Source: Biomaibacter acetigenes
Lineage (GTDB): Bacteria > Bacillota > Thermosediminibacteria > Thermosediminibacterales > Tepidanaerobacteraceae
Direction of reading: 5' to 3'
NCBI RefSeq assembly: GCF_003691585.1
Contig: NZ_CP033169.1
Coordinates: 1,984,001 to 2,048,000 of the forward strand
Length of the DNA: 64,000 nucleotides
Below, in pieces: positions 1 to 64,000 of the stretch. Below the pieces are notes generated by a model. That model saw nothing but the letters and a program-made list of their open reading frames with translations, searched no databases and was not told where the DNA came from. The number at the start of each line of letters is the position of its first letter. Position 1 is the first letter of the stretch. The position numbers were made by a program, and so were the translations under genes.

Positions 1-203
1 ACATTTTTCGATATATTTATTATAACTCATCTTAATATATATTGTCAATATTTAACAATCCAATTTAAAATTACCCTTTCAATCCCTTGAAGCGTTTATC
101 CATCGAAAGCCGGATGTAGAGGTTAGATTAAATTGGATTTGCCGCACAATAGATGGTGGAAATCAGATGTCGGAGGTCAAATCACTCTGGCCTCCGACCT
201 CTG
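1..203. repeat. AT-rich spacer with GTCGGAGG inverted repeat
   Basis: No gene is seen here. Bases 169-198 hold GTCGGAGG and CCTCCGAC as an 8-bp inverted repeat with a 14-nt loop, directly downstream of the minus-strand operon ending at 204. It could form the 3' hairpin of that transcript, though no clear T-run follows on the minus strand. The words AAGCCGGA and GGATTTGCC at 105-143 recur in the spacer near 13940, so this is probably a copy of a dispersed intergenic repeat. Confidence 0.45.
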
Positions 204-440
204 TTATGTGGGCAGGTCCTTTTTATAAGTTAGCCCGATTTCGCTTCCCACATTTCCCAGCCTCTCTCTCACCTTTTTTACTTTTTCCAGGTCATACCCG
301 ATAAGATCGGATATTTCTTCATCCTTTAGGCCCAGGGCAACGGCATCCAAAAACAGATACAGGTCCACACCGTACTCTTTTTTTATCTGGTCTTCGCTTA
401 CCCCAAGTTTTCCGAAAAAACCATCCTTTGTGCCTTTCAT
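204..440 (-). CDS. Hypothetical small protein, 78 aa
   Basis: I do not recognise this family. It is a soluble, charged 78-residue protein with no signal peptide or membrane segment. Residues about 38-62 (DEEISDLIGYDLEKVKKVRERL) look like two helices in a helix-turn-helix-like spacing, as in small DNA-binding or sigma-region-4-like domains, but this is only an impression. The ATG at 440 follows GGGGTGACAGC. It begins 12 nt after the stop of the DUF421 gene and is the last gene of a three-gene minus-strand operon (1624 to 204). Confidence 0.6.
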   Translation of the reverse strand: MKGTKDGFFGKLGVSEDQIKKEYGVDLYLFLDAVALGLKDEEISDLIGYDLEKVKKVRERLGNVGSEIGLTYKKDLPT

Positions 441-452
441 GCTGTCACCCCA

Positions 453-1166
453 TCAATGCATTTTATTCCAATCGACATTAATATCTTCGTTTATCCTGTC
501 GATGCTCATGTTGCCTTCTTCATCAATCCATGCAGATTTTATTTCCGTAAGGTCTTTTATTCCCTTCTTGTTTAATTCGGTTAAAACCTTGTCAATCCCT
601 ACACCGATTTTATCGAGATTGCTCTGCACTACCTCTCCCCTATCTACCACCAGTGTGGGGAAAATGCCCTGGTTAGACCACATCCCCAGGTCCTTGGGCG
701 TTACCGACTGCATTTCTTTTTTCTTTATTATGCTGAGCTTACCGTTGGGCTCAATGGTAGCCTCCTCTATTTCGTTGATGTTAGCGATATTTTTTTCCCT
801 GAGAAGTATTAGCAAATCAGCCATGGTAATGCGCTCTTTTTTCATGTTCCGGATTATGACCTCTCCATCCCGCACCAGCACGGTAGATGTACCCTGTAAT
901 AAGTTTTCTATCTTACGGTTTTTTGTGATTATCACCGAAAGCCCGTAATTGAGTATAGACATGACTACGACCGGAATGATACCATATGTCAGTTTTATTT
1001 TGTCATCTTCCAGAGGTATGGCAATGGCTGAACCCATGATGATTATTACAATAAGGTCAAAAGGCGAAAGCTGTGCAATGGTCCTTTTGCCCATAAAACG
1101 GACCAGCACTAGACTGACCGCAAAAAGTATAATAGACCTGTAAGTCAACATGAGGATTTCTCTCAT
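453..1166 (-). CDS. DUF421 (YetF/YcaP-family) membrane protein
   Basis: A 237-residue protein matching the DUF421 family by its N-terminal layout. It has a membrane segment, then the conserved-looking VRFMGKRTIAQLSPFDLIV, then IIIMGSAIAIPL, a third hydrophobic segment around residues 62-80, and a cytosolic beta-rich domain beginning near GTSTVLVRDGEV. Bacillus members (YetF, YrbG) are membrane proteins of unclear role, some linked to spore or cell-envelope physiology. The C-terminal 70 residues after about 165 look like the extra domain of the long forms. It starts at ATG 1166 behind TTAGGGG, 20 nt after the stop of the upstream unknown gene, and is followed by the 78-aa gene. Confidence 0.85.
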   Translation of the reverse strand: MREILMLTYRSIILFAVSLVLVRFMGKRTIAQLSPFDLIVIIIMGSAIAIPLEDDKIKLTYGIIPVVVMSILNYGLSVIITKNRKIENLLQGTSTVLVRDGEVIIRNMKKERITMADLLILLREKNIANINEIEEATIEPNGKLSIIKKKEMQSVTPKDLGMWSNQGIFPTLVVDRGEVVQSNLDKIGVGIDKVLTELNKKGIKDLTEIKSAWIDEEGNMSIDRINEDINVDWNKMH

Positions 1167-1186
1167 AGTAAAACCCCTAATATTTT

Positions 1187-1624
1187 TTAATATGTAAAAA
1201 TGTTAATTGAACGTATTTTTTCTTCAAAAAAATTAAACTTATTTGCCATATCATCCAAACTATTTATCAGCATTATTCCATTTTCAGCCTCGGCCAGATC
1301 TTGAGTTGCTTTTAGCATGGATTTTTGTATGCCCTTTGCCAGCAGTATCTGGGTATCATATATTTTTCTGCGCAATTTTCTAAGTAATTTTTCTACTGCT
1401 TTCATATTATTATCCTTAATTGAAGTTAATATTAGCTGGCCCGCCAGTTGAATTTCCTCCATATTTTTATTTATTTCCACCAGACTCGAAGACTTCATCA
1501 GCGCCTGTTGAAGTTCATCATCCATTTCTTTTTTTATATTCTTAATGGAAGTTGTCATTCTATCAATTTCTTCTTTTAATCCAAGCATAACACCACCGGC
1601 TCTGGATATGCCTAAATTTTCCAT
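1187..1624 (-). CDS. Hypothetical coiled-coil protein
   Basis: No family recognised. About 145 residues, almost entirely helical with heptad-like leucine and isoleucine spacing (GLKEEIDRMTTSIKNIKKEM onward), no signal peptide and no membrane span. It could be a cytosolic coiled-coil adaptor. The start is set at ATG 1624 because GAGGGAGG lies 8 nt upstream of it; an in-frame ATG at 1642 has that ribosome binding site inside its own coding sequence and is less likely. It is first in the operon with the DUF421 gene. Its upstream region overlaps the divergent promoter of the carboxypeptidase gene. Confidence 0.6.
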   Translation of the reverse strand: MENLGISRAGGVMLGLKEEIDRMTTSIKNIKKEMDDELQQALMKSSSLVEINKNMEEIQLAGQLILTSIKDNNMKAVEKLLRKLRRKIYDTQILLAKGIQKSMLKATQDLAEAENGIMLINSLDDMANKFNFFEEKIRSINIFTY

Positions 1625-1709
1625 TATAGCGGCCTCCCTCATTTTTCTTTTATTTATTTTTAAGGATTAAAGTAATTTTTATTCACCGATTTTACATGCC
1701 CAATTCAAC

Positions 1710-1738
1710 TTGGCACAATGGGTAATTTTTGCTATACT
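1710..1738 (+). promoter_or_regulatory. Sigma-A promoter of the D,D-carboxypeptidase gene
   Basis: TTGGCA at 1710-1715, a 17-bp spacer, and TATACT at 1733-1738. Transcription should start near 1745, about 28 nt before the ATG at 1773, which has AGGAGAT at 1761. Confidence 0.75.
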
Positions 1739-1772
1739 AATAAATATAATACCGCTACATAGGAGATGACAA

Positions 1773-3014
1773 ATGAAAAGGATAGTATGTTTTTTCATTG
1801 TTTTATTTTTTGTATTGGGCCAATTAATGGCTGATGCAGCGGCAGACCCTGTCTCGCTGGCAACTCCTGGCTCTCCCCCATCCATAACGGGTGAAACCGG
1901 CGTCTTGATAGATGTAAAAACCGGAAAAGTCCTTTACGATAAAAATGCTCATGACCGCATGGAACCTGCCAGTACCACCAAAATCATGACCGCTATTCTG
2001 GCGCTAGAAAAGGGAAAGCTGACCGACATTGTGGTCACCGGAAAGGAACCTCCCCGGGTTGATGGCACCAGGATTTACCTGGAGGAGGGCGAAAAATTGA
2101 CCCTGGAGCAAATGCTCTATGCCATGCTATTAAACTCCGCCAATGATGCAGCCGTCGCTATAGCTGAACATATCGGGGGAGATGTGCCTTCTTTTGTAAA
2201 AATGATGAATGAAAAAGCAAGGGAAATCGGCGCCAAAGACACCACCTTCGTAAATCCCAACGGCTTGCCGGTCGAAGGCCATTTGACAACAGCCTACGAC
2301 CTTGCCCTTATGGCTAGATATGCTCTTTTAAACCTCCCTGAATTTAGAAAGATAGTTTCTACGAAGACTTCCAATATCCCGTGGCAGGGCAAAGAGTGGG
2401 ACCGCAGGCTTATCAATTTGAATAAGCTACTTTGGAATTATGACGGAGCCGATGGTGTAAAAACCGGATATACCCATTCAGCAGGTCAAACTCTAGTTGC
2501 CTCCGCTACGAAAGATGGATGGCAGCTCATTGCAGTGGTCTTAAAATCCCAGGGGCGAAACATATGGCGGGACGCCGAATCCTTATTGGATTATGGTTTC
2601 AACAATTTTAAACCGATAACTGTAATTGAAAAGGGCAGGGTTATAACTTCAGAAAAGGTTAAATACGGAGACATCGTGGAGCTGGAAACATCCGCAGGTT
2701 TTTCTACCGTAATACCCAGAGGAACAAATCCCCTGACTACAAAAACGGTCATAAAACCCGGCATTACCGCCCCCATTAAAAAAGGAGATGTTCTGGGAGA
2801 ACTTGAAATCTTTGAGAACGGGCAAATAATAGGGAATATTCCCCTGGTGGCCAGAGAAGACATCCCCAGAAAGATATATACCAATTGGTGGTTCTGGCCC
2901 GGAGTTATATCCCTGGCATTTTATGCTCCATTCAGAATAATGGTGGGGGTAAGGCGGTATAAAAGATATAAAAACCACACGCGTTATATATCTTATGTGA
3001 AAAAATACAGATAG
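1773..3014 (+). CDS. D-alanyl-D-alanine carboxypeptidase (class C low-molecular-weight PBP, DacF/DacB type)
   Basis: A 413-residue serine carboxypeptidase that trims the terminal D-Ala from peptidoglycan pentapeptides outside the membrane. All three active-site motifs are present: SxxK as STTK (Ser67, Lys70), SxN as SAN (122-124), and KTG (230-232). An N-terminal hydrophobic signal covers residues 4-20, and a C-terminal segment near WWFWPGVISLAFYAPF followed by basic residues is a membrane anchor. The region between about 270 and 365 fits the PBP5 C-terminal beta domain. The ATG at 1773 has AGGAGAT at 1761. It is the only large plus-strand gene in this part and has its own promoter and terminator. 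In Bacillus relatives include the vegetative DacA and sporulation DacF and DacB; the sequence alone does not say which. Confidence 0.92.
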   Translation: MKRIVCFFIVLFFVLGQLMADAAADPVSLATPGSPPSITGETGVLIDVKTGKVLYDKNAHDRMEPASTTKIMTAILALEKGKLTDIVVTGKEPPRVDGTRIYLEEGEKLTLEQMLYAMLLNSANDAAVAIAEHIGGDVPSFVKMMNEKAREIGAKDTTFVNPNGLPVEGHLTTAYDLALMARYALLNLPEFRKIVSTKTSNIPWQGKEWDRRLINLNKLLWNYDGADGVKTGYTHSAGQTLVASATKDGWQLIAVVLKSQGRNIWRDAESLLDYGFNNFKPITVIEKGRVITSEKVKYGDIVELETSAGFSTVIPRGTNPLTTKTVIKPGITAPIKKGDVLGELEIFENGQIIGNIPLVAREDIPRKIYTNWWFWPGVISLAFYAPFRIMVGVRRYKRYKNHTRYISYVKKYR

Positions 3015-3043
3015 AACGCCACTTTGTGTTAGTAAAGCGTATG

Positions 3044-3070
3044 AAAAAAAGGGCTTTTAGCCCTTTTTTT
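3044..3070. terminator. Bidirectional intrinsic terminator
   Basis: A-rich tract, GGGCTTTTAGCCC hairpin at 3051-3063, then seven T. It serves the carboxypeptidase gene on the plus strand and, read on the minus strand, the G5/3D gene, whose stop codon (3069-3071) overlaps it. Confidence 0.85.
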
Positions 3071-4031
3071 ATTTCAAAACATATACGGTGACCCAACGCT
3101 TTCCAAAACGGTTAGCTTCTGCACGGGAATCCATAAAAAGATCGATTCTTTCACCCTGTATGGCACCCCCTGTATCCTCGGCCCGGGCAAATCCATAGCC
3201 GTCGATATACAGCCTTGAACCAAGCGGTATAACATCCGGATCCACTGCCGCCACTCCGACTCTGGGCCTGGTATCCATGGCCGTAAGATTTCCCGTGTGT
3301 GTATAGGCCGTGGCCAGCATCCTGAGTTTTTTTGTATAGGCAAAATCCACATCGCCACGGGAAGCTACCTGCATAGAACCGGTAAGCACAATCTGGGGCT
3401 TGGCCGGTTTTATAACGGTGCTGGTGGTATTTTTCGAAACGACCTTTCCATTTTCAATGGTAAGTGTGGTGACTATTTTCTCCTGGCCGTTTTCGCCATG
3501 CTGTAATACCTTTCTCTGCCCTATGGGAAGATCGGGGTCTTTTCTGGACACGGTCTCAAAAGCTATTGTTTTGATTTCCTCAATGATTTTTTGATTTACC
3601 CTTGTGACAACTACCTGTACCGGCTCATTGATGTATGTATTGAGCTGCGGTTCCACTTTATCTTTTTCTCCAATAGAAATACTCGCTTTTGCCAGCACAT
3701 TTGCCACCGTATCCGGTTGGGTTTTTACCATATGTTCTTTGCCATCTGAGAGGATTTTTACTGCAAAGGCCCTTTTTATCCGGATACTCATTCCATCTTT
3801 TAGTCTTTCGTCAATTCCGGGTGTAATTACATCTTCCGGCGCTACTTTTATATCCTTCTCTGCCAGTGCTTCACCGACGGTGCCGGCAAAGGTGGATACA
3901 TTAAGCGTTTTTCCATCTGCCTCGATGGTTATGTTTTTTTCAAGGTAAAAATAACTTCCGACGGCCCCGGCAAGCACCAGAAGAAAAATTACCATACCGG
4001 TAATTGCCCGGCGGGTCTTCAATGAAGTCAC
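3069..4031 (-). CDS. yabE: YabE-like cell-wall protein: DUF348 repeats, G5 domain and 3D domain
   Basis: A 320-residue exported protein. Residues 10-30 form a signal or anchor segment (GMVIFLLVLAGAVGSYFYLE). Two ubiquitin-like DUF348 repeats follow (each with a VGEALAEKDIKV or VANVLAKASISI pattern), then a G5 domain (about 140-215, QKIIEEIKTIAFET), and a C-terminal 3D domain whose three aspartates can be seen in TAMDTRPR, AVDPDVIPLG and EDTGGAIQG. Families with this order (YabE, Rpf2) are peptidoglycan-cleaving or spore-resuscitation proteins, with the 3D domain acting like a lytic transglycosylase (MltA-type). The ATG at 4031 follows AAAGGGGGAATACTGTG. It has its own strong promoter at 4158-4186. 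Confidence 0.9.
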   Translation of the reverse strand: MTSLKTRRAITGMVIFLLVLAGAVGSYFYLEKNITIEADGKTLNVSTFAGTVGEALAEKDIKVAPEDVITPGIDERLKDGMSIRIKRAFAVKILSDGKEHMVKTQPDTVANVLAKASISIGEKDKVEPQLNTYINEPVQVVVTRVNQKIIEEIKTIAFETVSRKDPDLPIGQRKVLQHGENGQEKIVTTLTIENGKVVSKNTTSTVIKPAKPQIVLTGSMQVASRGDVDFAYTKKLRMLATAYTHTGNLTAMDTRPRVGVAAVDPDVIPLGSRLYIDGYGFARAEDTGGAIQGERIDLFMDSRAEANRFGKRWVTVYVLK

Positions 4032-4157
4032 AGTATTCCCCCTTTGAAAGGATATATTATTTATTCGACATAATATCGAAATGTCCTTTTTTAATTATAT
4101 TTCTTTATTTATATTCTATTCACTGTTTTAGTAAAAACGTCCTTAAATATATCTCTA

Positions 4158-4186
4158 TTTATATCAGTTTTTTATAATTTTGTCAA
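4158..4186 (-). promoter_or_regulatory. Sigma-A promoter of the YabE-like gene
   Basis: On the minus strand TTGACA (4186-4181), a 17-bp spacer, and TATAAA (4163-4158). The leader to the ATG at 4031 is about 120 nt and AT-rich. No riboswitch-like conserved sequence was recognised in it. Confidence 0.75.
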
Positions 4187-4204
4187 ATCCGTATCAAAAA
4201 GGCC

Positions 4205-5560
4205 TTATAATCTGATGTCTTTCCAGCGGCCCTGCCGGAATCTTAAAACCATTAACAAAGCTTCTAAAAAAAACTGTATGACCGTCGCCAGCCAGACAAA
4301 GGCTAGCCCTTTTTTCAGGATAAATACCATGATAAAAATCAGGGGAAGTCTTATCAACCAGGTGCTAATTAGGCTAATAAGAAAGGTGCCTTTTGTGTCC
4401 CCAGCTCCCTTTAATGCGCCGGATAAAGTCATGGAAATGGCTATAGTGGGCTGCTCAAAGGCGCCAACTCTTATGCATACAGCCGCAAGATCTCTCACTT
4501 CCGGAATGCTTGTAAAAAAGCCTATCAGCCAGCCTGGCGCCGCAAGAAAAAGGATTCCTACAGCCCCCATCAATAAAAGTGCAAGTTTCATGGACTCCCA
4601 CCCACTGTCTTCGGCAAGGTCTTTTCTTTAGATCCCAGATTCTGACCCACAAGAGTAGAAGCCGCTATCGAAAAACCATACCCCGGCATAAAGGACATGG
4701 ACTCAGCGCTAACCGCCACCTGGTTTGCCGCAAAAGCTACTGTGCCCAGGTTGGCTATCCACATGGATGAGATGAGCCTGCTGCCGCTGTAGGAAAATTC
4801 TTCAAGAGAGGCAGGAAGGCTTAAATCTACAAGCTGCCATAAAAGGCGCGGGTCAATTTTCATGATCTCCTTAAACTTTAGTTTTATTTCCTTCTTTGCC
4901 AGGGTAACATAACCTATGGTAACGGCTGCACCGCAAATCTGAGCAATACTTGTGGCCACTGCTGCACCACTAACCTCCAAGCGGGGAAAGCCAAAGTGTC
5001 CAAAAATCAGCACATAATCTCCCAAAATATTTAAAGAGTTACCCAGCAGTGCTGATATCATGGGAAGCCTGGTGTTGCCCGCACCTCTTAATGCAGAATT
5101 TAAAACCAGTGTTGGGACCATAAAAACAATTCCTACTGATACTATTCTCATATAATCCGTCCCCAGGATTATAACCCGGGGGTCTTTCATGACCAGAGAA
5201 AAGAAAAAACCTGCACCCAAAAAATTCAAAATCCCAAGAAAAAGTCCTATCACGCAGGCTATCAAGAAAGATTGCGCCGCCACATGATCCACCTTTTCAG
5301 GCTCTCCTGCCCCTGTAAAACGGGCTACCATGGCTGCTGTCCCAACACCTAAAGCAGCAAATACAAAAGTAACGGTATAAGCTAACTGGCTTCCAAGGCC
5401 TACTGCACTTAAGGCTTCCGCACTCAGCCTTCCAACCATGGCAGTATCAAAAATCCATACTGCAGTACTAAGCACCATCTCAAGAATGGCAGGCCATGCC
5501 AGATTGAAGATACCCTTTTTTTAAAAACGCCGAATCATATTTTTTCTCCATATTGTCCAT
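4205..5560 (-). CDS. MATE-family multidrug efflux transporter, broken by two homopolymer frameshifts
   Basis: A MATE (NorM/DinF-type) exporter of about 450 residues that would couple drug or cation export to an ion gradient. The sequence is split into three frames. The start at ATG 5560 (GAGGT upstream) gives MDNMEKKYDSAFLKK; the main frame resumes as GIFNLAWPAILEM if the T7 run at 5516-5522 were six. It runs through FDTAMVGRL and ends at 4588. Removing a one-base shortage in the A-runs near 4622-4629 restores SKEKDLAEDSGWESMKLA and the C-terminal half to 4205. Repeated hydrophobic segments give about 12 membrane spans. Intact promoter, ribosome binding site and coding on both sides of each break argue for sequencing errors over a decayed gene. 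Confidence 0.85.
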
Positions 5561-5598
5561 GGATTACCTCACAGTTTCAAATTTCAGCCCGTTTGAAT

Positions 5599-5627
5599 AT
5601 TATACTTTATATTTTGTCTTTTGCCAA
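5599..5627 (-). promoter_or_regulatory. Sigma-A promoter of the MATE gene
   Basis: Minus strand TTGGCA (5627-5622), 17-bp spacer, TATAAT (5604-5599). It supports the upstream start at 5560. Confidence 0.75.
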
Positions 5628-5688
5628 CATGGCCTAACGTTGTTCATATATACCAGTCCTTCGGTTCCAATAATCCCTTTCAGATAAA

Positions 5689-5719
5689 AAAAAGACCTTT
5701 GTAGTAAAAGGTCTTTTTT
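5689..5719. terminator. Intrinsic terminator of the lysine aminotransferase gene
   Basis: AAAAGACCTTT, a short loop and AAAAGGTCTTTTTT. On the minus strand the hairpin is followed by a T-run; the structure is nearly symmetrical and could work in both directions. Confidence 0.8.
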
Positions 5720-5776
5720 AAAACATATACCTTTTAAAAACCTGTTTGCTTAAAGAATACGGCCTGGTTTTCTAGC

Positions 5777-7105
5777 CTACATGCTCATTTTCTTAAGGGC
5801 TGCCCTCATCCTTTCATATCCGTCATTCAAGTCTTCTTCGGATACCGTAAGTATTGGCCTGAAGCGGATGCTGTGAGTGCCGGACGGCAGCACCAGCATC
5901 TTTTCCTCGTAACAGGTCTGGCGGAATTTATCCCTCAGGGCCGGGTTGGGTAGGCTGAATGCCGCCATCAAACCTTTATACCGCACATTGCTTATCAGTT
6001 CCGGAAATTCTCTTTCCAGTGCATGTAAATGGTCATGCAGAACTTTAGAAACTTTATTTACATGATCTAACACCTTATCTTCTTTTATTATCTCCAATAT
6101 CCTTGTGGAGCGCACCATGTCACAGAGGTTGCCTCCCCAGGTGGAGTTTATGCGGCTGCTCTCCACAAAACAGTTGTTTTCGACTTCATCTACCCTGCTA
6201 CCCGCCAGGATACCGCAGACCTGGGCTTTTTTGCCGAAGGCGAAGATGTCGGGTTTAACTCCATAGTGCTGCCATGCCCACATCTTGCCGGTGATGCCCA
6301 TACCGCACTGAACTTCATCGAAGATCAGCATGATGTCGTTTTCATCACATATATTTCTGAGCTGCTGGAAGAACTCCGGCCTGAAGTGGTTATCCCCGCC
6401 TTCGCCCTGAATGGTTTCAATAATTATGGCGCAAATGTCATCGGGATTCTCCTTTATAGCAGCCTTTATCTGGCTCAGCGATTCTTCCTCGGCTTTTTTA
6501 ATTTCTTCAAAGTGCTCTTCCAGAGGCCATATAATTTTGGGATTTAAAACCCTGGGCCAATCGTTGAATTTTGTAAAGTACATGTATTTTCTCGGGTCTG
6601 CTGTATTGGTGAGGGAAAGTGTATATCCGCTGCGACCGTGGAAGGCTTCTTTAAAGTGAATTACCTTTGTGCCCTTTTCAGCACTTTCTTTATATCCTTT
6701 GACAATGTTTTTACGGACCTTCCAGTCCATTGCAACTTTTAGGGCGTTTTCCACTGCCAGAGTTCCGTAGTCTATCAAGAACAAATGCTTAAAACCTTCG
6801 GGAGCAGCCACTTCCATAAAGGTTTTTACGAAATCGGCCATTTCGACGGTGTAAATATCGGAGTTTGCCACCTTGTTTACCGCTGCTCTGAAAACCCTTT
6901 CTTTGAATTCGTCATTGGCAAGTTTGGGATGGTTTAAGCCCAGCGGAGATGAAGCAAAAAATGTATAAAAATCCAGCCAATCGGTGTTATCCCGGGCGTC
7001 GATAATGTGGCTTCCAAAGGATTTTTCCAGGTCTATCACTATGGGGAAGCCATCTACCAGAATATAGTTTTCCAGTGTTGAAAGAACTTCCTGTGGTTTA
7101 ACCAT
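5777..7105 (-). CDS. lat: L-lysine 6-transaminase
   Basis: A 442-residue class-III PLP aminotransferase that should move the epsilon-amino group of lysine to 2-oxoglutarate, giving aminoadipate semialdehyde (spontaneously piperideine-6-carboxylate) and glutamate. Family marks include DNTDWLDFYTFFASSPLG near the N-terminus, FKEAFHGRSGYTLSLTNT, the cofactor aspartate in LIFDEVQCGMG, and the PLP lysine in FGKKAQVCG, a motif that separates lysine 6-aminotransferases from ornithine or acetylornithine enzymes. The start is ATG 7105 with AAGGAGGA at 7111-7118; an upstream extension to 7198 in the same frame lacks a ribosome binding site. It is monocistronic, faces rocD across a 359-bp spacer, and has a sigma-54 promoter, so it is probably induced by an enhancer-binding activator for amino-acid catabolism. 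Confidence 0.9.
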   Translation of the reverse strand: MVKPQEVLSTLENYILVDGFPIVIDLEKSFGSHIIDARDNTDWLDFYTFFASSPLGLNHPKLANDEFKERVFRAAVNKVANSDIYTVEMADFVKTFMEVAAPEGFKHLFLIDYGTLAVENALKVAMDWKVRKNIVKGYKESAEKGTKVIHFKEAFHGRSGYTLSLTNTADPRKYMYFTKFNDWPRVLNPKIIWPLEEHFEEIKKAEEESLSQIKAAIKENPDDICAIIIETIQGEGGDNHFRPEFFQQLRNICDENDIMLIFDEVQCGMGITGKMWAWQHYGVKPDIFAFGKKAQVCGILAGSRVDEVENNCFVESSRINSTWGGNLCDMVRSTRILEIIKEDKVLDHVNKVSKVLHDHLHALEREFPELISNVRYKGLMAAFSLPNPALRDKFRQTCYEEKMLVLPSGTHSIRFRPILTVSEEDLNDGYERMRAALKKMSM

Positions 7106-7222
7106 AAAAATCCTCCTTCGCAAATATGATTTTATTGAACACGCAAACCCAACCTTATTTCTTAAACTACCTCCTTTCAAGCTGCTATGGTGTTTCACAA
7201 TTTTATGACATGTTTATTCTTT

Positions 7223-7238
7223 TGCAATTTTTGTGCCA
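7223..7238 (-). promoter_or_regulatory. Sigma-54 (-24/-12) promoter of lat
   Basis: On the minus strand TGGCAC-AAAAA-TTGCA. The GG (7237-7236) and GC (7225-7224) elements are separated by exactly 10 nt, the diagnostic geometry of RpoN promoters. Transcription would start near 7212, about 107 nt before the lat ATG. No competing sigma-A promoter was seen there. Confidence 0.85.
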
Positions 7239-7285
7239 CTTAGATACTGGCTATTTTATTATATTTACGCATAAAATTGCCGATA

Positions 7286-7298
7286 ATATTGCGAATAT
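7286..7298. promoter_or_regulatory. Possible upstream activator site (ATATT-GCG-AATAT)
   Basis: A 5-bp perfect inverted repeat around GCG, centred about 80 nt upstream of the predicted lat transcription start. That is within the range of enhancer-binding-protein sites. The rest of the 7106-7464 spacer is AT-rich with no gene. The assignment is speculative because short AT palindromes are frequent by chance. Confidence 0.25.
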
Positions 7299-7392
7299 CC
7301 GCTCATTTTTCGGCGACTTAATTCTATATTTACATTTAATCCGGTATTATATAAAATTATATTGAAGACTTTTAAAAATAGTATTATGTATA

Positions 7393-7421
7393 TTGACATT
7401 TTATTTCATGGGATGTATTAT
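7393..7421 (+). promoter_or_regulatory. Sigma-A promoter of rocD
   Basis: TTGACA at 7393-7398, 17-bp spacer, TATTAT at 7416-7421. The start would be near 7428, 37 nt before the rocD ATG. Confidence 0.8.
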
Positions 7422-7464
7422 TATTCATAAATATGTATAATTATAAATTTAAGGGGGTTATCCC

Positions 7465-8655
7465 ATGTCAAAAAATCAAGAACTCATCAATCTCACGGAA
7501 AAGTATAGCGCTCATAACTATCATCCTTTGCCCATAGTCATTTCAAAGGCAGAAGGTGTGTGGGTGGAAGATCCCGACGGCAACAAGTACATGGATATGC
7601 TCAGCGCTTACTCCGCTGTAAATCAGGGCCACAGACACCCCAAAATAATTTCCGCCTTAAAGGAGCAAGCAGACAGGGTGACTTTGACTTCCAGAGCTTT
7701 TCACAATGATAAGTTAGGTCCGTGGTGCAAAAAAGTGTGTGATATCACCGGTAAAAACATGGTGCTGCCCATGAACACCGGGGCCGAAGCTGTTGAAACA
7801 GCCATTAAAGCCGCCAGGCGCTGGGCCTATGATGTGAAAAAGGTCCCCGACGGCCAGGCCGAAATAATAGTTTGTGCAGGTAATTTCCATGGCAGGACCA
7901 CTACCATCATCTCTTTTTCTTCCGATGAAGACTATAAACGAGGATTTGGTCCTTTTACCCCCGGATTTAAAATCATTCCCTATGGTGACATAGAAGCGTT
8001 AAAATCAGCCATTACAACAAATACCGCGGCTTTTCTGGTAGAACCTATTCAGGGCGAAGGTGGTATTAAGATCCCCAAAGAAGGATTCTTGAAAGAAGCC
8101 TATGAATTTTGCAAGAGCAACAAGGTCCTTTTTATGGCTGATGAAATACAGACAGGCCTGGGAAGGACGGGAAAACTTTTCGCCTGCGACTGGGAAAACG
8201 TGGTGCCCGATGTATATATTTTGGGAAAAGCCCTGGGAGGTGGAGTTGTTCCCATCTCGGCAGTGGTGGCGGATGCGGAAATCCTGGGAGTGTTTGAACC
8301 CGGTTCCCACGGCTCTACATTTGGAGGGAATCCTCTGGCCTGTGCATGTTCCATCGCGGCCCTGGAAGTTATTGAGGAAGAAGACCTTGTTCAAAAATCT
8401 CTGAGGATGGGCGAGTATTTTATGAGCAAACTGAAGGAGATCAAAAACCCATTAATCAAAGAGATAAGGGGCAAGGGCCTCCTTATAGGAATAGAGATGG
8501 ACAAAGTTGTAAGGCCCTATTGCGAAAAACTCATGGAACTGGGATTACTCTGTAAGGATACCCATGAAAACGTCATACGCTTTGCTCCGCCTCTTATCAT
8601 AAAAAAAGAGGAAATTGACTGGGCCATGGAAAAAATAAAGGCTGTGCTGGGATAA
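7465..8655 (+). CDS. rocD: Ornithine aminotransferase
   Basis: A 396-residue PLP enzyme converting ornithine and 2-oxoglutarate to glutamate-5-semialdehyde and glutamate in arginine/ornithine breakdown. The N-terminal region ([19 protein letters not shown]) is typical of RocD, as is [18 protein letters not shown]. The cofactor-contacting aspartate is in [14 protein letters not shown] and the Schiff-base lysine in [24 protein letters not shown] binds the phosphate. The ATG at 7465 follows AAGGGGGTTATCCC. It has its own promoter and terminator and is divergent from lat, so the pair forms a small basic-amino-acid catabolic locus under two different sigma factors. Acetylornithine aminotransferase is the main alternative, but the N-terminus favours RocD. 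Confidence 0.92.
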
Positions 8656-8673
8656 AAGTATAGTAAACAATAC

Positions 8674-8713
8674 AGGCTGTTGATTATATTAAATCAACAG
8701 CCTCACTTTTTTT
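8674..8713 (+). terminator. Intrinsic terminator of rocD
   Basis: AGGCTGTTGAT (8674-8684) pairs with ATCAACAGCCT (8693-8703), an 11-bp perfect stem, followed after CAC by a T-run at 8706-8713. Confidence 0.9.
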
Positions 8714-8722
8714 GCGTAAAGC

Positions 8723-8817
8723 TGGCGGGAGTATGTGGGAATTGAACCCACCCCGGAGGTTTTGCCCCCGATGCCGGTTTTGAAGACCGGAAGGCCCACC
8801 AGGACCTATCTACCCCC
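8723..8817 (-). tRNA. selC: tRNA-Sec (anticodon TCA)
   Basis: A 95-nt selenocysteine tRNA on the minus strand. The anticodon stem-loop is CCGGT-CTTCAAA-ACCGG with anticodon TCA, read against UGA. It has the long acceptor helix of this tRNA (5' GGGGGTAG with 3' ATACTCCC and G73), a long D stem (GGTCC-TGGT-GGGCC), an extra-long variable arm (GGGGG/CCTCC) and a T arm GTGGG-TTCAATT-CCCAC. The 3' CCA is encoded at 8725-8723. It lies 31 nt downstream of selB and is probably co-transcribed with selDAB. Confidence 0.96.
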
Positions 8818-8848
8818 ACGGATATTTTATCAGATTTTTAACCTTTTA

Positions 8849-10771
8849 TCAACCATACAGGCTGCTTCCGGCTATCCTCACTTCTTTCACGCGCCTGGTG
8901 GCCTTAATGCTGTCCATATATTCCAATAGGGGAAGGGCATATTTGCGTGAGGTCCCCAGCATATCCCTGAAGGCTGAAACCGCCAGCTCTTTATTCTCTA
9001 CAAAATATTGCTGCAGGAGATGCAGTGCTTTTTCCACCCACTCGGCAGACATGTATATGTCTTCGTTGATTTTAATGAGCTTGCCTTCGCCGGTAAGTCT
9101 TAGCAACACATCCTTTACATCCTTCTCCTGATTTGATGGGAATTTTGACATCACTTCTTCGATGGTAGGCGGCGCCCAACCGCTTTCCGTAAAAATCTGC
9201 TGTATTTCCCTGGAAACTTCCTGCTGCAATGGGCTCAACACTACGGAAAATCCTTTTTTCTTTATGATATTTCCCCTGCCTTCCACAAGCCCTTCATTCA
9301 TCCATTTTCCCAGCAATGCTTCAAATATGCCGGGTTCAAGATTTATCCTGCTTCTTAATTCTTCTTTGGCTATTCCTTCGTTGAGAGGAAACTTTTTATG
9401 ATAATCCTGTATAATAGCAAGGGTTTCCCGGGCAATATCGTTGTAAAATTTAGTGTCAAAGAGAACATCTTCTCCCGATACTTTAAGCAAAAGGGCCCTG
9501 CCTTCAGCATCCAAAGCAGTGGCCACCTCTCCCATTTGCTTAACATTTTTTCCTGCATAAGGGCAAATATCCCGCAGGCTAAGGTATTCCCTGCCGAAGA
9601 TCCTCAATAAAGCTACGACAAAGTCCTTTAATTCTCCTGAAAAGGTCCTCTTCAGAGCTTCTAATGCTTCTTTCCGGCGGTCTTTTTTCATACGTTTAGG
9701 GTTAACGAAAAGAATCTGTCCCCCACCGATGGTGGTAACGGGTGAATAGCTTCTGATAACATAATAGTCTTTATATACACATGCTATAGGTTCTTCCATC
9801 AGCAATAGCACGAAGGATTCTTCTCCCGGCGAAAGTTCCTCCCCATCAATTAAATTAACCCTCGCCAGTGCCTCTTTGGTGCCAATGTGAAGCCGTATCC
9901 TGGCTCTGTTTTTCAAAGGCCCGGGGGCATCGTCTATGAGTTTTAAATATGCATAAGTCTTTGTAACCGAAAAAAGCGTCCCGAATGGAGCCACAATATC
10001 TCCCCGCTGGATATCTCCGGTTTTCACATCGGCTAGATTAAGGGCAGTCCTCTGCCCCGCCTCAGCTTTATCCCTGCTTTCGCCGTGGACTTCTATGGAC
10101 CTCACCCTGGTTTTTCTTCCTTCGGGGAAAATCTCTACTTCATCGCCGGTTTTCACCATGCCGCAGAGGAGGCTTCCGGTCACCACGGTACCTATTCCCT
10201 GCAGGGAAAACACCCGGTCCACTGGCAGGCGGAAAGGGGATTCCTGGTCCTTTATAAATTCGTCCCGGCACATTTCGTCAATAGCCGTTACCAATTGCTT
10301 TAAGCCCTCGCCGGTGGTGGACGATACCGGAATTATTGGGGCTTTCTCCAGAAATGTTCCCCTTACCTCTTCTCTGACTTCTTCTATAACCATATCCAGC
10401 CATTCTTCATCCACCAGGTCCTTTTTGGTCAGGACTATGAGACCTCTTTTCACATTTAAAAGTTTTAATATATTCAGATGTTCCCGGGTCTGGGGCATGA
10501 CTCCCTCGTCGGCGGCGATCACCAGAAGCACCATATCTATGCCTCCGGCCCCGGCCAGCATGTTCTTGATGAATTTTTCGTGACCGGGCACATCCACTAT
10601 ACCCACAGTTCGGCCCGAGGGAAGGGTCATGTGGGCAAAACCCAGATCTATGGTTATTCCTCTCTTCTGCTCTTCCTTCAATCTGTCTGTATTTATTCCG
10701 GTCAGTGCCTTTATCAGTGTTGTTTTACCGTGGTCAATATGGCCGGCTGTCCCCAGTATAATGTTACTCAT
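8849..10771 (-). CDS. selB: Selenocysteine-specific translation elongation factor SelB
   Basis: A 640-residue GTPase that delivers Sec-tRNA to UGA codons marked by a SECIS hairpin. The N-terminal G domain shows [12 protein letters not shown] (P-loop), DVPGHEKF and TKKDLVD (guanine specificity), then beta-barrel domains 2 and 3 to about residue 350. The rest is the SelB-specific domain 4 of winged helices that bind SECIS RNA (for example [20 protein letters not shown] and the C-terminal [20 protein letters not shown]). The ATG at 10771 overlaps the selA stop in ATGA, so the two are translationally coupled. tRNA-Sec follows 31 nt later. Length and domain set are normal for the family. Confidence 0.97.
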
Positions 10772-12171
10772 AGCGCTTTCCCCACCATCTCCACTATTTT
10801 TTCTACATCTTTTTCCGTTATGGTCCTTACGTCAAACAACAATTTATCCTTTTTTATCCTTGCTATCACGGGGGTCGGAACTTTTCGCAGCCTTTCGGCC
10901 AGTTCCCCGGAGGAAATGTCATGGACACTTACGGCCACGGCTCTGGTTGGAATCTCCGCTCCTGGCAAAGACCCTCCCCCCGCCTGGGAAACATCGTCGA
11001 CTATCTCCACTTTTCCCTTTCCGGTTAAAACCCCTTCAAGCCCTTCGGCAAGTTTTCGGGCCCGGTTCTCCATAGCATCTTTAGATTCTGTGAGCATGGC
11101 CAGCACCGGAATATGCTGCCACAGGCCATCCTTATAAAGCCGCAGCACTGCTTCCAGAGCCGCCAGGGTAAGTTTATCAATGCGCACCGCCCTGGTGAGG
11201 GGATGACGTTTGATTTTGGAAATGTACCCTTTTTTTCCTACTATAATTCCGGCCTGGGGGCCACCCAGGAGCTTGTCGCCGCTGAAGGTCACCAGGTCCA
11301 TCCCCGCTTTTACCGAATCCTGAACGGTGGGTTCTTCGGGAAGGCTGTAAGGCTTTAAATCCACCAGCACTCCGCTGCCCAGGTCTTCCATTACCGGCAG
11401 GTTATGTTTTGCCCCAAGAGTTATTAATTCCTCATTTGACACCTGGGAAGTGAAGCCCACCAGTTTAAAGTTGCTGGTATGTACTTTCAAAAGAAGTGCC
11501 GTATTTTCATTTATGGCCATCTCATAATCTTTAAGGTGGGTTTTGTTGGTAGTTCCTACTTCTACCAGCCTGGCGCCGCTCTGGGCCATGACATCGGGAA
11601 TCCTGAAACTGCCGCCTATTTCCACCAGTTGCCCCCTGGAAATCACCACTTCGTGACCGGAGGCCAGGGAAGAAAGGCAGAGCAGCACCGCCGCCGCATT
11701 GTTGTTCACCACCATGGCATCCTCGGCACCGGTTATGTCGCATAAAAGTTCCCGGACATGACTGTAACGTTCTCCCCGTTCCCCCCGCCCGATGTCAAAT
11801 TCCAGATTTGAATACGCTTTAGCCACCATTTCGATTCTCTTCATAGCTTCTTCGGGAAGGGGAGCCCTCCCCAGATTAGTGTGCAAAACCACACCGGTAG
11901 CATTTATGACGGGTCTTAAACTGTAAGGAGAAAAAGATAATTTGTTTATTGCCAGGGAAATAACTTCATCTTTTAGTTCATTCTCACTTTTATCGGTCGC
12001 ATCTCCGCTTTCCAGTTTCTCCATTATTTTAACCCTGACAGTTTCCAGACTTTCCCGCAATATGTCAGTTAAATAATTTCTATTAAATATTGTCATCAAA
12101 TCCTTTATTTCGGTTTCTTCCAGGAGGTCAGCCACCTTGGGCAGTTTTCTCATGATATTATTTTTATCCAA
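10768..12171 (-). CDS. selA: L-seryl-tRNA(Sec) selenium transferase
   Basis: A PLP enzyme of about 467 residues that converts Ser-tRNA(Sec) to Sec-tRNA(Sec) using selenophosphate, as a large ring-shaped oligomer. It shows the family N-terminal helical domain ([12 protein letters not shown]), [16 protein letters not shown], and the PLP lysine in [13 protein letters not shown]. The start is placed at TTG 12171: AAAGGAGGA lies about 7 nt upstream of it, while the in-frame ATG at 12153 is too far away and TTG 12189 precedes the ribosome binding site. The 3' end overlaps selB by 4 nt, and selD ends 33 nt upstream. Overall this is a tight selD-selA-selB-selC unit. Confidence 0.96.
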
Positions 12172-12204
12172 TCTCACTCCTCCTTTCAAAGAAACAAAGA
12201 ATTT

Positions 12205-13242
12205 TTACTCCAGAATTATCCTATAATCTTGAGGTTCAACTACTTTTCCTATTACCGTAGCGTCTTTTACACCGCTTTCTTTTAGAAGCTTAAGTAACAC
12301 AGAAGCTCTATCCTCACTCACGGATATCAAGAGTCCGCCGGAAGTCTGGGGGTCAAAAGCCAGGTCTGTTAATGCTTCAGGAACTTCTGAACTTATACTA
12401 ATTTTACCCTTAAGATATTTCTTATTATGATATAATCCTGCCGGCAAAATCCCCATGGCCGCCAGCCCTTCCATCCCGGAAAGTATGGGCAGTAATCCGG
12501 CTTTTAATCGCAAAGTAACCTTCGAAGCTTCTGCCATTTCAAAGGCATGGCCCAAAAGTCCAAACCCCGTTATATCGGTGATGGCATTGACGCCGATTTG
12601 CACCGCAGCCTTCGATGCTTCCCTGTTGAGGGTTGACATGACTTCCACAGCCTGCCTTTCAGTCTCTTTACTGAGCATATTCGCTTTCAACGCGGTGGTG
12701 GCTACTCCAATGCCCAGGGGTTTTGTGAGTATTAATACATCCCCGGGTTTTGCCCCGGCATTGGTCATAATTTTATCAGTAGAAATCTCCCCTATAATAG
12801 ATAAGCCGTAGATGGGTTCGGGACTTTTTATGGAATGGCCTCCTCCCACTACGGCTCCTGCTTCTATCACCTTGTCGGCTCCACCCCTTAGAACATCGGG
12901 CAATATGCTTTCCACCAGTTCTTCAGGGAAAGCCACCACATTTAAAGCAAGAATGGGGTTTCCGCCCATAGCATATATGTCGCTTAATGCATTGCAGGCG
13001 GCTATCTGCCCGAAGGTGTACGGGTCATCCACTACCGGCGTGAAAAAATCCACGGTGTGGATGAGGGCAAGATCATCATTTATTTTATATACAGCCGCAT
13101 CATCGGAGGTGTCAAGTCCCACCAGGAGATTTTCGCTTTTTGTTACAGGTATCTGCCGCAGAACCTGCGACAGGGCCTCGGGGCCAAGTTTTGCCGCTCA
13201 GCCGGAGCTGCAGGTAAGTTCGGTTAATTTGATTTTGGTCAT
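12205..13242 (-). CDS. selD: Selenide, water dikinase SelD (selenoprotein, in-frame UGA)
   Basis: Makes selenophosphate from selenide and ATP, the selenium donor for SelA. The true start is ATG 13242 behind GGGAGGTG, giving MTKIKLTELTCSSG, then TGA at 13200-13198 read as selenocysteine, then AAKLGPEAL. The position is the catalytic Cys/Sec of the family (CSSGU/C..K). Translation without recoding would start only at 13122 (MGLDTSDDAAV) and lose the active site. The rest is typical: TVDFFTPVVDDPYTFGQIA, NALSDIYAMGG and GGGHSIKSPEPIYG. The full protein is 345 residues, the usual length. It sits 28 nt downstream of comEA and upstream of selA. Confidence 0.95.
13168..13197 (-). promoter_or_regulatory. 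Putative bacterial SECIS hairpin in selD
   Basis: Immediately downstream of the UGA (13200-13198) the mRNA can fold GGCC-CCGA-GGCC (13185-13174) with weaker flanking pairs. Bacterial SECIS elements lie in this position and are read by SelB. The fold was judged by eye only, and an overlapping alternative (CTTG/CGAG) also exists. Confidence 0.5.
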
Positions 13243-13270
13243 TTGCAACACCTCCCTCTCTCGATTTTAC

Positions 13271-13902
13271 TTAATCTACTTTTATTTTATCCTTAATTTG
13301 CTCGAATTTCTTTTCTCCGATTCCGGAAACGTTTTTGATGTCCTCTATAGATTTAAAGGGGCCGTTCTGGGTCCTGTAATCTATAATCTTCTGGGCTGTG
13401 GTGGGGCCGATACCGGGCAGTGTATCCAGTTCTGATAAACTTGCGGTGTTTATGTTTATTTTTCCATCACTGTAAGAACTTATGCCTCCAGTACCATCAG
13501 CAACAATTAAACTTTCCTGCCCCGGCTGTTCGCTAGAAACTTCCCCTATTTTGGGCACATACAGTTTATCCTCATCATGGAGCTTTTTAGCTAGATTGAG
13601 TCGCAGGAGGTCTGCTTCGGGGAGGATTCCTCCCGCCAGGTCAATGGCATCCTTTACTCTCATGCCATCTTCAAGAGTATAGACTCCAGGGTTTTTGACG
13701 GCACCTGTCACGTATACTACCATCTTTTGGTCTGCTCCTGAGCTACCGGGGCCGCCACCGGCACTGCGGGACCTTCCTGCAGTTTAAAGGCCACATCCGC
13801 CTTTTTCTCGGAAAAGGCATAGTAAATGAGTCCACCACTAATGATGATGATTGCCAGTAAAAGCCCCAGCAAAATCTTTTCCCTGTCGCTGAAATTATAC
13901 AT
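13271..13902 (-). CDS. comEA: ComEA-like competence protein (SLBB + helix-hairpin-helix), frameshifted
   Basis: A membrane-anchored DNA-binding protein of about 210 residues that in competent Firmicutes binds incoming double-stranded DNA outside the membrane. The N-terminal part from ATG 13902 (GGAGAGG upstream) has one membrane segment (LLGLLLAIIIISGGLIYYAF). The rest has an SLBB/SLBB-like domain (VYVTGAVKNPGVYTLEDGMR) and two C-terminal HhH motifs (INTASLSELDTLPGIGPTTA and FKSIEDIKNVSGIGEKKFEQI). The frame breaks at the A4 run (13724-13727 on the plus strand): five bases would join EQTK to KMVVYVTGAV. Both halves belong to one ComEA. ComEC is not in the window, so DNA uptake cannot be concluded. 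Confidence 0.88.
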
Positions 13903-13924
13903 TTTATCCTCTCCCGCCGTTTAT

Positions 13925-14040
13925 CAAAAACTGTAAATCGGAGATAGGAAGCCGGAATAGAAGGATTTGCCTTTTCGGCAAATTCAACTTAATCCGACAT
14001 CCGGCCTCCGACATCCAGTGAGTTTAGTGTCAGGCTTGAA
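13925..14040. repeat. Intergenic repeat region with GATGTCGGA words
   Basis: The cobQ-comEA spacer contains, on the minus strand, GATGTCGGAGGCCGGATGTCGG (two direct GGATGTCGG-like units) and a perfect ATTTGCC-TTTTC-GGCAAAT hairpin at about 13970-13988. AAGCCGGA and GGATTTGCC are shared with the spacer at 105-143, and GATGTCGGA words are shared with 169-176, 25830-25849 and 34562-34581. No gene is seen here. Confidence 0.5.
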
Positions 14041-14067
14041 TAATTTACTTATTATAATCTAAACCTA

Positions 14068-15684
14068 CTAATCTAGACCTATTATTTTATATATCTTCCC
14101 CATATCCAGGCTTTTTCTTATTACATCAGCCCAGCGGTCGTATTCCGCTTGTTTGAAGGCTGCAAAATCAAATGCTTTCTCCTGATTTAAACCGGCACCG
14201 GTCTCATTATTTATAACATTTTCGCCCTGAATACCCTTAAATTTTCTTAAATAACCAACAAACCTAGATGTAAATTCAGGACTGTCAAAAATGCCATGGA
14301 TGTAAGTGCCCAAAATTCGTCCGTCGGAACTTACGCAACCATCTATTATATATACATCCTTATCCAAACGTTTCTCAATAGCTACAAAGCCTGGAGAATC
14401 TCCTTCAGATACGGTTTTACCCATGTGTATCTCATAACCTGCCACCGGGGAACTACCCAGAGCACCGGCAGGGCCGGGAAGCCCCTCCAGTACTCTTCCG
14501 TAAATCCTTGTAGTGACCTTTTCCGTCTCTATCTGGGTATGTACATTCAGCAACCCCAGACCTTCACTGCTCTCTATATTGCCTTCAATATGATACGGGT
14601 CCTTTATGCTTTTTCCCAGCATCTGGTATCCACCGCAAATTCCCAATATTACTGCTCCTTTTTGGGAAAGATGCTTTATCTCCTCATGCCACCCCTGGGA
14701 TTTTATGGCTTCAAGGTCCCCCAGAGTATTCTTTGTGCCGGGGATTATAACCATATCGGCTTCACCGATAGCCATACCTTTTTTTACATAGGATAAACTA
14801 ACGCCGGGATATTCAGCCAGGGGTACGAAATCGGTGAAATTGGATATGTGTGGAAGGTACAGCACTTTTATTATAATTTTATCCGGGTCCATAGATGATG
14901 TAGCATTATTTCTGTCAGATACCTTATTCGGATGGTTTTTATTATATCTCATCCTGTAAATTTCAGCCTCGGGTGAATCCTCCTCATCTATATAAATATC
15001 AGTATAGGGCACCACGCCCAGCACCGGCCTTTTTATGATGCCTTCCAGCATTTCAAGGCCCGGTTTTAAAATCTCCAGATCACCCCGGAATTTATTTATT
15101 ATGACACCTTTCACCCGGACTCTTTCGTTTTCGTTCAACAGTAGCATGGTCCCGGCCAGGGAGGCGAAAACCCCACCTTTATCTATATCACCTACGAGCA
15201 CCACTGGCGCATCCACCAGCTCGGCCATGCCCATATTGACTATATCCCGTTCCCTCAGGTTTATCTCGGCAGGACTTCCCGCCCCTTCTATTACTATGAT
15301 GTCATTTTGCTGCGCAAGAATGTCTATGGCCTGCTTTACCGTATCCAGCAGCTTCGGCTTGAATTCATGATAATCCACGGCAGAAAGGTTGCCGTATACT
15401 TTTCCCATGATTATTATCTGGCAGTTTTTGTCAGAACTGGGCTTTAAGAGTACCGGATTCATCAGTACGGAAGGTTCCAATCCACAGGCTTCAGCCTGGG
15501 CTACCTGGGCCCTACCCATTTCCAGGCCTTCCCTGGTTATAAATGAATTTAATGCCATGTTCTGGGATTTGAATGGAGCCACCCGGAAACCATCCTGTTT
15601 AAACACTCTGCAAAGTCCCGCCACAATCCTGCTTTTGCCCACCGATGAACCTGTTCCCTGGACCATGATATATCTTGCTGTCAT
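14068..15684 (-). CDS. cobQ: Cobyric acid synthase CobQ/CbiP
   Basis: A 538-residue ATP- and glutamine-dependent amidase that amidates four carboxyl groups of adenosylcobyrinate a,c-diamide in cobalamin synthesis. The N-terminal P-loop region is [12 protein letters not shown] with [10 protein letters not shown] and [20 protein letters not shown]. The C-terminal class-I glutamine amidotransferase domain has the nucleophile Cys in [11 protein letters not shown] and the catalytic His in [11 protein letters not shown] lightly conserved linker at about 225-260 ([18 protein letters not shown]) looks like an insertion. The ATG at 15684 overlaps the sufB stop in ATGA, so it is coupled to the Fe-S genes. 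No other cobalamin genes are in the window. Confidence 0.96.
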
Positions 15685-16604
15685 TGCAGGAATCCCCTTA
15701 AAATGACATCTTCGGCCTCTTTTTCCGAAAGCCCCAGGGTTTCAAGTTTCACCAACTGTTCCTCGGCGATTTTTCCTATGGCTGCTTCATGGGTAAGCTG
15801 GGCATCGGGATGCTCCGCCGAGATGGCCGGGGAAGAGCTTATTTTGCCCCTGTCCATGATGATGGAATCGCACTCCACATGACCTTTAGCGGGGGCTTTG
15901 GCCACCACCACCGGGCGGAAAATCTGTTTTGAATCATCTTTTGCTACCGAGCGGGATATCACCTTAGCATTGCTTCCCTCCCCTTCCAGTTCTATAAGCA
16001 TGTCCGATACCGCCTCCTGGCGGCCATGGGTTAAAAGGCGCTCTACAATAGTGAGGCTAGCACCTTCTGCAAGTTTTGCTTTTGTATCCCTGACAGTGCT
16101 GTCAACACCCTTTATCTGGGTCAGTTCCATTTCCACCATCGAATTCTTTTCCATAATGAGAATGGTCTTTGGATTCAACACCCTCTCTCCGGTACCTTCC
16201 CCTTCGCCATAGTGCTTTTCCACATATCTCATACGAGCACCTTTGCGGACTATAATCTCATGGATGCCATCATGCTGGGACTTTTTGGAGCCGGGGTTAT
16301 GTATCCCGCAGCCTGCTACCACCGTTACATCAGCCCCTTCCCCTATTTCTATGGTGTTGTATACCACATCGGTCACTCCGGAAAGAGTAATTAAAACCGG
16401 TATGTGGACCGCTTCATTTTTTGTGCCCGGAGCCACGATGACATCAATACCGGGTTTGTCTGTTTTTGGCCTGACCTGAATGTGGGCTGTAGATTTCCTT
16501 TCTACGCCCTGGCCATCCTTGCGTATGTTAAAAGCCCCCGAGGGAATCCTGTGAAGGTCGGCAACGGTTTTTAAAAGTTCACTGTCTATAGCATTCAAGT
16601 TCAT
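15681..16604 (-). CDS. sufB: SufB/SufD-type Fe-S scaffold protein (SmsB)
   Basis: A 307-residue single SufB/SufD-like beta-helix protein that with SufC should form the scaffold on which Fe-S clusters are built. Recognisable parts are [48 protein letters not shown], and the C-terminal [18 protein letters not shown] with [16 protein letters not shown], the family signature ending. It is shorter than Escherichia coli SufB (about 495) and fits the minimal two-protein SmsCB form found in anaerobes. Start ATG 16604 has GGAGGTG at 16617-16611; an in-frame ATG at 16649 has no such site. Its 5' end overlaps sufC by 26 nt. Confidence 0.92.
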
Positions 16605-17328
16605 CTTCGTCACCTCCGCAGTTTTGCTGCCACCGGCACCTGAAATCACCCTGCAGTATATTCCACATTCTGTCTCTATTGCCCCGCTCTTTTATTTCAC
16701 CCTCAGCCATAAGGATTATTTCATCTGCCAGGGATAGGACTTTTTCATGGTGGGTTATTACTATGCTGGTTACACCTCCCCTGGAGTGATATTTCTTGAT
16801 TAAATTGAGTAATTTTTCAAAGCTCCATAAATCCACCCCTGCTTCGGGTTCATCGTAAATTATTACCTTTGAATGCCTGGAAAGCACGGTGGCAAGCTCA
16901 ATTCTCTTTACCTCGCCGCCTGAAAGGCTGTTGTCGCATTCCCTGTCAAGGTAATCCTGGGGGCAAAGGCCCACTGCTCTCAATCTTGCATAGGCAGTAT
17001 CATCACCGTTATTGGCGGAAATCTTCAAAAGGTCCCTGACCTTCAATCCCTTGAAGCGGGGAGGGTTTTGAAAAGCATAGCTTATACCGGCTTTAGCCCG
17101 CTCTGTTATGTTAAAATCCGTTATATCAGTATCATCCAGATAGAGCTTCCCCCGAGTATTCTTATATATGCCCATTATGACTCTGGCTAGGGAAGTTTTA
17201 CCTCCCCCGTTAGGCCCGGTAAGAGCATAGAACTTTTCATTTTCCAGCTCCAGGTCTATATTTTTTAGAATGGATACATCGCCGGAACCATTGGTGATAT
17301 CCAGGCTTAGAGATTCCATTTTCAACAT
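16579..17328 (-). CDS. sufC: SufC-type Fe-S assembly ATPase (SmsC)
   Basis: A 249-residue ABC-type ATPase partner of the SufB-like scaffold. Walker A is TGPNGGGKTSLA, the Q-loop is in FQNPPRFKGLKV (the NPPR/F pattern is characteristic of SufC), the signature is NSLSGGEVKRIEL, and Walker B is VIIYDEPEAGVDLWS. It has no membrane partner, as expected for SufC. The C-terminus carries a cysteine-containing tail ([21 protein letters not shown] region) whose role is unknown; it may bind metal. It is first gene of sufC-sufB-cobQ with a promoter at 17380-17408. No sufS, sufU or sufE is nearby. Confidence 0.93.
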   Translation of the reverse strand: MLKMESLSLDITNGSGDVSILKNIDLELENEKFYALTGPNGGGKTSLARVIMGIYKNTRGKLYLDDTDITDFNITERAKAGISYAFQNPPRFKGLKVRDLLKISANNGDDTAYARLRAVGLCPQDYLDRECDNSLSGGEVKRIELATVLSRHSKVIIYDEPEAGVDLWSFEKLLNLIKKYHSRGGVTSIVITHHEKVLSLADEIILMAEGEIKERGNRDRMWNILQGDFRCRWQQNCGGDEDELECYRQ

Positions 17329-17379
17329 TTCGCCTCATCCTCTTCTAAAATAAATAACATTTTATCTCAATCCATAAAT

Positions 17380-17408
17380 ATTTTACCTTACTTTAAACTT
17401 GATTACAA
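17380..17408 (-). promoter_or_regulatory. Probable promoter of sufC-sufB-cobQ
   Basis: Minus strand TTGTAA (17408-17403), 17-bp spacer, TAAAAT (17385-17380). No IscR- or Fur-like palindrome was recognised. Confidence 0.55.
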
Positions 17409-17423
17409 TAATATTATCATAAA

Positions 17424-17455
17424 ACAAAAAGCCGGCAGCAACACCGGCTTTTTCT
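17424..17455 (-). terminator. Intrinsic terminator of leuS
   Basis: AAAAAGCCGG, short loop, CCGGCTTTTT just downstream of the leuS stop at 17462. It separates leuS from the sufC operon. Confidence 0.88.
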
Positions 17456-17461
17456 TCGTTC

Positions 17462-19913
17462 CTACTTAACCACTATATTCACCAGTTTCCTTGGTACCGT
17501 GATAACCTTGACCACGTTTTTGCCTTCAATATGCGGCAGCACTTTCTCATTGCTCAATGCCGCCTGCTTCATCTCCTCATCGGTGGCCTCGGCGGGAAGG
17601 CTTACCTTACCCTTAACCTTCCCGTTTACCTGGACTACTATCTCTATCTCTTCCTCGACCATTGCCTCTATATCGTACTTAGGCCATGGCATCAGATGGA
17701 TGCTTTCCTTTTTTCCCAGTTTTTCCCACAACTCCTCTGTCATATGAGGAGCAAAGGGCGCCAGGAGCAGAAGTAGGTTTTCCACCGCTTCTTTTATAAC
17801 AGAACCTGAAATTTTTTGCTCTTTATATGCATACAGGCCGTTGACCATTTCCATGATAGCACTTATAGCTGTATTGAAGTTGAATCTTTCAGCTACATCA
17901 TCTGTGACCTTCTTTATGGTCTTGTGCACCAAACGGCGCACATCCCCTTCGGCCTTAGCTCCGGTATTTTCATCATTTAACCTCTCGGAGAGTTCATCTA
18001 TCAGGCGCCATACCCTTTGCAGGAACCGGAAGGAACCTTCCACCCCCTGGTCGCTCCACTCCAGGTCCCTTTCTGGTGGGGATGCAAAGAGGATGAAAAG
18101 CCTGGCGGTATCAGCACCATATCTATCAATGATATCCTCGGGACTTACTATGTTCCCAAGGGACTTGGACATCTTGGCGCCATCCTTGAGCACCATACCC
18201 TGGGTAAGCAAATTTGTAAAGGGTTCATCCACATGGACCAGCCCCGCATCCCTCATGGCCTTATTGAAAAATCTTGAATACATCAAGTGAAGTATGGCAT
18301 GCTCCACGCCGCCGATATACTGGTCTACCGGCATCCAATAGTCAAGTTTTTCCCTGGCAAAGGGCTGTTCGGTATTCCTGGGATCCGTATACCTGTAATA
18401 GTACCAGGAAGAACACATGAATGTGTCCATAGTATCGGTCTCCCGTCGGGCCGGGCCACCGCATTTGGGACATGTGGTATTCAAAAACTCCTCGCATTCA
18501 AGAAGCGGTGAAGTTCCCCTGGGATTAAATTTCACATTGGGAGGGAGCATCACCGGCAGGTCTTCTTCTGGAACCGGCACGATGCCGCATTTGTCGCAGT
18601 AAATCATGGGAATTGGGGCTCCCCAGTACCTCTGGCGGGAAATTAACCAGTCCCTGAGCTTGTAGTTTACCTTGACCTTGCCTATTCCTTTTTCTTCCAT
18701 ATACTGTCCTACAGCCTTGATGGCTTCTATATTGTCCATGCCGTTAAATTTATCCGAATTAACAAGAACGCCTCTTTCTACATAGGCTTCGGTCATTTCT
18801 TTGGCATCAAGAGTTTTGTCGGGAGGTGACACCACCACCTTTATGGGCAGGTTATATTTTTTGGCAAACTCGAAATCCCTCTGGTCATGGGCAGGCACAC
18901 CCATGACTGCACCGGTGCCGTATTCCAGGAGCACATAGTTTGCTATCCATATGGGCACTCTGTCACCGTTCATGGGGTTTATGGCATAGGTACCGATGAA
19001 AAGGCCTTCCTTTTCGGTCTCGGTGGAGGTCCTGATTATTTCATTGAACCTTTCCATTTTTTTCTGGAACTCTTTTACGGCACTTTCCTGCTCAGTCCCC
19101 GCGGAAAGTTTGCTTACCAGCGGGTGTTCCGGTGCCAGAACCATATATGAAACTCCATAGACCGTATCGGGCCGGGTGGTGAAGACGGGAATCCTGTCAC
19201 CGGTTTTTTTCTGCGGTGAAGGAAAATTCCACGCCTTCACTTCTGCCTATCCAGTTTTCCTGCATTATCTTAACCTTGTCAGGCCACCCGGGAAGTTTTT
19301 CCAGGTCCTTCAACAGCTCTTCGGCATAGTCGGTTATCTTAAAAAACCATTGCTCCAGGTCCTTTTTCCCAACCTCGGTGCCGCAGCGCTCACACATGCC
19401 ATCTACCACCTGCTCGTTGGCAAGTACAGTCGCACAGGATGGACACCAGTTTACAAAGGCCTTTTTACGATAGGCCAGACCCATCTCATAAAGTTTCAGG
19501 AAAAACCACTGGGTCCACTTGTAGTAGCCCGGGTGACAGGTGGCCACTTCCCTGTCCCAGTCATAACTCAAGCCCAGGCTCTTAAGCTGCTTCCTCATGT
19601 TATCGATATTTTCCCAGGTCCACTTTGAAGGAGGAACGCCATGTTTTATGGCCGCATTTTCGGCAGGAAGGCCGAAGGCATCCCAGCCCATGGGATGTAG
19701 CACATTGTAGCCGTTCATCCTTTTAAAGCGTGCCACTACATCACCGATAGAATAATTCCTTACATGGCCCATATGGAGTTTTCCTGAAGGGTACGGAAAC
19801 ATTTCGAGGCAGTAAAATTTAGGCTTGGCCGGGTCCTCTTTTACTTTATACAGTTTTTGTTCAGCCCATTTTTTCTGCCATTTGGCTTCAATGGTTTTAA
19901 AATCGTAATTCAA
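17462..19913 (-). CDS. leuS: Leucyl-tRNA synthetase, frameshifted in an A7 run
   Basis: Charges tRNA-Leu with leucine. The N-terminal part from TTG 19913 (GGAGG 7 nt upstream) has HIGH-type HMGH in [12 protein letters not shown], a Zn-type CPSCATVL...CERCG module, and ends [19 protein letters not shown]. The rest resumes as [18 protein letters not shown] (editing domain) and contains the KMSKS loop ([10 protein letters not shown]) and the C-terminal anticodon and UNE-type domains to 17462. The break is at T7 19204-19210; six bases would give AEKTGDRIP and a normal enzyme of about 816 residues. Because the enzyme is essential, a sequencing error is most likely; slippage at A7 is the biological alternative. 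It is controlled by the T-box leader upstream. Confidence 0.93.
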
Positions 19914-19957
19914 ACTGAATCCTCCTTTGCTGTGGGAAATAAAATAGAAAAAAATTA

Positions 19958-20157
19958 AAAGCTTCTCATCCCGGTTAGGGACGAGAAGCTCTCTCGCGGT
20001 ACCACCCTAATTGGCTAAAAGCCCTGCTCTTTGCATTTTAACGCCTGCCGGCCATTTTCTACTAAAGGCGAGTTCAAGGCTTTCCCCTTCCGGATTTTCA
20101 CCAAACTCCGGTCTCTGGAAAAGGGTTGCTGCCTTTACTACTCCTTTTGAACCTTTT
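19958..20157 (-). promoter_or_regulatory. T-box leader (Leu, specifier CUC) of leuS
   Basis: A tRNA-sensing riboswitch read on the minus strand. The universal T-box core AGGGTGGTACCGCG is at 20008-19995, the terminator hairpin AGCTTCTC/GAGAAGCT at 19990-19960 is followed by a T-rich stretch, and stem I carries AGTA, the AGAGA-CCGG-TTGGTG region and a specifier loop GAA-CTC-GCC with the leucine codon CTC at 20072-20070. Uncharged tRNA-Leu would stabilise the antiterminator and raise leuS expression. Confidence 0.93.
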
Positions 20158-20163
20158 TTAGAT

Positions 20164-20192
20164 ATTATAAGCAATATAACAGCTTCTGTCAA
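20164..20192 (-). promoter_or_regulatory. Consensus sigma-A promoter of the leuS T-box
   Basis: Minus strand TTGACA (20192-20187), exactly 17 bp, TATAAT (20169-20164). It is a perfect consensus, so output is probably set mainly by the T-box attenuator. It lies just after the gntR stop. Confidence 0.92.
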
Positions 20193-20219
20193 TATCCCTG
20201 CTTATTCTCAAGTTCATCT

Positions 20220-20960
20220 CTATTTACGCTTTCTCACTATACAAAATTTTATTTTATCCGGTGAAAAATAGTTTGAGGAATAAAATATGGGATTGTCTTT
20301 ATCATCATAATGAAGCTGTTCCAGGAGTAAAACTACATCGTTCCTGGATTTCAGGTTTAATTTTTTATATACTTCGGCGATTTCAGCCTTAACGGGTATG
20401 ATATCGGATACAGCATAGGAAATATATATACCAAGGTCTTTTTGCAAATAATCAAAAAGTGATTCTATCTTAAATTCAAATTCATTTTTTACAAACTTCA
20501 CCGGAATTCTATCTATGCAGTATACCACCGGAACATTATCGGCGGTCCTTACTCTTTCCACCCTGTAAATCTCTTGTTCCGGGGACATCTTCATGATGGA
20601 TGCTTCTTTTTCACTGGGGAATGTCCTTATAATACTTATATTTTTCGTTCCGGCTTTCATTCCCTGCTTTTCAATCAGCCTGGTAATGCTGATAAGTTCT
20701 TCCATACCGCTCTCAATCATGGGTTTTCGGGATACGAAAGTGCCCACTCCCTGATATCTTTTTATGAGGCCCTCATCTTCCAGGATTCTCAAGGCCTCCC
20801 GCAAAGTGGAACGGCTTACTCCAAATTCCCTGGCAAGTACCGTCTCCGATGGAAATTTTTGCTCTTCCCTGAGTTCGCCGCTCAATATCATGTCTCTTAT
20901 TTTCTTCAATACAATCTCATATCTCTGGGAATTGTCCCACAATTTCTCTGAAAAAATCAT
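20220..20960 (-). CDS. GntR-family (HutC/UTRA) transcriptional regulator
   Basis: A 246-residue repressor-type regulator. The N-terminal winged helix is clear (YEIVLKKIRDMILSGEL, FPSETVLAREFGVSRSTLREAL, LEDEGLIKRYQGVGTFVSRK). Residues about 100-245 form a UTRA ligand domain (IYRVERVRTADNVPVVYCIDRIP, LFDYLQKDLGIYIS, LLLEQLHYDDKDNPIFYSSNYF). The family responds to small metabolites. It is the last gene of the bmpA-importer operon (33 nt after the permease), so its ligand is probably a nucleoside or a nucleoside-derived sugar; that is inference from position. The ATG at 20960 follows AGGGAGTAAAAAAG. Confidence 0.9.
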   Translation of the reverse strand: MIFSEKLWDNSQRYEIVLKKIRDMILSGELREEQKFPSETVLAREFGVSRSTLREALRILEDEGLIKRYQGVGTFVSRKPMIESGMEELISITRLIEKQGMKAGTKNISIIRTFPSEKEASIMKMSPEQEIYRVERVRTADNVPVVYCIDRIPVKFVKNEFEFKIESLFDYLQKDLGIYISYAVSDIIPVKAEIAEVYKKLNLKSRNDVVLLLEQLHYDDKDNPIFYSSNYFSPDKIKFCIVRKRK

Positions 20961-20992
20961 CTTTTTTACTCCCTACCTTTAAATACACCATT

Positions 20993-21906
20993 TTATCCTG
21001 CATTTCTCTCATAAGGAACACCGTCTGCAGCCGGAGGTGTGGATTTCCTTACAAACCCTGCCAGCACAATGAGTGTGAGTACATAGGGTATCATTTTGAT
21101 AAACTGATAGGGTATTAAACCATTTTCCACCACCCTGAAACTCAAGGACTCTGCAAATCCAAACAAAAGCGAAGCCAGGAGCGCCCCCGTGGGGGTCCAG
21201 TTGCCGAAAATCATGGCCGCCAGAGCTATATATCCTTTGCCCTGAGTCATGCCTTCCACATACATCCCCGTATGCTCCAGGGCAAGATAAGCACCGGCAA
21301 GGCCGGCCAGCATGCCGCTTATCAACACGCCCACATATTTCATTTTGAATACGTTCACGCCGAGGGTATCCGCTGCCAGAGGGTTTTCTCCCACCGCCCT
21401 CAGCCTTAAGCCAAACACCGTCCGGTTGATTATATACTCTGAAAGCGGCACAAAAAGTATGGCCAGAATGATGATGGGTGAAATCCCCGTAAGCAAAGGC
21501 TTCAAGTAAGGCACGCTGTCAGTCCCGGGAATGTTTATTTTTGCAAGACCTGCCACATGGGGGTTGTAGTGGCCATTTTAAATATGGCCTGACTCATAAA
21601 ACGGCTACTTCCATAAGCCAGGATGTTTAGGGCCACACCACTAACTATCTGGTCTACCCGGAAGGTAACCGAAGCTATTGCATGAATCAATGCCAGCAAC
21701 ATGCCTGCCACCATGGCGATTATAAGCCCCATGACAGGCCCGTAAAAATAAGCGCCCAGGGCTCCCCAGAAAGACCCTACTATCATCATGCCTTCCAGGC
21801 CAATATTTACCACGCCACTCCTTTCTGAATAAACTGCTCCCAGGGCCGTGAGGAGTATGGGTATCGCCATTCTAAAGCTGGACGCCAGCAGTTCTGCCAG
21901 GTGCAT
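20993..21906 (-). CDS. nupQ: ABC transporter permease (NupQ/YufQ type), frameshifted
   Basis: The second membrane subunit of a BmpA-type purine nucleoside importer, about 304 residues. The N-terminal fragment (21906-21535) shows LASSFRMAIPILLTALGAVYSERSG and VVNIGLEGMM, the family signature. The C-terminal fragment shows NRTVFGLRLRAVGENPLAADTLGV, the cytoplasmic coupling region, and GYIALAAMIFGNWTPTGALL. The frame breaks at the G5 run 21559-21563; six would give ATTTPHVAGLAKINIP and one continuous protein. Its 5' end overlaps the other permease by 35 nt, as is common in these operons. Substrate identity (guanosine, inosine or other nucleosides) is inferred from family. Confidence 0.88.
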
Positions 21907-23021
21907 TTTTGCTTACCTCCTTTTTCTCCAGGCGCTTAATGTAGTCGTTCATCACTTTAGTTATTACAACTATAGAAATTATCATCAAAGCCTGAAGGAT
22001 TACCACCGCATCCATGGGAACGTTGAGGAATGTCTGCACACCCTCCGCCCCACGGTTTAAAAATCCAAAAAGCATCGCGGAAAGGATTATCCCCAGAGGG
22101 TGGTTCTGTCCCATCAGCGCCACCGCTATACCGTTAAAGCCATAATTCCTGGGAAAATCCAGGTCCATGTATCCAAAATAACCCAAAAGGTCCGAAAGAC
22201 CCACAAGCCCCGCTATAGCACCGCTCAATAAGAAACCTACGAAATAAACCTTCTCGGGTTTAATGCCTGCGGTCCTGGCTGCATCGGGATTGTGGCCTAC
22301 CGCCCTGAGTTCAAAACCGAAGGGGGTGTACATGAGCATGTAGTAAATGCCTATGGCAAGCAATATACCCAGAGGGAAGAACCAGTTAAGGTATACGTGT
22401 TTGGGCAAATCGAGTCCAAAAAGATTTAAAAAATCGCGCATCCTGGGCATTAAAGCAGATGGAAGTATTTTTGGCATCCTCACAATGGGACTGCCCAGGC
22501 CTTGTAACATTTTTTGGCTTTTATCCATCAAAAGGTCTGCTATAAAATAATGGATAAATGAAAATGATATGTAATTCAACATTATGGTGCTAATAACTTC
22601 ATGCACACCCCGTTTTACCTTCAAGTATATGGGTAAAAGTGACCACAAACTTCCCGCCACGATGGCCGCCAGAATTGTAAGGGGAAGATGTATTATGGCA
22701 GGAAGCCCTTTAAGAGAGAATCCTACCAGGGCTGCCAAAAAAGCTCCCATAAGGTACTGTCCCTCGACACCGATGTTAAAAAGGTTCATGCGGAAACCCA
22801 CTGAAACGGCAAGTCCGGAGAATATAAGAGGTGTCGCATTATAGAGTATTATTGCTATGCTATCCACTCTCTTAAAGCTGAAGCTGAACATGGTAGCAAA
22901 TACTTTTAAACGGGTCCTGGTGTATGACCATTATCACCAGTGAACTTATAAGTGCTGCCATCAATATGGCAAAAATAGGGGATAAAACCCTGAGCATTAT
23001 TATTTTATAATTATTTTTCAT
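21872..23021 (-). CDS. nupP: ABC transporter permease (NupP/YufP type), frameshifted near the N-terminus
   Basis: First membrane subunit of the importer, about 380 residues. The start is ATG 23021, overlapping the ATPase stop in ATGA, and gives MKNNYKIIMLRVLSPIFAIL with one membrane span. The frame is lost at the A4 run (22904-22907 on the plus strand); three bases would give QDPFKVFATMFSFSFKRVDS and join the long downstream frame. That contains ATPLIFSGLAVSVGFRMNLFNIGVEGQ and TPFGFELRAVGHNPDAARTAGI, both signatures of BmpA-linked permeases. Without the correction the longest frame starts at 22891 and lacks the first span. Confidence 0.88.
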
Positions 23022-24544
23022 TCGCCGCTCACTCTCCGTTCAGAACCGCCGAGCATATATATGCCCACGTCTTCAAGAGTAACTTCTTCGGGTTTGAATT
23101 CGGCCACTATCCTGCCGTTATAAATGACACCAACCCTATCCGAAAGGGCCAGTACTTCCTCTAGGTCTGCAGATATCAGTAAAATCGCTTTTCCTTCGTC
23201 TCTTTTTTTCAATAGTTCCCGGTGTACAAACTCCGCAGCCCCGATATCCAGGCCTCTTGTGGGCTGAGAAGCTATAATAATATCCGGGTCTTCCGAAAGT
23301 TCCCGGGCCAGTATCACCTTTTGCTGGTTGCCGCCTGAGAGGTCTTCCACCGGTTGATTTATTGAGCTCAAGCTAATGGAATATTCTTGAACCTTTTTTC
23401 GAGTGAATTCTATTGCTTCTTTTACCTTGAGCAGTGGCTTTTTATAAAACTCTTTTTCCCGATGAAACCCAATTATGCCGTTTTCCCACACTTTCATGGG
23501 GAGCACCAGGCCCTGCCGGTGACGGTCCTCAGGAATATAGGCCACCCTCAGTTTTCGAATTTCTTTTACTGAAAATCCCTTTACCTGAATACCGCGTATC
23601 TGTATACTGCCTCCCGATATGACTTTAAGTCCCATAATGGCCTCTGTCAGTTCCTTCTGGCCGTTACCCTCAATACCGGCTATACCGTATACTTCTCCGC
23701 CTCTTATTTCAAAACTTGCACCATCCAGAGCCGCTTTCCCACCAGGGTCTTTTACCACAAGGTCTTTAACCGAAAGAAAAATCTCTCCAGGAGTAACTTT
23801 TTGCTTATTTAGATTCATCAAAACGGGTTTACCTACCATCATTTTAGCCAGCTGTTCCTTTGTAATTTCTTCGGGCACCGCAGAACCCGCTACCTCACCT
23901 CGCCGTAAAACAGTGATTTTGTCTGCTATCTCCAGAACCTCGTCCAGCTTGTGGCTGATAAATATGATGGTCTTTCCTTCCTGTTTCAGTCTTTTGAGAT
24001 TGACAAAGAGTTCCTTGACTTCCTGAGGGGCCAGTACCGCCGTCGGTTCATCCAGCACGAGGATGTCGGCACCCCTGTAAAGAACCTTCAATATCTCCAC
24101 TCTTTGAGCCTGGCCGACGGAAATATTCTCCACCTTGGCATCCAGGTCCAGGGAGAAGTTATACAGATTACAAAGCCTCTCCACTATATTTCGGGCTTGT
24201 TTATAGTCGATGGAAATTCCCGACCGTATTTCCGAACCGAGGATGATGTTTTCCAGCACTGTAAAGCGGGACACCAGCATAAAGTGCTGGTGGACCATGC
24301 CTATCTTGAGCTCTATAGCCTTAATGGGTGAATTTATATTTTCCTTTTTGCCAAAAATGAATATTTCCCCTTCATCGGGCTGGTAAAGGCCTGACAATAT
24401 TTTCATAAGGGTGCTCTTACCGGCTCCGTTTTCTCCAACAACGGCATGTATTTCGCCCTTTTCTATAGTAATGTTGATATTGTTGTTAGCTGTGATACCC
24501 GGAAAGCGCTTGGTGATATTTTTAAGCTCCACAGCCTTTTCCAA
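23018..24544 (-). CDS. nupO: ABC transporter ATP-binding protein (NupO/YufO type, two ATPase domains)
   Basis: A 508-residue fused double ATPase that powers the nucleoside importer. Domain 1 has Walker A GENGAGKSTLM, signature ISVGQAQRVEIL and Walker B ILVLDEPTAVL. Domain 2 has the degenerate P-loop GIEGNGQKELTEAI, signature LSGGNQQKVILA and IIASQPTRGLDIG. This arrangement is typical of the RbsA/YufO class. Start TTG 24544 follows GGGAGGG by 6 nt; in-frame codons further upstream cover the intercistronic hairpin and are not used. It ends overlapping nupP (ATGA). Confidence 0.94.
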   Translation of the reverse strand: MEKAVELKNITKRFPGITANNNINITIEKGEIHAVVGENGAGKSTLMKILSGLYQPDEGEIFIFGKKENINSPIKAIELKIGMVHQHFMLVSRFTVLENIILGSEIRSGISIDYKQARNIVERLCNLYNFSLDLDAKVENISVGQAQRVEILKVLYRGADILVLDEPTAVLAPQEVKELFVNLKRLKQEGKTIIFISHKLDEVLEIADKITVLRRGEVAGSAVPEEITKEQLAKMMVGKPVLMNLNKQKVTPGEIFLSVKDLVVKDPGGKAALDGASFEIRGGEVYGIAGIEGNGQKELTEAIMGLKVISGGSIQIRGIQVKGFSVKEIRKLRVAYIPEDRHRQGLVLPMKVWENGIIGFHREKEFYKKPLLKVKEAIEFTRKKVQEYSISLSSINQPVEDLSGGNQQKVILARELSEDPDIIIASQPTRGLDIGAAEFVHRELLKKRDEGKAILLISADLEEVLALSDRVGVIYNGRIVAEFKPEEVTLEDVGIYMLGGSERRVSGE

Positions 24545-24640
24545 GATGTTCCCTCCCTCAAATATGATTGGGGACATTCCTCCGACTACCCCAGATTCAT
24601 TCCCCAGAAGAGGAGGTGTGTCCCCTTTCATTATAAAAAG

Positions 24641-24662
24641 GGGGGTGACATATGTCACCCCC
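24641..24662 (-). terminator. Intercistronic hairpin between bmpA and nupO
   Basis: A perfect 22-nt palindrome built on GGGGGTGACAT/ATGTCACCCCC, 7 nt after the bmpA stop, followed on the minus strand by TTTTTATAATG. It should work as a partial terminator or 3' stabiliser, making more binding protein than ATPase, as is common in importer operons. Confidence 0.75.
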
Positions 24663-24668
24663 GCTTTA

Positions 24669-25808
24669 TTATTTGCTAAGGGTTTTTAAGAATTCATCAT
24701 ATTCCTTTTTATCCACGGGAACTTTAATCTCACCTTTTATAACTTTTTGTTTAAGTTCCTCAAGCTTGGGCTCAATATCGGAAATCATAGATTTATTGTA
24801 ATCATTGACAGCATAACCAACACCGTCCTCTGCCAGCCCGAAAATCTGGTAACCGCCCTTGAAATTGCCATCAATATAAGCTTTTATAGTGTCATATACG
24901 GATATATCCACTCTCTTCAACATACTGGTTAAAATATACTTTCTTTGATCTTCTTTAGCTGAAAGGGATTGGTCTGAATCCACACCGATGGCTAATTTTT
25001 TTTCACCTGTGGCGGCTTCAATGACACCTATACCGGAGGCGCCTGAAGCATGATAAACCACGTCAGCTCCTGCTTTAAACTGTTTTAATGCCAGTTCTTT
25101 ACCCTTTACAGGGTCTTTAAAGGCATCACCGGTAGTACCTATGTAATCTACCATGGTACCTATTTTCGGATTGATGTATTTTGCTCCCGCAAGGTAACCC
25201 ACCTCAAATCTCTCGATGAGCGGTGATTTCATGCCTCCTACAAAACCGACCTTACCTGTTTTGGATTTCAATGCCGCTGCGGCTCCTACCAGGAAGGAAC
25301 CTTCCTGTTCCTTGAAGAGCAAGCAGGAAACATTGGAATCATCTTTCAAGCCATCTATGAAACCATCGATCAATCCAAACTTTACATCGGGAAATTCCTG
25401 TGATACCTTTGCTATATGGTCTGTGAACATAAAGCCTACACCAAAGATAAGATTGTAACCATCTTCAGCCAGAAGTCTCATGAGCTGTTCCCTGTTTTCG
25501 CCGCCGGCGGAAGGCTCCAGGTATTTGACTTCAATCTTATCGCCAAATTCCTTCTGGGCCTTTTCCAATCCCGCATAGGCACTATCATTAAAGGATAGGT
25601 CGCCACGGCCGCCCACATCAAAGACAAGTCCAACCTTAATCTTTTTGATTTCAGGAGCAGGCTGAGTTTGCTGCTGTTGCTGCTGCTCCTGGGCGGGCTG
25701 CTGTTCCTGTTTTTGTTCCGTAGCCGGTTTTTGCCCGCAACCTGCAACCAGAGAAACCACTAGAAGCAAGGCTAATCCCACAACCAAAATCTTCTTAGCT
25801 TTTAACAT
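24669..25808 (-). CDS. bmpA: BmpA/Med-family nucleoside-binding lipoprotein
   Basis: The 379-residue substrate-binding protein of the importer. The signal peptide LVVGLALLLVVSLVAGC ends in a lipobox (VAGC). A low-complexity Gln/Pro/Glu linker (residues about 27-52) precedes the binding domain, which begins KKIKVGLVFDVGGRGDLSFN, the pattern of BMP-family (PnrA) purine nucleoside receptors, and contains FGLIDGF, GKVGFVGGM and VVYHASGASGIGVIEA. Start ATG 25808 follows GGGGGGATATT. It heads the operon bmpA-nupO-nupP-nupQ-gntR with its own extended -10 promoter. Confidence 0.94.
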   Translation of the reverse strand: MLKAKKILVVGLALLLVVSLVAGCGQKPATEQKQEQQPAQEQQQQQQTQPAPEIKKIKVGLVFDVGGRGDLSFNDSAYAGLEKAQKEFGDKIEVKYLEPSAGGENREQLMRLLAEDGYNLIFGVGFMFTDHIAKVSQEFPDVKFGLIDGFIDGLKDDSNVSCLLFKEQEGSFLVGAAAALKSKTGKVGFVGGMKSPLIERFEVGYLAGAKYINPKIGTMVDYIGTTGDAFKDPVKGKELALKQFKAGADVVYHASGASGIGVIEAATGEKKLAIGVDSDQSLSAKEDQRKYILTSMLKRVDISVYDTIKAYIDGNFKGGYQIFGLAEDGVGYAVNDYNKSMISDIEPKLEELKQKVIKGEIKVPVDKKEYDEFLKTLSK

Positions 25809-25828
25809 AATATCCCCCCATTTTTTAT

Positions 25829-25849
25829 AATTGTTAGACATCCGACATT
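25829..25849 (-). promoter_or_regulatory. Promoter-proximal element shared with the surface nucleotidase gene
   Basis: Minus strand ATGTCGGATGTCTAACAATT begins 3 nt after the bmpA -10 box. The same 21-bp element with three differences begins 3 nt after the -10 box of the surface protein gene (34561-34581). It holds a direct repeat ATGTCKG twice. Position at the start of transcription suggests an operator or an initial-transcript element. Confidence 0.5.
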
Positions 25850-25852
25850 CCC

Positions 25853-25882
25853 ATATTAGCATTTTTTTGGTAATTCTGTCAA
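25853..25882 (-). promoter_or_regulatory. Promoter of the bmpA operon
   Basis: Minus strand TTGACA (25882-25877), 18-bp spacer, TAATAT (25858-25853) with a TGC extension of the -10. Confidence 0.8.
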
Positions 25883-25936
25883 GTATTTATTTTATATTGA
25901 ATTTTCTATTAATATATTTTTAAGGTCTTGTTTTTT

Positions 25937-25967
25937 CGGAGGAAGGCTTGATTTATACCTTCCTCCG
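25937..25967. repeat. Inverted repeat after the surface protein gene
   Basis: CGGAGGAAGG and CCTTCCTCCG, a 10-bp perfect stem with an 11-nt loop, 8 nt after the stop of the giant gene. On the minus strand it is followed by A residues, not T, so it is not a standard terminator in the gene's direction. It may stabilise the mRNA 3' end. Confidence 0.55.
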
Positions 25968-25974
25968 GTTTTCA

Positions 25975-28900
25975 TTAATATAGTTCTAAGGTATCCATCA
26001 ATCTCTTTAACATCACAATAGCCTGGGCTCTGGTAGCTGTTTGTTTCGGTGCAAACAGATTGCCCGCCATTCCCTCGACTATCTCAAGTTTATATACTCC
26101 TTTTACCGCATCTTTTGCCCAGGGACTTATGTTCATACTATCGGCAAAGGGTAAGCCGTCACCGCTCAAAGTCTTACCAGTAGCGTAATTGTATGCCCTT
26201 GCTATCATGGTAGCCATTTCTTCCCTTGTTATTTTTTGGTCGGGGAAGAAGTGATTCTTATCCTTGCCTGTGATTATACCGGCCTTGTATGCCGCAGCTA
26301 TGTCGTTTTTAAACCAGGCATTATCAGGCACATCCTGGAATATGTTTTCTGATGCCGTGCTCTCCAGTTTCAACATCCTCGTAAGCAGTGCGGCAAACTG
26401 GGCGCGGGTTATGCTTTGATCAGGGTAAAATTTAGTATCTTCGATTCCCTTAGCAATATCCCTGGCGGCCATCAGTATTATATTTTGCTTTGCCCAGTGT
26501 CTGTCAATATCCGTAAACTTATTCTTGAACTCCATTACGGTGTATTTGCTGAGATGCCCCAAGTCGATTCCGTAGCCGATTACTTTGTCATTTTCATCTT
26601 TGACGGCTTCTCCACCTAAACATTCGAGGGTTCCGTGTTCTTTGATGCGATAGATGAAGAAGTTTCCCTGACCGTTCTTATTTAATTTCATTATTAGTCT
26701 TACGGGCTTTTCAAATATTTTTTGTTCTTTATCTTCTACCGTTACATTCACATCTATAACATCACCGGCCAGATCAAGGTTATCCGGCAAGTTCTTCAAA
26801 AGCTGCTGCACTTCTTGCTTTTGTACTTGCTCTACACTAATTCCGACTTTGGCTCCCGGAGTGGTACCCTGGGTATCGATAGATGACGGATTTACCGTAA
26901 CTTGAGCCCACGGTGTGGCTACGGTGACCTTAATGCCTTTTTGAGCCAGTTTTTCTATGGAAGTTGCACTGATGCTTACATTTACCTGAGGCCCTACGGC
27001 CTTTTGCTGATCTATTACCGCAGTAAAACCTTCCTGCTTTAAAACTTTATCTATAGCCTCATCAGTAACTTCCACTTTCACCCGACCATCGGTAGTTGTT
27101 ACATTAAGTTCGGATTCAGGGATGACTCCCGGGCTGGTGGAAGGTTCTTCCTTCTTTTTATTTTCTTTCTTCTTATGATCCTCATCGCTATCATCATCTT
27201 TTAATGGTGAATATATTGATATTCTTCCTTCAATCACCGGATTTACAGGACTATGTTGCTGCAGGTATTCCTTAAATACTTCATAATCCACAAACCCTAT
27301 ATCTATTACCTTGCTTGCTTCCTTAAAGGAAGTGTAGCCGTCTCCGCCTCCGGCCATGAAGTTATTTGTGGCTACCAGGTACCTGGCGCTTCTATTTATG
27401 GAACTGTAACCTTCCCAGGTCTTTACCTTAACGTCAACGATGCGCTGTCCTACCGGTTTTTCAGGGTCCCATGTGAATTTAAGTCCTGCCACCTGGGGGA
27501 ATCGACCGGCTTTTTGTTCAACCTGGCTTACGCCGTTTTCCAGTGCAGCGATGATTTGTTCACCGGTAAGCTCCAACACTACCAGGGTATTCCCAAAGGG
27601 CATTACTGTAAGGACTTCTCCCAAGGTAATATCACCTTCATCAATGGAAGCTCTTATACCGCCGCCATTAGTAATAGCCATTGAAGCTCCGCCTAGTTTT
27701 GAGGCTTTTTCCAGCATAGCATCGGCGATGAGGTTGCCGAGATTTGTTTCTTTTGTCCTGACATTATCCCTCGCGCCGTCAAGGGCTACCTGGGTTTTAC
27801 CTACCACTGTGTTTTTGAGTTCTTCCAGAGGTGCTTTATAAGTTGCAAGTTTTTCAGCGAATTCCTGATCTTCCGCATAGACATAATTTCCATCCGCATC
27901 TTTTGCCGCTACATCAATCAAGCGGCCTTCGTATTCCTTAACTAATCCCACATCATCAAAGTCCACATCGAGTCTACCCAGATACTTCCCATATTCATTA
28001 GCCTGCACCACAAGAGTGGGAGTATTATATTGCGCATCCGTAATCACCGCAGGATAGTCTGAAGGTTTGGTATGGCTGTGACCACCAACTATAATGTCAA
28101 TACCTTCTACTTGTTCGGCTAGATCCTTGTCCTTATCCCAGCCCAGATGGCTGATGGCTATGATTTTGTCTATACCTTTATCTTCCAGCATATCTACTGC
28201 AGAAGCCGCCGATACAAAAGCATCATTGATCTTTATCTTGTCACCGGGGCTGGAAATCTCACCGGTATCTTCTGTAGTAACCCCAATGAGACCTACCTTT
28301 TCTCCATTTACATCAACTATGGCAGCGGGGGTAAATACTTGCTTTAAGGGATTCCCCTACGGAGCCTTCTCCTACACTATTTTTGAATAAGGAACTCAAT
28401 GCAGGTTCGGTACTAAAATCAAAGTTGGAGTTTATTATGGGGAATGCGGCTTTATTGATAAATTCGGCCAGTGCAGTGGGGCCCTTATCAAATTCATGGT
28501 TGCCGAGGCCCATAGCATTATATCCCAGCATATTCATAAAATCTATATCGGCCTGGCCTTGATATTTGGTAAAGTAAAGGGTTCCGGAAAACACATCGCC
28601 GGCATCTAACAACAGATTATTATGAGCTTCTGACCTAATAGTCTTAACCACTGTAGCTCTCCGGGCTATATCATCCAGATGTGCGTGGGTATCGTTTGTG
28701 TGCATGATAGTGAGACTCCAGTATTGTGGCTCTTGTGTCGTTTCTTTAACCAGGTCTGTAGGGAAGCGCACCCTTACTCTAGGGCCGGCGGCACCTATAG
28801 AAGCTATGCCTATGACCGTATATTTATCTCCTACTTTAAGGCGGCTCATGTCAATGCCCAGGTAGCCGTCCACATGGATGTAGGCTTCTCCCGAACCGTC

Positions 28901-31900
28901 ATCTATCTTGAAGTAGCTGGCAGGTTCGTTAACGTCAGTTATAGTGCCTCCTGTCTGTACCAGCATGCCGGTATACTGAGAGTTCATGGCATCTTTAGTT
29001 GAAAGCTTCTTGGGCTCTACTGGAGTCCCAGGGCCCACATACAGCACTTCCATATCGGCATTTTCATAGGCAAGTTCCATTTCGCCTTCAAACATCTGCA
29101 CTCCGCCGGTGGCGATAACAACAGTGCCTATGGGCAATTCTTTGCCCTGGGTGCCGTAGAGGGAAATGCCGCCGGTTTCATCTTGAATGTATACGGTATC
29201 AAAGAAGTTGTTTGTGGGTGATGTCACTACACCCTGAACCGTTACAATATCTCCTATTTTCGCATTCTTTCGCACATCAGCTATGGTCCTTATGCGATCA
29301 ATCTTAGCCAGCCAATCGATGAGCCGCAAGGTAAAAGCGGTGTTGCTCACATCATTTACTATTTCATAATCCGAGTAGAAGTATCGCCCCGCCACCACCA
29401 AGCGGCCGGAGCCGATATTTTCTTTAGCTATAAGGGGGATCTTGTCACCGTCGGGACCTGCAGTCTGGTTCGAATCATTTTCCCCGCCTACTGCATTATT
29501 ATATGTGTAATATCCTGGCTTTACATTGAAGTTATAGGATGTCTTGTTGCCTGCCACAAGGATTTCAATGCCGCTAGCCGGGTCATTGGTTAAGGCCTTT
29601 AGGTTCTCATCCACCAGGGAGCAGCCGCTGAAATAGCGTATGGCTTCCAGGTTCTTATTGAGGCCGCTGGGAGCATCGGGTATGGTGCGGGCATATACCG
29701 ACCATTTCATACCTCCGCTGTAGTTTTCTGAACTGTTGGGTTCATATACGTTATCATTGTTGAGGCGGATGCCGGAATTCATTTTCGCAAGCAAGGCATT
29801 TAGCATGGTATTACCATCATGGTAGTTGTTATCGGCACTACCTTCAAACTGATAATTTGATTTTGATGCCAATAGCAGCGAACCACCGGCCTTTACCCAT
29901 GCAGCAACAGCATCCATTTCCTCTTGTGTAAGGTTTTTACTATAATCGGTCGGAGTGTTGAGTATCAGCACATCTGCATCTTTTAGCAGGTCAGAAGTCA
30001 ATGTCTTTGTATTAAATGAAGCATTGTATCCATATCGCCTCAAAAGTTCCATGAGGTCATTGTGCGTGCCGGGCACTTCGGAATTTGCATGTCCCTGGTC
30101 AACGAGTATCTTTTTGCCGTTAGATTCCACCACTTTTACAGCTTTTGAAAGTTCCGTCACCGTAGTGACATTCTCTATGGGGGTTAGCACTGCGTAGATC
30201 CTGGTCTGGCCTGCTGCCGAAGGCTTCCACGTCACACTTGCCTCTTTTTTATCCCCTGCAGCAATTCTGTCTATGGTGACGGTGTCGATAAGATTACCGG
30301 CATCTTTACTGCCTTGATAGAACTTAACTTCCAGGTTTTCTACAGGGCGCACACCCATGTTGGAAACGGTAGCCGTAAGGGTAGTATCAAAGTTTGGTAA
30401 TGTGGGTTCGGGATTTATCTTGAGCTCTACGAGTTTCACATCATTTTCTCCACCGGCCACAAATATGGGGCTTGAAAAGCCAAGCTTTCCGCTCTTATGA
30501 TATACCTTTACCACATACCAGTGGGAACCGGAACCTGGAGTAACACTCGGATTCCATGATACGTCTGTTTTCCCGCCTGCCTGATACGTATCTATTACTT
30601 TCCCACCATTGGTAACAAGTTCCAGTTTATCTATGGGTTGAATTTCATCTTGGGCTGTGATTTCAAAATTCAGTTTCCCATCTGTTATGTCCTTGGAGTC
30701 CAGAACACTTCCCATCCAGTAACCGTTAGCTTTCATAATAAGTTCCAGAGTCCTGGTTTCTGTGGAGTAGACTCTTCTTTCCCTCAAAGCCTCAATAAAT
30801 TCATCATGACTCAATTCATCTGCCACTACCACGGTGAGGTTGTCAGGATCTCCCCAGTTCATGGAGTGGTTATCCTGGGCGTTTACCGCTCCCACGTGCC
30901 AGCCGTTGTCAAGGGCCCTGTAATACCATTCTTCTGCACGAGAGTAAGAATATGGAGGAGCACCGTTTCCGGTTTCTATGAGGTTTAATATGCGGTCCAC
31001 TTCGGGAACATAGCCCAGGTTATTAAAGGAATCGCTGGGCCAGTTGGGATGGTTAAATTCTGCTACCGCATCGGGCTGATTTTCCAGCCAGTTGTAAAAC
31101 TCCCTCAACCCTGTCATGGTCTTTTTAGCTTCTACATATTTATCGGTGTTGTGGACATTTATGTGGCCCCAGTCGCTAGAAGTCATCTCAAAGCCGCGCA
31201 GGGCAAGGAAATCGGGATGCTGTTGATTGAAAGCAGCGGCCATTTCGCCGGTCTTGGTCCATTCGGAATTTTCCTTGGCAAGGAATTCTTTGGTTTTCTC
31301 TATATATTCATCACCCTGGAGGGAATTGGAATGATCCGTTACCACAAGAAAATCGAGCCCCTTGCTGCGTGCATGCTCATATGCATCTGCCGGAGTGCCT
31401 TGACCGTCGGAATAAGATGTATGTGAATGGGGGATACCGTAAAAGAATTTCGGATCCGTCACGCCGTCGTCGACATTGAAATACCAGGAATATTCCGCTG
31501 TCCTATATACCGCATCGGTCACGGAAATCGTGACATCATGCTCGCCATAGGAAAGTTCGGTAGAAGGTGTATATGTTACCGTCCCTTTTTGAGTTTCGGG
31601 TTTGAAATCTATGGTAGCGGAACTTGTAACATCGCTGCCATCAAGTTTTATAGTTACATTTCCATTCAACGGATTTATGTTCGCCCCGCCCCTTTCAAAA
31701 GTGGCGGAAATGGTGGGCTTTTTGTTATAGGTAAAGGCCATGTTGGCAGGGTGAACATTATATATCAAAGGTTTATCTTCCACAACCTCTTGCTTTTCCA
31801 CAATATCAGCAGAAGAACGGGGGAATATCTGGTAACCGGAAGTAAATGGACTTTTATTATCGTATTGTCCTACAATACCTGTAATTGTATATGTTTTGCC

Positions 31901-34249
31901 TACTTGCAATATCTTGGAAGGATCGATGCCGGAAGTTTGCATCACCCGTAGAGTAATCTCATTGGCACCATTGATATCTGTTATCTTTACATTATAACCT
32001 CCACTGGCAGGACTTGATGGAATACTGCTCACTTTAGCCTCTATTTTGACCAGCATCCCTTCAAAGGGTTCAGCAGTACTAAAAGATGTAAGCTTGTCTA
32101 ATGTTATATTTTGTGGTGCCGGTAGTGGATTATTACTGCTTAAAATCTCTATAAATTTGGGATCGCTGCCAGAGGTTAATTCGGTCAGGCCATTGTAAAA
32201 ATCGACCTTTCCTGTTACCCTAACTTTATCCCCCTGTTTTACATCAGGAAGACCACTACCGTATATAGCGATGCCGCCGGTTCCATCCTGAACATAAATC
32301 GTCTTGCTAGCATCAATTACTCCTTTTCCCACAGTAACAATACCCTCAATCGTAATATTATCCTCTTTTAAGCGCGTAGGGTTTCCGTTTTCGTCCACAG
32401 TATCCACTTGATTTATAGGTATTACTTGCCGTTCCTGAGCACTTTCAATTTTAAAACTCCAAGTATGGGTTGTAAGACCCCCTTTGTTATTATATATTGA
32501 TACACTTACGGTCTGATCTCCTATATCGAGATCTGTTGTAGGTATATAACTAATCTTATATACTGAATCAATGATTGAAACATTGTTCGAAACTTCAGTG
32601 CCATTCAATTTTAACGAAACAAATCCGGGGTCTGCATTTTTTCCCCATGTGAATTCAGTATATATTTCGGGTTTTCTTTCAGTGATTGTTCCTTGAGGCC
32701 CATAGTTCAATATTACTGGATCAGTAGTTTCGCTGATAATTATATCATCTGTAGACCTTGGGAATAGCTCTCGACAATCCTTATAGCAGGAACTAATGCC
32801 AACAAAATTATATTTATTGCTCTCACCCTTAGCTAAACCCTGAAGATAAGTCTTAATTTCTGAACCGGCCTGAGCATATACCAGTAGTCTGTTGGAGCCG
32901 TCGGTAGTTATATAAATGCCTCCGGAACCGGTATTATAATCTTCAGTTATCCAAGCATTTTCTATCTTTATTAATTTACCTTCATTTTCTTCTCCTATTT
33001 CATAGATAGTAACAGAAATAGGTTCAGGAGTAGGAAAATTATCTCCTGGGAGAATAATGTATGAAGAAACCGTAATCTGCCGATCTCCATTAAAATCATT
33101 AACAGTACCGGTGACCTCAACTTCCTGTCCTATTTGTACATTAGTAATATTCCCTTTATAAAGCCTTATGCCGGCTGTGTTATCTTGAATCCATGCACTA
33201 GGGCCTAAAACAGCAGTAACTTCACCCCTAGTAGTAACAGTGGTGTTATTGGCTGATGCCCGGGCTTCAGAAATAGTAAATAATCCCGGTGTATTGTTTG
33301 TTACCTCTTGGTCAGTGAAATCGGCTGCGTCGTTGCCTGCAGCATCCTGAATAGGATTGGTTCCCGCTATATAGCTTACGGTTACATTATCGCCCGCCTT
33401 AACGGCCTCTGCCAGGGTAAGGTTAACCGTGCTGCCGGAGATGGCTACATTGGTGGGCGTAGCTTGTGCCTGACCGTTCACCTTTACGGTAAAATCATTG
33501 ACGGCCGGCACGGAGGCTTCATCCAGAATTTCATTATATATAATTACGAGCCGGTCTCTGCTTATTTCTGCAGAATTTAATACCGGAGGTTGAGTGTCTT
33601 CTCTACCGCTGCCAAAGCCGTCCATAGTATGGCTGCCAAGATATTCAAAAGTATCCTTAGGATAAGCATCCCACTGGTCAGCAGGATCAAAATCATCATA
33701 AGGATTGCTATCACCGGCACTTATCGAACTCTTACGCACCAGAGTATGGTCCGCAGTTGTGTTATCACCTGTGCCCCAAGCGGTTCCAGGATCTTCGCCT
33801 ACTTTGCCGATGACATCGATGATATTGCCGTTATGTTTCAATACTATAGCATCGTCACCATTGAAATTAATCACGCTGGAGTTTTGTAGGTCTGCTTTAT
33901 CCTTTATAGCCTGGGCAGCACTTGTGTTGCACATTACGTATACTTCTCCACTGGCTAAGTTTCCGCTAAGAAGCAAAGTTTGTGAAGCGGTTTGGCTACC
34001 GTTAGTATAAAGCTCCAAAGTGTAATCACTGAGATTGACCTCGTTCGCCGTTCCGTTATAAATCTCGATAGCCTTGTTATTACTACTTCCCTCAATATAT
34101 TCGGAAATAAAGAGGTCGGCGGCGTAATCCGCCCTCGCTTCCCTTTCCCCTATCGTCCCTACCGGGACGAGGCCTAACCCCAGGGAAAATACCAGCAGCA
34201 CTACCAGCAAGCGTTTCCAATAAAAATACGCTTTTGAAGAACTTATCAA
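25975..34249 (-). CDS. Giant S-layer-anchored protein: lamin-tail, OB-fold, PHP, 5'-nucleotidase and SLH domains; frameshifted
   Basis: About 2,757 residues once one base is removed from the G5 run at 28327-28331 (KASIYP then AAIVDVNGEKVGLIGV). From TTG 34249 (GGGGG 7 nt upstream): signal peptide to about 40; lamin-tail domain (LFISEYIEGSSNNKAIEIYN); a SwmB-like Ig domain near 220-325; YhcR-type OB-folds (WIQDNTAGIRLYKG, IYVQDGTGGIAIYG, VYIQDETGGISLYG); a PHP phosphoesterase near 935 (GIPHSHTSYSDG, VVTDHS); a CARDB-like domain near 1285; a region near 1380 (ILVDQGHANSEVPGTHND); a metallophosphoesterase near 1853 (IMHTNDTHAHLDD, GNHEFDKG, GGHSHT) with a 5'-nucleotidase C-terminal domain (NGGGIRASIDEGDITLGEV); an acidic and lysine-rich linker; and three C-terminal SLH repeats. 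It probably degrades extracellular nucleic acid or nucleotides on the cell surface, upstream of the nucleoside importer. Confidence 0.9.
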
Positions 34250-34560
34250 GGTTATTCCCCCTAAATATTTATTCTAAAAAAGGTCGGAACATTTTCAAAT
34301 AATTACATATTACGTTTTACACGACTTGAAATTTATGTAATTTTTTTCGTGTAATTATCCAGGTGTTTTATTTTTTCCTATCCCCCCTTTTCTGGTTTTT
34401 TAATGTGTTATTAAAATCCCTTGTTACACCCCCTCTCCTAAAAACAATTTTTAGGCAAAGCCTTCCGCTAGCACATAGAGAACGCTCCATTTAATAATAA
34501 AATATCTTTGTTAATGTGTAGTTAATTTTTAGTAAACTTGAAGTTAAGTTTGTCTTTTTT

Positions 34561-34581
34561 AATTGTCCGACATCAGACATT
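34561..34581 (-). promoter_or_regulatory. Promoter-proximal element, second copy
   Basis: Minus strand ATGTCTGATGTCGGACAATT, 3 nt after the -10 box, matching 18 of 21 positions with the element at 25829-25849. Confidence 0.5.
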
Positions 34582-34584
34582 TAG

Positions 34585-34614
34585 ATTTTAACACACTTTA
34601 CGAAAGTGGATCAA
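34585..34614 (-). promoter_or_regulatory. Probable promoter of the surface gene with palindrome in the spacer
   Basis: Minus strand TTGATC (34614-34609), 18-bp spacer, TAAAAT (34590-34585). The spacer contains the perfect inverted repeat CACTTT-CGT-AAAGTG (34608-34594), placed like an operator between the -35 and -10 boxes. Confidence 0.6.
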
Positions 34615-34737
34615 GTAAATTTTGTCTTTTCACCCTTTTCTAATTTTTGTAATATTTGTTGTTATTTTGTAAACGGGTGTCAGAAGATGATGAATTATAT
34701 AATTTAATGTCTTTTTACGAGCTAGAAATGATGAAAA

Positions 34738-34771
34738 AATAAAACAGGCCTTTTTTAAAGCCTGTTTTATT
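34738..34771 (-). terminator. Intrinsic terminator of the rplU-rsfS operon
   Basis: AATAAAACAGGC pairs with GCCTGTTTTATT, followed on the minus strand by TTTTTT. It lies 72 nt beyond the corrected rsfS stop. Confidence 0.88.
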
Positions 34772-34842
34772 CGCAACCGATATTTAGCCTAAAAATAGAT
34801 TTTAAACATCAGGTAGTATAATTTTCATATTTTAAAAGAAAT

Positions 34843-35204
34843 CTATCCGCCCTGAACCGCCGGTTCCACCCTGGGGGCGTCGGCCCAGAGGCGTTCCAGC
34901 ATGTAATACTCCCTGTCGGGACCATAGAAAATATGAACTATTATATCATAAAATCCAGCAAAACCCATCGTGCTTCATCATATCCTTCTTTGCCGCGAAG
35001 GGTAAAGCCTTCTTCTATGAGTTTTTTCTCCACCTCGTCGGCTAGCGCCTTTACATGGATAAGCGACCTGCCTGTAGCTATCACAAAGTAATCCGCCAAG
35101 ATTGAAATCCTGCTTATGTCTAGTATCACCACATCCTGACCCTTTTTATCTTCCAGAGTTTTTGCAGCAAGCAAAGCACAGTCTTTAGGGTCTCGTGCCA
35201 TCAA
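34843..35204 (-). CDS. rsfS: Ribosomal silencing factor RsfS, frameshifted
   Basis: A protein of about 120 residues that binds uL14 and keeps ribosomal subunits apart during starvation. The first frame gives LAAKTLEDKKGQDVVILDIS, ADYFVIATGRS and EGYDEARWVLLDFMI and then stops at 34941. Adding one base to the A4 run at 34950-34953 gives [35 protein letters not shown], the standard RsfS ending, with a TAG at 34845-34843. Without the correction the conserved C-terminal third is missing. It is the last gene after the LCP gene (10 nt gap), the usual nadD-yqeK-lytR-rsfS neighbourhood. Confidence 0.92.
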
Positions 35205-35214
35205 TTTCCCTCCA

Positions 35215-36393
35215 TCAATTTATATCTTTTCCAACTATCACCGTAGTCAGGCCTGCCTGAAGCTGAGGCTCTTCCTTCATTTCAGCGTTTGTAAAAATCT
35301 TGGCTATTTTTTCAGCATCATCTTTTTTTTCTTTCGGGTAAATGATGGTAGTTGTCTCATAGTCAAAGCTATCTGCATTGGCCACCCTGACTACCTTAAA
35401 CCCTTTTTGTTCCAGTTCCCTGGCTATTTTGGAAGCTACACCGGAAGAACCATTGCCATTTAGTACTGCCACTTTTGAATATCCACCATCAAAAAAAATC
35501 TGGTCAATCATATCGTTCATCTGGGATTGAAACGGTATGAAATAACTCACACCCGAGATATATTTACCTTCACCGGGCAATATAAAAGTTTTTATATTGT
35601 CCGTGCCCACCTGTCTGGCAAAATTGGCCAGGCCCGCAATTTCAAGAGGTCCTATATCAGTCTCCACATTTTCCTGGACGGTATTTATGATTTTGGGCAA
35701 TTTTAAAAGAGTCGACGGTTTTAATATCGTCTTGCCCACAGCCTCAATAAATTTTTGCTGTGCTTTTACCCTGTCCAGGTCACCGCCGGGGTAGTGCCTG
35801 AACCTCACAAACTGTTCGGCTTTATCCCCGTTCAACACCTGCAAGCCAGGTTTTAAATCTATATGAAGATTGCCCGCATTGTCATCATATTTCATGGGCT
35901 TTTCTATATTTATTTCGACTCCACCCAGGGCATCAACTATTTCTTTAAAGCCTTTATAATTCACAACCACGTAGTTATGGATGGGAATACCTAGAAAATC
36001 CTTGACGGTCTTCACAGCCAGGTCCGGACCGCCAAAAGCCATAGCCGCATTTATCTTCTCAACGCCTACTCCCGGAATTTTAACTCTGGTATCCCTGGGA
36101 ATGGATAATACCTTTATATCCTTTTTATCTCTGTCAATGCTGAAAACCATCATGGTGTCAGACCTATGCCGGTTATGTTCCTCGCTAGCTCCGATGGTCC
36201 CTGCATCGAGGCCCAATAATAGGATATTAAGCCTCCCGCCTTTCACAAATTCGTCGGTATTTGTCAAGTTGCCGCTATTAGGATTGCCGGGATTCGGCTT
36301 GTTTAAACTGTGAAATACATAGTAAAAGCCGCTGCCCACCGATAAAACTATGAATAATACGGCTATTAGAGTATATTTAAAAAACTTTTTCAT
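35215..36393 (-). CDS. LCP-family (LytR-CpsA-Psr) cell-wall glycopolymer ligase with LytR_C domain
   Basis: A 392-residue membrane-anchored extracellular enzyme that attaches teichoic acids or capsule polymers from lipid carriers to peptidoglycan. One N-terminal membrane span covers residues 6-27. The LCP domain shows NILLLGLDAG, HRSDTMMVFSID, VLSIPRDTRVKIPG (arginines contacting the pyrophosphate), INAAMAFGGPDLAVKTV and EQFVRFRHYPGGDLDRVKAQQ. The C-terminal 95 residues (VAVLNGNGSSGVASKIAREL) are the LytR_C domain. It overlaps yqeK by 4 nt. Confidence 0.94.
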   Translation of the reverse strand: MKKFFKYTLIAVLFIVLSVGSGFYYVFHSLNKPNPGNPNSGNLTNTDEFVKGGRLNILLLGLDAGTIGASEEHNRHRSDTMMVFSIDRDKKDIKVLSIPRDTRVKIPGVGVEKINAAMAFGGPDLAVKTVKDFLGIPIHNYVVVNYKGFKEIVDALGGVEINIEKPMKYDDNAGNLHIDLKPGLQVLNGDKAEQFVRFRHYPGGDLDRVKAQQKFIEAVGKTILKPSTLLKLPKIINTVQENVETDIGPLEIAGLANFARQVGTDNIKTFILPGEGKYISGVSYFIPFQSQMNDMIDQIFFDGGYSKVAVLNGNGSSGVASKIARELEQKGFKVVRVANADSFDYETTTIIYPKEKKDDAEKIAKIFTNAEMKEEPQLQAGLTTVIVGKDIN

Positions 36394-36974
36394 GCTTTCC
36401 CCTCTCTCCTTTTATGCAAAAGAATAAAGTTTCTGGCACACACAGTCCTTGGATGTAAAAGGCTTTCTCTTTCTGTCACATATTTTATGGTTGAATCGTA
36501 AGCAGAGATCATAGCTTCATCAAGGTCTTTGAAAGCTTTAACCCTCAGGTCCTCGACACCGGGGAAACACCTGCCCGGTTCTATATAATCCGAAAGAAAA
36601 ATGATTTTTTCAAGCAAAGTCATATTTTTATCCCCGGTGGTGTGCAATCTTACCGCATTAAGAATTTCTTCATCATCAACACCAAAATTTTTTCTTGCAA
36701 TTGCAGCACCCAACGGTCCGTGAATTAAGGCAGGCTCAAGTTTTTCAATATCATCTAACAGTATACCAAAATTTTCAACCATTTTCAACTGAGATTCGGC
36801 TGGTATATCCCTGGCACAGTCATGTATAAGCCCGGCAATTCCAGCCTTTTTAACGTCCGCTCCGTAACGACGGGCCAGAATTATAGATGTTTCCATCACT
36901 CCCAGAGAATGCTTAAACCGGCTTTCCTTTAGACCAGCTTTTAGCTTTAAAATTATTTCATCCCTGGAAATCAT
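36390..36974 (-). CDS. yqeK: YqeK family HD-domain bis(5'-nucleosyl)-tetraphosphatase (symmetrical)
   Basis: A 194-residue HD hydrolase that cuts Ap4A to ADP. Metal ligands are visible in SRFKHSLGVMETS (His), AGLIHDCARDI (HD pair) and ALIHGPLGA; VRLHTTGDKNMTLLEKIIFLSDYIEPGR follows the family pattern. It lies between nadD (6 nt) and the LCP gene, the standard Firmicutes order. Soluble cytoplasmic enzyme of normal length. Confidence 0.94.
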   Translation of the reverse strand: MISRDEIILKLKAGLKESRFKHSLGVMETSIILARRYGADVKKAGIAGLIHDCARDIPAESQLKMVENFGILLDDIEKLEPALIHGPLGAAIARKNFGVDDEEILNAVRLHTTGDKNMTLLEKIIFLSDYIEPGRCFPGVEDLRVKAFKDLDEAMISAYDSTIKYVTERESLLHPRTVCARNFILLHKRREGKA

Positions 36975-36980
36975 TTCAAA

Positions 36981-37595
36981 TCACCCGTAAATTCCATGTT
37001 TTTTAATATACATCTCTACACTTTCAGGGAGAAGATATTTTATAGAAAGCTTTTCTCGTACCCTCCTCCTGATTTCCGTTGAAGAAATATCCATTCCCGT
37101 CACTTCCATAGGATAAACTTCCTTGCCATATAGTTTTTTTATTTCCTGGAGTTTTTGCTTCAGTTTTTCCATAGGGTATCCGGGTCTGGTGGCAGCAATA
37201 AAAGTACACATATTCAAAACTTCCTGCACGTCTTTCCAGGTCAATATGTCCAGTACGGCATCAGCACCGCTGATAAAAAAAAGAGATGTATCTTTTTCAT
37301 ACTCCCGGGCAAAATAGCGCAGCGTATCTATGGTGTAGGTATAGCCTGTCCGGTCGATCTCCACCCTGGATACCTTGAAAAAAGGGTTACTATTTATGGC
37401 AAGAGCGGTCATAAGGTATCTGTGCTCGGCAGGAGTAACGGTATAATTCTTTTTATGAGGTGGGTTGCCCGCAGGTGTAAAAATCACCTCATCCAGGTTA
37501 AAATATGTTCTTGCCGCTTCGGCTGTTACCAGATGGCCGTAATGAATAGGGTCAAAAGTACCCCCCATTATCCCTACCCTATTCTGTTTTGACAA
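36981..37595 (-). CDS. nadD: Nicotinate-nucleotide adenylyltransferase
   Basis: Adenylates nicotinate mononucleotide to deamido-NAD in NAD synthesis. The 204-residue protein has the nucleotidyltransferase motif [12 protein letters not shown] (H/GxxH), [27 protein letters not shown] and the ISSTEIRRR signature near the end. The start is TTG 37595 behind GGGGGAGGATTTAAT. It follows obg by 64 nt and is followed by yqeK. Confidence 0.95.
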
Positions 37596-37659
37596 ATTAA
37601 ATCCTCCCCCAACATTTACTTTTAAAGATTATATCATTCGAAGGAACATTTTTCAATTT

Positions 37660-38928
37660 TTACTCTATATAATAAAATTCCACATCGCCTATTTTTACAC
37701 TATCACCCTGTTTTATACCCTTTTTTTTAAGAGCTTCATCCAGCCCTATTTTTTTAAAAGTCCTCTGTAGCCTTTTTACGGCAGACTCATTTTCCAGGTC
37801 TGTCATAGCCACAAGTCTTTCCACAAGACTGCCGGAAACTGAAAAAACCTGACCACCTTTGCTTATTTTAAAGGGTTCCTCCTCACGGATTGTATATTCT
37901 TTGATTTCTTCAGTTTCCACTGTTTCAGGCATCTTGCTCAGTATTTGCTGAATCCTTAACAAAAGCTGCTTTACACCCTGCCCTGTAGCTCCGGAAATGG
38001 GCATTACCTCGAACCCTTCTTTTTTAAAGGCAGCTTCAATCCTTTCATAATTTTCCCGGGCTTGAGGCAAGTCCATCTTATTGGCAGCAATTAATTGGGG
38101 CTTTTGCGATAGTTTAAGGCTGTATTCCCTCAGCTCGCGGTTTATTACGTGAAAACCTTCAATAGGATCGTTTTCCAAACCGGCGGCATCTATCACGTGC
38201 ACCAGAAGCCGTGTCCGCTCTACATGCCTTAAAAACTCGTGGCCAAGTCCCAGGCCTTCATGGGCTCCTTCGATGAGTCCGGGGATATCTGCCACCACAA
38301 AGCTTCTCCCTTCGCCGGTGCCCAAATCCACTACTCCCAGATTAGGGGATAAAGTGGTAAAGGGATAATCGGCTATCTTGGGCCGGGCCGAAGTCATCCT
38401 GGATAAAAGCGTAGATTTGCCCGCATTTGGAAAACCTATTAATCCTACATCTGCAATGAGCTTTAACTCCAACAAAATCCACCGCTCTTCACCCGGTTCA
38501 CCTTTTTCCGCAAAATCCGGGGCCCGGTGAATCGATGAGGCAAACCTTGCATTGCCTCGCCCCCCGCGTCCTCCTCGGGCAGCTATAAAAGTCTGTCCAT
38601 TTTCCACAAGATCAGCCAGAACATCCCCCGTTTCTGGGTCCTTGACCACTGTTCCGGGCGGAACTCTAATAATCAAGTCCCCGGCACTCCGGCCAACTTT
38701 ATTTGACCCCTGGCCATGTTCTCCTTTTTCAGCCTTGTAGTGAACTTTATATTTGAAATCCATCAGGGTGGAAAGTCCTGAGTCCACCATAAGCACCACA
38801 TCTCCACCTTTTCCCCCGTCGCCGCCGCTGGGACCTCCTCGGGGTACATATTTTTCCCTCCGGAAAGCTACCGCGCCATTTCCGCCATCGCCGCCTTTTA
38901 CGTATATTTTGGCCCTGTCTATAAACAA
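37660..38928 (-). CDS. obg: GTPase ObgE/CgtA
   Basis: A 422-residue essential GTPase of 50S assembly and stress control. The glycine-rich Obg fold fills residues 1-158 (FRREKYVPRGGPSGGDGGKG, GRGGRGNARFASS). The G domain has GFPNAGKSTLLS, DYPFTTLSPNLGVV, DIPGLIEGAHEG and NKMDLP. The C-terminal OCT domain covers about 340-422. The start is TTG 38928 with AAAGGGG upstream. It follows the Spo0B-like gene, exactly as in Bacillus subtilis. Confidence 0.97.
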   Translation of the reverse strand: MFIDRAKIYVKGGDGGNGAVAFRREKYVPRGGPSGGDGGKGGDVVLMVDSGLSTLMDFKYKVHYKAEKGEHGQGSNKVGRSAGDLIIRVPPGTVVKDPETGDVLADLVENGQTFIAARGGRGGRGNARFASSIHRAPDFAEKGEPGEERWILLELKLIADVGLIGFPNAGKSTLLSRMTSARPKIADYPFTTLSPNLGVVDLGTGEGRSFVVADIPGLIEGAHEGLGLGHEFLRHVERTRLLVHVIDAAGLENDPIEGFHVINRELREYSLKLSQKPQLIAANKMDLPQARENYERIEAAFKKEGFEVMPISGATGQGVKQLLLRIQQILSKMPETVETEEIKEYTIREEEPFKISKGGQVFSVSGSLVERLVAMTDLENESAVKRLQRTFKKIGLDEALKKKGIKQGDSVKIGDVEFYYIE

Positions 38929-38998
38929 ATTGTATCCCCTTTCTTTAATACCAGAAATATTATGATTTTCCTTTAAAAGGATTCCCTTTTTTTTAAAA

Positions 38999-39646
38999 TT
39001 ATATATAGGAACCTGTAACTGGTATGGATTTAGAGCATGAAATTATTTTTTCATGAAGGGATTCGGAGCACAGCTCTATTCTGGATTTGTTTAATATTAT
39101 TTTTACCTGCTTTTGACCTTCAACTCCATTTAATTTTGGTATAAATCTCTCCGCCATTTGTGTTAAATTTGCCGTGACCATCCTTCGTGCACCAAAATCA
39201 TCCGTTATCTCTACTAAAACATCAATCTCATATTGCCTGAGAAGGTTAACCACTTCCAGCAAGCTGCATATTAGCTCAGGATCTTTAAGGGTATAAATCC
39301 TGCTTAAAGCTTCATCATTCTTTTTAATATTGTTTATGTAATTCAGCACTCTATCATACTTTTTTAATTGTATCATGGTATATATAATCTGCAGGTGGTT
39401 ATGGAAATCATGTCTTTGGATCCGAAAAGCTTTGAGCAGCCTGTACCATTTCATATTTGGATTTTTATACATCTGGTTATACACAATCATACACCCTGCG
39501 CCAAAAAGCAGGATGCATAACCCCCCGGCAATTCTCTCCATAAGTTCCGATTCATCTATTGTTGATAGCAGGATAGTCACCAATGCCTGAACACCCATAA
39601 TCAAGATTATTGACCACGGCCTTTTCAAAGAACCCAGTCCTTTCAT
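38999..39646 (-). CDS. spo0B: Spo0B-like sporulation phosphotransferase domain protein
   Basis: A 215-residue protein with two N-terminal membrane spans (about 12-32 and 38-58) and a Spo0B-type dimerisation helix RIQRHDFHNHLQIIYTMIQL, where the His in RHDFHNHLQ is the predicted phospho-acceptor. In Bacillus, Spo0B relays phosphate from Spo0F to Spo0A and lacks membrane spans, so this may instead act like a short DUF-type sensor. The C-terminal ATPase-like part is degenerate. Assignment relies on the helix motif and on position between rpmA and obg, the same slot as spo0B. It could alternatively be an orphan Spo0A-directed kinase fragment. Confidence 0.75.
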   Translation of the reverse strand: MKGLGSLKRPWSIILIMGVQALVTILLSTIDESELMERIAGGLCILLFGAGCMIVYNQMYKNPNMKWYRLLKAFRIQRHDFHNHLQIIYTMIQLKKYDRVLNYINNIKKNDEALSRIYTLKDPELICSLLEVVNLLRQYEIDVLVEITDDFGARRMVTANLTQMAERFIPKLNGVEGQKQVKIILNKSRIELCSESLHEKIISCSKSIPVTGSYI

Positions 39647-39733
39647 AAAAAAATACAGGCTATTTGTTTATTCTATATTTTTTCCCAATTTCCTGCTAAA
39701 AATTAACAATAAAAAAGCTCCTTATTAAGGAGC

Positions 39734-40006
39734 TTACATTTCTGCGTATACGCTAACCTGTTTTCTATCCTTACCGTTTTTCTCAAATTTTACATAACCA
39801 TCAACTTTAGCAAAAAGAGTGTGATCTACCCCTATTCCCACATTTTTTCCGGGATAAACCCTGGTACCTCTCTGACGTACCAGGATACTGCCGGCACTTA
39901 CAAACTGCCCGTCAAATCTTTTTACTCCCAGGCGTTTTGACTCACTGTCACGGCCGTTACGGGTACTACCCATTCCTTTTTTATGAGCGAAAAGCTGTAA
40001 ATTCAT
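39734..40006 (-). CDS. rpmA: 50S ribosomal protein bL27
   Basis: A 90-residue ribosomal protein near the peptidyl-transferase centre. It has the Firmicutes N-terminal extension [11 protein letters not shown], which in Staphylococcus and relatives is removed by the protease Prp after LQLF; the gene directly upstream encodes that protease. The core [21 protein letters not shown] is highly conserved. The ATG at 40006 abuts prp. Confidence 0.98.
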
Positions 40007-40345
40007 CTATAGCACCTCCTTTTTGGTTTTCACCTGAACATATTCCGGGTAGGATTCTGACATGTCTTTAAGTCCCAGTAATATAGTTTCCGCAATAATA
40101 CCGGCTTTTTCCCGGGCATCATCCGGGATATTGTCAGGAATTTCCAGCGATAAATAGCCTTCTTCCTTCACAACCCGCGGTTTAAATCCAGCTACGTTTT
40201 CAAACCCCAGGATACACGTTTCAATGAGGGCCGATACCCCTGCGCAGACTATATCCTTTCCATAGTCCGCAAATCCTGCGTGTCCTGATACCTTAATGCT
40301 TTTAAACTTTCCGCCGATATCCCTTAATACTATAACTTTTATCAT
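40007..40345 (-). CDS. prp: Ribosomal-processing cysteine protease Prp (YsxB)
   Basis: A 112-residue cysteine protease that cleaves the N-terminal extension of bL27. The catalytic His and Cys are in VSGHAGFADYGKDIVCAGVSAL. It lies between rplU and rpmA and is transcribed with its substrate. The window contains a matching uncleaved bL27 tail, so enzyme and site are both present. Confidence 0.96.
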   Translation of the reverse strand: MIKVIVLRDIGGKFKSIKVSGHAGFADYGKDIVCAGVSALIETCILGFENVAGFKPRVVKEEGYLSLEIPDNIPDDAREKAGIIAETILLGLKDMSESYPEYVQVKTKKEVL

Positions 40346-40346
40346 T

Positions 40347-40658
40347 TTAAGCTTCTATTTTTTCAATTTTAACTTCGGTAAACGGCTGGCGGTGACCCTG
40401 TTTCCTGCGGTAATTCTTCTTGGGCTTGTACTTGAAGACGATAATCTTTTCTCCCTTGCCATGCCTTAAAACCGTGGCTTTTACCCTGACATTTTCAAGG
40501 TATGGTTTTCCTACCGAGAGCTGATCATCTTTAGATAATACCAGTACCTTATCAAATTCAACGGTTTCGTCTTCGCCGACAGCAAGTTTTTCCACCCGGA
40601 GTACATCGCCTTCGGACACTCTGTACTGTTTTCCACCGGTCTCAATAATTGCATACAT
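40347..40658 (-). CDS. rplU: 50S ribosomal protein bL21
   Basis: A 103-residue ribosomal protein starting [18 protein letters not shown], with the conserved C-terminal [21 protein letters not shown]. The ATG at 40658 follows AGAAGGAGGG. An in-frame extension to 40766 runs through the leader and is not used. It heads the rplU-prp-rpmA-spo0B-obg run. Confidence 0.98.
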
Positions 40659-40674
40659 AAATAAAAACACCCTC

Positions 40675-40778
40675 CTTCTATCTCGCCGGGATTTCCGGGC
40701 CGGAACAAAACCCGTATTCCCGGGGCTTGTTCCCGTCATATACCCGACCCGTGCGGTGGGTGGCAAGGTAAAACCACC
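40675..40778 (-). promoter_or_regulatory. Ribosomal protein L21 leader
   Basis: A structured GC-rich leader between the promoter and rplU, with CCACCCACCGCACGGG, GGGAACAAGCCCCGGG and TTGTTCCGGCCCGG able to pair in several stems. Position and sequence style match the Firmicutes L21 leader, which is thought to give autoregulation. Identification is from memory of the motif. Confidence 0.65.
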
Positions 40779-40784
40779 TATGCT

Positions 40785-40813
40785 ATTTTAGCATAAGCAT
40801 TAATCCATGTCAA
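40785..40813 (-). promoter_or_regulatory. Sigma-A promoter of the rplU operon
   Basis: Minus strand TTGACA (40813-40808), 17-bp spacer, TAAAAT (40790-40785). Confidence 0.85.
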
Positions 40814-40907
40814 TTGTTCGCCGTTCAAAAGGTTTAGTTTTTGGAAATCGCTTTAGGGAAGTGCCATACAAGGGTTTTAGGCTTTTCTTTTGTCGTTTCT
40901 TTACTTC

Positions 40908-41362
40908 TTATCTCTCTTGCCGCTTCTTCAAAGTTGATAACCTTTCTTTCTTGTTTTCCGAAAGCCGCTTATCTTCTGGCTCTAATGTAGACTCTACTTT
41001 TGATGCATTTTCTTGCGGGGTCGCTTTTAGGTCCTCGGATGAGGTTTGCTGTTCGATGCCTTCTTCAACTATTTCCTGAAAGTTTTATGCCCACTTTCTT
41101 CTACAGCTTCTTTTACATCTTTATCCGTCGTGTTTTTGGGTTCTAAAACTTTGGAAACTAGAGTATGTAGTGCTTCCTCTTCTTTGTTTTCCAGGGCCAT
41201 GTTTACATTTGTTGTTTCTTCCTGAATCTTATTTCGAAATTCTTTCCTGTTTGTACCTAAAAAAATTGAAAGGCTCAAAATATTGGCCATTAATAAAGTG
41301 TAAATGAGCGAAGACTTGCTTGGTTCCCTCAAGTCCTTCATTAAATCCCGAAAATCCAGCAT
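40908..41362 (-). CDS. Hypothetical membrane-anchored charged protein, frameshifted
   Basis: Not recognised. From ATG 41362 (AAAGGGGG upstream) the protein has a basic start (MLDFRDLMKDLREPSK), one membrane span (SSLIYTLLMANILSLSIFLG) and a long acidic and lysine-rich tail. The frame stops at 41069, but adding one base to the T4 run 41083-41086 continues it as GHKNFQEIVEEGIEQQ through DKRLSENKKERLSTLKKRQER to a TAA at 40910-40908, about 151 residues. The tail is low-complexity and coiled. It lies between the germination genes and rplU, so a spore role is possible but unproven. Confidence 0.55.
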
Positions 41363-41441
41363 TTCAAGACCCCCTTTTTTTTGATTCGATTTTGCGATTT
41401 TTACAGATATTGTAGCCGACAATTTAAATTTTTAGGAAATT

Positions 41442-41464
41442 GAGGTGTGATATCATCACACCTC
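41442..41464. repeat. GAGGTGTGAT inverted repeat
   Basis: GAGGTGTGAT-ATC-ATCACACCTC, a perfect 10-bp stem in the spacer between the ypeB operon and the unknown gene. TTTT follows on the plus strand only. It may end the sleB-ypeB transcript, which stops at 41592. Confidence 0.5.
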
Positions 41465-41591
41465 TTTTCCCTAGCGATGTAGACTCATAAATTCAACTTC
41501 AAAATCTAAAGGAAGCTATGTCGTTTATCTTATGAAATTTCTTATCTCTATTATATATTATATATATGTGAACAGTTCTTAAAATGTGACA

Positions 41592-41669
41592 TTACTCAGC
41601 CATAATCAGAAGAATTAAAACCAAAAAAATAATGAACATATCATGTAAAGTGTCTTCCGCCAGTATCAA
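41592..41669 (-). CDS. Microprotein, 25 aa, single membrane segment
   Basis: A short frame from TTG 41669, with GGGAGGGG 6 nt upstream, to TAA 41594-41592. The translation is MILAEDTLHDM followed by FIIFLVLILLIMAE. The hydrophobic core (FIIFLVLILLIM) resembles the FALFLILILLFF core of the other microproteins at 44-45.5 kb. It lies 66 nt after the ypeB stop, so it is probably the third gene of the sleB-ypeB operon. Too short for normal gene finders; the strong ribosome binding site is the main support. Confidence 0.55.
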   Translation of the reverse strand: MILAEDTLHDMFIIFLVLILLIMAE

Positions 41670-41735
41670 TGAAGACCCCTCCCTATCCTTTTTTCTCTAT
41701 TATAGAATATTCATATTCCCGAAGTTAGTTGCTAT

Positions 41736-43085
41736 TTACATGGTCATGGTCCCCCTATCGGTTTCTACTACCTTTAGTATTTGTTCCTCTGTTCCATTTT
41801 CAGCGTTTATATAAATGAAATACCGTTCATCCTTCAGCTTTGCGTCCACTTCATAACATAACTTTTCCTTAAGGGCAGGATCAGGAATAAGGGTGAACCT
41901 GATTCTGTCAACCTTTAGATTTTTATTTAACCTCTTTATTACATCTTGTTTTGAAAGTTTGACAGTGGGCAGATTCCTGGGCCTGTGGAATGTAAAATAA
42001 CCCACACCGTCGAAACCTACTATTTGCCCGTTGTCCAGAGCCACTTCGGTCTTTATGAAGTCGGGGTATAGCAGCACATCACCTTCTTTGGGAACAAAAG
42101 TTATGGTGACGGTACCATCCTGACTCAATGACCCCGTAGGTTCCATATTGGTATATCCTTTAGAATTTAAAAAAGCTCTGGCGTGATCTACGGCTTTTTT
42201 TAAATCAATTTTCTGTGTTCCAATTGCCCTCGTATTCAAATACCAAATTACATGCCCTCCCTTTTCGCTGACATCCATAACTATTTCGGGGGTTTTTCCA
42301 CCTTTCCTGGTTAATTCAACATTATAGGCGGGAATATTTCCCCTAGCCTTTCCGGTGACATTGATATCATACCGGACCTTGTCCGGATTATCCACGAAGT
42401 TTACTGCGATATCTTTTGCCCGGGATTCTGTTATGGTGGTTCCGGTTAGACCCATGGGTTTTATATTTTCCACATGGTCTGAAAAGGGCCCGTCGTAGGT
42501 TATGGTCGGAACCTCGTCCTTTAATTTCTGATCGATGACCGCAAACTTATCCGCCATGGCCTGGGGAAGTTTTTTCATTCTTCCGGCGGCAAAAGCTTTA
42601 TTTTCCCATTTTATCCTGCCTGAGGCCACATCGTCCTGGAGTTCCCGGAGTTTTTTATTTAAATCCTGGGAATATTTTTTAAAGTCTTCTATCTTTTTCC
42701 ACTCATCCTGCGTTATTTTTTCACCATTAACTATTTTTTTCGCAAGACTGTAAGAAAAATCTCCCAGTTGTGCAAAGAATTTTTGACTGTTGGTCATGTC
42801 TTTTTGCCCTAACGGAAGCTGGGAAAGGCTGGTCCTGGCTCCTTCCGCCTGGTGCCATATGGTTGTAAAGGCCATTATCCTCTGGGCATCGGAAGAAGTT
42901 ACAAGACTTTTGGAAATAAGCAGGTTAAGGTTATTTACCTGGTCGATCAAATCAAAAAAACCCCTCTGATACGATGCTTCCAGGGCATTTTCCGCCGAAT
43001 AAGCCCTGTTTGATACTGACCAGAAGCCAAAGACAATTCCTCCTATCAACAAAAGGCCGATTAACAATAAATATATCCTTTTCAA
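41736..43085 (-). CDS. ypeB: Spore germination protein YpeB
   Basis: A 449-residue protein with an N-terminal membrane anchor (RIYLLLIGLLLIGGIVFGFW) that, in Bacillus, is needed to place and stabilise the cortex-lytic enzyme SleB in the spore. The N-terminal helical domain is followed by PepSY-type repeats in the C-terminal half (TESRAKDIAVNFV, DLKKAVDHARAFLNSKGY, SKQDVIKRLNKNL). Start TTG 43085 follows GGAGGGG. It is directly downstream of sleB (21 nt), the standard pair. A microprotein follows it. Confidence 0.95.
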   Translation of the reverse strand: MKRIYLLLIGLLLIGGIVFGFWSVSNRAYSAENALEASYQRGFFDLIDQVNNLNLLISKSLVTSSDAQRIMAFTTIWHQAEGARTSLSQLPLGQKDMTNSQKFFAQLGDFSYSLAKKIVNGEKITQDEWKKIEDFKKYSQDLNKKLRELQDDVASGRIKWENKAFAAGRMKKLPQAMADKFAVIDQKLKDEVPTITYDGPFSDHVENIKPMGLTGTTITESRAKDIAVNFVDNPDKVRYDINVTGKARGNIPAYNVELTRKGGKTPEIVMDVSEKGGHVIWYLNTRAIGTQKIDLKKAVDHARAFLNSKGYTNMEPTGSLSQDGTVTITFVPKEGDVLLYPDFIKTEVALDNGQIVGFDGVGYFTFHRPRNLPTVKLSKQDVIKRLNKNLKVDRIRFTLIPDPALKEKLCYEVDAKLKDERYFIYINAENGTEEQILKVVETDRGTMTM

Positions 43086-43106
43086 ATTTAAATCCCCTCC
43101 ATAAAA

Positions 43107-43601
43107 CTATCTTCCGAATACATGCCTGCCTATTTGTGTCACAATACGGCGGGTCCAAATCCAGGGACTTACCCACTTATAGGGGTTCCAAAAATAAAGG
43201 CTGCCATAGGTGGGGTCCCACCCGTTCAATGCATCCCGAGCAGCATTGAAGTTGCTCCGGCTGGGATAGGTCGCCCATATCTGACCGTTGCTTACGGATT
43301 CAAAGGCGCCCGGTTGAAAAATAACACCAGCCACCGTAGGAGGAAATTTAGGATGTTTTGCACGGTTTAAAATCACCGCCGCTACACCGACCTGGCCCAG
43401 GTACGGCTCCCCTCTAGCCTCTCCCGATACGAGCCGTGCAAGGAGCATGTAATCCCCGTTCCACGAAGAGACGGCATAGCTTTGAGCCCTTGCCTGGGCC
43501 ACTTGTTCCAAACTATTTTGACGATAAAAAATAAAAACACCTACTACGATTAGGATGATTAAAAAGATTATCTTAAGCTTTGAAAACCCAGTTTTCATCA
43601 T
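43107..43601 (-). CDS. sleB: Spore cortex-lytic enzyme SleB (cell wall hydrolase)
   Basis: A 164-residue lytic transglycosylase-type hydrolase that degrades spore cortex during germination. A membrane or signal segment covers about 8-28. The Hydrolase_2 domain has the catalytic glutamate in LARLVSGEARGEPYLGQVGVAAVILNR and LYFWNPYKW near the end. It is shorter than Bacillus SleB (about 305) because it lacks the N-terminal peptidoglycan-binding domain, as in many Clostridia. ATG 43601 follows AGGTGG. It has a sigma-G-like promoter. Confidence 0.93.
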   Translation of the reverse strand: MMKTGFSKLKIIFLIILIVVGVFIFYRQNSLEQVAQARAQSYAVSSWNGDYMLLARLVSGEARGEPYLGQVGVAAVILNRAKHPKFPPTVAGVIFQPGAFESVSNGQIWATYPSRSNFNAARDALNGWDPTYGSLYFWNPYKWVSPWIWTRRIVTQIGRHVFGR

Positions 43602-43631
43602 ATAACACCACCTTGCATTCTATTTTATTTT

Positions 43632-43660
43632 TAGTTTGCTACATTTTTGAATCATTATTC
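43632..43660 (-). promoter_or_regulatory. Sigma-G-like promoter of sleB-ypeB
   Basis: Minus strand GAATA (43660-43656), 17-bp spacer, CAAACTA (43638-43632). It compares with the forespore sigma-G pattern GMATR-N18-CATNMTA at 11 of 12 positions. sleB-ypeB is under sigma-G in Bacillus. Confidence 0.5.
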
Positions 43661-43662
43661 CG

Positions 43663-43693
43663 GCACCATTTATTACCCTTTTTTCATATAATA
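43663..43693 (+). promoter_or_regulatory. Sporulation-type promoter before the plus-strand microprotein
   Basis: CATATAATA at 43685-43693 fits the sigma-K -10 pattern CATANNNTA, with AC about 18 nt upstream. The start codon TTG at 43725 is about 32 nt downstream. Divergent from the sleB promoter. Confidence 0.35.
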
Positions 43694-43724
43694 TTTTAGA
43701 AACGCTATTTGAGGAGGGGATCCT

Positions 43725-43886
43725 TTGAGTAAAGAAGAAAATAAAAAAACCCCCCCAACCAATCCCAGGCCTAATCCTTATACCCTTTTTCTCATTTTGA
43801 TATTGCTAATAAATTCCACAGGCCATACATGTATTTTTAAAAAAACAAACATAAATAAACGCAAGGACCGGGAGGGAGGAAAGTGA
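43725..43886 (+). CDS. Microprotein, up to 53 aa, with LFLILILL membrane core
   Basis: From TTG 43725 with GAGGAGGGG upstream. The translation has a polar Pro/Asn-rich start (KTPPTNPRPNPY) followed by TLFLILILLINST, the same core as the other microproteins, then a basic tail. The stop overlaps the next gene (GTG 43883). A7 and C7 runs near 43745 make the exact frame uncertain. Function unknown. Confidence 0.5.
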   Translation: MSKEENKKTPPTNPRPNPYTLFLILILLINSTGHTCIFKKTNINKRKDREGGK

Positions 43887-44188
43887 AGATACTGACTCTT
43901 GGGGAAGACGACATGCAGCTATTAAAGGCAATCAAGCCTTTTATGAGCTCCAAAGGCCAGGGGATCATAGATACATTTACTATGGTCATGAACATTTTCA
44001 AGCCACAAGACCCCCAGCAAAAAATAAATTACGACGCTCTTACAGAGTTTTTAACAATAATGAATGAATCTTACGAAAGCCAAAAGGCACTTAAAAAGGT
44101 AGAGAAAAATAGCTCTGAAGAGCAGACCGCCTCGCCAAAATCTCATGATGTAGAAAATCTTTTGAATGTATTGGCAGATAAAAAATGA
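43883..44188 (+). CDS. Hypothetical protein, 101 aa, in the sporulation island
   Basis: Not recognised. A soluble helical protein starting GTG 43883 behind GGAGGGAGG. The N-terminal 70 residues (LLKAIKPFMSSKGQGIIDTF, MVMNIFKPQDPQQKINYDAL) look like a small helical domain. The tail is Ser/Glu/Lys-rich and ends DVENLLNVLADKK. The stretch MNIF...KINYDALTEFL resembles MNLL...KINPAMLLNLL in the protein at 44725, so the two may be distant relatives. It is translationally coupled to the microprotein before it and followed 26 nt later by another microprotein. Confidence 0.65.
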   Translation: MKILTLGEDDMQLLKAIKPFMSSKGQGIIDTFTMVMNIFKPQDPQQKINYDALTEFLTIMNESYESQKALKKVEKNSSEEQTASPKSHDVENLLNVLADKK

Positions 44189-44214
44189 CCTTAATTTTTC
44201 CAGGAGGTGCTGAT

Positions 44215-44337
44215 ATGAGTAATAGGGCAGTATTTGCGCTTTTTCTAGTCCTGATTTTGCTATTCTTTTCCGACGGCGCAGTTTCTAAAGAAGCACAAGA
44301 CCCCAAAAAAACCGAAGCAAAGCCGACCACTAAATGA
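44215..44337 (+). CDS. Microprotein, 40 aa, FALFLVLILLFFSD core
   Basis: ATG 44215 with AGGAGGTG 5 nt upstream. The translation is MSNRAV, then the core FALFLVLILLFFSD, then a soluble charged tail (GAVSKEAQDPKKTEAKPTTK). The core is nearly identical to the three minus-strand microproteins at 45.1-45.5 kb, so this is the same family with a C-terminal extension. It ends right before a terminator. Confidence 0.75.
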   Translation: MSNRAVFALFLVLILLFFSDGAVSKEAQDPKKTEAKPTTK

Positions 44338-44340
44338 CTT

Positions 44341-44365
44341 TTAGGGCTTTTAGCCCTAATTTTTT
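44341..44365 (+). terminator. Intrinsic terminator
   Basis: TTAGGGCT-TTT-AGCCCTAA followed by TTTTTT, just after the microprotein stop at 44337. Confidence 0.88.
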
Positions 44366-44430
44366 GTTCATCATTCGCATGTTTAGCACATATACTTTAC
44401 TGAATGAATTTATGGAGGTGTCGTTAAAAA

Positions 44431-44724
44431 ATGCTGGGTGACATGGAAAAAATGGTGAAGATGTTTCAAGATGAAATAAAACATTTGAAAGACGAACTGA
44501 GAAACACCCATTTTACCGGGGAATCTTCAGATGGCAAGGTCATTGTTACATTCAACGGTCTCGAAGAACTAGTAGATGTCAATTTTTATATGGAAGAAAT
44601 GGACCCCGAGGTAAAAAAATCCCTGGAACAGGGGACAACTCAAGCAGTTAGCAGGGCTCTTATAAAGGTAAAGGATCATTTGAAGCAGAAGTTTTCCGAC
44701 ACCGGAATGTTTGGAGGGATATAA
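44431..44724 (+). CDS. YbaB/EbfC-like small protein
   Basis: A 97-residue protein resembling YbaB/EbfC nucleoid-associated proteins. It has an N-terminal helix (MEKMVKMFQDEIKHLKDEL), the sheet with SSDGKVIVTFNGLEELVDVNF and a C-terminal helix (GTTQAVSRALIKVKDHLKQKF). The canonical ybaB next to dnaX and recR is not here, so this is likely a paralogue, perhaps spore-specific. ATG 44431 has GGAGGTG about 10 nt upstream. It abuts the next gene. Confidence 0.72.
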   Translation: MLGDMEKMVKMFQDEIKHLKDELRNTHFTGESSDGKVIVTFNGLEELVDVNFYMEEMDPEVKKSLEQGTTQAVSRALIKVKDHLKQKFSDTGMFGGI

Positions 44725-45090
44725 TTGGCGGAAAATGAAAACAACCCGAGAGCCGATTTATTGAATACGGTAATGGATGTCATTCATGGAAAGCGAGGAC
44801 AAAATATCAACGAGCTGGTGAGCTTGCTCGCTTTAAGCAATCTTCTAGGAATAATCACCTTCCTGAATTCCCAGGATTTAAAGCTGGATATGGGATCTTT
44901 TTCCAAATCCGGCAATTCGGATTTAAAAGAAATGGCTATGAATCTTTTAGGTTCAATGGGGAGCGGTTCATCCGATAAAAAAATAAATCCCGCCATGCTT
45001 TTAAACCTTTTAAAGACCCTGTCTCCGGGGGAAAGCTCATCTTCGGAAATAAAGAGCGGTGAAAAAAGCGAAGATAAGACAAAAACCTGA
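44725..45090 (+). CDS. Hypothetical protein, 121 aa, in the sporulation island
   Basis: Not recognised. Start TTG 44725 directly after the previous stop, with GGAGGG upstream. The N-terminal half is helical and hydrophobic but not clearly membrane (INELVSLLALSNLLGIITFL); the middle is Gly/Ser-rich; DKKINPAMLLNLLKTL recurs in similar form in the protein at 43883; the tail is Ser/Lys/Glu-rich. It forms a two-gene unit with the YbaB-like gene and ends before a terminator. Confidence 0.65.
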   Translation: MAENENNPRADLLNTVMDVIHGKRGQNINELVSLLALSNLLGIITFLNSQDLKLDMGSFSKSGNSDLKEMAMNLLGSMGSGSSDKKINPAMLLNLLKTLSPGESSSSEIKSGEKSEDKTKT

Positions 45091-45099
45091 AAAAATTTA

Positions 45100-45137
45100 A
45101 GCCGTGCCTGAAGCACGGCTGTTATTTTGTTTTTTTA
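45100..45137 (+). terminator. Intrinsic terminator
   Basis: AGCCGTGC-CTGAA-GCACGGCT then GTTATTTTGTTTTTTT. It ends the plus-strand unit and may also stop the convergent minus-strand microprotein transcript. Confidence 0.88.
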
Positions 45138-45221
45138 TTAGTCATCAGAGAAGAACAGGAGAATCAGTATCAAGAATAACGCAAAAGCCATTCTGTTGTC
45201 GAATCCGCTGAACCCTCCCAT
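45138..45221 (-). CDS. Microprotein, 27 aa, YjcZ-like (FALFLILILLFFSDD)
   Basis: ATG 45221 behind GGGGGAGG, stop TAA 45140-45138. The translation is MGGFSGFDNRMA followed by FALFLILILLFFSDD. The layout (Gly/Phe-rich start, one membrane segment, acidic end) resembles tiny YjcZ-type sporulation proteins of Bacillus. It is 44 nt after the next member and has no separate promoter. Confidence 0.75.
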   Translation of the reverse strand: MGGFSGFDNRMAFALFLILILLFFSDD

Positions 45222-45265
45222 TTTCCTCCCCCTTCCCTTATTGAGATTCCGCTTTTATTCGGATT

Positions 45266-45346
45266 TTATTCATCACCGAAGAACAGAAGAATCAATATCA
45301 GAAACAGGGCAAATGCCATCCTTCCTCCAAAGAAACCATCTGCCAT
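45266..45346 (-). CDS. Microprotein, 26 aa, YjcZ-like (FALFLILILLFFGDE)
   Basis: ATG 45346 with GGAGGG 7 nt upstream, stop TAA 45268-45266. The translation is MADGFFGGRMA followed by FALFLILILLFFGDE, almost identical to its neighbours. It has a CATANNNTA-type promoter at 45378-45408. Confidence 0.78.
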   Translation of the reverse strand: MADGFFGGRMAFALFLILILLFFGDE

Positions 45347-45377
45347 ACAGAAACCCTCCTTTGTTTTTAGCCTAATA

Positions 45378-45408
45378 TAATATATGCATTTAGTGAACTC
45401 CTGGTTAC
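45378..45408 (-). promoter_or_regulatory. Sigma-K-like promoter of a microprotein gene
   Basis: Minus strand GTAAC (45408-45404), 17-bp spacer, CATATATTA (45386-45378), which fits CATANNNTA. The next microprotein has the same GTAAC-N17-CATAT arrangement. Confidence 0.45.
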
Positions 45409-45458
45409 CAATGAAACCTTGTTAAAATGGACCGTATATTTTCTACATGGTCGATGAC

Positions 45459-45542
45459 TCACTTGTCGTCACTGAAAAACAAAAGTATCAAAATCAAAAA
45501 CAGAGCAAAAGCACCTCTTCCTCCGAAGAAACCACCTGCCAT
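45459..45542 (-). CDS. Microprotein, 27 aa, YjcZ-like (FALFLILILLFFSDDK)
   Basis: ATG 45542 with GGAGGAA upstream, stop TGA 45461-45459. The translation is MAGGFFGGRGA followed by FALFLILILLFFSDDK. The GGFFGGR start is shared with the 45266 gene. Monocistronic-looking, with its own promoter-like sequence. Confidence 0.78.
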   Translation of the reverse strand: MAGGFFGGRGAFALFLILILLFFSDDK

Positions 45543-45575
45543 GTCAAATTTCCTCCTTCCTTTTTACCTAATTCA

Positions 45576-45604
45576 TAATATGTGGAGGATATGATTATGG
45601 TTAC
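45576..45604 (-). promoter_or_regulatory. Sporulation-type promoter of the 45459 microprotein
   Basis: Minus strand GTAAC (45604-45600), 17-bp spacer, CATATTA (45582-45576). It is compatible with sigma-K (CATA) or sigma-G (CATNNTA). Confidence 0.42.
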
Positions 45605-45617
45605 AAATAATGTTGAA

Positions 45618-45644
45618 TAAAAAAAGCCGAGGAATAGCCTCGAC
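45618..45644 (-). terminator. Intrinsic terminator of rng
   Basis: Minus strand GTCGAGG-CTATT-CCTCGGC followed by TTTTTTT, 45 nt beyond the rng stop. Confidence 0.85.
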
Positions 45645-45688
45645 TCATTTAAAATTCAATTGTGACTGTCCCTCGGGCCTCTGTCGTA

Positions 45689-47386
45689 CTAAATAAGCCT
45701 CGCCCTGGCATAGGTTCGAAAGGTTTTATATACTTCCACCCGGACCTTTTCCCCCAGAAGGTCTGCACCTTCCTCCACATCTATTACATATCCGTCGACC
45801 CTTGCGATGCCGTCATTGGGATTTGAAACATGTACTTCGTCTATGACCACATCCAGTATCTGCCCTTCCCTCACAGGCATGGCGAGGTTTTCAAGTTTTG
45901 TCTTGCTTCCCACTGCTTTAATCCTTATTTCTTCGGGATGAAGGCTGTCATTGCCCTTTATAAAGATAAATTTTTCATAGCGGCTTTCCATTTGAGATAA
46001 ACGGTTCCCACCGCTTCCAATTACTACCGAGGCTACCGAGGGATGTACTTCCAATAAAACAGCCTCTCCCTTCCGCTCCCGAAATATCCTGTCAAGTTCT
46101 CTTTCCACCTTCTTTGCAACGGTTTCTTCGGATAAAATCCTGCCTCTCCCTTCGCAGTATGGACATGTTTTCTCCAGCACCTCATCAAGGCTCTGGCGCA
46201 CCTTTTTTCGGGTTATCTCCACAAGACCTAACTGAGTAAGCCCTAAAATATGCGCCCTGGTCCTGTCTTTTTTTAATTCTTCCGCCAGAGCTGAAAGCAC
46301 CATTTTCTGGTGTTCCTGAGAAGTCATATCAATAAAATCAATTACTATAATGCCGCCTATATCTCTAAGCCTCAGCTGTCTTGCTATTTCCCGGGCAGCT
46401 TCAAGATTTGTCTTTAAAACCGTGTCCTCCAGGTCCACACTTCCCACAAACTTGCCGGTGTTAACATCTATTGCAGTCAAAGCTTCCGTCCTGTCTATCA
46501 CTATATATCCACCGCACTGCAACCACACTTTTCGTTGGAGAGCCCTATCGATCTCCGGCTCGATATTAAAGTATTCAAAAATTTCCTCCTGGCCTCTGTA
46601 AAAGGTTACCCTGTCCTTCAAAGCTGGTGAAAGCACCGATACCAGTTCCTGAACCTTTTCGTATTCATACGAACTATTTATGTAGAACTTGCTAACTTCC
46701 GGAGTAAAAAGGTCCCTCACGATTCTTGCTATCAGATTCATATCTTTATAAATTAATTTGGGAGAAGTGCATTTTTTTTGCCTCTGGATTATGTCATCCC
46801 ACTGCCTCTTTAAAAACTCTATATCGGCTTCCAACTCATCCTTGCCAACGCCTTCTGCAACGGTTCTTACTATAACTCCCATATGAACGGGCCTGATATT
46901 CTCGGCCAGGGTTTTTAATCGGTTTCTTTCCTCTTCTCTTTCTATACGCCTTGATATGCCAACATAATCCACCGTAGGCATCAGAACAAGATAGCGTCCC
47001 GGAATAGTGATATTGGTCGAAACCCTTGCACCTTTTGTTCCGATTGGTTCTTTTACCACCTGCACCAGGACATCCTGGCCTACTTTTAACATGTCCTTGA
47101 TGGATATCTTTTTTAAGCCTTCTATAAGTTCCTCATCTTCAGGACCGGATGATTCCAGGTTTAAGTTAATGTCGCCTGCGTAAAGAAAGGCGTTTTTACC
47201 CAGACCTATATCTATAAAGGCGGCTTGCATGCCGGGAAGGATATTGGCCACCTTCCCCTTGTAAATATTGCCGACCACCCGTTCATTATTTATTTTTTCC
47301 ACATAAATTTCTACAAGTTCCCTGTCTTCCAGAACAGCCACACGAATCTGATCCCTGTTTACATCTACCATAATCTCCTTCGTCAT
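45689..47386 (-). CDS. rng: Ribonuclease E/G family protein
   Basis: A 565-residue endoribonuclease for rRNA maturation and mRNA decay. The S1 RNA-binding domain is at about 36-120 (GNIYKGKVANILPGMQAAFIDIGLGKNAF). The DNase I-like catalytic region carries the metal-binding aspartates in ALTAIDVNTGKFVG and GGIIVIDFIDM. The Zn-link CPYCEGRG is typical. A C-terminal TRAM-like extension (GQILDVVIDEVHVSNPNDG) is seen in many Firmicutes and cyanobacterial forms. ATG 47386 follows GGAGCTG. It comes after the radical SAM and DUF2344 genes, a common neighbourhood. Confidence 0.94.
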   Translation of the reverse strand: MTKEIMVDVNRDQIRVAVLEDRELVEIYVEKINNERVVGNIYKGKVANILPGMQAAFIDIGLGKNAFLYAGDINLNLESSGPEDEELIEGLKKISIKDMLKVGQDVLVQVVKEPIGTKGARVSTNITIPGRYLVLMPTVDYVGISRRIEREEERNRLKTLAENIRPVHMGVIVRTVAEGVGKDELEADIEFLKRQWDDIIQRQKKCTSPKLIYKDMNLIARIVRDLFTPEVSKFYINSSYEYEKVQELVSVLSPALKDRVTFYRGQEEIFEYFNIEPEIDRALQRKVWLQCGGYIVIDRTEALTAIDVNTGKFVGSVDLEDTVLKTNLEAAREIARQLRLRDIGGIIVIDFIDMTSQEHQKMVLSALAEELKKDRTRAHILGLTQLGLVEITRKKVRQSLDEVLEKTCPYCEGRGRILSEETVAKKVERELDRIFRERKGEAVLLEVHPSVASVVIGSGGNRLSQMESRYEKFIFIKGNDSLHPEEIRIKAVGSKTKLENLAMPVREGQILDVVIDEVHVSNPNDGIARVDGYVIDVEEGADLLGEKVRVEVYKTFRTYARARLI

Positions 47387-47420
47387 GAATTTTTCAGCTC
47401 CTCAAAATAGCAAAAATTTG

Positions 47421-48092
47421 TCATAATGGCGGTAAATTAATACCTTCCTGTTTTAAAAAGAGGTTTTCCCTATGAATATGTTTTACTTTTATTTCTTCAG
47501 AAAGGTATTTCCCCAATTCCTTTATTATCATATCAGGAGAAACGCTGCCACCCTGCCCCACTGCAACTTCCATCCTGAGCAAAACCTCACCGTCATCCTC
47601 ACTCAATACATTAATGCAATGGATAAGGGGAGCGATATCCACTTTTCTGACTTTATCCTTTGAAACTTTGTCTACGATTATTTGTTTTTGATTTAAAAGC
47701 TCTTTCACCGTTTGTTCCATATCCTCCTTTGAGAAATCTCCTGATACTGCTACGGTATATGATGCGGCGTTTATTTTTGAAAGATCGTATTTATCATCGG
47801 AAAAACCAGCTTTTAGTACCTTCAGCCCCTCGGGTAAACTGGAATTTAAGCGGGATATTACCTCCTCAGCGGGGATATCTTCATAAAACTCCGCGTCCAG
47901 GTATTCGCCGCTGCTGGTAACTCCGACAGATAGCGCTGGAGCAAAAGTTAACCTGGGATGTGGAGTAAAACCTTCCGAAAATGCCAGGGGGAGTCCACCC
48001 CTGCGGAACGCCCGTTCAAAAGCCCGCATCATATCAAGATGGGAAATGTACTTTACCGGGTCGGCCTTTTCAAATTTCATTCTGAGTTTCAC
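47421..48092 (-). CDS. TIGR03936 family radical SAM-associated protein (DUF2344)
   Basis: About 223 residues starting LRMKFEKADPVKYISHLDMM, then FSEGFTPHPRLTFAPALSVG, the family signature. The family always accompanies the B12-binding radical SAM protein encoded just upstream and is thought to act with it; substrate unknown, perhaps RNA-related given rng and rplU nearby. The start is placed at GTG 48092, which fits the family N-terminus and AAGGGTGG upstream; a GTG at 48104 is the alternative. Its 5' end overlaps the radical SAM gene by 23 nt. Confidence 0.92.
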   Translation of the reverse strand: MKLRMKFEKADPVKYISHLDMMRAFERAFRRGGLPLAFSEGFTPHPRLTFAPALSVGVTSSGEYLDAEFYEDIPAEEVISRLNSSLPEGLKVLKAGFSDDKYDLSKINAASYTVAVSGDFSKEDMEQTVKELLNQKQIIVDKVSKDKVRKVDIAPLIHCINVLSEDDGEVLLRMEVAVGQGGSVSPDMIIKELGKYLSEEIKVKHIHRENLFLKQEGINLPPL

Positions 48093-49926
48093 AAAGCCCA
48101 CCACCCTTCAGCCGCATGATACCGCAGGCATGACACCGGTTAAACCTGCAATCGGGAGTTGTTTCACCCTTTCTGGATTTTTCCCGTTCCCTCTTCAGAT
48201 ATCTCCTGTCAATACCGGGGTCTATGATTTCCCACGGGAATACCTCTTCCGCTTTTCTTTCTCTGCTTGCATAAAACTCCGGGGAAATTCCAGCTTCATT
48301 AAAGGCCCCCATCCATTTTTCAAAAGAGAAAAGGTCATTCCAGCCATCGAACCTACAGCCTTTTCATGGGCTATTTTCAGGACTTTCCCCAGTTTCCTAT
48401 CGCCCCTTGAAAAAACAGCTTCCAAAAAGCTCAATCTTCCGTCATGCCAGCTGTATGAAATGTTTTTTGATTTTAATAATGTTTTTAACAATTTCTGGCG
48501 CCTTTCAATTTCTGAAAGTGGTATCTGGGATTCCCATTGAAAAGGCGTAAAGGGCTTGGGAACAAAGGTAGATGTGCTCACGGTCACTCTCAATCCATGG
48601 GTAGAACCTTTAACCTGCCTGTAGACATCTACCACGCCCCGGGCAAGGTTTGCTATCCCCTCAAGGTCTTCATCGGTTTCCGTAGGAAGGCCGATCATAA
48701 AATAGAGTTTCACAGTATTCCAACCGCAGGAAAAAAGCATCCCTGACCGAGGACATCAGGTCTTCCTCCGTAACCCCTTTGTTTATCACATCTCTCAGTC
48801 TTTGAGTCCCGGCTTCCGGTGCAAAGGTAAGCCCGCTCTTTTTAATCTCCTGGACTTTTTGGGCAAGCTGGATAGAAAATGCATCGATTCTGAGGGATGG
48901 CAGGGAGAGCCCTACCTGGCAGCTTCGAAATTCATCGGTCAGGATTTCGGTAAGCTCTTTTAATGCCGAATAATCGCTGGTGCTCAAGGATGCCAGAGAG
49001 ATTTCCCCATACCCGGTGTAGTCAATGATATCCCTTGCAAGTTTTGCAAGCCGCTCCACAGATTTTTCCCTTACAGGCCGGTAAATCATTCCTGCCTGGC
49101 AGAAACGACAACCATGGGTACAGCCCCTGAAAATTTCCAACATAGCCCTGTCATGCACAATGTCCATATAAGGGACAACAAATTTGGTGGGATAAAATAC
49201 CTCGTCCAGATTTTCAATGATTCGCTTTTGAATTCTGTGGGGAATTCCAGCTTTTTTGGGTAAAAATTTATCTATAGTCCCGTCATCATTATATGTTATA
49301 TCATATAATGATGGCACATAAACCCCGGGAATACAGGCAACCCGTTCTAGAAATTCTCTTCGGTTTTCAGTCCTTTCCCTGAAACTTTTGTACAAATCCA
49401 TTATTTCAAGAATTGCTTCTTCCGCTTCCCCTATGACAAAAAAATCTATTATGTCAGCCAGCGGTTCGGGGTTATATGCACAGGGACCGCCTGCCATAAC
49501 AATAGGATGCTCATCCGCCCTGTCTTTTGAAAAAATCGGAATACCCGACAGGTCCAGCATATTCACTATATTGGTATAACTCATTTCGTACTGGAGTGTG
49601 AACCCTAAAAAGTCAAATTCTTTAAGAGGGGTCCTGCTTTCAAGACTAAAAAGCGGTATTTGTTTTTGCCTCATGAGCTCTTCAAAATCTACCCAGGGGG
49701 CGAAAACCCTTTCTGCATATATATCTTCCCGTTCATTTAGCAAATGGTACAGTATCTTGATACCCAGATGAGACATTCCCACTTCATAAATATCCGGAAA
49801 TGCCAGGACCACGTGAACCTTTGCCTTATCCACAGGTTTATGGATGCTATTATATTCGTTACCTATATATCTGGTGGGTTTTGATACCCGGGGCAGAATA
49901 TCTTCCAGCAACCGATTTATGTCCAA
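48070..49926 (-). CDS. TIGR03960 family B12-binding-domain radical SAM protein, frameshifted twice
   Basis: About 618 residues. The N-terminal cobalamin-binding-like domain (VVLAFPDIYEVGMSHLGIKIL, VMAGGPCAYNPEPLAD) is followed by the radical SAM core with the Fe-S motif CTHGCRFCQ. Two breaks interrupt it: the A6 run at 48731-48736 (five would give VRDAFSCGWNTVKLYFMIGLP) and the C5 run at 48306-48310 (six would give NGWGAFNEAGISPEFYA). The C-terminal part then ends with the family hallmark TPDCRFNRCHACG. TTG 49926 is favoured, with GGGAGG 7 nt upstream; 49941 lacks a ribosome binding site. Confidence 0.92.
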
Positions 49927-49971
49927 TGTCATGCCTCCCAAAAAAAATCTATATGTATTATTCCCTATTTA

Positions 49972-50838
49972 TTATATCAGGTCTTTTAATCTTATGTCTA
50001 ATCCTTCCTGTATTATTTTGTCAAATATTTCCGTTTCAGTCAAATACTTTTTTATTTTCATGCCGTTATCCAGAATATAAACAAAATAGTATTTGTGAGG
50101 CATAAACTCGTACAGCAGTTGTTTTACCGGGGTTTTTTCCACGGCTGCGAGACCTTCTATGGGTAAAAATCCCTTCTTAAACAGTATTTCTTTTTTTCTG
50201 GCTATATGTTTAATAAAAAATAAAGGGGCTTCCTTTTGTTCTTTTGATGCATATATCAACAAAAAAAATCCGGCAATGATAAAATTGATAAAAAACCTAC
50301 TCATAAATAAGCCTATGACAGCAGCCAGAAACATTACCAGTGCAAGAGCCTTGCTGAGTCCGGCAGCCACGCGTACCGCCGATATAAAATTCATATGCTG
50401 TCTGAGCCATAAAACAAAAACCCTTCCGCCATCTAAAGGAAGGGCCGGTAACATGTTAAAAAGCCCTATCATCAACTGATAATTAATAAAATTATTTCCT
50501 GTTTTGGGTGATATTACACTCTGGTTAATTAAAAACAATAAAAAAACCGATACAGCAAAATTAGCCATGGGGCCTGCCAGTGCAGTCAGCATTTCAACTT
50601 CAGGGACTGCTTCATCTAGATTTGCTATCTTTATTCTTCCACCAAAAGGTAAAATGTCTATCTTTTCTACTTTTATGCCCATAGCCCGGGCTGATATCAC
50701 ATGTCCCATCTCATGAAACCCCAGGGCCATCAAGGCAGCAATCATCTGGGCCCATAATCCCGCAAATAAGGAAGAAAATATTATAAGGGCAAAAAAAAAG
50801 TCGATATTAATATCCATCTCCAGGATTTTAAAAGTCAT
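49972..50838 (-). CDS. spoIVFB: Stage IV sporulation protein FB, M50 intramembrane metalloprotease
   Basis: A 288-residue multi-pass site-2-type protease which in Bacillus cleaves pro-sigma-K in the mother cell. The zinc motif is ALGFHEMGHVI and the third ligand is in FNMLPALPLDGGRVF. Six hydrophobic segments surround them, and a CBS-like C-terminal domain starts near residue 205 (KGFLPIEGLAAVEKTPVKQL). It is paired with the SpoIVFA-like gene (13 nt upstream). Together with sigma-K-like promoters in the microprotein island, it suggests classical late mother-cell control. Confidence 0.92.
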   Translation of the reverse strand: MTFKILEMDINIDFFFALIIFSSLFAGLWAQMIAALMALGFHEMGHVISARAMGIKVEKIDILPFGGRIKIANLDEAVPEVEMLTALAGPMANFAVSVFLLFLINQSVISPKTGNNFINYQLMIGLFNMLPALPLDGGRVFVLWLRQHMNFISAVRVAAGLSKALALVMFLAAVIGLFMSRFFINFIIAGFFLLIYASKEQKEAPLFFIKHIARKKEILFKKGFLPIEGLAAVEKTPVKQLLYEFMPHKYYFVYILDNGMKIKKYLTETEIFDKIIQEGLDIRLKDLI

Positions 50839-50851
50839 GATACCACCCGTA

Positions 50852-51502
50852 TTAAGGTATATTTAACCATTTCTCAGGGTCCTGGGGAACATCATTCTTT
50901 AATATTTCAAAATGCAGGTGGGGTGAGTCTGCCAGGCCGCTCTTGCCCACGGTCCCTATTATGAAACTCTGTTTGACAATTTCATTTTGTTTTACATAAA
51001 CATCCTTCAAGTGTGCATAAACCGTCGCAAGACCTCCATCATGATTCAGCTTTATAAAACGCCCCAGCTCCGGATCTTCTCCCACAGAAGCAACAACTCC
51101 ATCAAGAACAGCTTTTACAGGAGTTCCTTCCTTTTGGGCTATATCAATACCGTTATGCATTCTTTCAACTTTTAAAACGGGATGTATCCTTTTTCCAAAA
51201 ACCGAAGTGATGTCACCCGACACTGGAAGAACAAGAGATTTTGAGGCCGTTTGCTTAAAAACAGGGACACTTTCCGCCACCTGGGGGAGCTCCTTGAGGG
51301 TATCTGCCAGATTTTTAAAATCATATGTATATTTAAAAACATAATAGTCTATCTTGGAAAGCGCAAGATTTGTAAATGGGGTGTCGATTTTTTTAAGCAG
51401 GATTACGGCTATCAGCAGTAGCGCACATATAAGTACCTTTTTCAAATCCAGCATATTAAGCCAGTTTTTTTTAGGACTGCGTTCATAATAGTTATAATAC
51501 AT
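50852..51502 (-). CDS. spoIVFA: SpoIVFA-like protein with M23 (LytM) domain
   Basis: About 216 residues: a short cytosolic N-terminus, a membrane segment (VLICALLLIAVILL), a helical stalk and a C-terminal M23 domain (ITSVFGKRIHPVLKVERMHNGIDIA, PHLHFEI). In Bacillus, SpoIVFA holds and regulates SpoIVFB. The zinc ligands look complete here (HxxxD in MHNGID and HxH in HLH), so endopeptidase activity is possible. ATG 51502 follows GGGGGTG; an ATG at 51517 has no ribosome binding site. Next to spoIVFB as expected. Confidence 0.87.
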   Translation of the reverse strand: MYYNYYERSPKKNWLNMLDLKKVLICALLLIAVILLKKIDTPFTNLALSKIDYYVFKYTYDFKNLADTLKELPQVAESVPVFKQTASKSLVLPVSGDITSVFGKRIHPVLKVERMHNGIDIAQKEGTPVKAVLDGVVASVGEDPELGRFIKLNHDGGLATVYAHLKDVYVKQNEIVKQSFIIGTVGKSGLADSPHLHFEILKNDVPQDPEKWLNIP

Positions 51503-51560
51503 CTTGCGCACCCCCATATAATTCTTATATATATCTATTTTATAACAAGCTCGTTATTAC

Positions 51561-51590
51561 AAAAAAATGCTCCTTTAAAAGAGCATTTTA
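51561..51590 (-). terminator. Intrinsic terminator of rodA
   Basis: Minus strand ATGCTC-TTTTAAAG-GAGCAT followed by TTTTTTT, overlapping the rodA stop. Confidence 0.82.
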
Positions 51591-52685
51591 AAACAATATT
51601 TTCTGTCGCCGCATACCGATATTTAACACAAGGCCCACGGACATCATGTTCATCAGAAAGGAACTTCCTCCATAGCTCATAAAGGGCAGCGGTATTCCTG
51701 TCACGGGCATTATTCCCAGAGTCATCCCTATATTCACCATCACCTGGAAAGTCCACATCGTGGCTATACCGATGACCATGTAGGTCCCCAGCAAGTCCCT
51801 GGCTTTAAAGGCTACCTGGATGGTATAGTATATCAATAGAAAAAACAAAACAAGCAGCAACATTCCCCCTACAAAGCCCAATTCTTCTCCCAAAACCGCG
51901 AAAATAAAATCTGTATGCTGTTCGGGGATAAAGTCCAGCTGATTTTGGGTTCCTTGGAACAGACCCTTCCCCAGGAGTTTACCCGAACCAATGGCAATCT
52001 TTGACTGAATTACATGGTAACCGGCCCCCAGTGGGTCCAGATTTGGATTTAAAAAAACCAGAATTCTTTTTTTTTGATAGTCATGTAAAAAGTTCCACAG
52101 CAGGGGAAGAGACATCACGCCTATTCCTATAATGGCTCCAAAAAGTTTGAAACTTATACCCGCCACAAATATCATACCGAATAGAATTGCAAGCAAAACC
52201 AGTGAAGTGCCCAAATCCGGCTGCTTCATAATAAGTATAAGAGGTATGCCCACATGAAAAAAAGCCAAAGCTACATCTTTTATATTATTTAAAGACTTCT
52301 TCCTGTCCAAATACTTTGCAAGGGTAATAATAAGGGCAAGCTTTGCAAATTCCGAAGGCTGAAGGCTGAACGGACCAAGGGGAATCCATCGCTGGGCTCC
52401 CATGCTTTCCCGGCCTAATATCATTACCGCTATCAACATACCAAGATTGACGGCATAAATAACATTCGACCATTGGGCAATTGTATGATAATCCACCGCC
52501 ATTATAAAAAACATGGCCACAAGGCCAAGACAGAACCAAATAAACTGCATTTTGGTGTAATGGAAATTCCCCCCCGGAGCGGTGGCATGAGTGGCGCTGC
52601 TTATGATTAAAATACTAATAATTGTTATGATTACAATCACTATCAATATGTGATATTCTATATTTTTTAATAGTTTATAATTCAT
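51588..52685 (-). CDS. rodA: Rod shape-determining protein RodA (SEDS glycosyltransferase)
   Basis: A 365-residue polytopic SEDS peptidoglycan polymerase working with PBP2 and MreBCD in side-wall growth. About ten membrane segments; signatures WIPLGPFSLQPSEFAKLALI, LIMKQPDLGTSLVLL, FIPEQHTDFIFAVLGEELGF and GIPLPFMSYGGSSFLMNM. The length and the mre/min neighbourhood favour RodA over FtsW or SpoVE. ATG 52685 has GGGAGG 8 nt upstream; the in-frame extension to 52727 is not used. Confidence 0.93.
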   Translation of the reverse strand: MNYKLLKNIEYHILIVIVIITIISILIISSATHATAPGGNFHYTKMQFIWFCLGLVAMFFIMAVDYHTIAQWSNVIYAVNLGMLIAVMILGRESMGAQRWIPLGPFSLQPSEFAKLALIITLAKYLDRKKSLNNIKDVALAFFHVGIPLILIMKQPDLGTSLVLLAILFGMIFVAGISFKLFGAIIGIGVMSLPLLWNFLHDYQKKRILVFLNPNLDPLGAGYHVIQSKIAIGSGKLLGKGLFQGTQNQLDFIPEQHTDFIFAVLGEELGFVGGMLLLVLFFLLIYYTIQVAFKARDLLGTYMVIGIATMWTFQVMVNIGMTLGIMPVTGIPLPFMSYGGSSFLMNMMSVGLVLNIGMRRQKILF

Positions 52686-52760
52686 ATAAAATGCCTCCCG
52701 AAAAACCCGATAACCATTATACCACAAATTAAAAATGACTATAAGATATCTTTTTATTTT

Positions 52761-54527
52761 TCAAGAGGGTATGTTTTTCCAGTATATATCTATTTCATCG
52801 CCATTTTGTACCGGGCTGGCAAAGCCGGCGTCACATCCGTTTATTTTCATGACAAGTTTGCCTGCCATGCCGTCAGGTTTAAAAGATATAATATTGAAGA
52901 TGTCGCTTAAAATAAGCTTTTTTATCCTGAGGGTTATCGAGGCATTATCCATTATGTCTTCTTCGGGAGTAACCGGTTTACCATCAATGATTATATCCGG
53001 GTTTATACAAAAATCGCGGCCGTTTATTTTTATATTGATTTTATCATCATCATTAATAAAATCTCCCACTTTTGCCCTACCCGGTTCACCGTCCACCGCA
53101 GGTTTAAACGCAATGACATCCCCATCGGAAATCACGGCATCCAGCCCTGTTTTCTTCCCATTTATCATAATTTCAGCCGGTTTTGCCATTTTACCTTTAA
53201 CCACTTTCAGGTCCCCGTTTAATTTAAAAGTCAAAGCCATCCCGGGTATGCCAAAAATCTGTGCCGGAGTAAATCCAGCATGAAGCAATGCTTTTAAAAC
53301 TGTGGGTTTATCCTGTCCAAGAATATTTACCGCTATATCATTCACCTTTACATTAATAAAGGATAGGGTAGTGCCTTCCAGGGCATTGACGGCGATCCCC
53401 ACCGGAGTCACTGCAAAAGGTCCTGAGAGTTCCTCCTGTCCTCCCACAAAGGCGATGTTTTCTCTGCTCCTTATTCCGACCCTATCTTTGGGTAAATCTA
53501 GTTGAGCGGCAATGCATTCCGCAAGGCCCGGCATCAGGCTGCCCCCGCCCACGCATATCACGGCTGCTGGAGCCTTGCCGTTAAGTCCCAATATTTTTTG
53601 AGCTATTTCGGAGGATAACTGATAAGTAGATGTTTTTACCGCTTCTAAAATATCCTTTGTGTCAAGCTCATGGTTTTGGCCTAAGATATCCTGAAAACAT
53701 ACTTTTCTCTTTGTCAAAAGTTCTCGCTTTACTCTTTCGCCTTCATTAAAGTCCAGAAGGTACGTCTCACATATCTTTTCTGTTATCTCATCACCGGCCA
53801 TAGGCACCATACCATAGGCAAAAATGCTGCCATCTCTAGAAATGGCAATATCGGAAGTTCCCGCACCTATATCTACCAATGCTATGTTGAGCTTTCTCAT
53901 GCCGGGAAGAATCACAACGGACCCGGCAGCTATGGGTTCCAGTGTGATGCTGTAAAGTTCAAGGCCGCACCTCTTCAATACTGTCAGCAGGCTTTCAACC
54001 ACAGACCTGGGAAGAAAGGTCGCTACAATTTTAACCGAAATTGAACGGCCTTTCTGCCCTACAAGATTATCCAGTTCCTCATCTTCCAGGAACCACTTTA
54101 CTATGCTGTAGCCCACGCAATGATAATCCGCAAAAGCGTCGGAAGCATTTTTCCCCGATATGGACTTTATGGCATTGGCCAGGGCATCGGCTTTAAGACA
54201 GTCTATATCCTCCCTGGTGATTTCCACAAAAGGTGAGGTATTTTTTCCGGCCACGGCTTCCACGGTATACAGGGCTCTGCCTGCAGCTGCCACCGCCGCC
54301 CTTTCCAGTTTTTTGCCCATTATGCTTTCCAGGGATTCCTTTATTTGCCTGACGCTGCCTGCCACAGCCTCAACATCATGTATCTGGCCGTCGTACATAG
54401 CCCTTCCCTTATGTTCCAGAACTTTATGAGCCAGTATCTCATAACCTTTTTCCTGTTTTCGTACCACCAGACCCACCACTGTCCTGGTTCCAATATCCAG
54501 GGCAAAAACTTCCTGTCCAATTTTCAC
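52761..54527 (-). CDS. FtsA-like cell-division ATPase with long C-terminal extension
   Basis: A 588-residue actin-fold protein. Residues 1 to about 380 match FtsA/PilM-type proteins: phosphate 1 loop FALDIGTRTVVGLVV, an inserted SHS2-like domain (residues about 80-200), IALVDIGAGTSDIAI, and ICVGGGSLMPGLAECIA. FtsA is usually about 420 residues; here the remaining about 200 form an unrelated beta-rich extension with repeated units such as INGKKTGLDAVISDGDVIAF and INGCDAGFASPVQNGDEIDIYW, reminiscent of beta-grasp folds. It starts GTG 54527 (GGAGG upstream), just after minE. No FtsZ is nearby, so a Min- or Rod-linked role is possible. Not the standard ftsA. Confidence 0.82.
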   Translation of the reverse strand: MKIGQEVFALDIGTRTVVGLVVRKQEKGYEILAHKVLEHKGRAMYDGQIHDVEAVAGSVRQIKESLESIMGKKLERAAVAAAGRALYTVEAVAGKNTSPFVEITREDIDCLKADALANAIKSISGKNASDAFADYHCVGYSIVKWFLEDEELDNLVGQKGRSISVKIVATFLPRSVVESLLTVLKRCGLELYSITLEPIAAGSVVILPGMRKLNIALVDIGAGTSDIAISRDGSIFAYGMVPMAGDEITEKICETYLLDFNEGERVKRELLTKRKVCFQDILGQNHELDTKDILEAVKTSTYQLSSEIAQKILGLNGKAPAAVICVGGGSLMPGLAECIAAQLDLPKDRVGIRSRENIAFVGGQEELSGPFAVTPVGIAVNALEGTTLSFINVKVNDIAVNILGQDKPTVLKALLHAGFTPAQIFGIPGMALTFKLNGDLKVVKGKMAKPAEIMINGKKTGLDAVISDGDVIAFKPAVDGEPGRAKVGDFINDDDKINIKINGRDFCINPDIIIDGKPVTPEEDIMDNASITLRIKKLILSDIFNIISFKPDGMAGKLVMKINGCDAGFASPVQNGDEIDIYWKNIPS

Positions 54528-54543
54528 GGAAAAATATCCTCCT

Positions 54544-54825
54544 TCAAATTTTCGCCAGGTGCTTCATCTTTTTTATAGGGATATTTGCCACCAGCGCCGG
54601 CACTGTAGTTTCTTCATCCTTCTTCATCCTTGTGAGTTTAATTTCCATACCGTCTTCTTCAATTTCCATATAGTCGGAAATGATGTTGATCAACTGGCCT
54701 TTAATCATTTCAAGAAATTTTGGCGATACATTAGCCCTGTCATGGACGAGGATCAGGCGTAATCTTTCTTTGGCAATATCCTTGCTGGCCACATCTTCCC
54801 TACCAAAAATTTTTAAAAAGTCCAT
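54544..54825 (-). CDS. minE: Cell division topological specificity factor MinE
   Basis: A 93-residue activator of MinD ATPase that drives pole-to-pole oscillation. Recognisable as DFLKIFG, then DIAKERLRLILVHDRANVSP, the anti-MinCD helix and contact region, followed by the dimerisation domain. It overlaps minD by 13 nt. Many Bacilli use DivIVA instead, so a full MinCDE points to the clostridial type. Confidence 0.96.
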   Translation of the reverse strand: MDFLKIFGREDVASKDIAKERLRLILVHDRANVSPKFLEMIKGQLINIISDYMEIEEDGMEIKLTRMKKDEETTVPALVANIPIKKMKHLAKI

Positions 54826-55652
54826 CTGGCTCCCTCCCCTTTCGCTGTGCGGGCTTTTAATCCAAACAACATGCGCAGCTTGTCCATAAAGGTGGGTTCA
54901 ACTTCTTCTATGGTCATCAAGGGTACATCTTCTCCCTCAATGCGCCGGGTTATGTTCCTATAAGCCTGGCCTGCTCTTGAGGCCTCGTCTGCCACAGCAG
55001 GCTCCCCACGGTTGGTGGATACCACGATTTTTTCATCTTCGGGAACCACTCCTAAAAGCTCTATGGCCAGGATATCTATCATATCATCAATATTCATCAT
55101 GTCGCCGCGCTTCACCATGTCGGGCCTGATTCGGTTAATCAACAGTTTAGGCTCTTCAAAACCCGATGCTTCCAGAAGACCGACTATTCTGTCTGCATCT
55201 CTCACGGCAGATACTTCAGGGGTTGTAACTATAATGGCTTTGTCGGCTCCGGCTATGGCGTTTTTAAAACCCTGTTCTATTCCAGCGGGACAGTCTATGA
55301 GCACATAATCGAAATCCTTGCGCAGTTCATCACATAATTTCTTCATCTGGTCCGGTGTTACTGCTGTCTTATCCTTTGTCTGGGCTGCCGGTAAAAGATA
55401 AAGATTTTCGAAGCGCTTGTCCTTTATAAGGGCCTGTTTTAACCTGCATATCCCATGAGTTACATCTACCAGGTCATAAACAATCCTGTTCTCCAACCCC
55501 ATTACAACATCCAGATTTCTCAGTCCGATATCCGCATCTACCATTACAACCTTTCTGTGTTTATAAAGAGCAAGGCCTGTCCCGATGTTTGCTGTGGTTG
55601 TGGTCTTCCCAACCCCTCCCTTTCCTGAAGTAATTACCAATACCTGACTCAT
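54813..55652 (-). CDS. minD: Septum site-determining ATPase MinD
   Basis: A 279-residue ParA-like ATPase that binds the membrane as a dimer and recruits MinC. The deviant Walker A is SGKGGVGKTTTTAN, with DADIGLRNLD and DCPAGIEQGF. The C-terminal part (EPTFMDKLRMLFGLKAR) should be the amphipathic membrane-targeting helix, followed by a short extra tail. Between minC and minE with short overlaps on both sides. Confidence 0.97.
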   Translation of the reverse strand: MSQVLVITSGKGGVGKTTTTANIGTGLALYKHRKVVMVDADIGLRNLDVVMGLENRIVYDLVDVTHGICRLKQALIKDKRFENLYLLPAAQTKDKTAVTPDQMKKLCDELRKDFDYVLIDCPAGIEQGFKNAIAGADKAIIVTTPEVSAVRDADRIVGLLEASGFEEPKLLINRIRPDMVKRGDMMNIDDMIDILAIELLGVVPEDEKIVVSTNRGEPAVADEASRAGQAYRNITRRIEGEDVPLMTIEEVEPTFMDKLRMLFGLKARTAKGEGARWTF

Positions 55653-56296
55653 TTAATCCCCTCCTGTTTTCTTTTTATGCTTTCAAAATTTAACTGGTAA
55701 TATGGTTCTATTATAATGGCTTTGTCTTTCAAGCGTGCTATTTCAGGGAATTGCGGCACCTCTTGCTTCTCCTCCGGGGGTCTTGAAATGATACCGGCTA
55801 TTCGGAGCTGGGTGGGCTGAAGCCGGAAAGCCGCCACAATTGCCGACATATCTCCGCGGGCTCCTGCGTGCGCCATACCCCTTAATACACCCATTACCAG
55901 GATGTCCCCTGCAGCTACAATTTCACTTCCCGGATTAACATCCCCGAGAATCACAATGGTTCCCTTATAGGATATTTTTTGTCCCGACCTCACAGTTTTC
56001 TTTAAAAGTAAAATGCGGTTACGGGATTGTCTCGGAAAAATAAAGGTTTTTGGAGGCGCTTGCTTTTGCAGGCTCATGTCGAATTCCTTTAAGAGCTGTT
56101 CAAGATTCATGTATTCTTCAGGGCTTAAAGTTCCGTTTTTTACTTTTATGTGAGCCCTGCTACCGGCGAAAAAATCTTTGCCGCTTTTTAGTTTTTCATA
56201 AATGGCATTTTTGGTGCTCTCAAAATCGGCACATTTTTCCAGTATTATACTGATACCATCCCGGTTACCTTTTATTATCACAGGTTCAATAGCCAT
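55649..56296 (-). CDS. minC: Septum site-determining protein MinC
   Basis: A 215-residue FtsZ inhibitor. The N-terminal domain (AIEPVIIKGNRDGISIILEK) is followed by the C-terminal beta-helix binding MinD (GDVNPGSEIVAAGDILVMGVLRGMAHAGARGD). ATG 56296 has GGAGGG about 7 nt upstream; an in-frame start at 56338 precedes that site. It overlaps minD by 4 nt. Confidence 0.95.
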   Translation of the reverse strand: MAIEPVIIKGNRDGISIILEKCADFESTKNAIYEKLKSGKDFFAGSRAHIKVKNGTLSPEEYMNLEQLLKEFDMSLQKQAPPKTFIFPRQSRNRILLLKKTVRSGQKISYKGTIVILGDVNPGSEIVAAGDILVMGVLRGMAHAGARGDMSAIVAAFRLQPTQLRIAGIISRPPEEKQEVPQFPEIARLKDKAIIIEPYYQLNFESIKRKQEGIK

Positions 56297-56365
56297 AACA
56301 ATTCCCTCCAACGCTTGCATAACATATTTATTCTTCATAAAACAGGTAATTCCTTCTTTTTCATG

Positions 56366-56399
56366 TAAAAAAACCAGAATCTGTAAAGATTCCGGTTTT
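56366..56399 (-). terminator. Intrinsic terminator after mrdA
   Basis: Minus strand ACCGGAATC-TTTACA-GATTCTGGT followed by TTTTTT, overlapping the mrdA stop. It would partly separate mre/mrdA from minCDE transcription. Confidence 0.85.
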
Positions 56400-58476
56400 A
56401 CGGCTGAACAAGGTAATCTTCCTGCTTGATATTTTCATTAAGATGAAAATAAGTTTCCAGTATGGCTCTGGCCACGGGGCCACCTGTACTTCCGCCGGAA
56501 CCCGCCTGTTCTATGAATACTGCTACAGCGATTTCCGGGTCATCAAAAGGTGCAAAGGCTACAAACCATCCATGCGGGTCTTTTGTCAGATCCCATTGAG
56601 CTGTTCCCGTCTTTCCGGCCAGCGGAATGGGAAAGTTGGCAAATGCCGAATAAGCGGTACCCCCGGGTGAGACTACTCCCCTCATGCCCTTCTTTATTAT
56701 TTCAAAGGTCTTTGAAGAAACATCCACTCTTCCCGCTATCTCCGGTTTCTTTTCCAGCACCACCTTACCGCTGGCATCCACTATGGATTTTATTATATGC
56801 GGTTTCATCCAGTAGCCGTTGTTTGCAATCGCTGCAACATAGTCGGCAATCTGCAGCGGTGTGAAGCTATGATAACCCTGGCCTATGGCCGCATCCAGTG
56901 TTTCAGCGGGATACCAGACCTTATCTTCCGAACGTTTGAAAACACTCGCTTTGTAATCCCTGCTGGCCACCGTTCCCTCTTTTTCTCCCGGCAGTTCAAT
57001 GCCCGTAAGTTTTCCCAGACCATACATCCTGGCATATTTCTCTATATTATCTATTCCCAAGCGCCTTCCCATTTCATAGAAAAATATATTGCACGACTGG
57101 GCAAGAGCTTTCACAATATTTACAGTGCCATGGCCGCCGGGCTTCCAATCTTTTTTGGGCGCTATGGTCCAGTAAACTCCGGGGTCGTATATATATTCTT
57201 TCTCTGTGGTTACCTTATTTTCCAGCGCTGCAGTAGCAGTTACCATCTTAAATACAGAACCGGGCGGATATGTCCCGGCTATGGCGGTATTGACCATGGG
57301 TCTCAGTGGGTTATTGACAAGACTTTGCCATTCTTTCTGAGTAATTCCCCGGGCAAACATATTGGGATCGAAGTCCGGGACGCTAACCATTGCCAGTACT
57401 TCACCGGTTTTAACATTGAGAACCACCACGGCACCCTTTTTTGCATTCGGAAATGGCTTGTATTTATCTGTTTGCAGCTTTAATAATTCTTCCCGCAGGG
57501 CATTTTCTGCCACCTGCTGTAACCTGGCATCAATGGTAAGATTTACGGTATCTCCGGGAATAGGCGGTTCCTGCCCTAATACTTTAATGGGTTTGCCGGT
57601 AGATGTCACTTCCACCTGTTGCCCGCCGTCCTTCCCTTTTAAATAAGGTTCCAGCACTTTTTCAAGCCCCATCTTACCTATCAAGTCTCCCGGCCGGTAG
57701 CCCTTATCTTTAAGTGATTGAAGTTCTTCTCGATTAATTTCGCCCACATATCCATAAATATGGGAACCAATATTTCCATACAGGTAATTCCGAATGGGTT
57801 CCACTTCAATAACCACACCGGGAAGACGGCTTTCCTCGATTCTGGAGATCGTTTGAAAATCCACATCGGTTTTTAAACGTACAGGCATGTACTTTTTATA
57901 TCCCTGGTCCCTTATTCTGTTTCTGAAGGTGTCATAACGGTATGTGGCAAGCACCTGGGCGCCAGGCTTCAAGTTAAGGCTTATTTTACCTGTGGAAAAG
58001 TCTATTTTTTGGGGTATAACTTGTTTACCCGAAGCCTCTTCAAAGATCTTCACATCATTTTGGTCCAGCTTTCCGTCTCCGTTCAAGTCCACAATCGGTA
58101 TCTGGTTTAACAAAAACTCTCCTTTTTCATCCAGCACATATTTTTCGTTTGATACATCGGTGAAATGTGGAATCTTCAGAATCTGGCCCAATGTTTGAAA
58201 AACCCTGTCCTGTTCATCTGGTTTTGAATTTACATTCATATATGATACCGTAAAACTGGGGCGGTTGTTGACAAGTTCCCTCCCGTACCTATCCTTAAAA
58301 ACACCGCGAGGAGCCGTAACAGGGATAAGCCTTATACGGTTTTCCTGGGCCAGTTTTTCATATTCGTCGCCCTTAACAATCTGAAGTGTAGAAAGGCCGG
58401 CGGTTAAAAATACGAATACGCATACAACAGCACTTATGAAAATATATAAACGTTTTTCCAGCTTTTTTACATCCAC
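56398..58476 (-). CDS. mrdA: Penicillin-binding protein 2 (elongasome transpeptidase)
   Basis: A 692-residue class-B PBP that cross-links side-wall peptidoglycan with RodA. One N-terminal membrane anchor (LYIFISAVVCVFVFLTAG), a dimerisation domain, and the transpeptidase with PPGSVFKMV (SxxK), AQSCNIFF (SxN) and LAGKTGTAQW (KTG). It contains an insert with an EF-hand-like or dockerin-like string DLNGDGKLDQNDVKIFEEA near residue 135, unusual for PBP2 but seen in some Firmicutes. GTG 58476 has GAGGGG 6 nt upstream. Confidence 0.95.
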   Translation of the reverse strand: MDVKKLEKRLYIFISAVVCVFVFLTAGLSTLQIVKGDEYEKLAQENRIRLIPVTAPRGVFKDRYGRELVNNRPSFTVSYMNVNSKPDEQDRVFQTLGQILKIPHFTDVSNEKYVLDEKGEFLLNQIPIVDLNGDGKLDQNDVKIFEEASGKQVIPQKIDFSTGKISLNLKPGAQVLATYRYDTFRNRIRDQGYKKYMPVRLKTDVDFQTISRIEESRLPGVVIEVEPIRNYLYGNIGSHIYGYVGEINREELQSLKDKGYRPGDLIGKMGLEKVLEPYLKGKDGGQQVEVTSTGKPIKVLGQEPPIPGDTVNLTIDARLQQVAENALREELLKLQTDKYKPFPNAKKGAVVVLNVKTGEVLAMVSVPDFDPNMFARGITQKEWQSLVNNPLRPMVNTAIAGTYPPGSVFKMVTATAALENKVTTEKEYIYDPGVYWTIAPKKDWKPGGHGTVNIVKALAQSCNIFFYEMGRRLGIDNIEKYARMYGLGKLTGIELPGEKEGTVASRDYKASVFKRSEDKVWYPAETLDAAIGQGYHSFTPLQIADYVAAIANNGYWMKPHIIKSIVDASGKVVLEKKPEIAGRVDVSSKTFEIIKKGMRGVVSPGGTAYSAFANFPIPLAGKTGTAQWDLTKDPHGWFVAFAPFDDPEIAVAVFIEQAGSGGSTGGPVARAILETYFHLNENIKQEDYLVQP

Positions 58477-58493
58477 GGTGATCCCCTCAAGGC

Positions 58494-58997
58494 TCAATAT
58501 TTCACATTGAAATAGTAATCGAAAAATCGCTCTATTTTTACTATTGCGTAATATACAAAGGGTGAAATTATCATATTAAAAAGAGCCGACGGAAGAACAA
58601 TCGGCGTGAAAAAATACCATGGATTTGTTATCTCCTTAAAAATCAAACTTAAAAAAATGAATATAATATTGTATACCAGGGTTCCCAGAAAAGTAAGGCT
58701 CATGGTGATAATAGCCGGACCCTTGAATATATCCCTGGTAAAATATCCCTGGATATAACCGGTAAGAAATTTTATTAGAGCATTAAAACCCAAAAACCTG
58801 CCATAAACTATGTCTTCTAAAATACCGTTGACAAACCCCATAAATGCCCCCATGTTCTCTCCTTTTACCAGTGAGCAGCATAAGGCGAAAACCAGGGGCA
58901 GGTCCGGTTTAATTCCCCCGATTTTAAAAAGTTCCATGACAGTAGATTGGAAAACCAGGAGTATAACCATTATAAAAACATATGCCATCATTCTCAA
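58494..58997 (-). CDS. mreD: Rod shape-determining protein MreD
   Basis: A 167-residue polytopic protein with about five to six membrane segments (VFIMVILLVFQSTVMELF, MGFVNGILEDIVYG, LGFNALIKFLTGYIQGYF), linking the MreBC machinery to the membrane. It overlaps mreC by 4 nt and precedes mrdA. Confidence 0.92.
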   Translation of the reverse strand: MRMMAYVFIMVILLVFQSTVMELFKIGGIKPDLPLVFALCCSLVKGENMGAFMGFVNGILEDIVYGRFLGFNALIKFLTGYIQGYFTRDIFKGPAIITMSLTFLGTLVYNIIFIFLSLIFKEITNPWYFFTPIVLPSALFNMIISPFVYYAIVKIERFFDYYFNVKY

Positions 58998-59857
58998 GGA
59001 TTGCTACCTCCCTGGTTACCATTCTGGCTTTTAATTACAAATACCTGTTCAAGTTTTTGAAAGTCTACCTCGGGTCTTACTATTGCATACTGCATTAGGT
59101 CATACGGTTCTTTCTTTGCCTCCACCACTTCTCCTATTATAATTCCCTTGGGTATAATACCCCCCAGACCGGAGGATATCACCACGTCACCTTTGACGAG
59201 GTTGGCTTCCTGGGGCAAAAAAACCATTTTCACAAAACCTCTTGGAGCTGGATCTATGGTTCCTTTCAGTATGCCATTATCCCGTGTGCGTTCTATCATG
59301 GCACTGACCGAACTCCGGTCATCGGTTATCAGAAGCACTTTTGCATAGTTTTTCCCTACACTGATTGTATACCCTGCCAGGCCTTGATCTGTGATTACAG
59401 CCATATCCTTCCTTATGCCATTGTTTTCTCCCTTGTCAATTAAAATCACATTGAACCAGTTTCCGGGGTCCCTGCCTATGACTTCCGCCGCTTCCAGTTC
59501 ATATTGAAAATTACGTTGTTTTAAACCCAGCATACTTCTGAGATTAATGTTTTCCCTCTGGTATTCTAAAAACCGCTGTTTGTATTGTTCAAGCTCCTTG
59601 ACCTGTTTTCGCAGCTCTTCATTTTGTTTTTTCAGGGCAAACATTTCAGGAATGGTGCTAAAACCTTCTTTTATTGTTAAACTAGCTGTATACAAAACTT
59701 TTTGAGCTGGGCTAATGGCAGTTATAACCGGAAGCCCTAACCTGTTAAAAAGATCTTTATTTTTGGCTGTAAAATTTATAGTAAAAATGAGCACTGACAG
59801 AATGAGGGCCAGAAACCACCATCTTTTGCTCCTAAACAGACGCACCAAAAATACCAC
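58994..59857 (-). CDS. mreC: Rod shape-determining protein MreC
   Basis: A 287-residue bitopic protein: N-terminal membrane segment (WWFLALILSVLIFTINF), a periplasm-facing coiled coil (FALKKQNEELRKQVKELEQYKQ) and the beta-rich MreC domain (VIGRDPGNWFNVILIDKGENNGI, VSAMIERTRDNGILKGT). It activates the elongasome. Between mreB and mreD. Confidence 0.95.
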   Translation of the reverse strand: MVFLVRLFRSKRWWFLALILSVLIFTINFTAKNKDLFNRLGLPVITAISPAQKVLYTASLTIKEGFSTIPEMFALKKQNEELRKQVKELEQYKQRFLEYQRENINLRSMLGLKQRNFQYELEAAEVIGRDPGNWFNVILIDKGENNGIRKDMAVITDQGLAGYTISVGKNYAKVLLITDDRSSVSAMIERTRDNGILKGTIDPAPRGFVKMVFLPQEANLVKGDVVISSGLGGIIPKGIIIGEVVEAKKEPYDLMQYAIVRPEVDFQKLEQVFVIKSQNGNQGGSNP

Positions 59858-59862
59858 GCCCT

Positions 59863-60897
59863 TTAACCTACTTTCTTAGGAGAAATCAGCGCCCGTCTCC
59901 ATGTATCCAGGCCCTCAAGCACTTTGCCTGTTCCCATAGCCACACAATCCAGGGGATTTTCGGCAATGTGCACGGGCATCCCTGTTTCCTGATTCACCCG
60001 TTTATCCAGGCCGGACAAAAGTGAACCTCCACCGGTCATAACTATGCCGCGGTCCATAATATCCGCCGCCAGTTCGGGGGGAGTTTTCTCCAGGGTTACT
60101 TTTATGGCATCGACTATGTTGTTGACAGGTTCCGCCAGAGCTGTCCTGACTTCTTCGGAAGTAACCTTTATGGTTTTTGGAAGGCCTGTTACAAGGTCTC
60201 TTCCCCTAACTTCCATGGATTCTTCTTTGGGTCCGCCGGCGGCAGAACCGATGGATATCTTTATCTCTTCTGCCGTACGTTCACCAATCATGAGGTTATA
60301 TTCTTTTTTAATGTAATATACAATGGATTCGTCCATCTCATCTCCGCCGATGCGGATGGATTTGCTGGTGACTATGCCTCCCAGGGAAATAATAGCTACT
60401 TCGGTAGTACCACCGCCGATGTCAACCACCATGTTTCCCGTAGGCTCATTGACTTCGAGCCCCGCACCAATGGCTGCAGCCATGGGCTCTTCTATAATAT
60501 AGGCCTCCCGGGCTCCCGCTTGAAGTGTGGCGTCAATTACAGCCCGCTTTTCCACCTCAGTAACACCGGAAGGCACGCCAACCACAACCCTTGGCTTTAT
60601 GAATGTCCTGCTTCTCAGGGCTTTTGAGATAAAATATTTTAACATGCTTTGAGTCACATCAAAGTCTGCGATAACTCCGTCTTTCATGGGACGAATGGCG
60701 ATGATATTGCCTGGAGTGCGGCCTATCATCTGTTTAGCTTCATCCCCTACAGCCAGAATAGCTCCAGTGTCTCTCTGGATGGCTACCACAGAAGGTTCCC
60801 TCGAAACTATGCCCTTTCCCCTCACATGAACCAGCGTATTTGCAGTACCCAGATCAATGCCCAAATCCTTTGATAGCATATTGAAAAATGAAACCAT
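59863..60897 (-). CDS. mreB: Rod shape-determining protein MreB
   Basis: A 344-residue bacterial actin guiding side-wall synthesis: [53 protein letters not shown] and [18 protein letters not shown]. Full length. First of mreB-mreC-mreD-mrdA, 43 nt after radC. Confidence 0.97.
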
Positions 60898-60939
60898 GAA
60901 AAATTTTTCTCCTTTCTAGTCGCCTCGTGTTTTTATTTA

Positions 60940-61635
60940 TTATATTATTCCTTTTTCCCTAAGACTTATATATACGCCATTACCTATTATTACATGGTCA
61001 ACAACCTCTATGCCCAGTATCTTCCCAGCCTCAATCAACCTTCTGGTGATTTCTACATCTTCACGGCTTGGGGCGGGATCTCCGCTCGGGTGGTTGTGAA
61101 CCAGTATCATGGAAGCGCTGCTTCTCCTGATAGCCGGTTTAAAGACTTCCCGAGGGTGTACGATAGAGGAGTTAAGACTTCCTACGGATACGTCCTCAAC
61201 GGAAATCACATGATTTTTTATGTTTAACAATATAACCTTGAAATGTTCTTTTTCTAAAAACCTCATTTCCTCCATAAGTAAATTTTTTACATCAACAGGT
61301 GTGTTTATAACTGTCGGATTTTGTCCGGTATATGAAGAAATCCTGCGTCCAAGTTCAACTGCGGCCTTTATTTGTACGGATTTTGCCAGGCCTATGCCTT
61401 TAATTTTGGAAAGCTCTTCTATGCTACTGTCGGCAACAAAGGCCAGACCGGATTTTGCACCATCTCCCTTTAAAATCCTTTGAGCCAGAACCAGGGCGGA
61501 CTCGGTAGGAGTGCCTGTCCTGATCAGGAGAGCCAGAAGCTCTGCATCGCTTAATACCTGTGCTCCGTATCGTTCCAGGCGCTCCCTGGGGCGTTCTTCT
61601 TTTGGTAAATCCTTTATGGTAAAACTTTTTGTCAA
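60940..61635 (-). CDS. radC: RadC family JAB-domain protein
   Basis: A 231-residue protein of the RadC (UPF0758) family. An N-terminal helix-hairpin-helix region (LSKIKGIGLAKSVQIKAAVEL) precedes the JAB1/MPN metalloprotease-like domain with the zinc motif LVHNHPSGDPAPSREDVEIT. The role is unknown despite the name; a DNA repair role was later disputed. Between maf and mreB, as in Bacillus. Confidence 0.95.
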   Translation of the reverse strand: MTKSFTIKDLPKEERPRERLERYGAQVLSDAELLALLIRTGTPTESALVLAQRILKGDGAKSGLAFVADSSIEELSKIKGIGLAKSVQIKAAVELGRRISSYTGQNPTVINTPVDVKNLLMEEMRFLEKEHFKVILLNIKNHVISVEDVSVGSLNSSIVHPREVFKPAIRRSSASMILVHNHPSGDPAPSREDVEITRRLIEAGKILGIEVVDHVIIGNGVYISLREKGII

Positions 61636-61652
61636 AAGATTACCTCCTGATA

Positions 61653-62237
61653 TTAAAGTATTTCGATGCCAAATTCCGCAAGTAGGGTGTTTAATTTGAA
61701 CAAAGGCAATCCCACTATATTATAATAACATCCCTCAATTTTCTCAACCAGCAGCGACCCCTTGCCCTGAATGCCATAAGCCCCAGCTTTATCAAGGGGT
61801 TCACCAGTATTTATATAGTTTTCTATCTCCCTTTGGGAAAGGTTTTTAAATTTGACTTTGCTTTCCTCATAATCTTTAATTTGCCCGCCGGTTTTTGCAT
61901 CTATTAAAGCTATGCCTGTATAAACCGAATGCCACCGGCCGCTCAGGCGGGAAAGCATCTCCATGGCCTGTTCTTTATCCCGGGGTTTTCCCAGAATTAG
62001 GCCATCTATCACAACAATTGTATCGGCGCCAAGGATAAGACCATCTTTATGCCGCCGGGCGACATCTTTTGCCTTATTTTCCGCCAGGGTGACTGCTATA
62101 AGATTAGGAGGCAGGTGTAAATGGATGCTTTCTTCACTGCCGCTGGGATCTACGGTAAAATCAAGGCCAAGCTGCAACAAGAGATGTTTTCGCCTTGGTG
62201 AAGCCGATGCAAGAATTATTTTTTTTGACACATTCAT
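61653..62237 (-). CDS. maf: Maf family nucleoside triphosphate pyrophosphatase
   Basis: A 194-residue house-cleaning pyrophosphatase for modified or canonical dTTP/UTP. Signatures ILASASPRRKHLL, GADTIVVIDGLILGKP, DKEQAMEMLSRLSGRWHSVYTG, INTGEPLDKAGAYGIQGKGS and IVGLPLF. Directly followed by radC. Confidence 0.96.
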   Translation of the reverse strand: MNVSKKIILASASPRRKHLLLQLGLDFTVDPSGSEESIHLHLPPNLIAVTLAENKAKDVARRHKDGLILGADTIVVIDGLILGKPRDKEQAMEMLSRLSGRWHSVYTGIALIDAKTGGQIKDYEESKVKFKNLSQREIENYINTGEPLDKAGAYGIQGKGSLLVEKIEGCYYNIVGLPLFKLNTLLAEFGIEIL

Positions 62238-62242
62238 CGCCT

Positions 62243-62491
62243 CTACATGCGCTGGTACAAAAGTATACCAATGATCAGCCCTACAGCCGCCGCAAGATTA
62301 AGGTTAATGTTAAATCCAAAAGTCATCGTAGCAATGCCCATATCCAGTTTTGTGGGGGAAAGGCCGATGCTTTTACCATAGGCAAGAAGGGGCACATATT
62401 TTCCTAAAACCTGTCCCAAAACGCCTCCTATTACCAAACCCACCAGTAATATTATAACCAGTAATGCAGTGCTACGATAATTTCGTTTCAT
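62243..62491 (-). CDS. DUF4321 membrane protein
   Basis: An 82-residue two-span protein (ALLVIILLVGLVIGGVLGQVLGKYVPLL and NLAAAVGLIIGILLYQRM) with the conserved mid region FGFNINLNLAA. DUF4321 is found next to maf in Clostridia; function unknown. It overlaps the Gx transporter gene by 4 nt. Confidence 0.85.
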   Translation of the reverse strand: MKRNYRSTALLVIILLVGLVIGGVLGQVLGKYVPLLAYGKSIGLSPTKLDMGIATMTFGFNINLNLAAAVGLIIGILLYQRM

Positions 62492-63027
62492 CTTTTTATC
62501 CTCTCCTCTCCCGGCAAATTGAATTTATTAAGCGTAATAAAAAGGTTCTGGCTTATAAAAAATGCCGCCAGGCCCGTAAAAAAACCGGTAAAAAGACCGA
62601 TTACCATCAAAAACGGCAGGTAGATGTAAAGCCCAAAAGTAGAAAGAATAATGCTTGCCACTGTTACCTGGGCAATATTATGTGTAACTCCGCCAACGAT
62701 GCTTATCCCCACCAGACTGAAGACCTTTCTAAAATATTTATAAAACAGGGCCATCATCAGTGTGCTCAGAACAGCTCCTGATAGGCTGTATAGAAGGCTT
62801 GACATGGAACCTGTCAGCAGAGCCCCAATAAGGCACCGGAGAATATTTACCGTTAGTCCTTCTTTAACGCCGTACATCACTATGGCCAGAAGTGAAATAA
62901 TATTGGCAAGGCCAAGTTTTGCACCGGGTATTGGAAAGGGCACGGGTATCATATTTTCTATGATGTGAAGCACAAGGCCGAAAGTTACAAGAAGGGAGAG
63001 ATATATTATCTTCTGGTGTTTAACCAA
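62488..63027 (-). CDS. Gx transporter family protein (Hpre_diP_synt_I)
   Basis: A 179-residue polytopic protein with five or six spans: VLHIIENMIPVPFPIPGAKLGLANIISL is the family signature. The family was once named heptaprenyl diphosphate synthase component I but resembles an ECF-type substrate-binding membrane protein. It follows the NusG-II gene by 24 nt, a common pair. Confidence 0.9.
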   Translation of the reverse strand: MVKHQKIIYLSLLVTFGLVLHIIENMIPVPFPIPGAKLGLANIISLLAIVMYGVKEGLTVNILRCLIGALLTGSMSSLLYSLSGAVLSTLMMALFYKYFRKVFSLVGISIVGGVTHNIAQVTVASIILSTFGLYIYLPFLMVIGLFTGFFTGLAAFFISQNLFITLNKFNLPGEERIKR

Positions 63028-63051
63028 ATTTATTCATCCTTTACATTTGCT

Positions 63052-63435
63052 TTAAAAGCTTACAGCATCTAGATCGTTTTGAGCCCTGTCGCTCTGAATT
63101 TTAACCACGACTCTATTCGGCAGGCAAACTAACATCTGACCGGGACGGCTTGCCCAGCCCTGACGTTCGCAGTCCTTGTCGGGACACGGGGAATAAAGCA
63201 TCCTCACTTTATCCTTATCTACTTCCACTATGCTTTCCCCTAAGACCCCTGGTACCTTAACCTGCAGCTTTGGACCACCCTGGCCCAGGGATATTTTCTG
63301 AAAAGGTTGTCCATTTACCTCTATGACGGCATAAGTCTTGCCACCGCCGAAGCCGTAAGCCTGAAACCCTGCAAATATTAAAACGGCGCTGATCAGTATA
63401 AAGACTATGAGGATTTTATCTCCTTTAGTCACCAT
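63052..63435 (-). CDS. NusG domain II-containing protein
   Basis: A 127-residue protein with an N-terminal membrane span (ILIVFILISAVLIFAGF) and an extracellular NusG_II domain (YAVIEVNGQPFQKISL, VEVDKDKVRMLYSPCPDKDCERQGW, LVCLPNRVVVKI). The cysteines in CPDKDC and VCLP are characteristic. In other genomes it accompanies Gx transporters and FMN-binding proteins; function uncertain. First gene of the run ending in mrdA. Confidence 0.9.
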   Translation of the reverse strand: MVTKGDKILIVFILISAVLIFAGFQAYGFGGGKTYAVIEVNGQPFQKISLGQGGPKLQVKVPGVLGESIVEVDKDKVRMLYSPCPDKDCERQGWASRPGQMLVCLPNRVVVKIQSDRAQNDLDAVSF

Positions 63436-63466
63436 AAAACATCCCCGCCTGCTTTAATCTAAACTT

Positions 63467-63495
63467 AGTGTAACATTTTATTCCAACCAAAACAA
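63467..63495 (-). promoter_or_regulatory. Possible promoter of the NusG-II/maf/mre run
   Basis: Minus strand TTGTTT (63495-63490), 17-bp spacer, TACACT (63472-63467). A weak match at both boxes. Confidence 0.4.
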
Positions 63496-63524
63496 GTGGA
63501 AAAATTCCCTAAAGGAAAGGCATT

Positions 63525-63564
63525 AAAAAAGATTTTATAAGGTGCTTTACCTTATAAAATCTTT
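63525..63564 (-). terminator. Intrinsic terminator
   Basis: AAAGATTTTATAAGG pairs with CCTTATAAAATCTTT, a 15-bp perfect stem, with TTTTTT after it on the minus strand. It ends the transcript of the 63583 gene. Confidence 0.88.
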
Positions 63565-63582
63565 GTCCTTTCTATGATGATA

Positions 63583-63783
63583 TCAATCTTTTTTGTTTTT
63601 TTCTAAATGCGATTTTTCTTCAAGGATCCTTGCAAGTACCCGGGTTTTACAACTTAAATTGACAACAGAATTTTCCCCGGCTTTAAAATATCCTTTCACC
63701 GGTTCTGATATTTTCTTTATATCCTCATCTTCTTTGTGGTTTCCATCTAGCTTACTTTTTACTTTTACTGTACCATTTTTCAT
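63583..63783 (-). CDS. Hypothetical protein, 66 aa
   Basis: Not recognised. A small, very charged soluble protein (KVKSKLDGNHKEDEDIKKISEP) with one cysteine in VVNLSCKTRVLARILEE. ATG 63783 with AAGGATGATAG upstream. It follows the copper-chaperone-like gene by 34 nt and ends before a strong terminator, so it may be the last gene of a metal-related operon that begins outside the window. Confidence 0.5.
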   Translation of the reverse strand: MKNGTVKVKSKLDGNHKEDEDIKKISEPVKGYFKAGENSVVNLSCKTRVLARILEEKSHLEKNKKD

Positions 63784-63817
63784 GATCTATCATCCTTAAA
63801 CTTTTTCCATAAAGTTC

Positions 63818-64000
63818 TTACTCCTGTACATCGTATCCCGCATCTTCGATAGCTTTCTTTATGTCATCCAGGTTTATCTTTGAAGGGTCAAAGGATACGT
63901 TTACCTTACCCTGGTCCACTATGGCTTCTACTTTAGAAACCCCCGGCAAAACTCCTACCGAGGTTTCCACGGCTTTTTTGCAGTGGGCGCAGGACATGCC
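63818..64000 (-). CDS. Heavy-metal-associated (CopZ-like) protein, truncated by the window end
   Basis: Sixty residues of an HMA domain are visible, with the metal-binding motif GMSCAHCKKAV, then VSKVEAIVDQGKVNVSFDPSKINLDDIKKAIEDAGYDVQE and the stop. This matches a free copper chaperone or the last HMA domain of a P-type ATPase; ending right after the HMA domain favours a CopZ-like chaperone. The start lies outside. Confidence 0.85.
   Translation of the reverse strand, partial: GMSCAHCKKAVETSVGVLPGVSKVEAIVDQGKVNVSFDPSKINLDDIKKAIEDAGYDVQE

Follow-up and report, generated by a model that had tools for sequence, protein, structure and literature searches.

A predicted sigma-54 promoter before lysine 6-transaminase and tandem ARG boxes before ornithine transaminase in a shared spacer of Biomaibacter acetigenes

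Two aminotransferase genes, lat and rocD, are transcribed divergently in Biomaibacter acetigenes, and the question that they raise is how the region between them controls each gene, and whether sigma-54 control has moved here from the roc side to lysine breakdown, as a sequence-only reading of this locus proposed. The window analysed is the whole 64,000-nt stretch around the two genes, taken from a genome that consists of a single contig of 3.40 Mb and that has Tepidanaerobacteraceae, Thermosediminibacter, Fervidicola and Thermovorax as its closest relatives with a name. On the minus strand, lat (5777–7105) encodes a predicted L-lysine 6-transaminase of 442 aa, which scores 622 bits against the equivalog model TIGR03251 (cut-off 520.8) and has the lysine epsilon-aminotransferase 2CIN as its best solved relative (427 bits). 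On the plus strand, rocD (7465–8655) encodes an ornithine–oxo-acid transaminase of 396 aa with 745 bits against NF003145 (cut-off 656). Both scores lie above the cut-offs and bear out the gene identities that had been proposed from the letters alone. The spacer between the two genes (7106–7464) is 359 bp long. An Rfam search of the lat–rocD region found no riboswitch or other RNA, and the only hit was a selenocysteine tRNA further on (8727–8817, minus strand; RF01852, 75.7 bits), which is adjoined by selB-, selA- and selD-like genes at 8849–13122. We computed sites, conservation and gene content, and we infer binding, the direction of regulation, the inducer and the direction of the RocD reaction. 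We consider it quite probable that the spacer comprises two separate control modules, sigma-54 for lat and sigma-A with ARG boxes for rocD; this degree of confidence is a joint one for the whole explanation, that is both modules, an enhancer-binding protein (EBP) at lat, and ArgR together with an anabolic RocD.

The putative sigma-54 promoter of lat, TGGCACAAAAATTGCA, is located at 7223–7238 on the minus strand with GG at −24 and GC at −12. It matches TGGCAC-N5-TTGCA with 0 mismatches, is the sole exact match within the window, and fits TGGCAY-N5-TTGCW with the GG-N10-GC spacing that the sequence-only reading had pointed out. The predicted transcript would start at ∼7212 and carry a 5′ leader of ∼107 nt. 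In this leader, a second AAAGGAGG-like motif lies 5′ of the true ribosome site (7150–7190, minus strand), and similar leader motifs are present in the related loci L044, L123 and L049. A count over the 3.40-Mb genome gave 10 occurrences of TGGCACNNNNNTTGCW and a single one of the reversed control; the TGGCACNNNNNTTGCW matches other than that of lat mostly adjoin EBP genes. The earlier reading had also looked to rpoN and EBPs elsewhere in the genome; rpoN was found there in single copy, and a profile search with PF00158 gave ∼28 full EBPs among 37 matches, one of them a RocR-like orphan after argS. Because the element is exact, rpoN and ∼28 EBPs are encoded, and both the element and a site upstream of it are conserved, lat is very probably sigma-54-dependent. 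In the mechanism that we propose, sigma-54 RNA polymerase would wait in the closed state at 7223–7238, and an EBP bound at a TGC...GCA site ∼73 bases before the lat start would open it. This EBP would probably belong to the RocR/OrdR class, with its gene elsewhere in the genome. Thus lat would be induced by an amino acid signal, presumably lysine or a relative.

The upstream site had been placed at about −80 by the sequence-only reading, which pointed to the palindrome ATATTGCGAATAT. This palindrome is indeed present at 7286–7298, on neither strand in particular, and is centred at −80 relative to the predicted start of lat. As a conserved unit it was rejected, because it is kept as a palindrome only in L044, and the part that relatives retain is the overlapping TGC...GCA site of the TGCAATATTATCGGCA type at 7278–7293. 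The candidate enhancer site is therefore CGCAATATTATCGGCA (7278–7293, minus strand; centre ∼−73), which has matching sites in relatives and was assigned to the TGCAA..TTGCA class, the class of ornithine-type EBP sites. A possible second, overlapping pair of half-sites, GGCAATTTTATGCG, came from a combined TGC..GCA and sigma-54 pattern search of the host genome and G001 (7268–7281, minus strand). In L044, L048, L050, L051, L066 and L129, a site of the form TGCAATATT-N-T(T)CGGCA, 16 or 17 bp long with variations, is located ∼55 bases upstream of the −24 element, at a position similar among the relatives; in L123, the TGCAATATT-N-TCGGCA class of site is less clear, and in L046, L047 and L049 none was seen. 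The upstream regions of the last three can be aligned with one another and contain no clear ornithine-type site; a conserved stretch around TATATTTATTA....GGGGC lies ∼250–300 bases before lat in these three loci. The Fervidicola group has a second, stronger copy of the site (TGCAAGAAAATTTGCA in L050) ∼21 bp further upstream. When scored with a matrix derived from ornithine-type promoter sites (those of ornithine-catabolism EBPs, lat excluded), the loci of this group (L050, L051 and L066) were equalled by 0 of 300 shuffles, and the site in the window is a weak match (p ∼0.04) that several unrelated sigma-54 promoters of the genome equal. The sites upstream of lat resemble those of RocR/OrdR-type ornithine regulators, although the one in the window does so more weakly.

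Which EBP might serve lat can be narrowed by the distribution of such sites. In nine genomes searched for the TGC..GCA pattern together with a sigma-54 element, non-coding matches before genes belonged mainly to lat and to an ornithine-racemase-like cluster, with ornithine operons that carry ord–ortA or nhaC-like genes (read by eye) in some. Six matches occur in the host genome, and only those of lat and of one cluster precede a gene in non-coding DNA. This cluster (genome positions 2112000–2124000) holds a GTPase-like gene, an ornithine-racemase-like gene and a RocB-like peptidase (names read by eye), with divergent sigma-54 elements and an EBP of its own (2118429–2120000). The RocR-like orphan EBP lies just downstream of argS (3228780–3230222), is conserved in four genomes of the order, and has no sigma-54 target adjoining it. 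We put about even odds on one of these two EBPs being the lat activator, which would be a refinement of the explanation favoured here and not an alternative to it. Both have the RQ-x-LQY type of recognition helix and reciprocal best hits in G018 and G015, the lat-bearing genomes that were compared, the EBP of the ornithine cluster has a TGCAAATTTTTTTTGCA site, its cluster shares with lat the two matches named above, and the orphan has no target of its own at hand. Against the proposal stand the weak similarity of the site in the window and the presence of both EBPs in G013, a genome without lat. Three EBPs that are absent from G013 (L154, L159 and L204) were each rejected, as each sits with its own operon, for dihydroxyacetone kinase/glycerol, for a tyrosine phenol-lyase or tryptophanase-like enzyme plus transporter, and for a glycyl-radical enzyme plus transporter, respectively (read by eye). 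L049 has an ACT-domain EBP close to lat, but this EBP adjoins a gene of the methionine gamma-lyase type (by eye) and was therefore not accepted as the lat regulator. The OrdR-type EBP of G015 and G018 (L260 and L228) has no ortholog in the host genome. One further EBP frame of the host (3092007–3092509) is in two overlapping pieces of 229 and 270 aa, which may mean that the gene is broken or that a frameshift arose in sequencing.

On the other side of the spacer, the sigma-A promoter that had been proposed for rocD stands: TTGACA-N17-TATTAT at 7393–7421 on the plus strand has 11 of 12 consensus bases and is identical in L044 and L123. The sequence-only account of the spacer was nevertheless incomplete, in that it missed tandem ARG boxes on this side. 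Box 1, TGTATTATTATTCA (7414–7427, plus strand), has 0 mismatches to TGNATWWWWATNCA and overlaps the −10 of rocD, and box 2, TGTATAATTATAAA (7434–7447, plus strand), has 1 mismatch and lies just after the predicted rocD start. The boxes are 20 bp apart and thus cover the −10 and the start; box 1, and the pair as a whole, are kept in L044 and L123, and such a pair arose in 0 of 20,000 shuffles of the spacer. Throughout the host genome, only two pairs are without mismatch to the tandem pattern, one before argF–argG–argH and the other before rocD; one more, with one mismatch, precedes a carA-like gene, and control patterns gave counts of 0. A pair of this kind is also found at the argF promoter, where it lies over the −35 and −10. 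The genome has one argR gene (PF02863, 94 bits; cut-off 25). No sigma-54 element faces rocD in the spacer; its promoter is of the sigma-A type instead, unlike the sigma-54/RocR arrangement of the catabolic roc operon in Bacillus subtilis. We propose that sigma-A polymerase would start rocD from TTGACA-N17-TATTAT, and that ArgR, when arginine is plentiful, would bind the tandem boxes over the −10 and the start and shut the gene.

What rocD is for depends on the rest of arginine metabolism. There is no match to ArgJ, and neither ArgC nor ArgB scores above the cut-off, in G001, G004 and the host genome, and no ArgD-like protein was seen in the last; by eye, argF, argG and argH were read as one operon, and proB and proA were located as well. 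Because proB, proA, argF, argG and argH are there, and argJ, argB, argC and an argD-like gene were not found, rocD most likely yields ornithine from glutamate semialdehyde for arginine synthesis. Such an anabolic use of RocD is known from Staphylococcus aureus, which makes arginine from proline (PMC3510247). Judged from its operators and from the gene content, rocD looks like a repressed, biosynthetic source of ornithine, and, given its ARG boxes in a genome without argJ, argB and argC, it probably does not correspond to the catabolic roc gene of Bacillus. However, AhrC activates rocABC and rocDEF in B. subtilis (PMC9245794), and hence ARG boxes alone are no proof of repression. An AhrC-like ArgR might likewise activate rocD at the tandem boxes for the breakdown of arginine or ornithine, and genes resembling those of ornithine breakdown do exist elsewhere in the host genome. 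We consider this unlikely, as the boxes cover both the −10 and the start at a sigma-A promoter close to consensus, the argF promoter is overlapped in like manner, and a cell in which argB, argC and argJ were not found would have no other evident source of ornithine.

The related genomes show that the element before lat does not depend on the neighbour. A sigma-54 element that agrees with the consensus at 10 or more of 11 bases lies upstream of lat in L044, L046, L047, L048, L049, L050, L051, L066 and L123, and L045 is the sole exception among the ten close relatives; L129, in genome G016, has the element before lat as well. Among 79 related lat loci of wide taxonomic range, the same threshold was reached in 9, compared with 0.28 expected, and no element was found outside the close relatives, which are few in number and akin to one another. 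In L048, L050, L051 and L066, rocD is not the neighbour of lat, and the genes flanking lat in L046, L047 and L049 differ yet again. Thus the sigma-54–lat unit occurs independently of rocD, and it probably arose before lat and rocD became paired.

The exception, L045, belongs to a sister MAG (G009, contig C52) that is 68% complete, and its Lat is 92% identical. At 7837–7906 of this locus, lat lies behind TTGACA-N17-TATAAT (12 of 12 consensus bases) followed by two perfect ARG boxes, and the sigma-54 element is missing. Here rocD is not beside lat and none above the cut-off was found in the sequenced part of this genome; it could lie in the missing third. This looks like a natural promoter exchange at lat. 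That the exchange turned an activated catabolic gene into a repressed biosynthetic one, with Lat having taken over the job of rocD in supplying ornithine, is a stronger claim that we regard as quite unlikely. A lat gene whose sigma-54 promoter appears to have been swapped for an ArgR-type promoter would in any case be a natural example of promoter exchange that is open to bench testing.

With the relatives at hand, the proposed shift of control from roc to lysine breakdown can be judged. In B. subtilis, rocDEF is under sigma-54, RocR and activation by AhrC (PMC9245794), which is the pattern that the sequence-only reading expected of rocD. Accordingly, control of the catabolic roc type (sigma-54 plus activator) would have moved from rocD to lat, leaving rocD catabolic with a plain sigma-A promoter; that B. 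subtilis rocDEF needs these three factors, and that rocD lacks a sigma-54 element here while the adjoining lat has one, would fit such a move. We consider it very improbable. The element is borne by lat in genomes where rocD is not adjacent, and therefore lat needed no rocD to acquire it; rocD is above the cut-off only in the host genome, G001 and G004 among the eleven genomes searched; and its type of operator is common to argFGH and a carA-like gene. The shift was thus not upheld, as lat keeps the sigma-54 element without a neighbouring rocD and rocD bears ArgR-type operators. A chance match, with lat using another promoter, is extremely improbable, as the element is kept in nine of the ten close relatives at 70–150 bases from the start codon while the flanks change, even though TGGCAY-N5-TTGCW turned up in 26 of 20,000 dinucleotide shuffles of the spacer and the lat start site is a predicted position.

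With two separate modules as the preferred reading, lysine 6-transaminase would join the genes that sigma-54 is likely to control in anaerobic Bacillota. In the literature searched, we found no report of sigma-54 control of a lysine 6-transaminase; sigma-54 control of lysine catabolism as such is already known from KamR (PMC4428206). The kam locus of Bacillus thuringiensis, under sigma-54 and KamR, likewise represents sigma-54-dependent lysine catabolism in Bacillota, predicted from sequence in our case, but its first enzyme is lysine 2,3-aminomutase and its regulator gene is adjacent, whereas no EBP gene adjoins lat. OrdR and other sigma-54 regulons of Clostridiales (PMC6615313) share with this system amino acid catabolism, Fis-type EBPs and ornithine clusters under sigma-54; the main text of that survey contains neither ‘lysine’ nor ‘aminotransferase’. 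For rocD, the nearest parallel in function is the synthesis of arginine from proline in S. aureus (PMC3510247), where ornithine aminotransferase works in the biosynthetic direction, as we infer here; control by CcpA is described there, in contrast to the ARG boxes of rocD, and argJBC exist there and were not found here. An ornithine transaminase under putative ArgR control would be the probable sole source of ornithine in a genome without the acetylated route, and, if this is true, the name ‘rocD’ alone is no guide to arginine breakdown. With rocDEF and rocABC of B. subtilis, the present system has in common the rocD family, RocR-like EBPs, a protein of the arginine repressor family and ARG boxes. 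It differs in that sigma-54 would serve lat and not rocD, and in that tandem ARG boxes accompany a sigma-A promoter at rocD, as they do at the arg biosynthesis operon.
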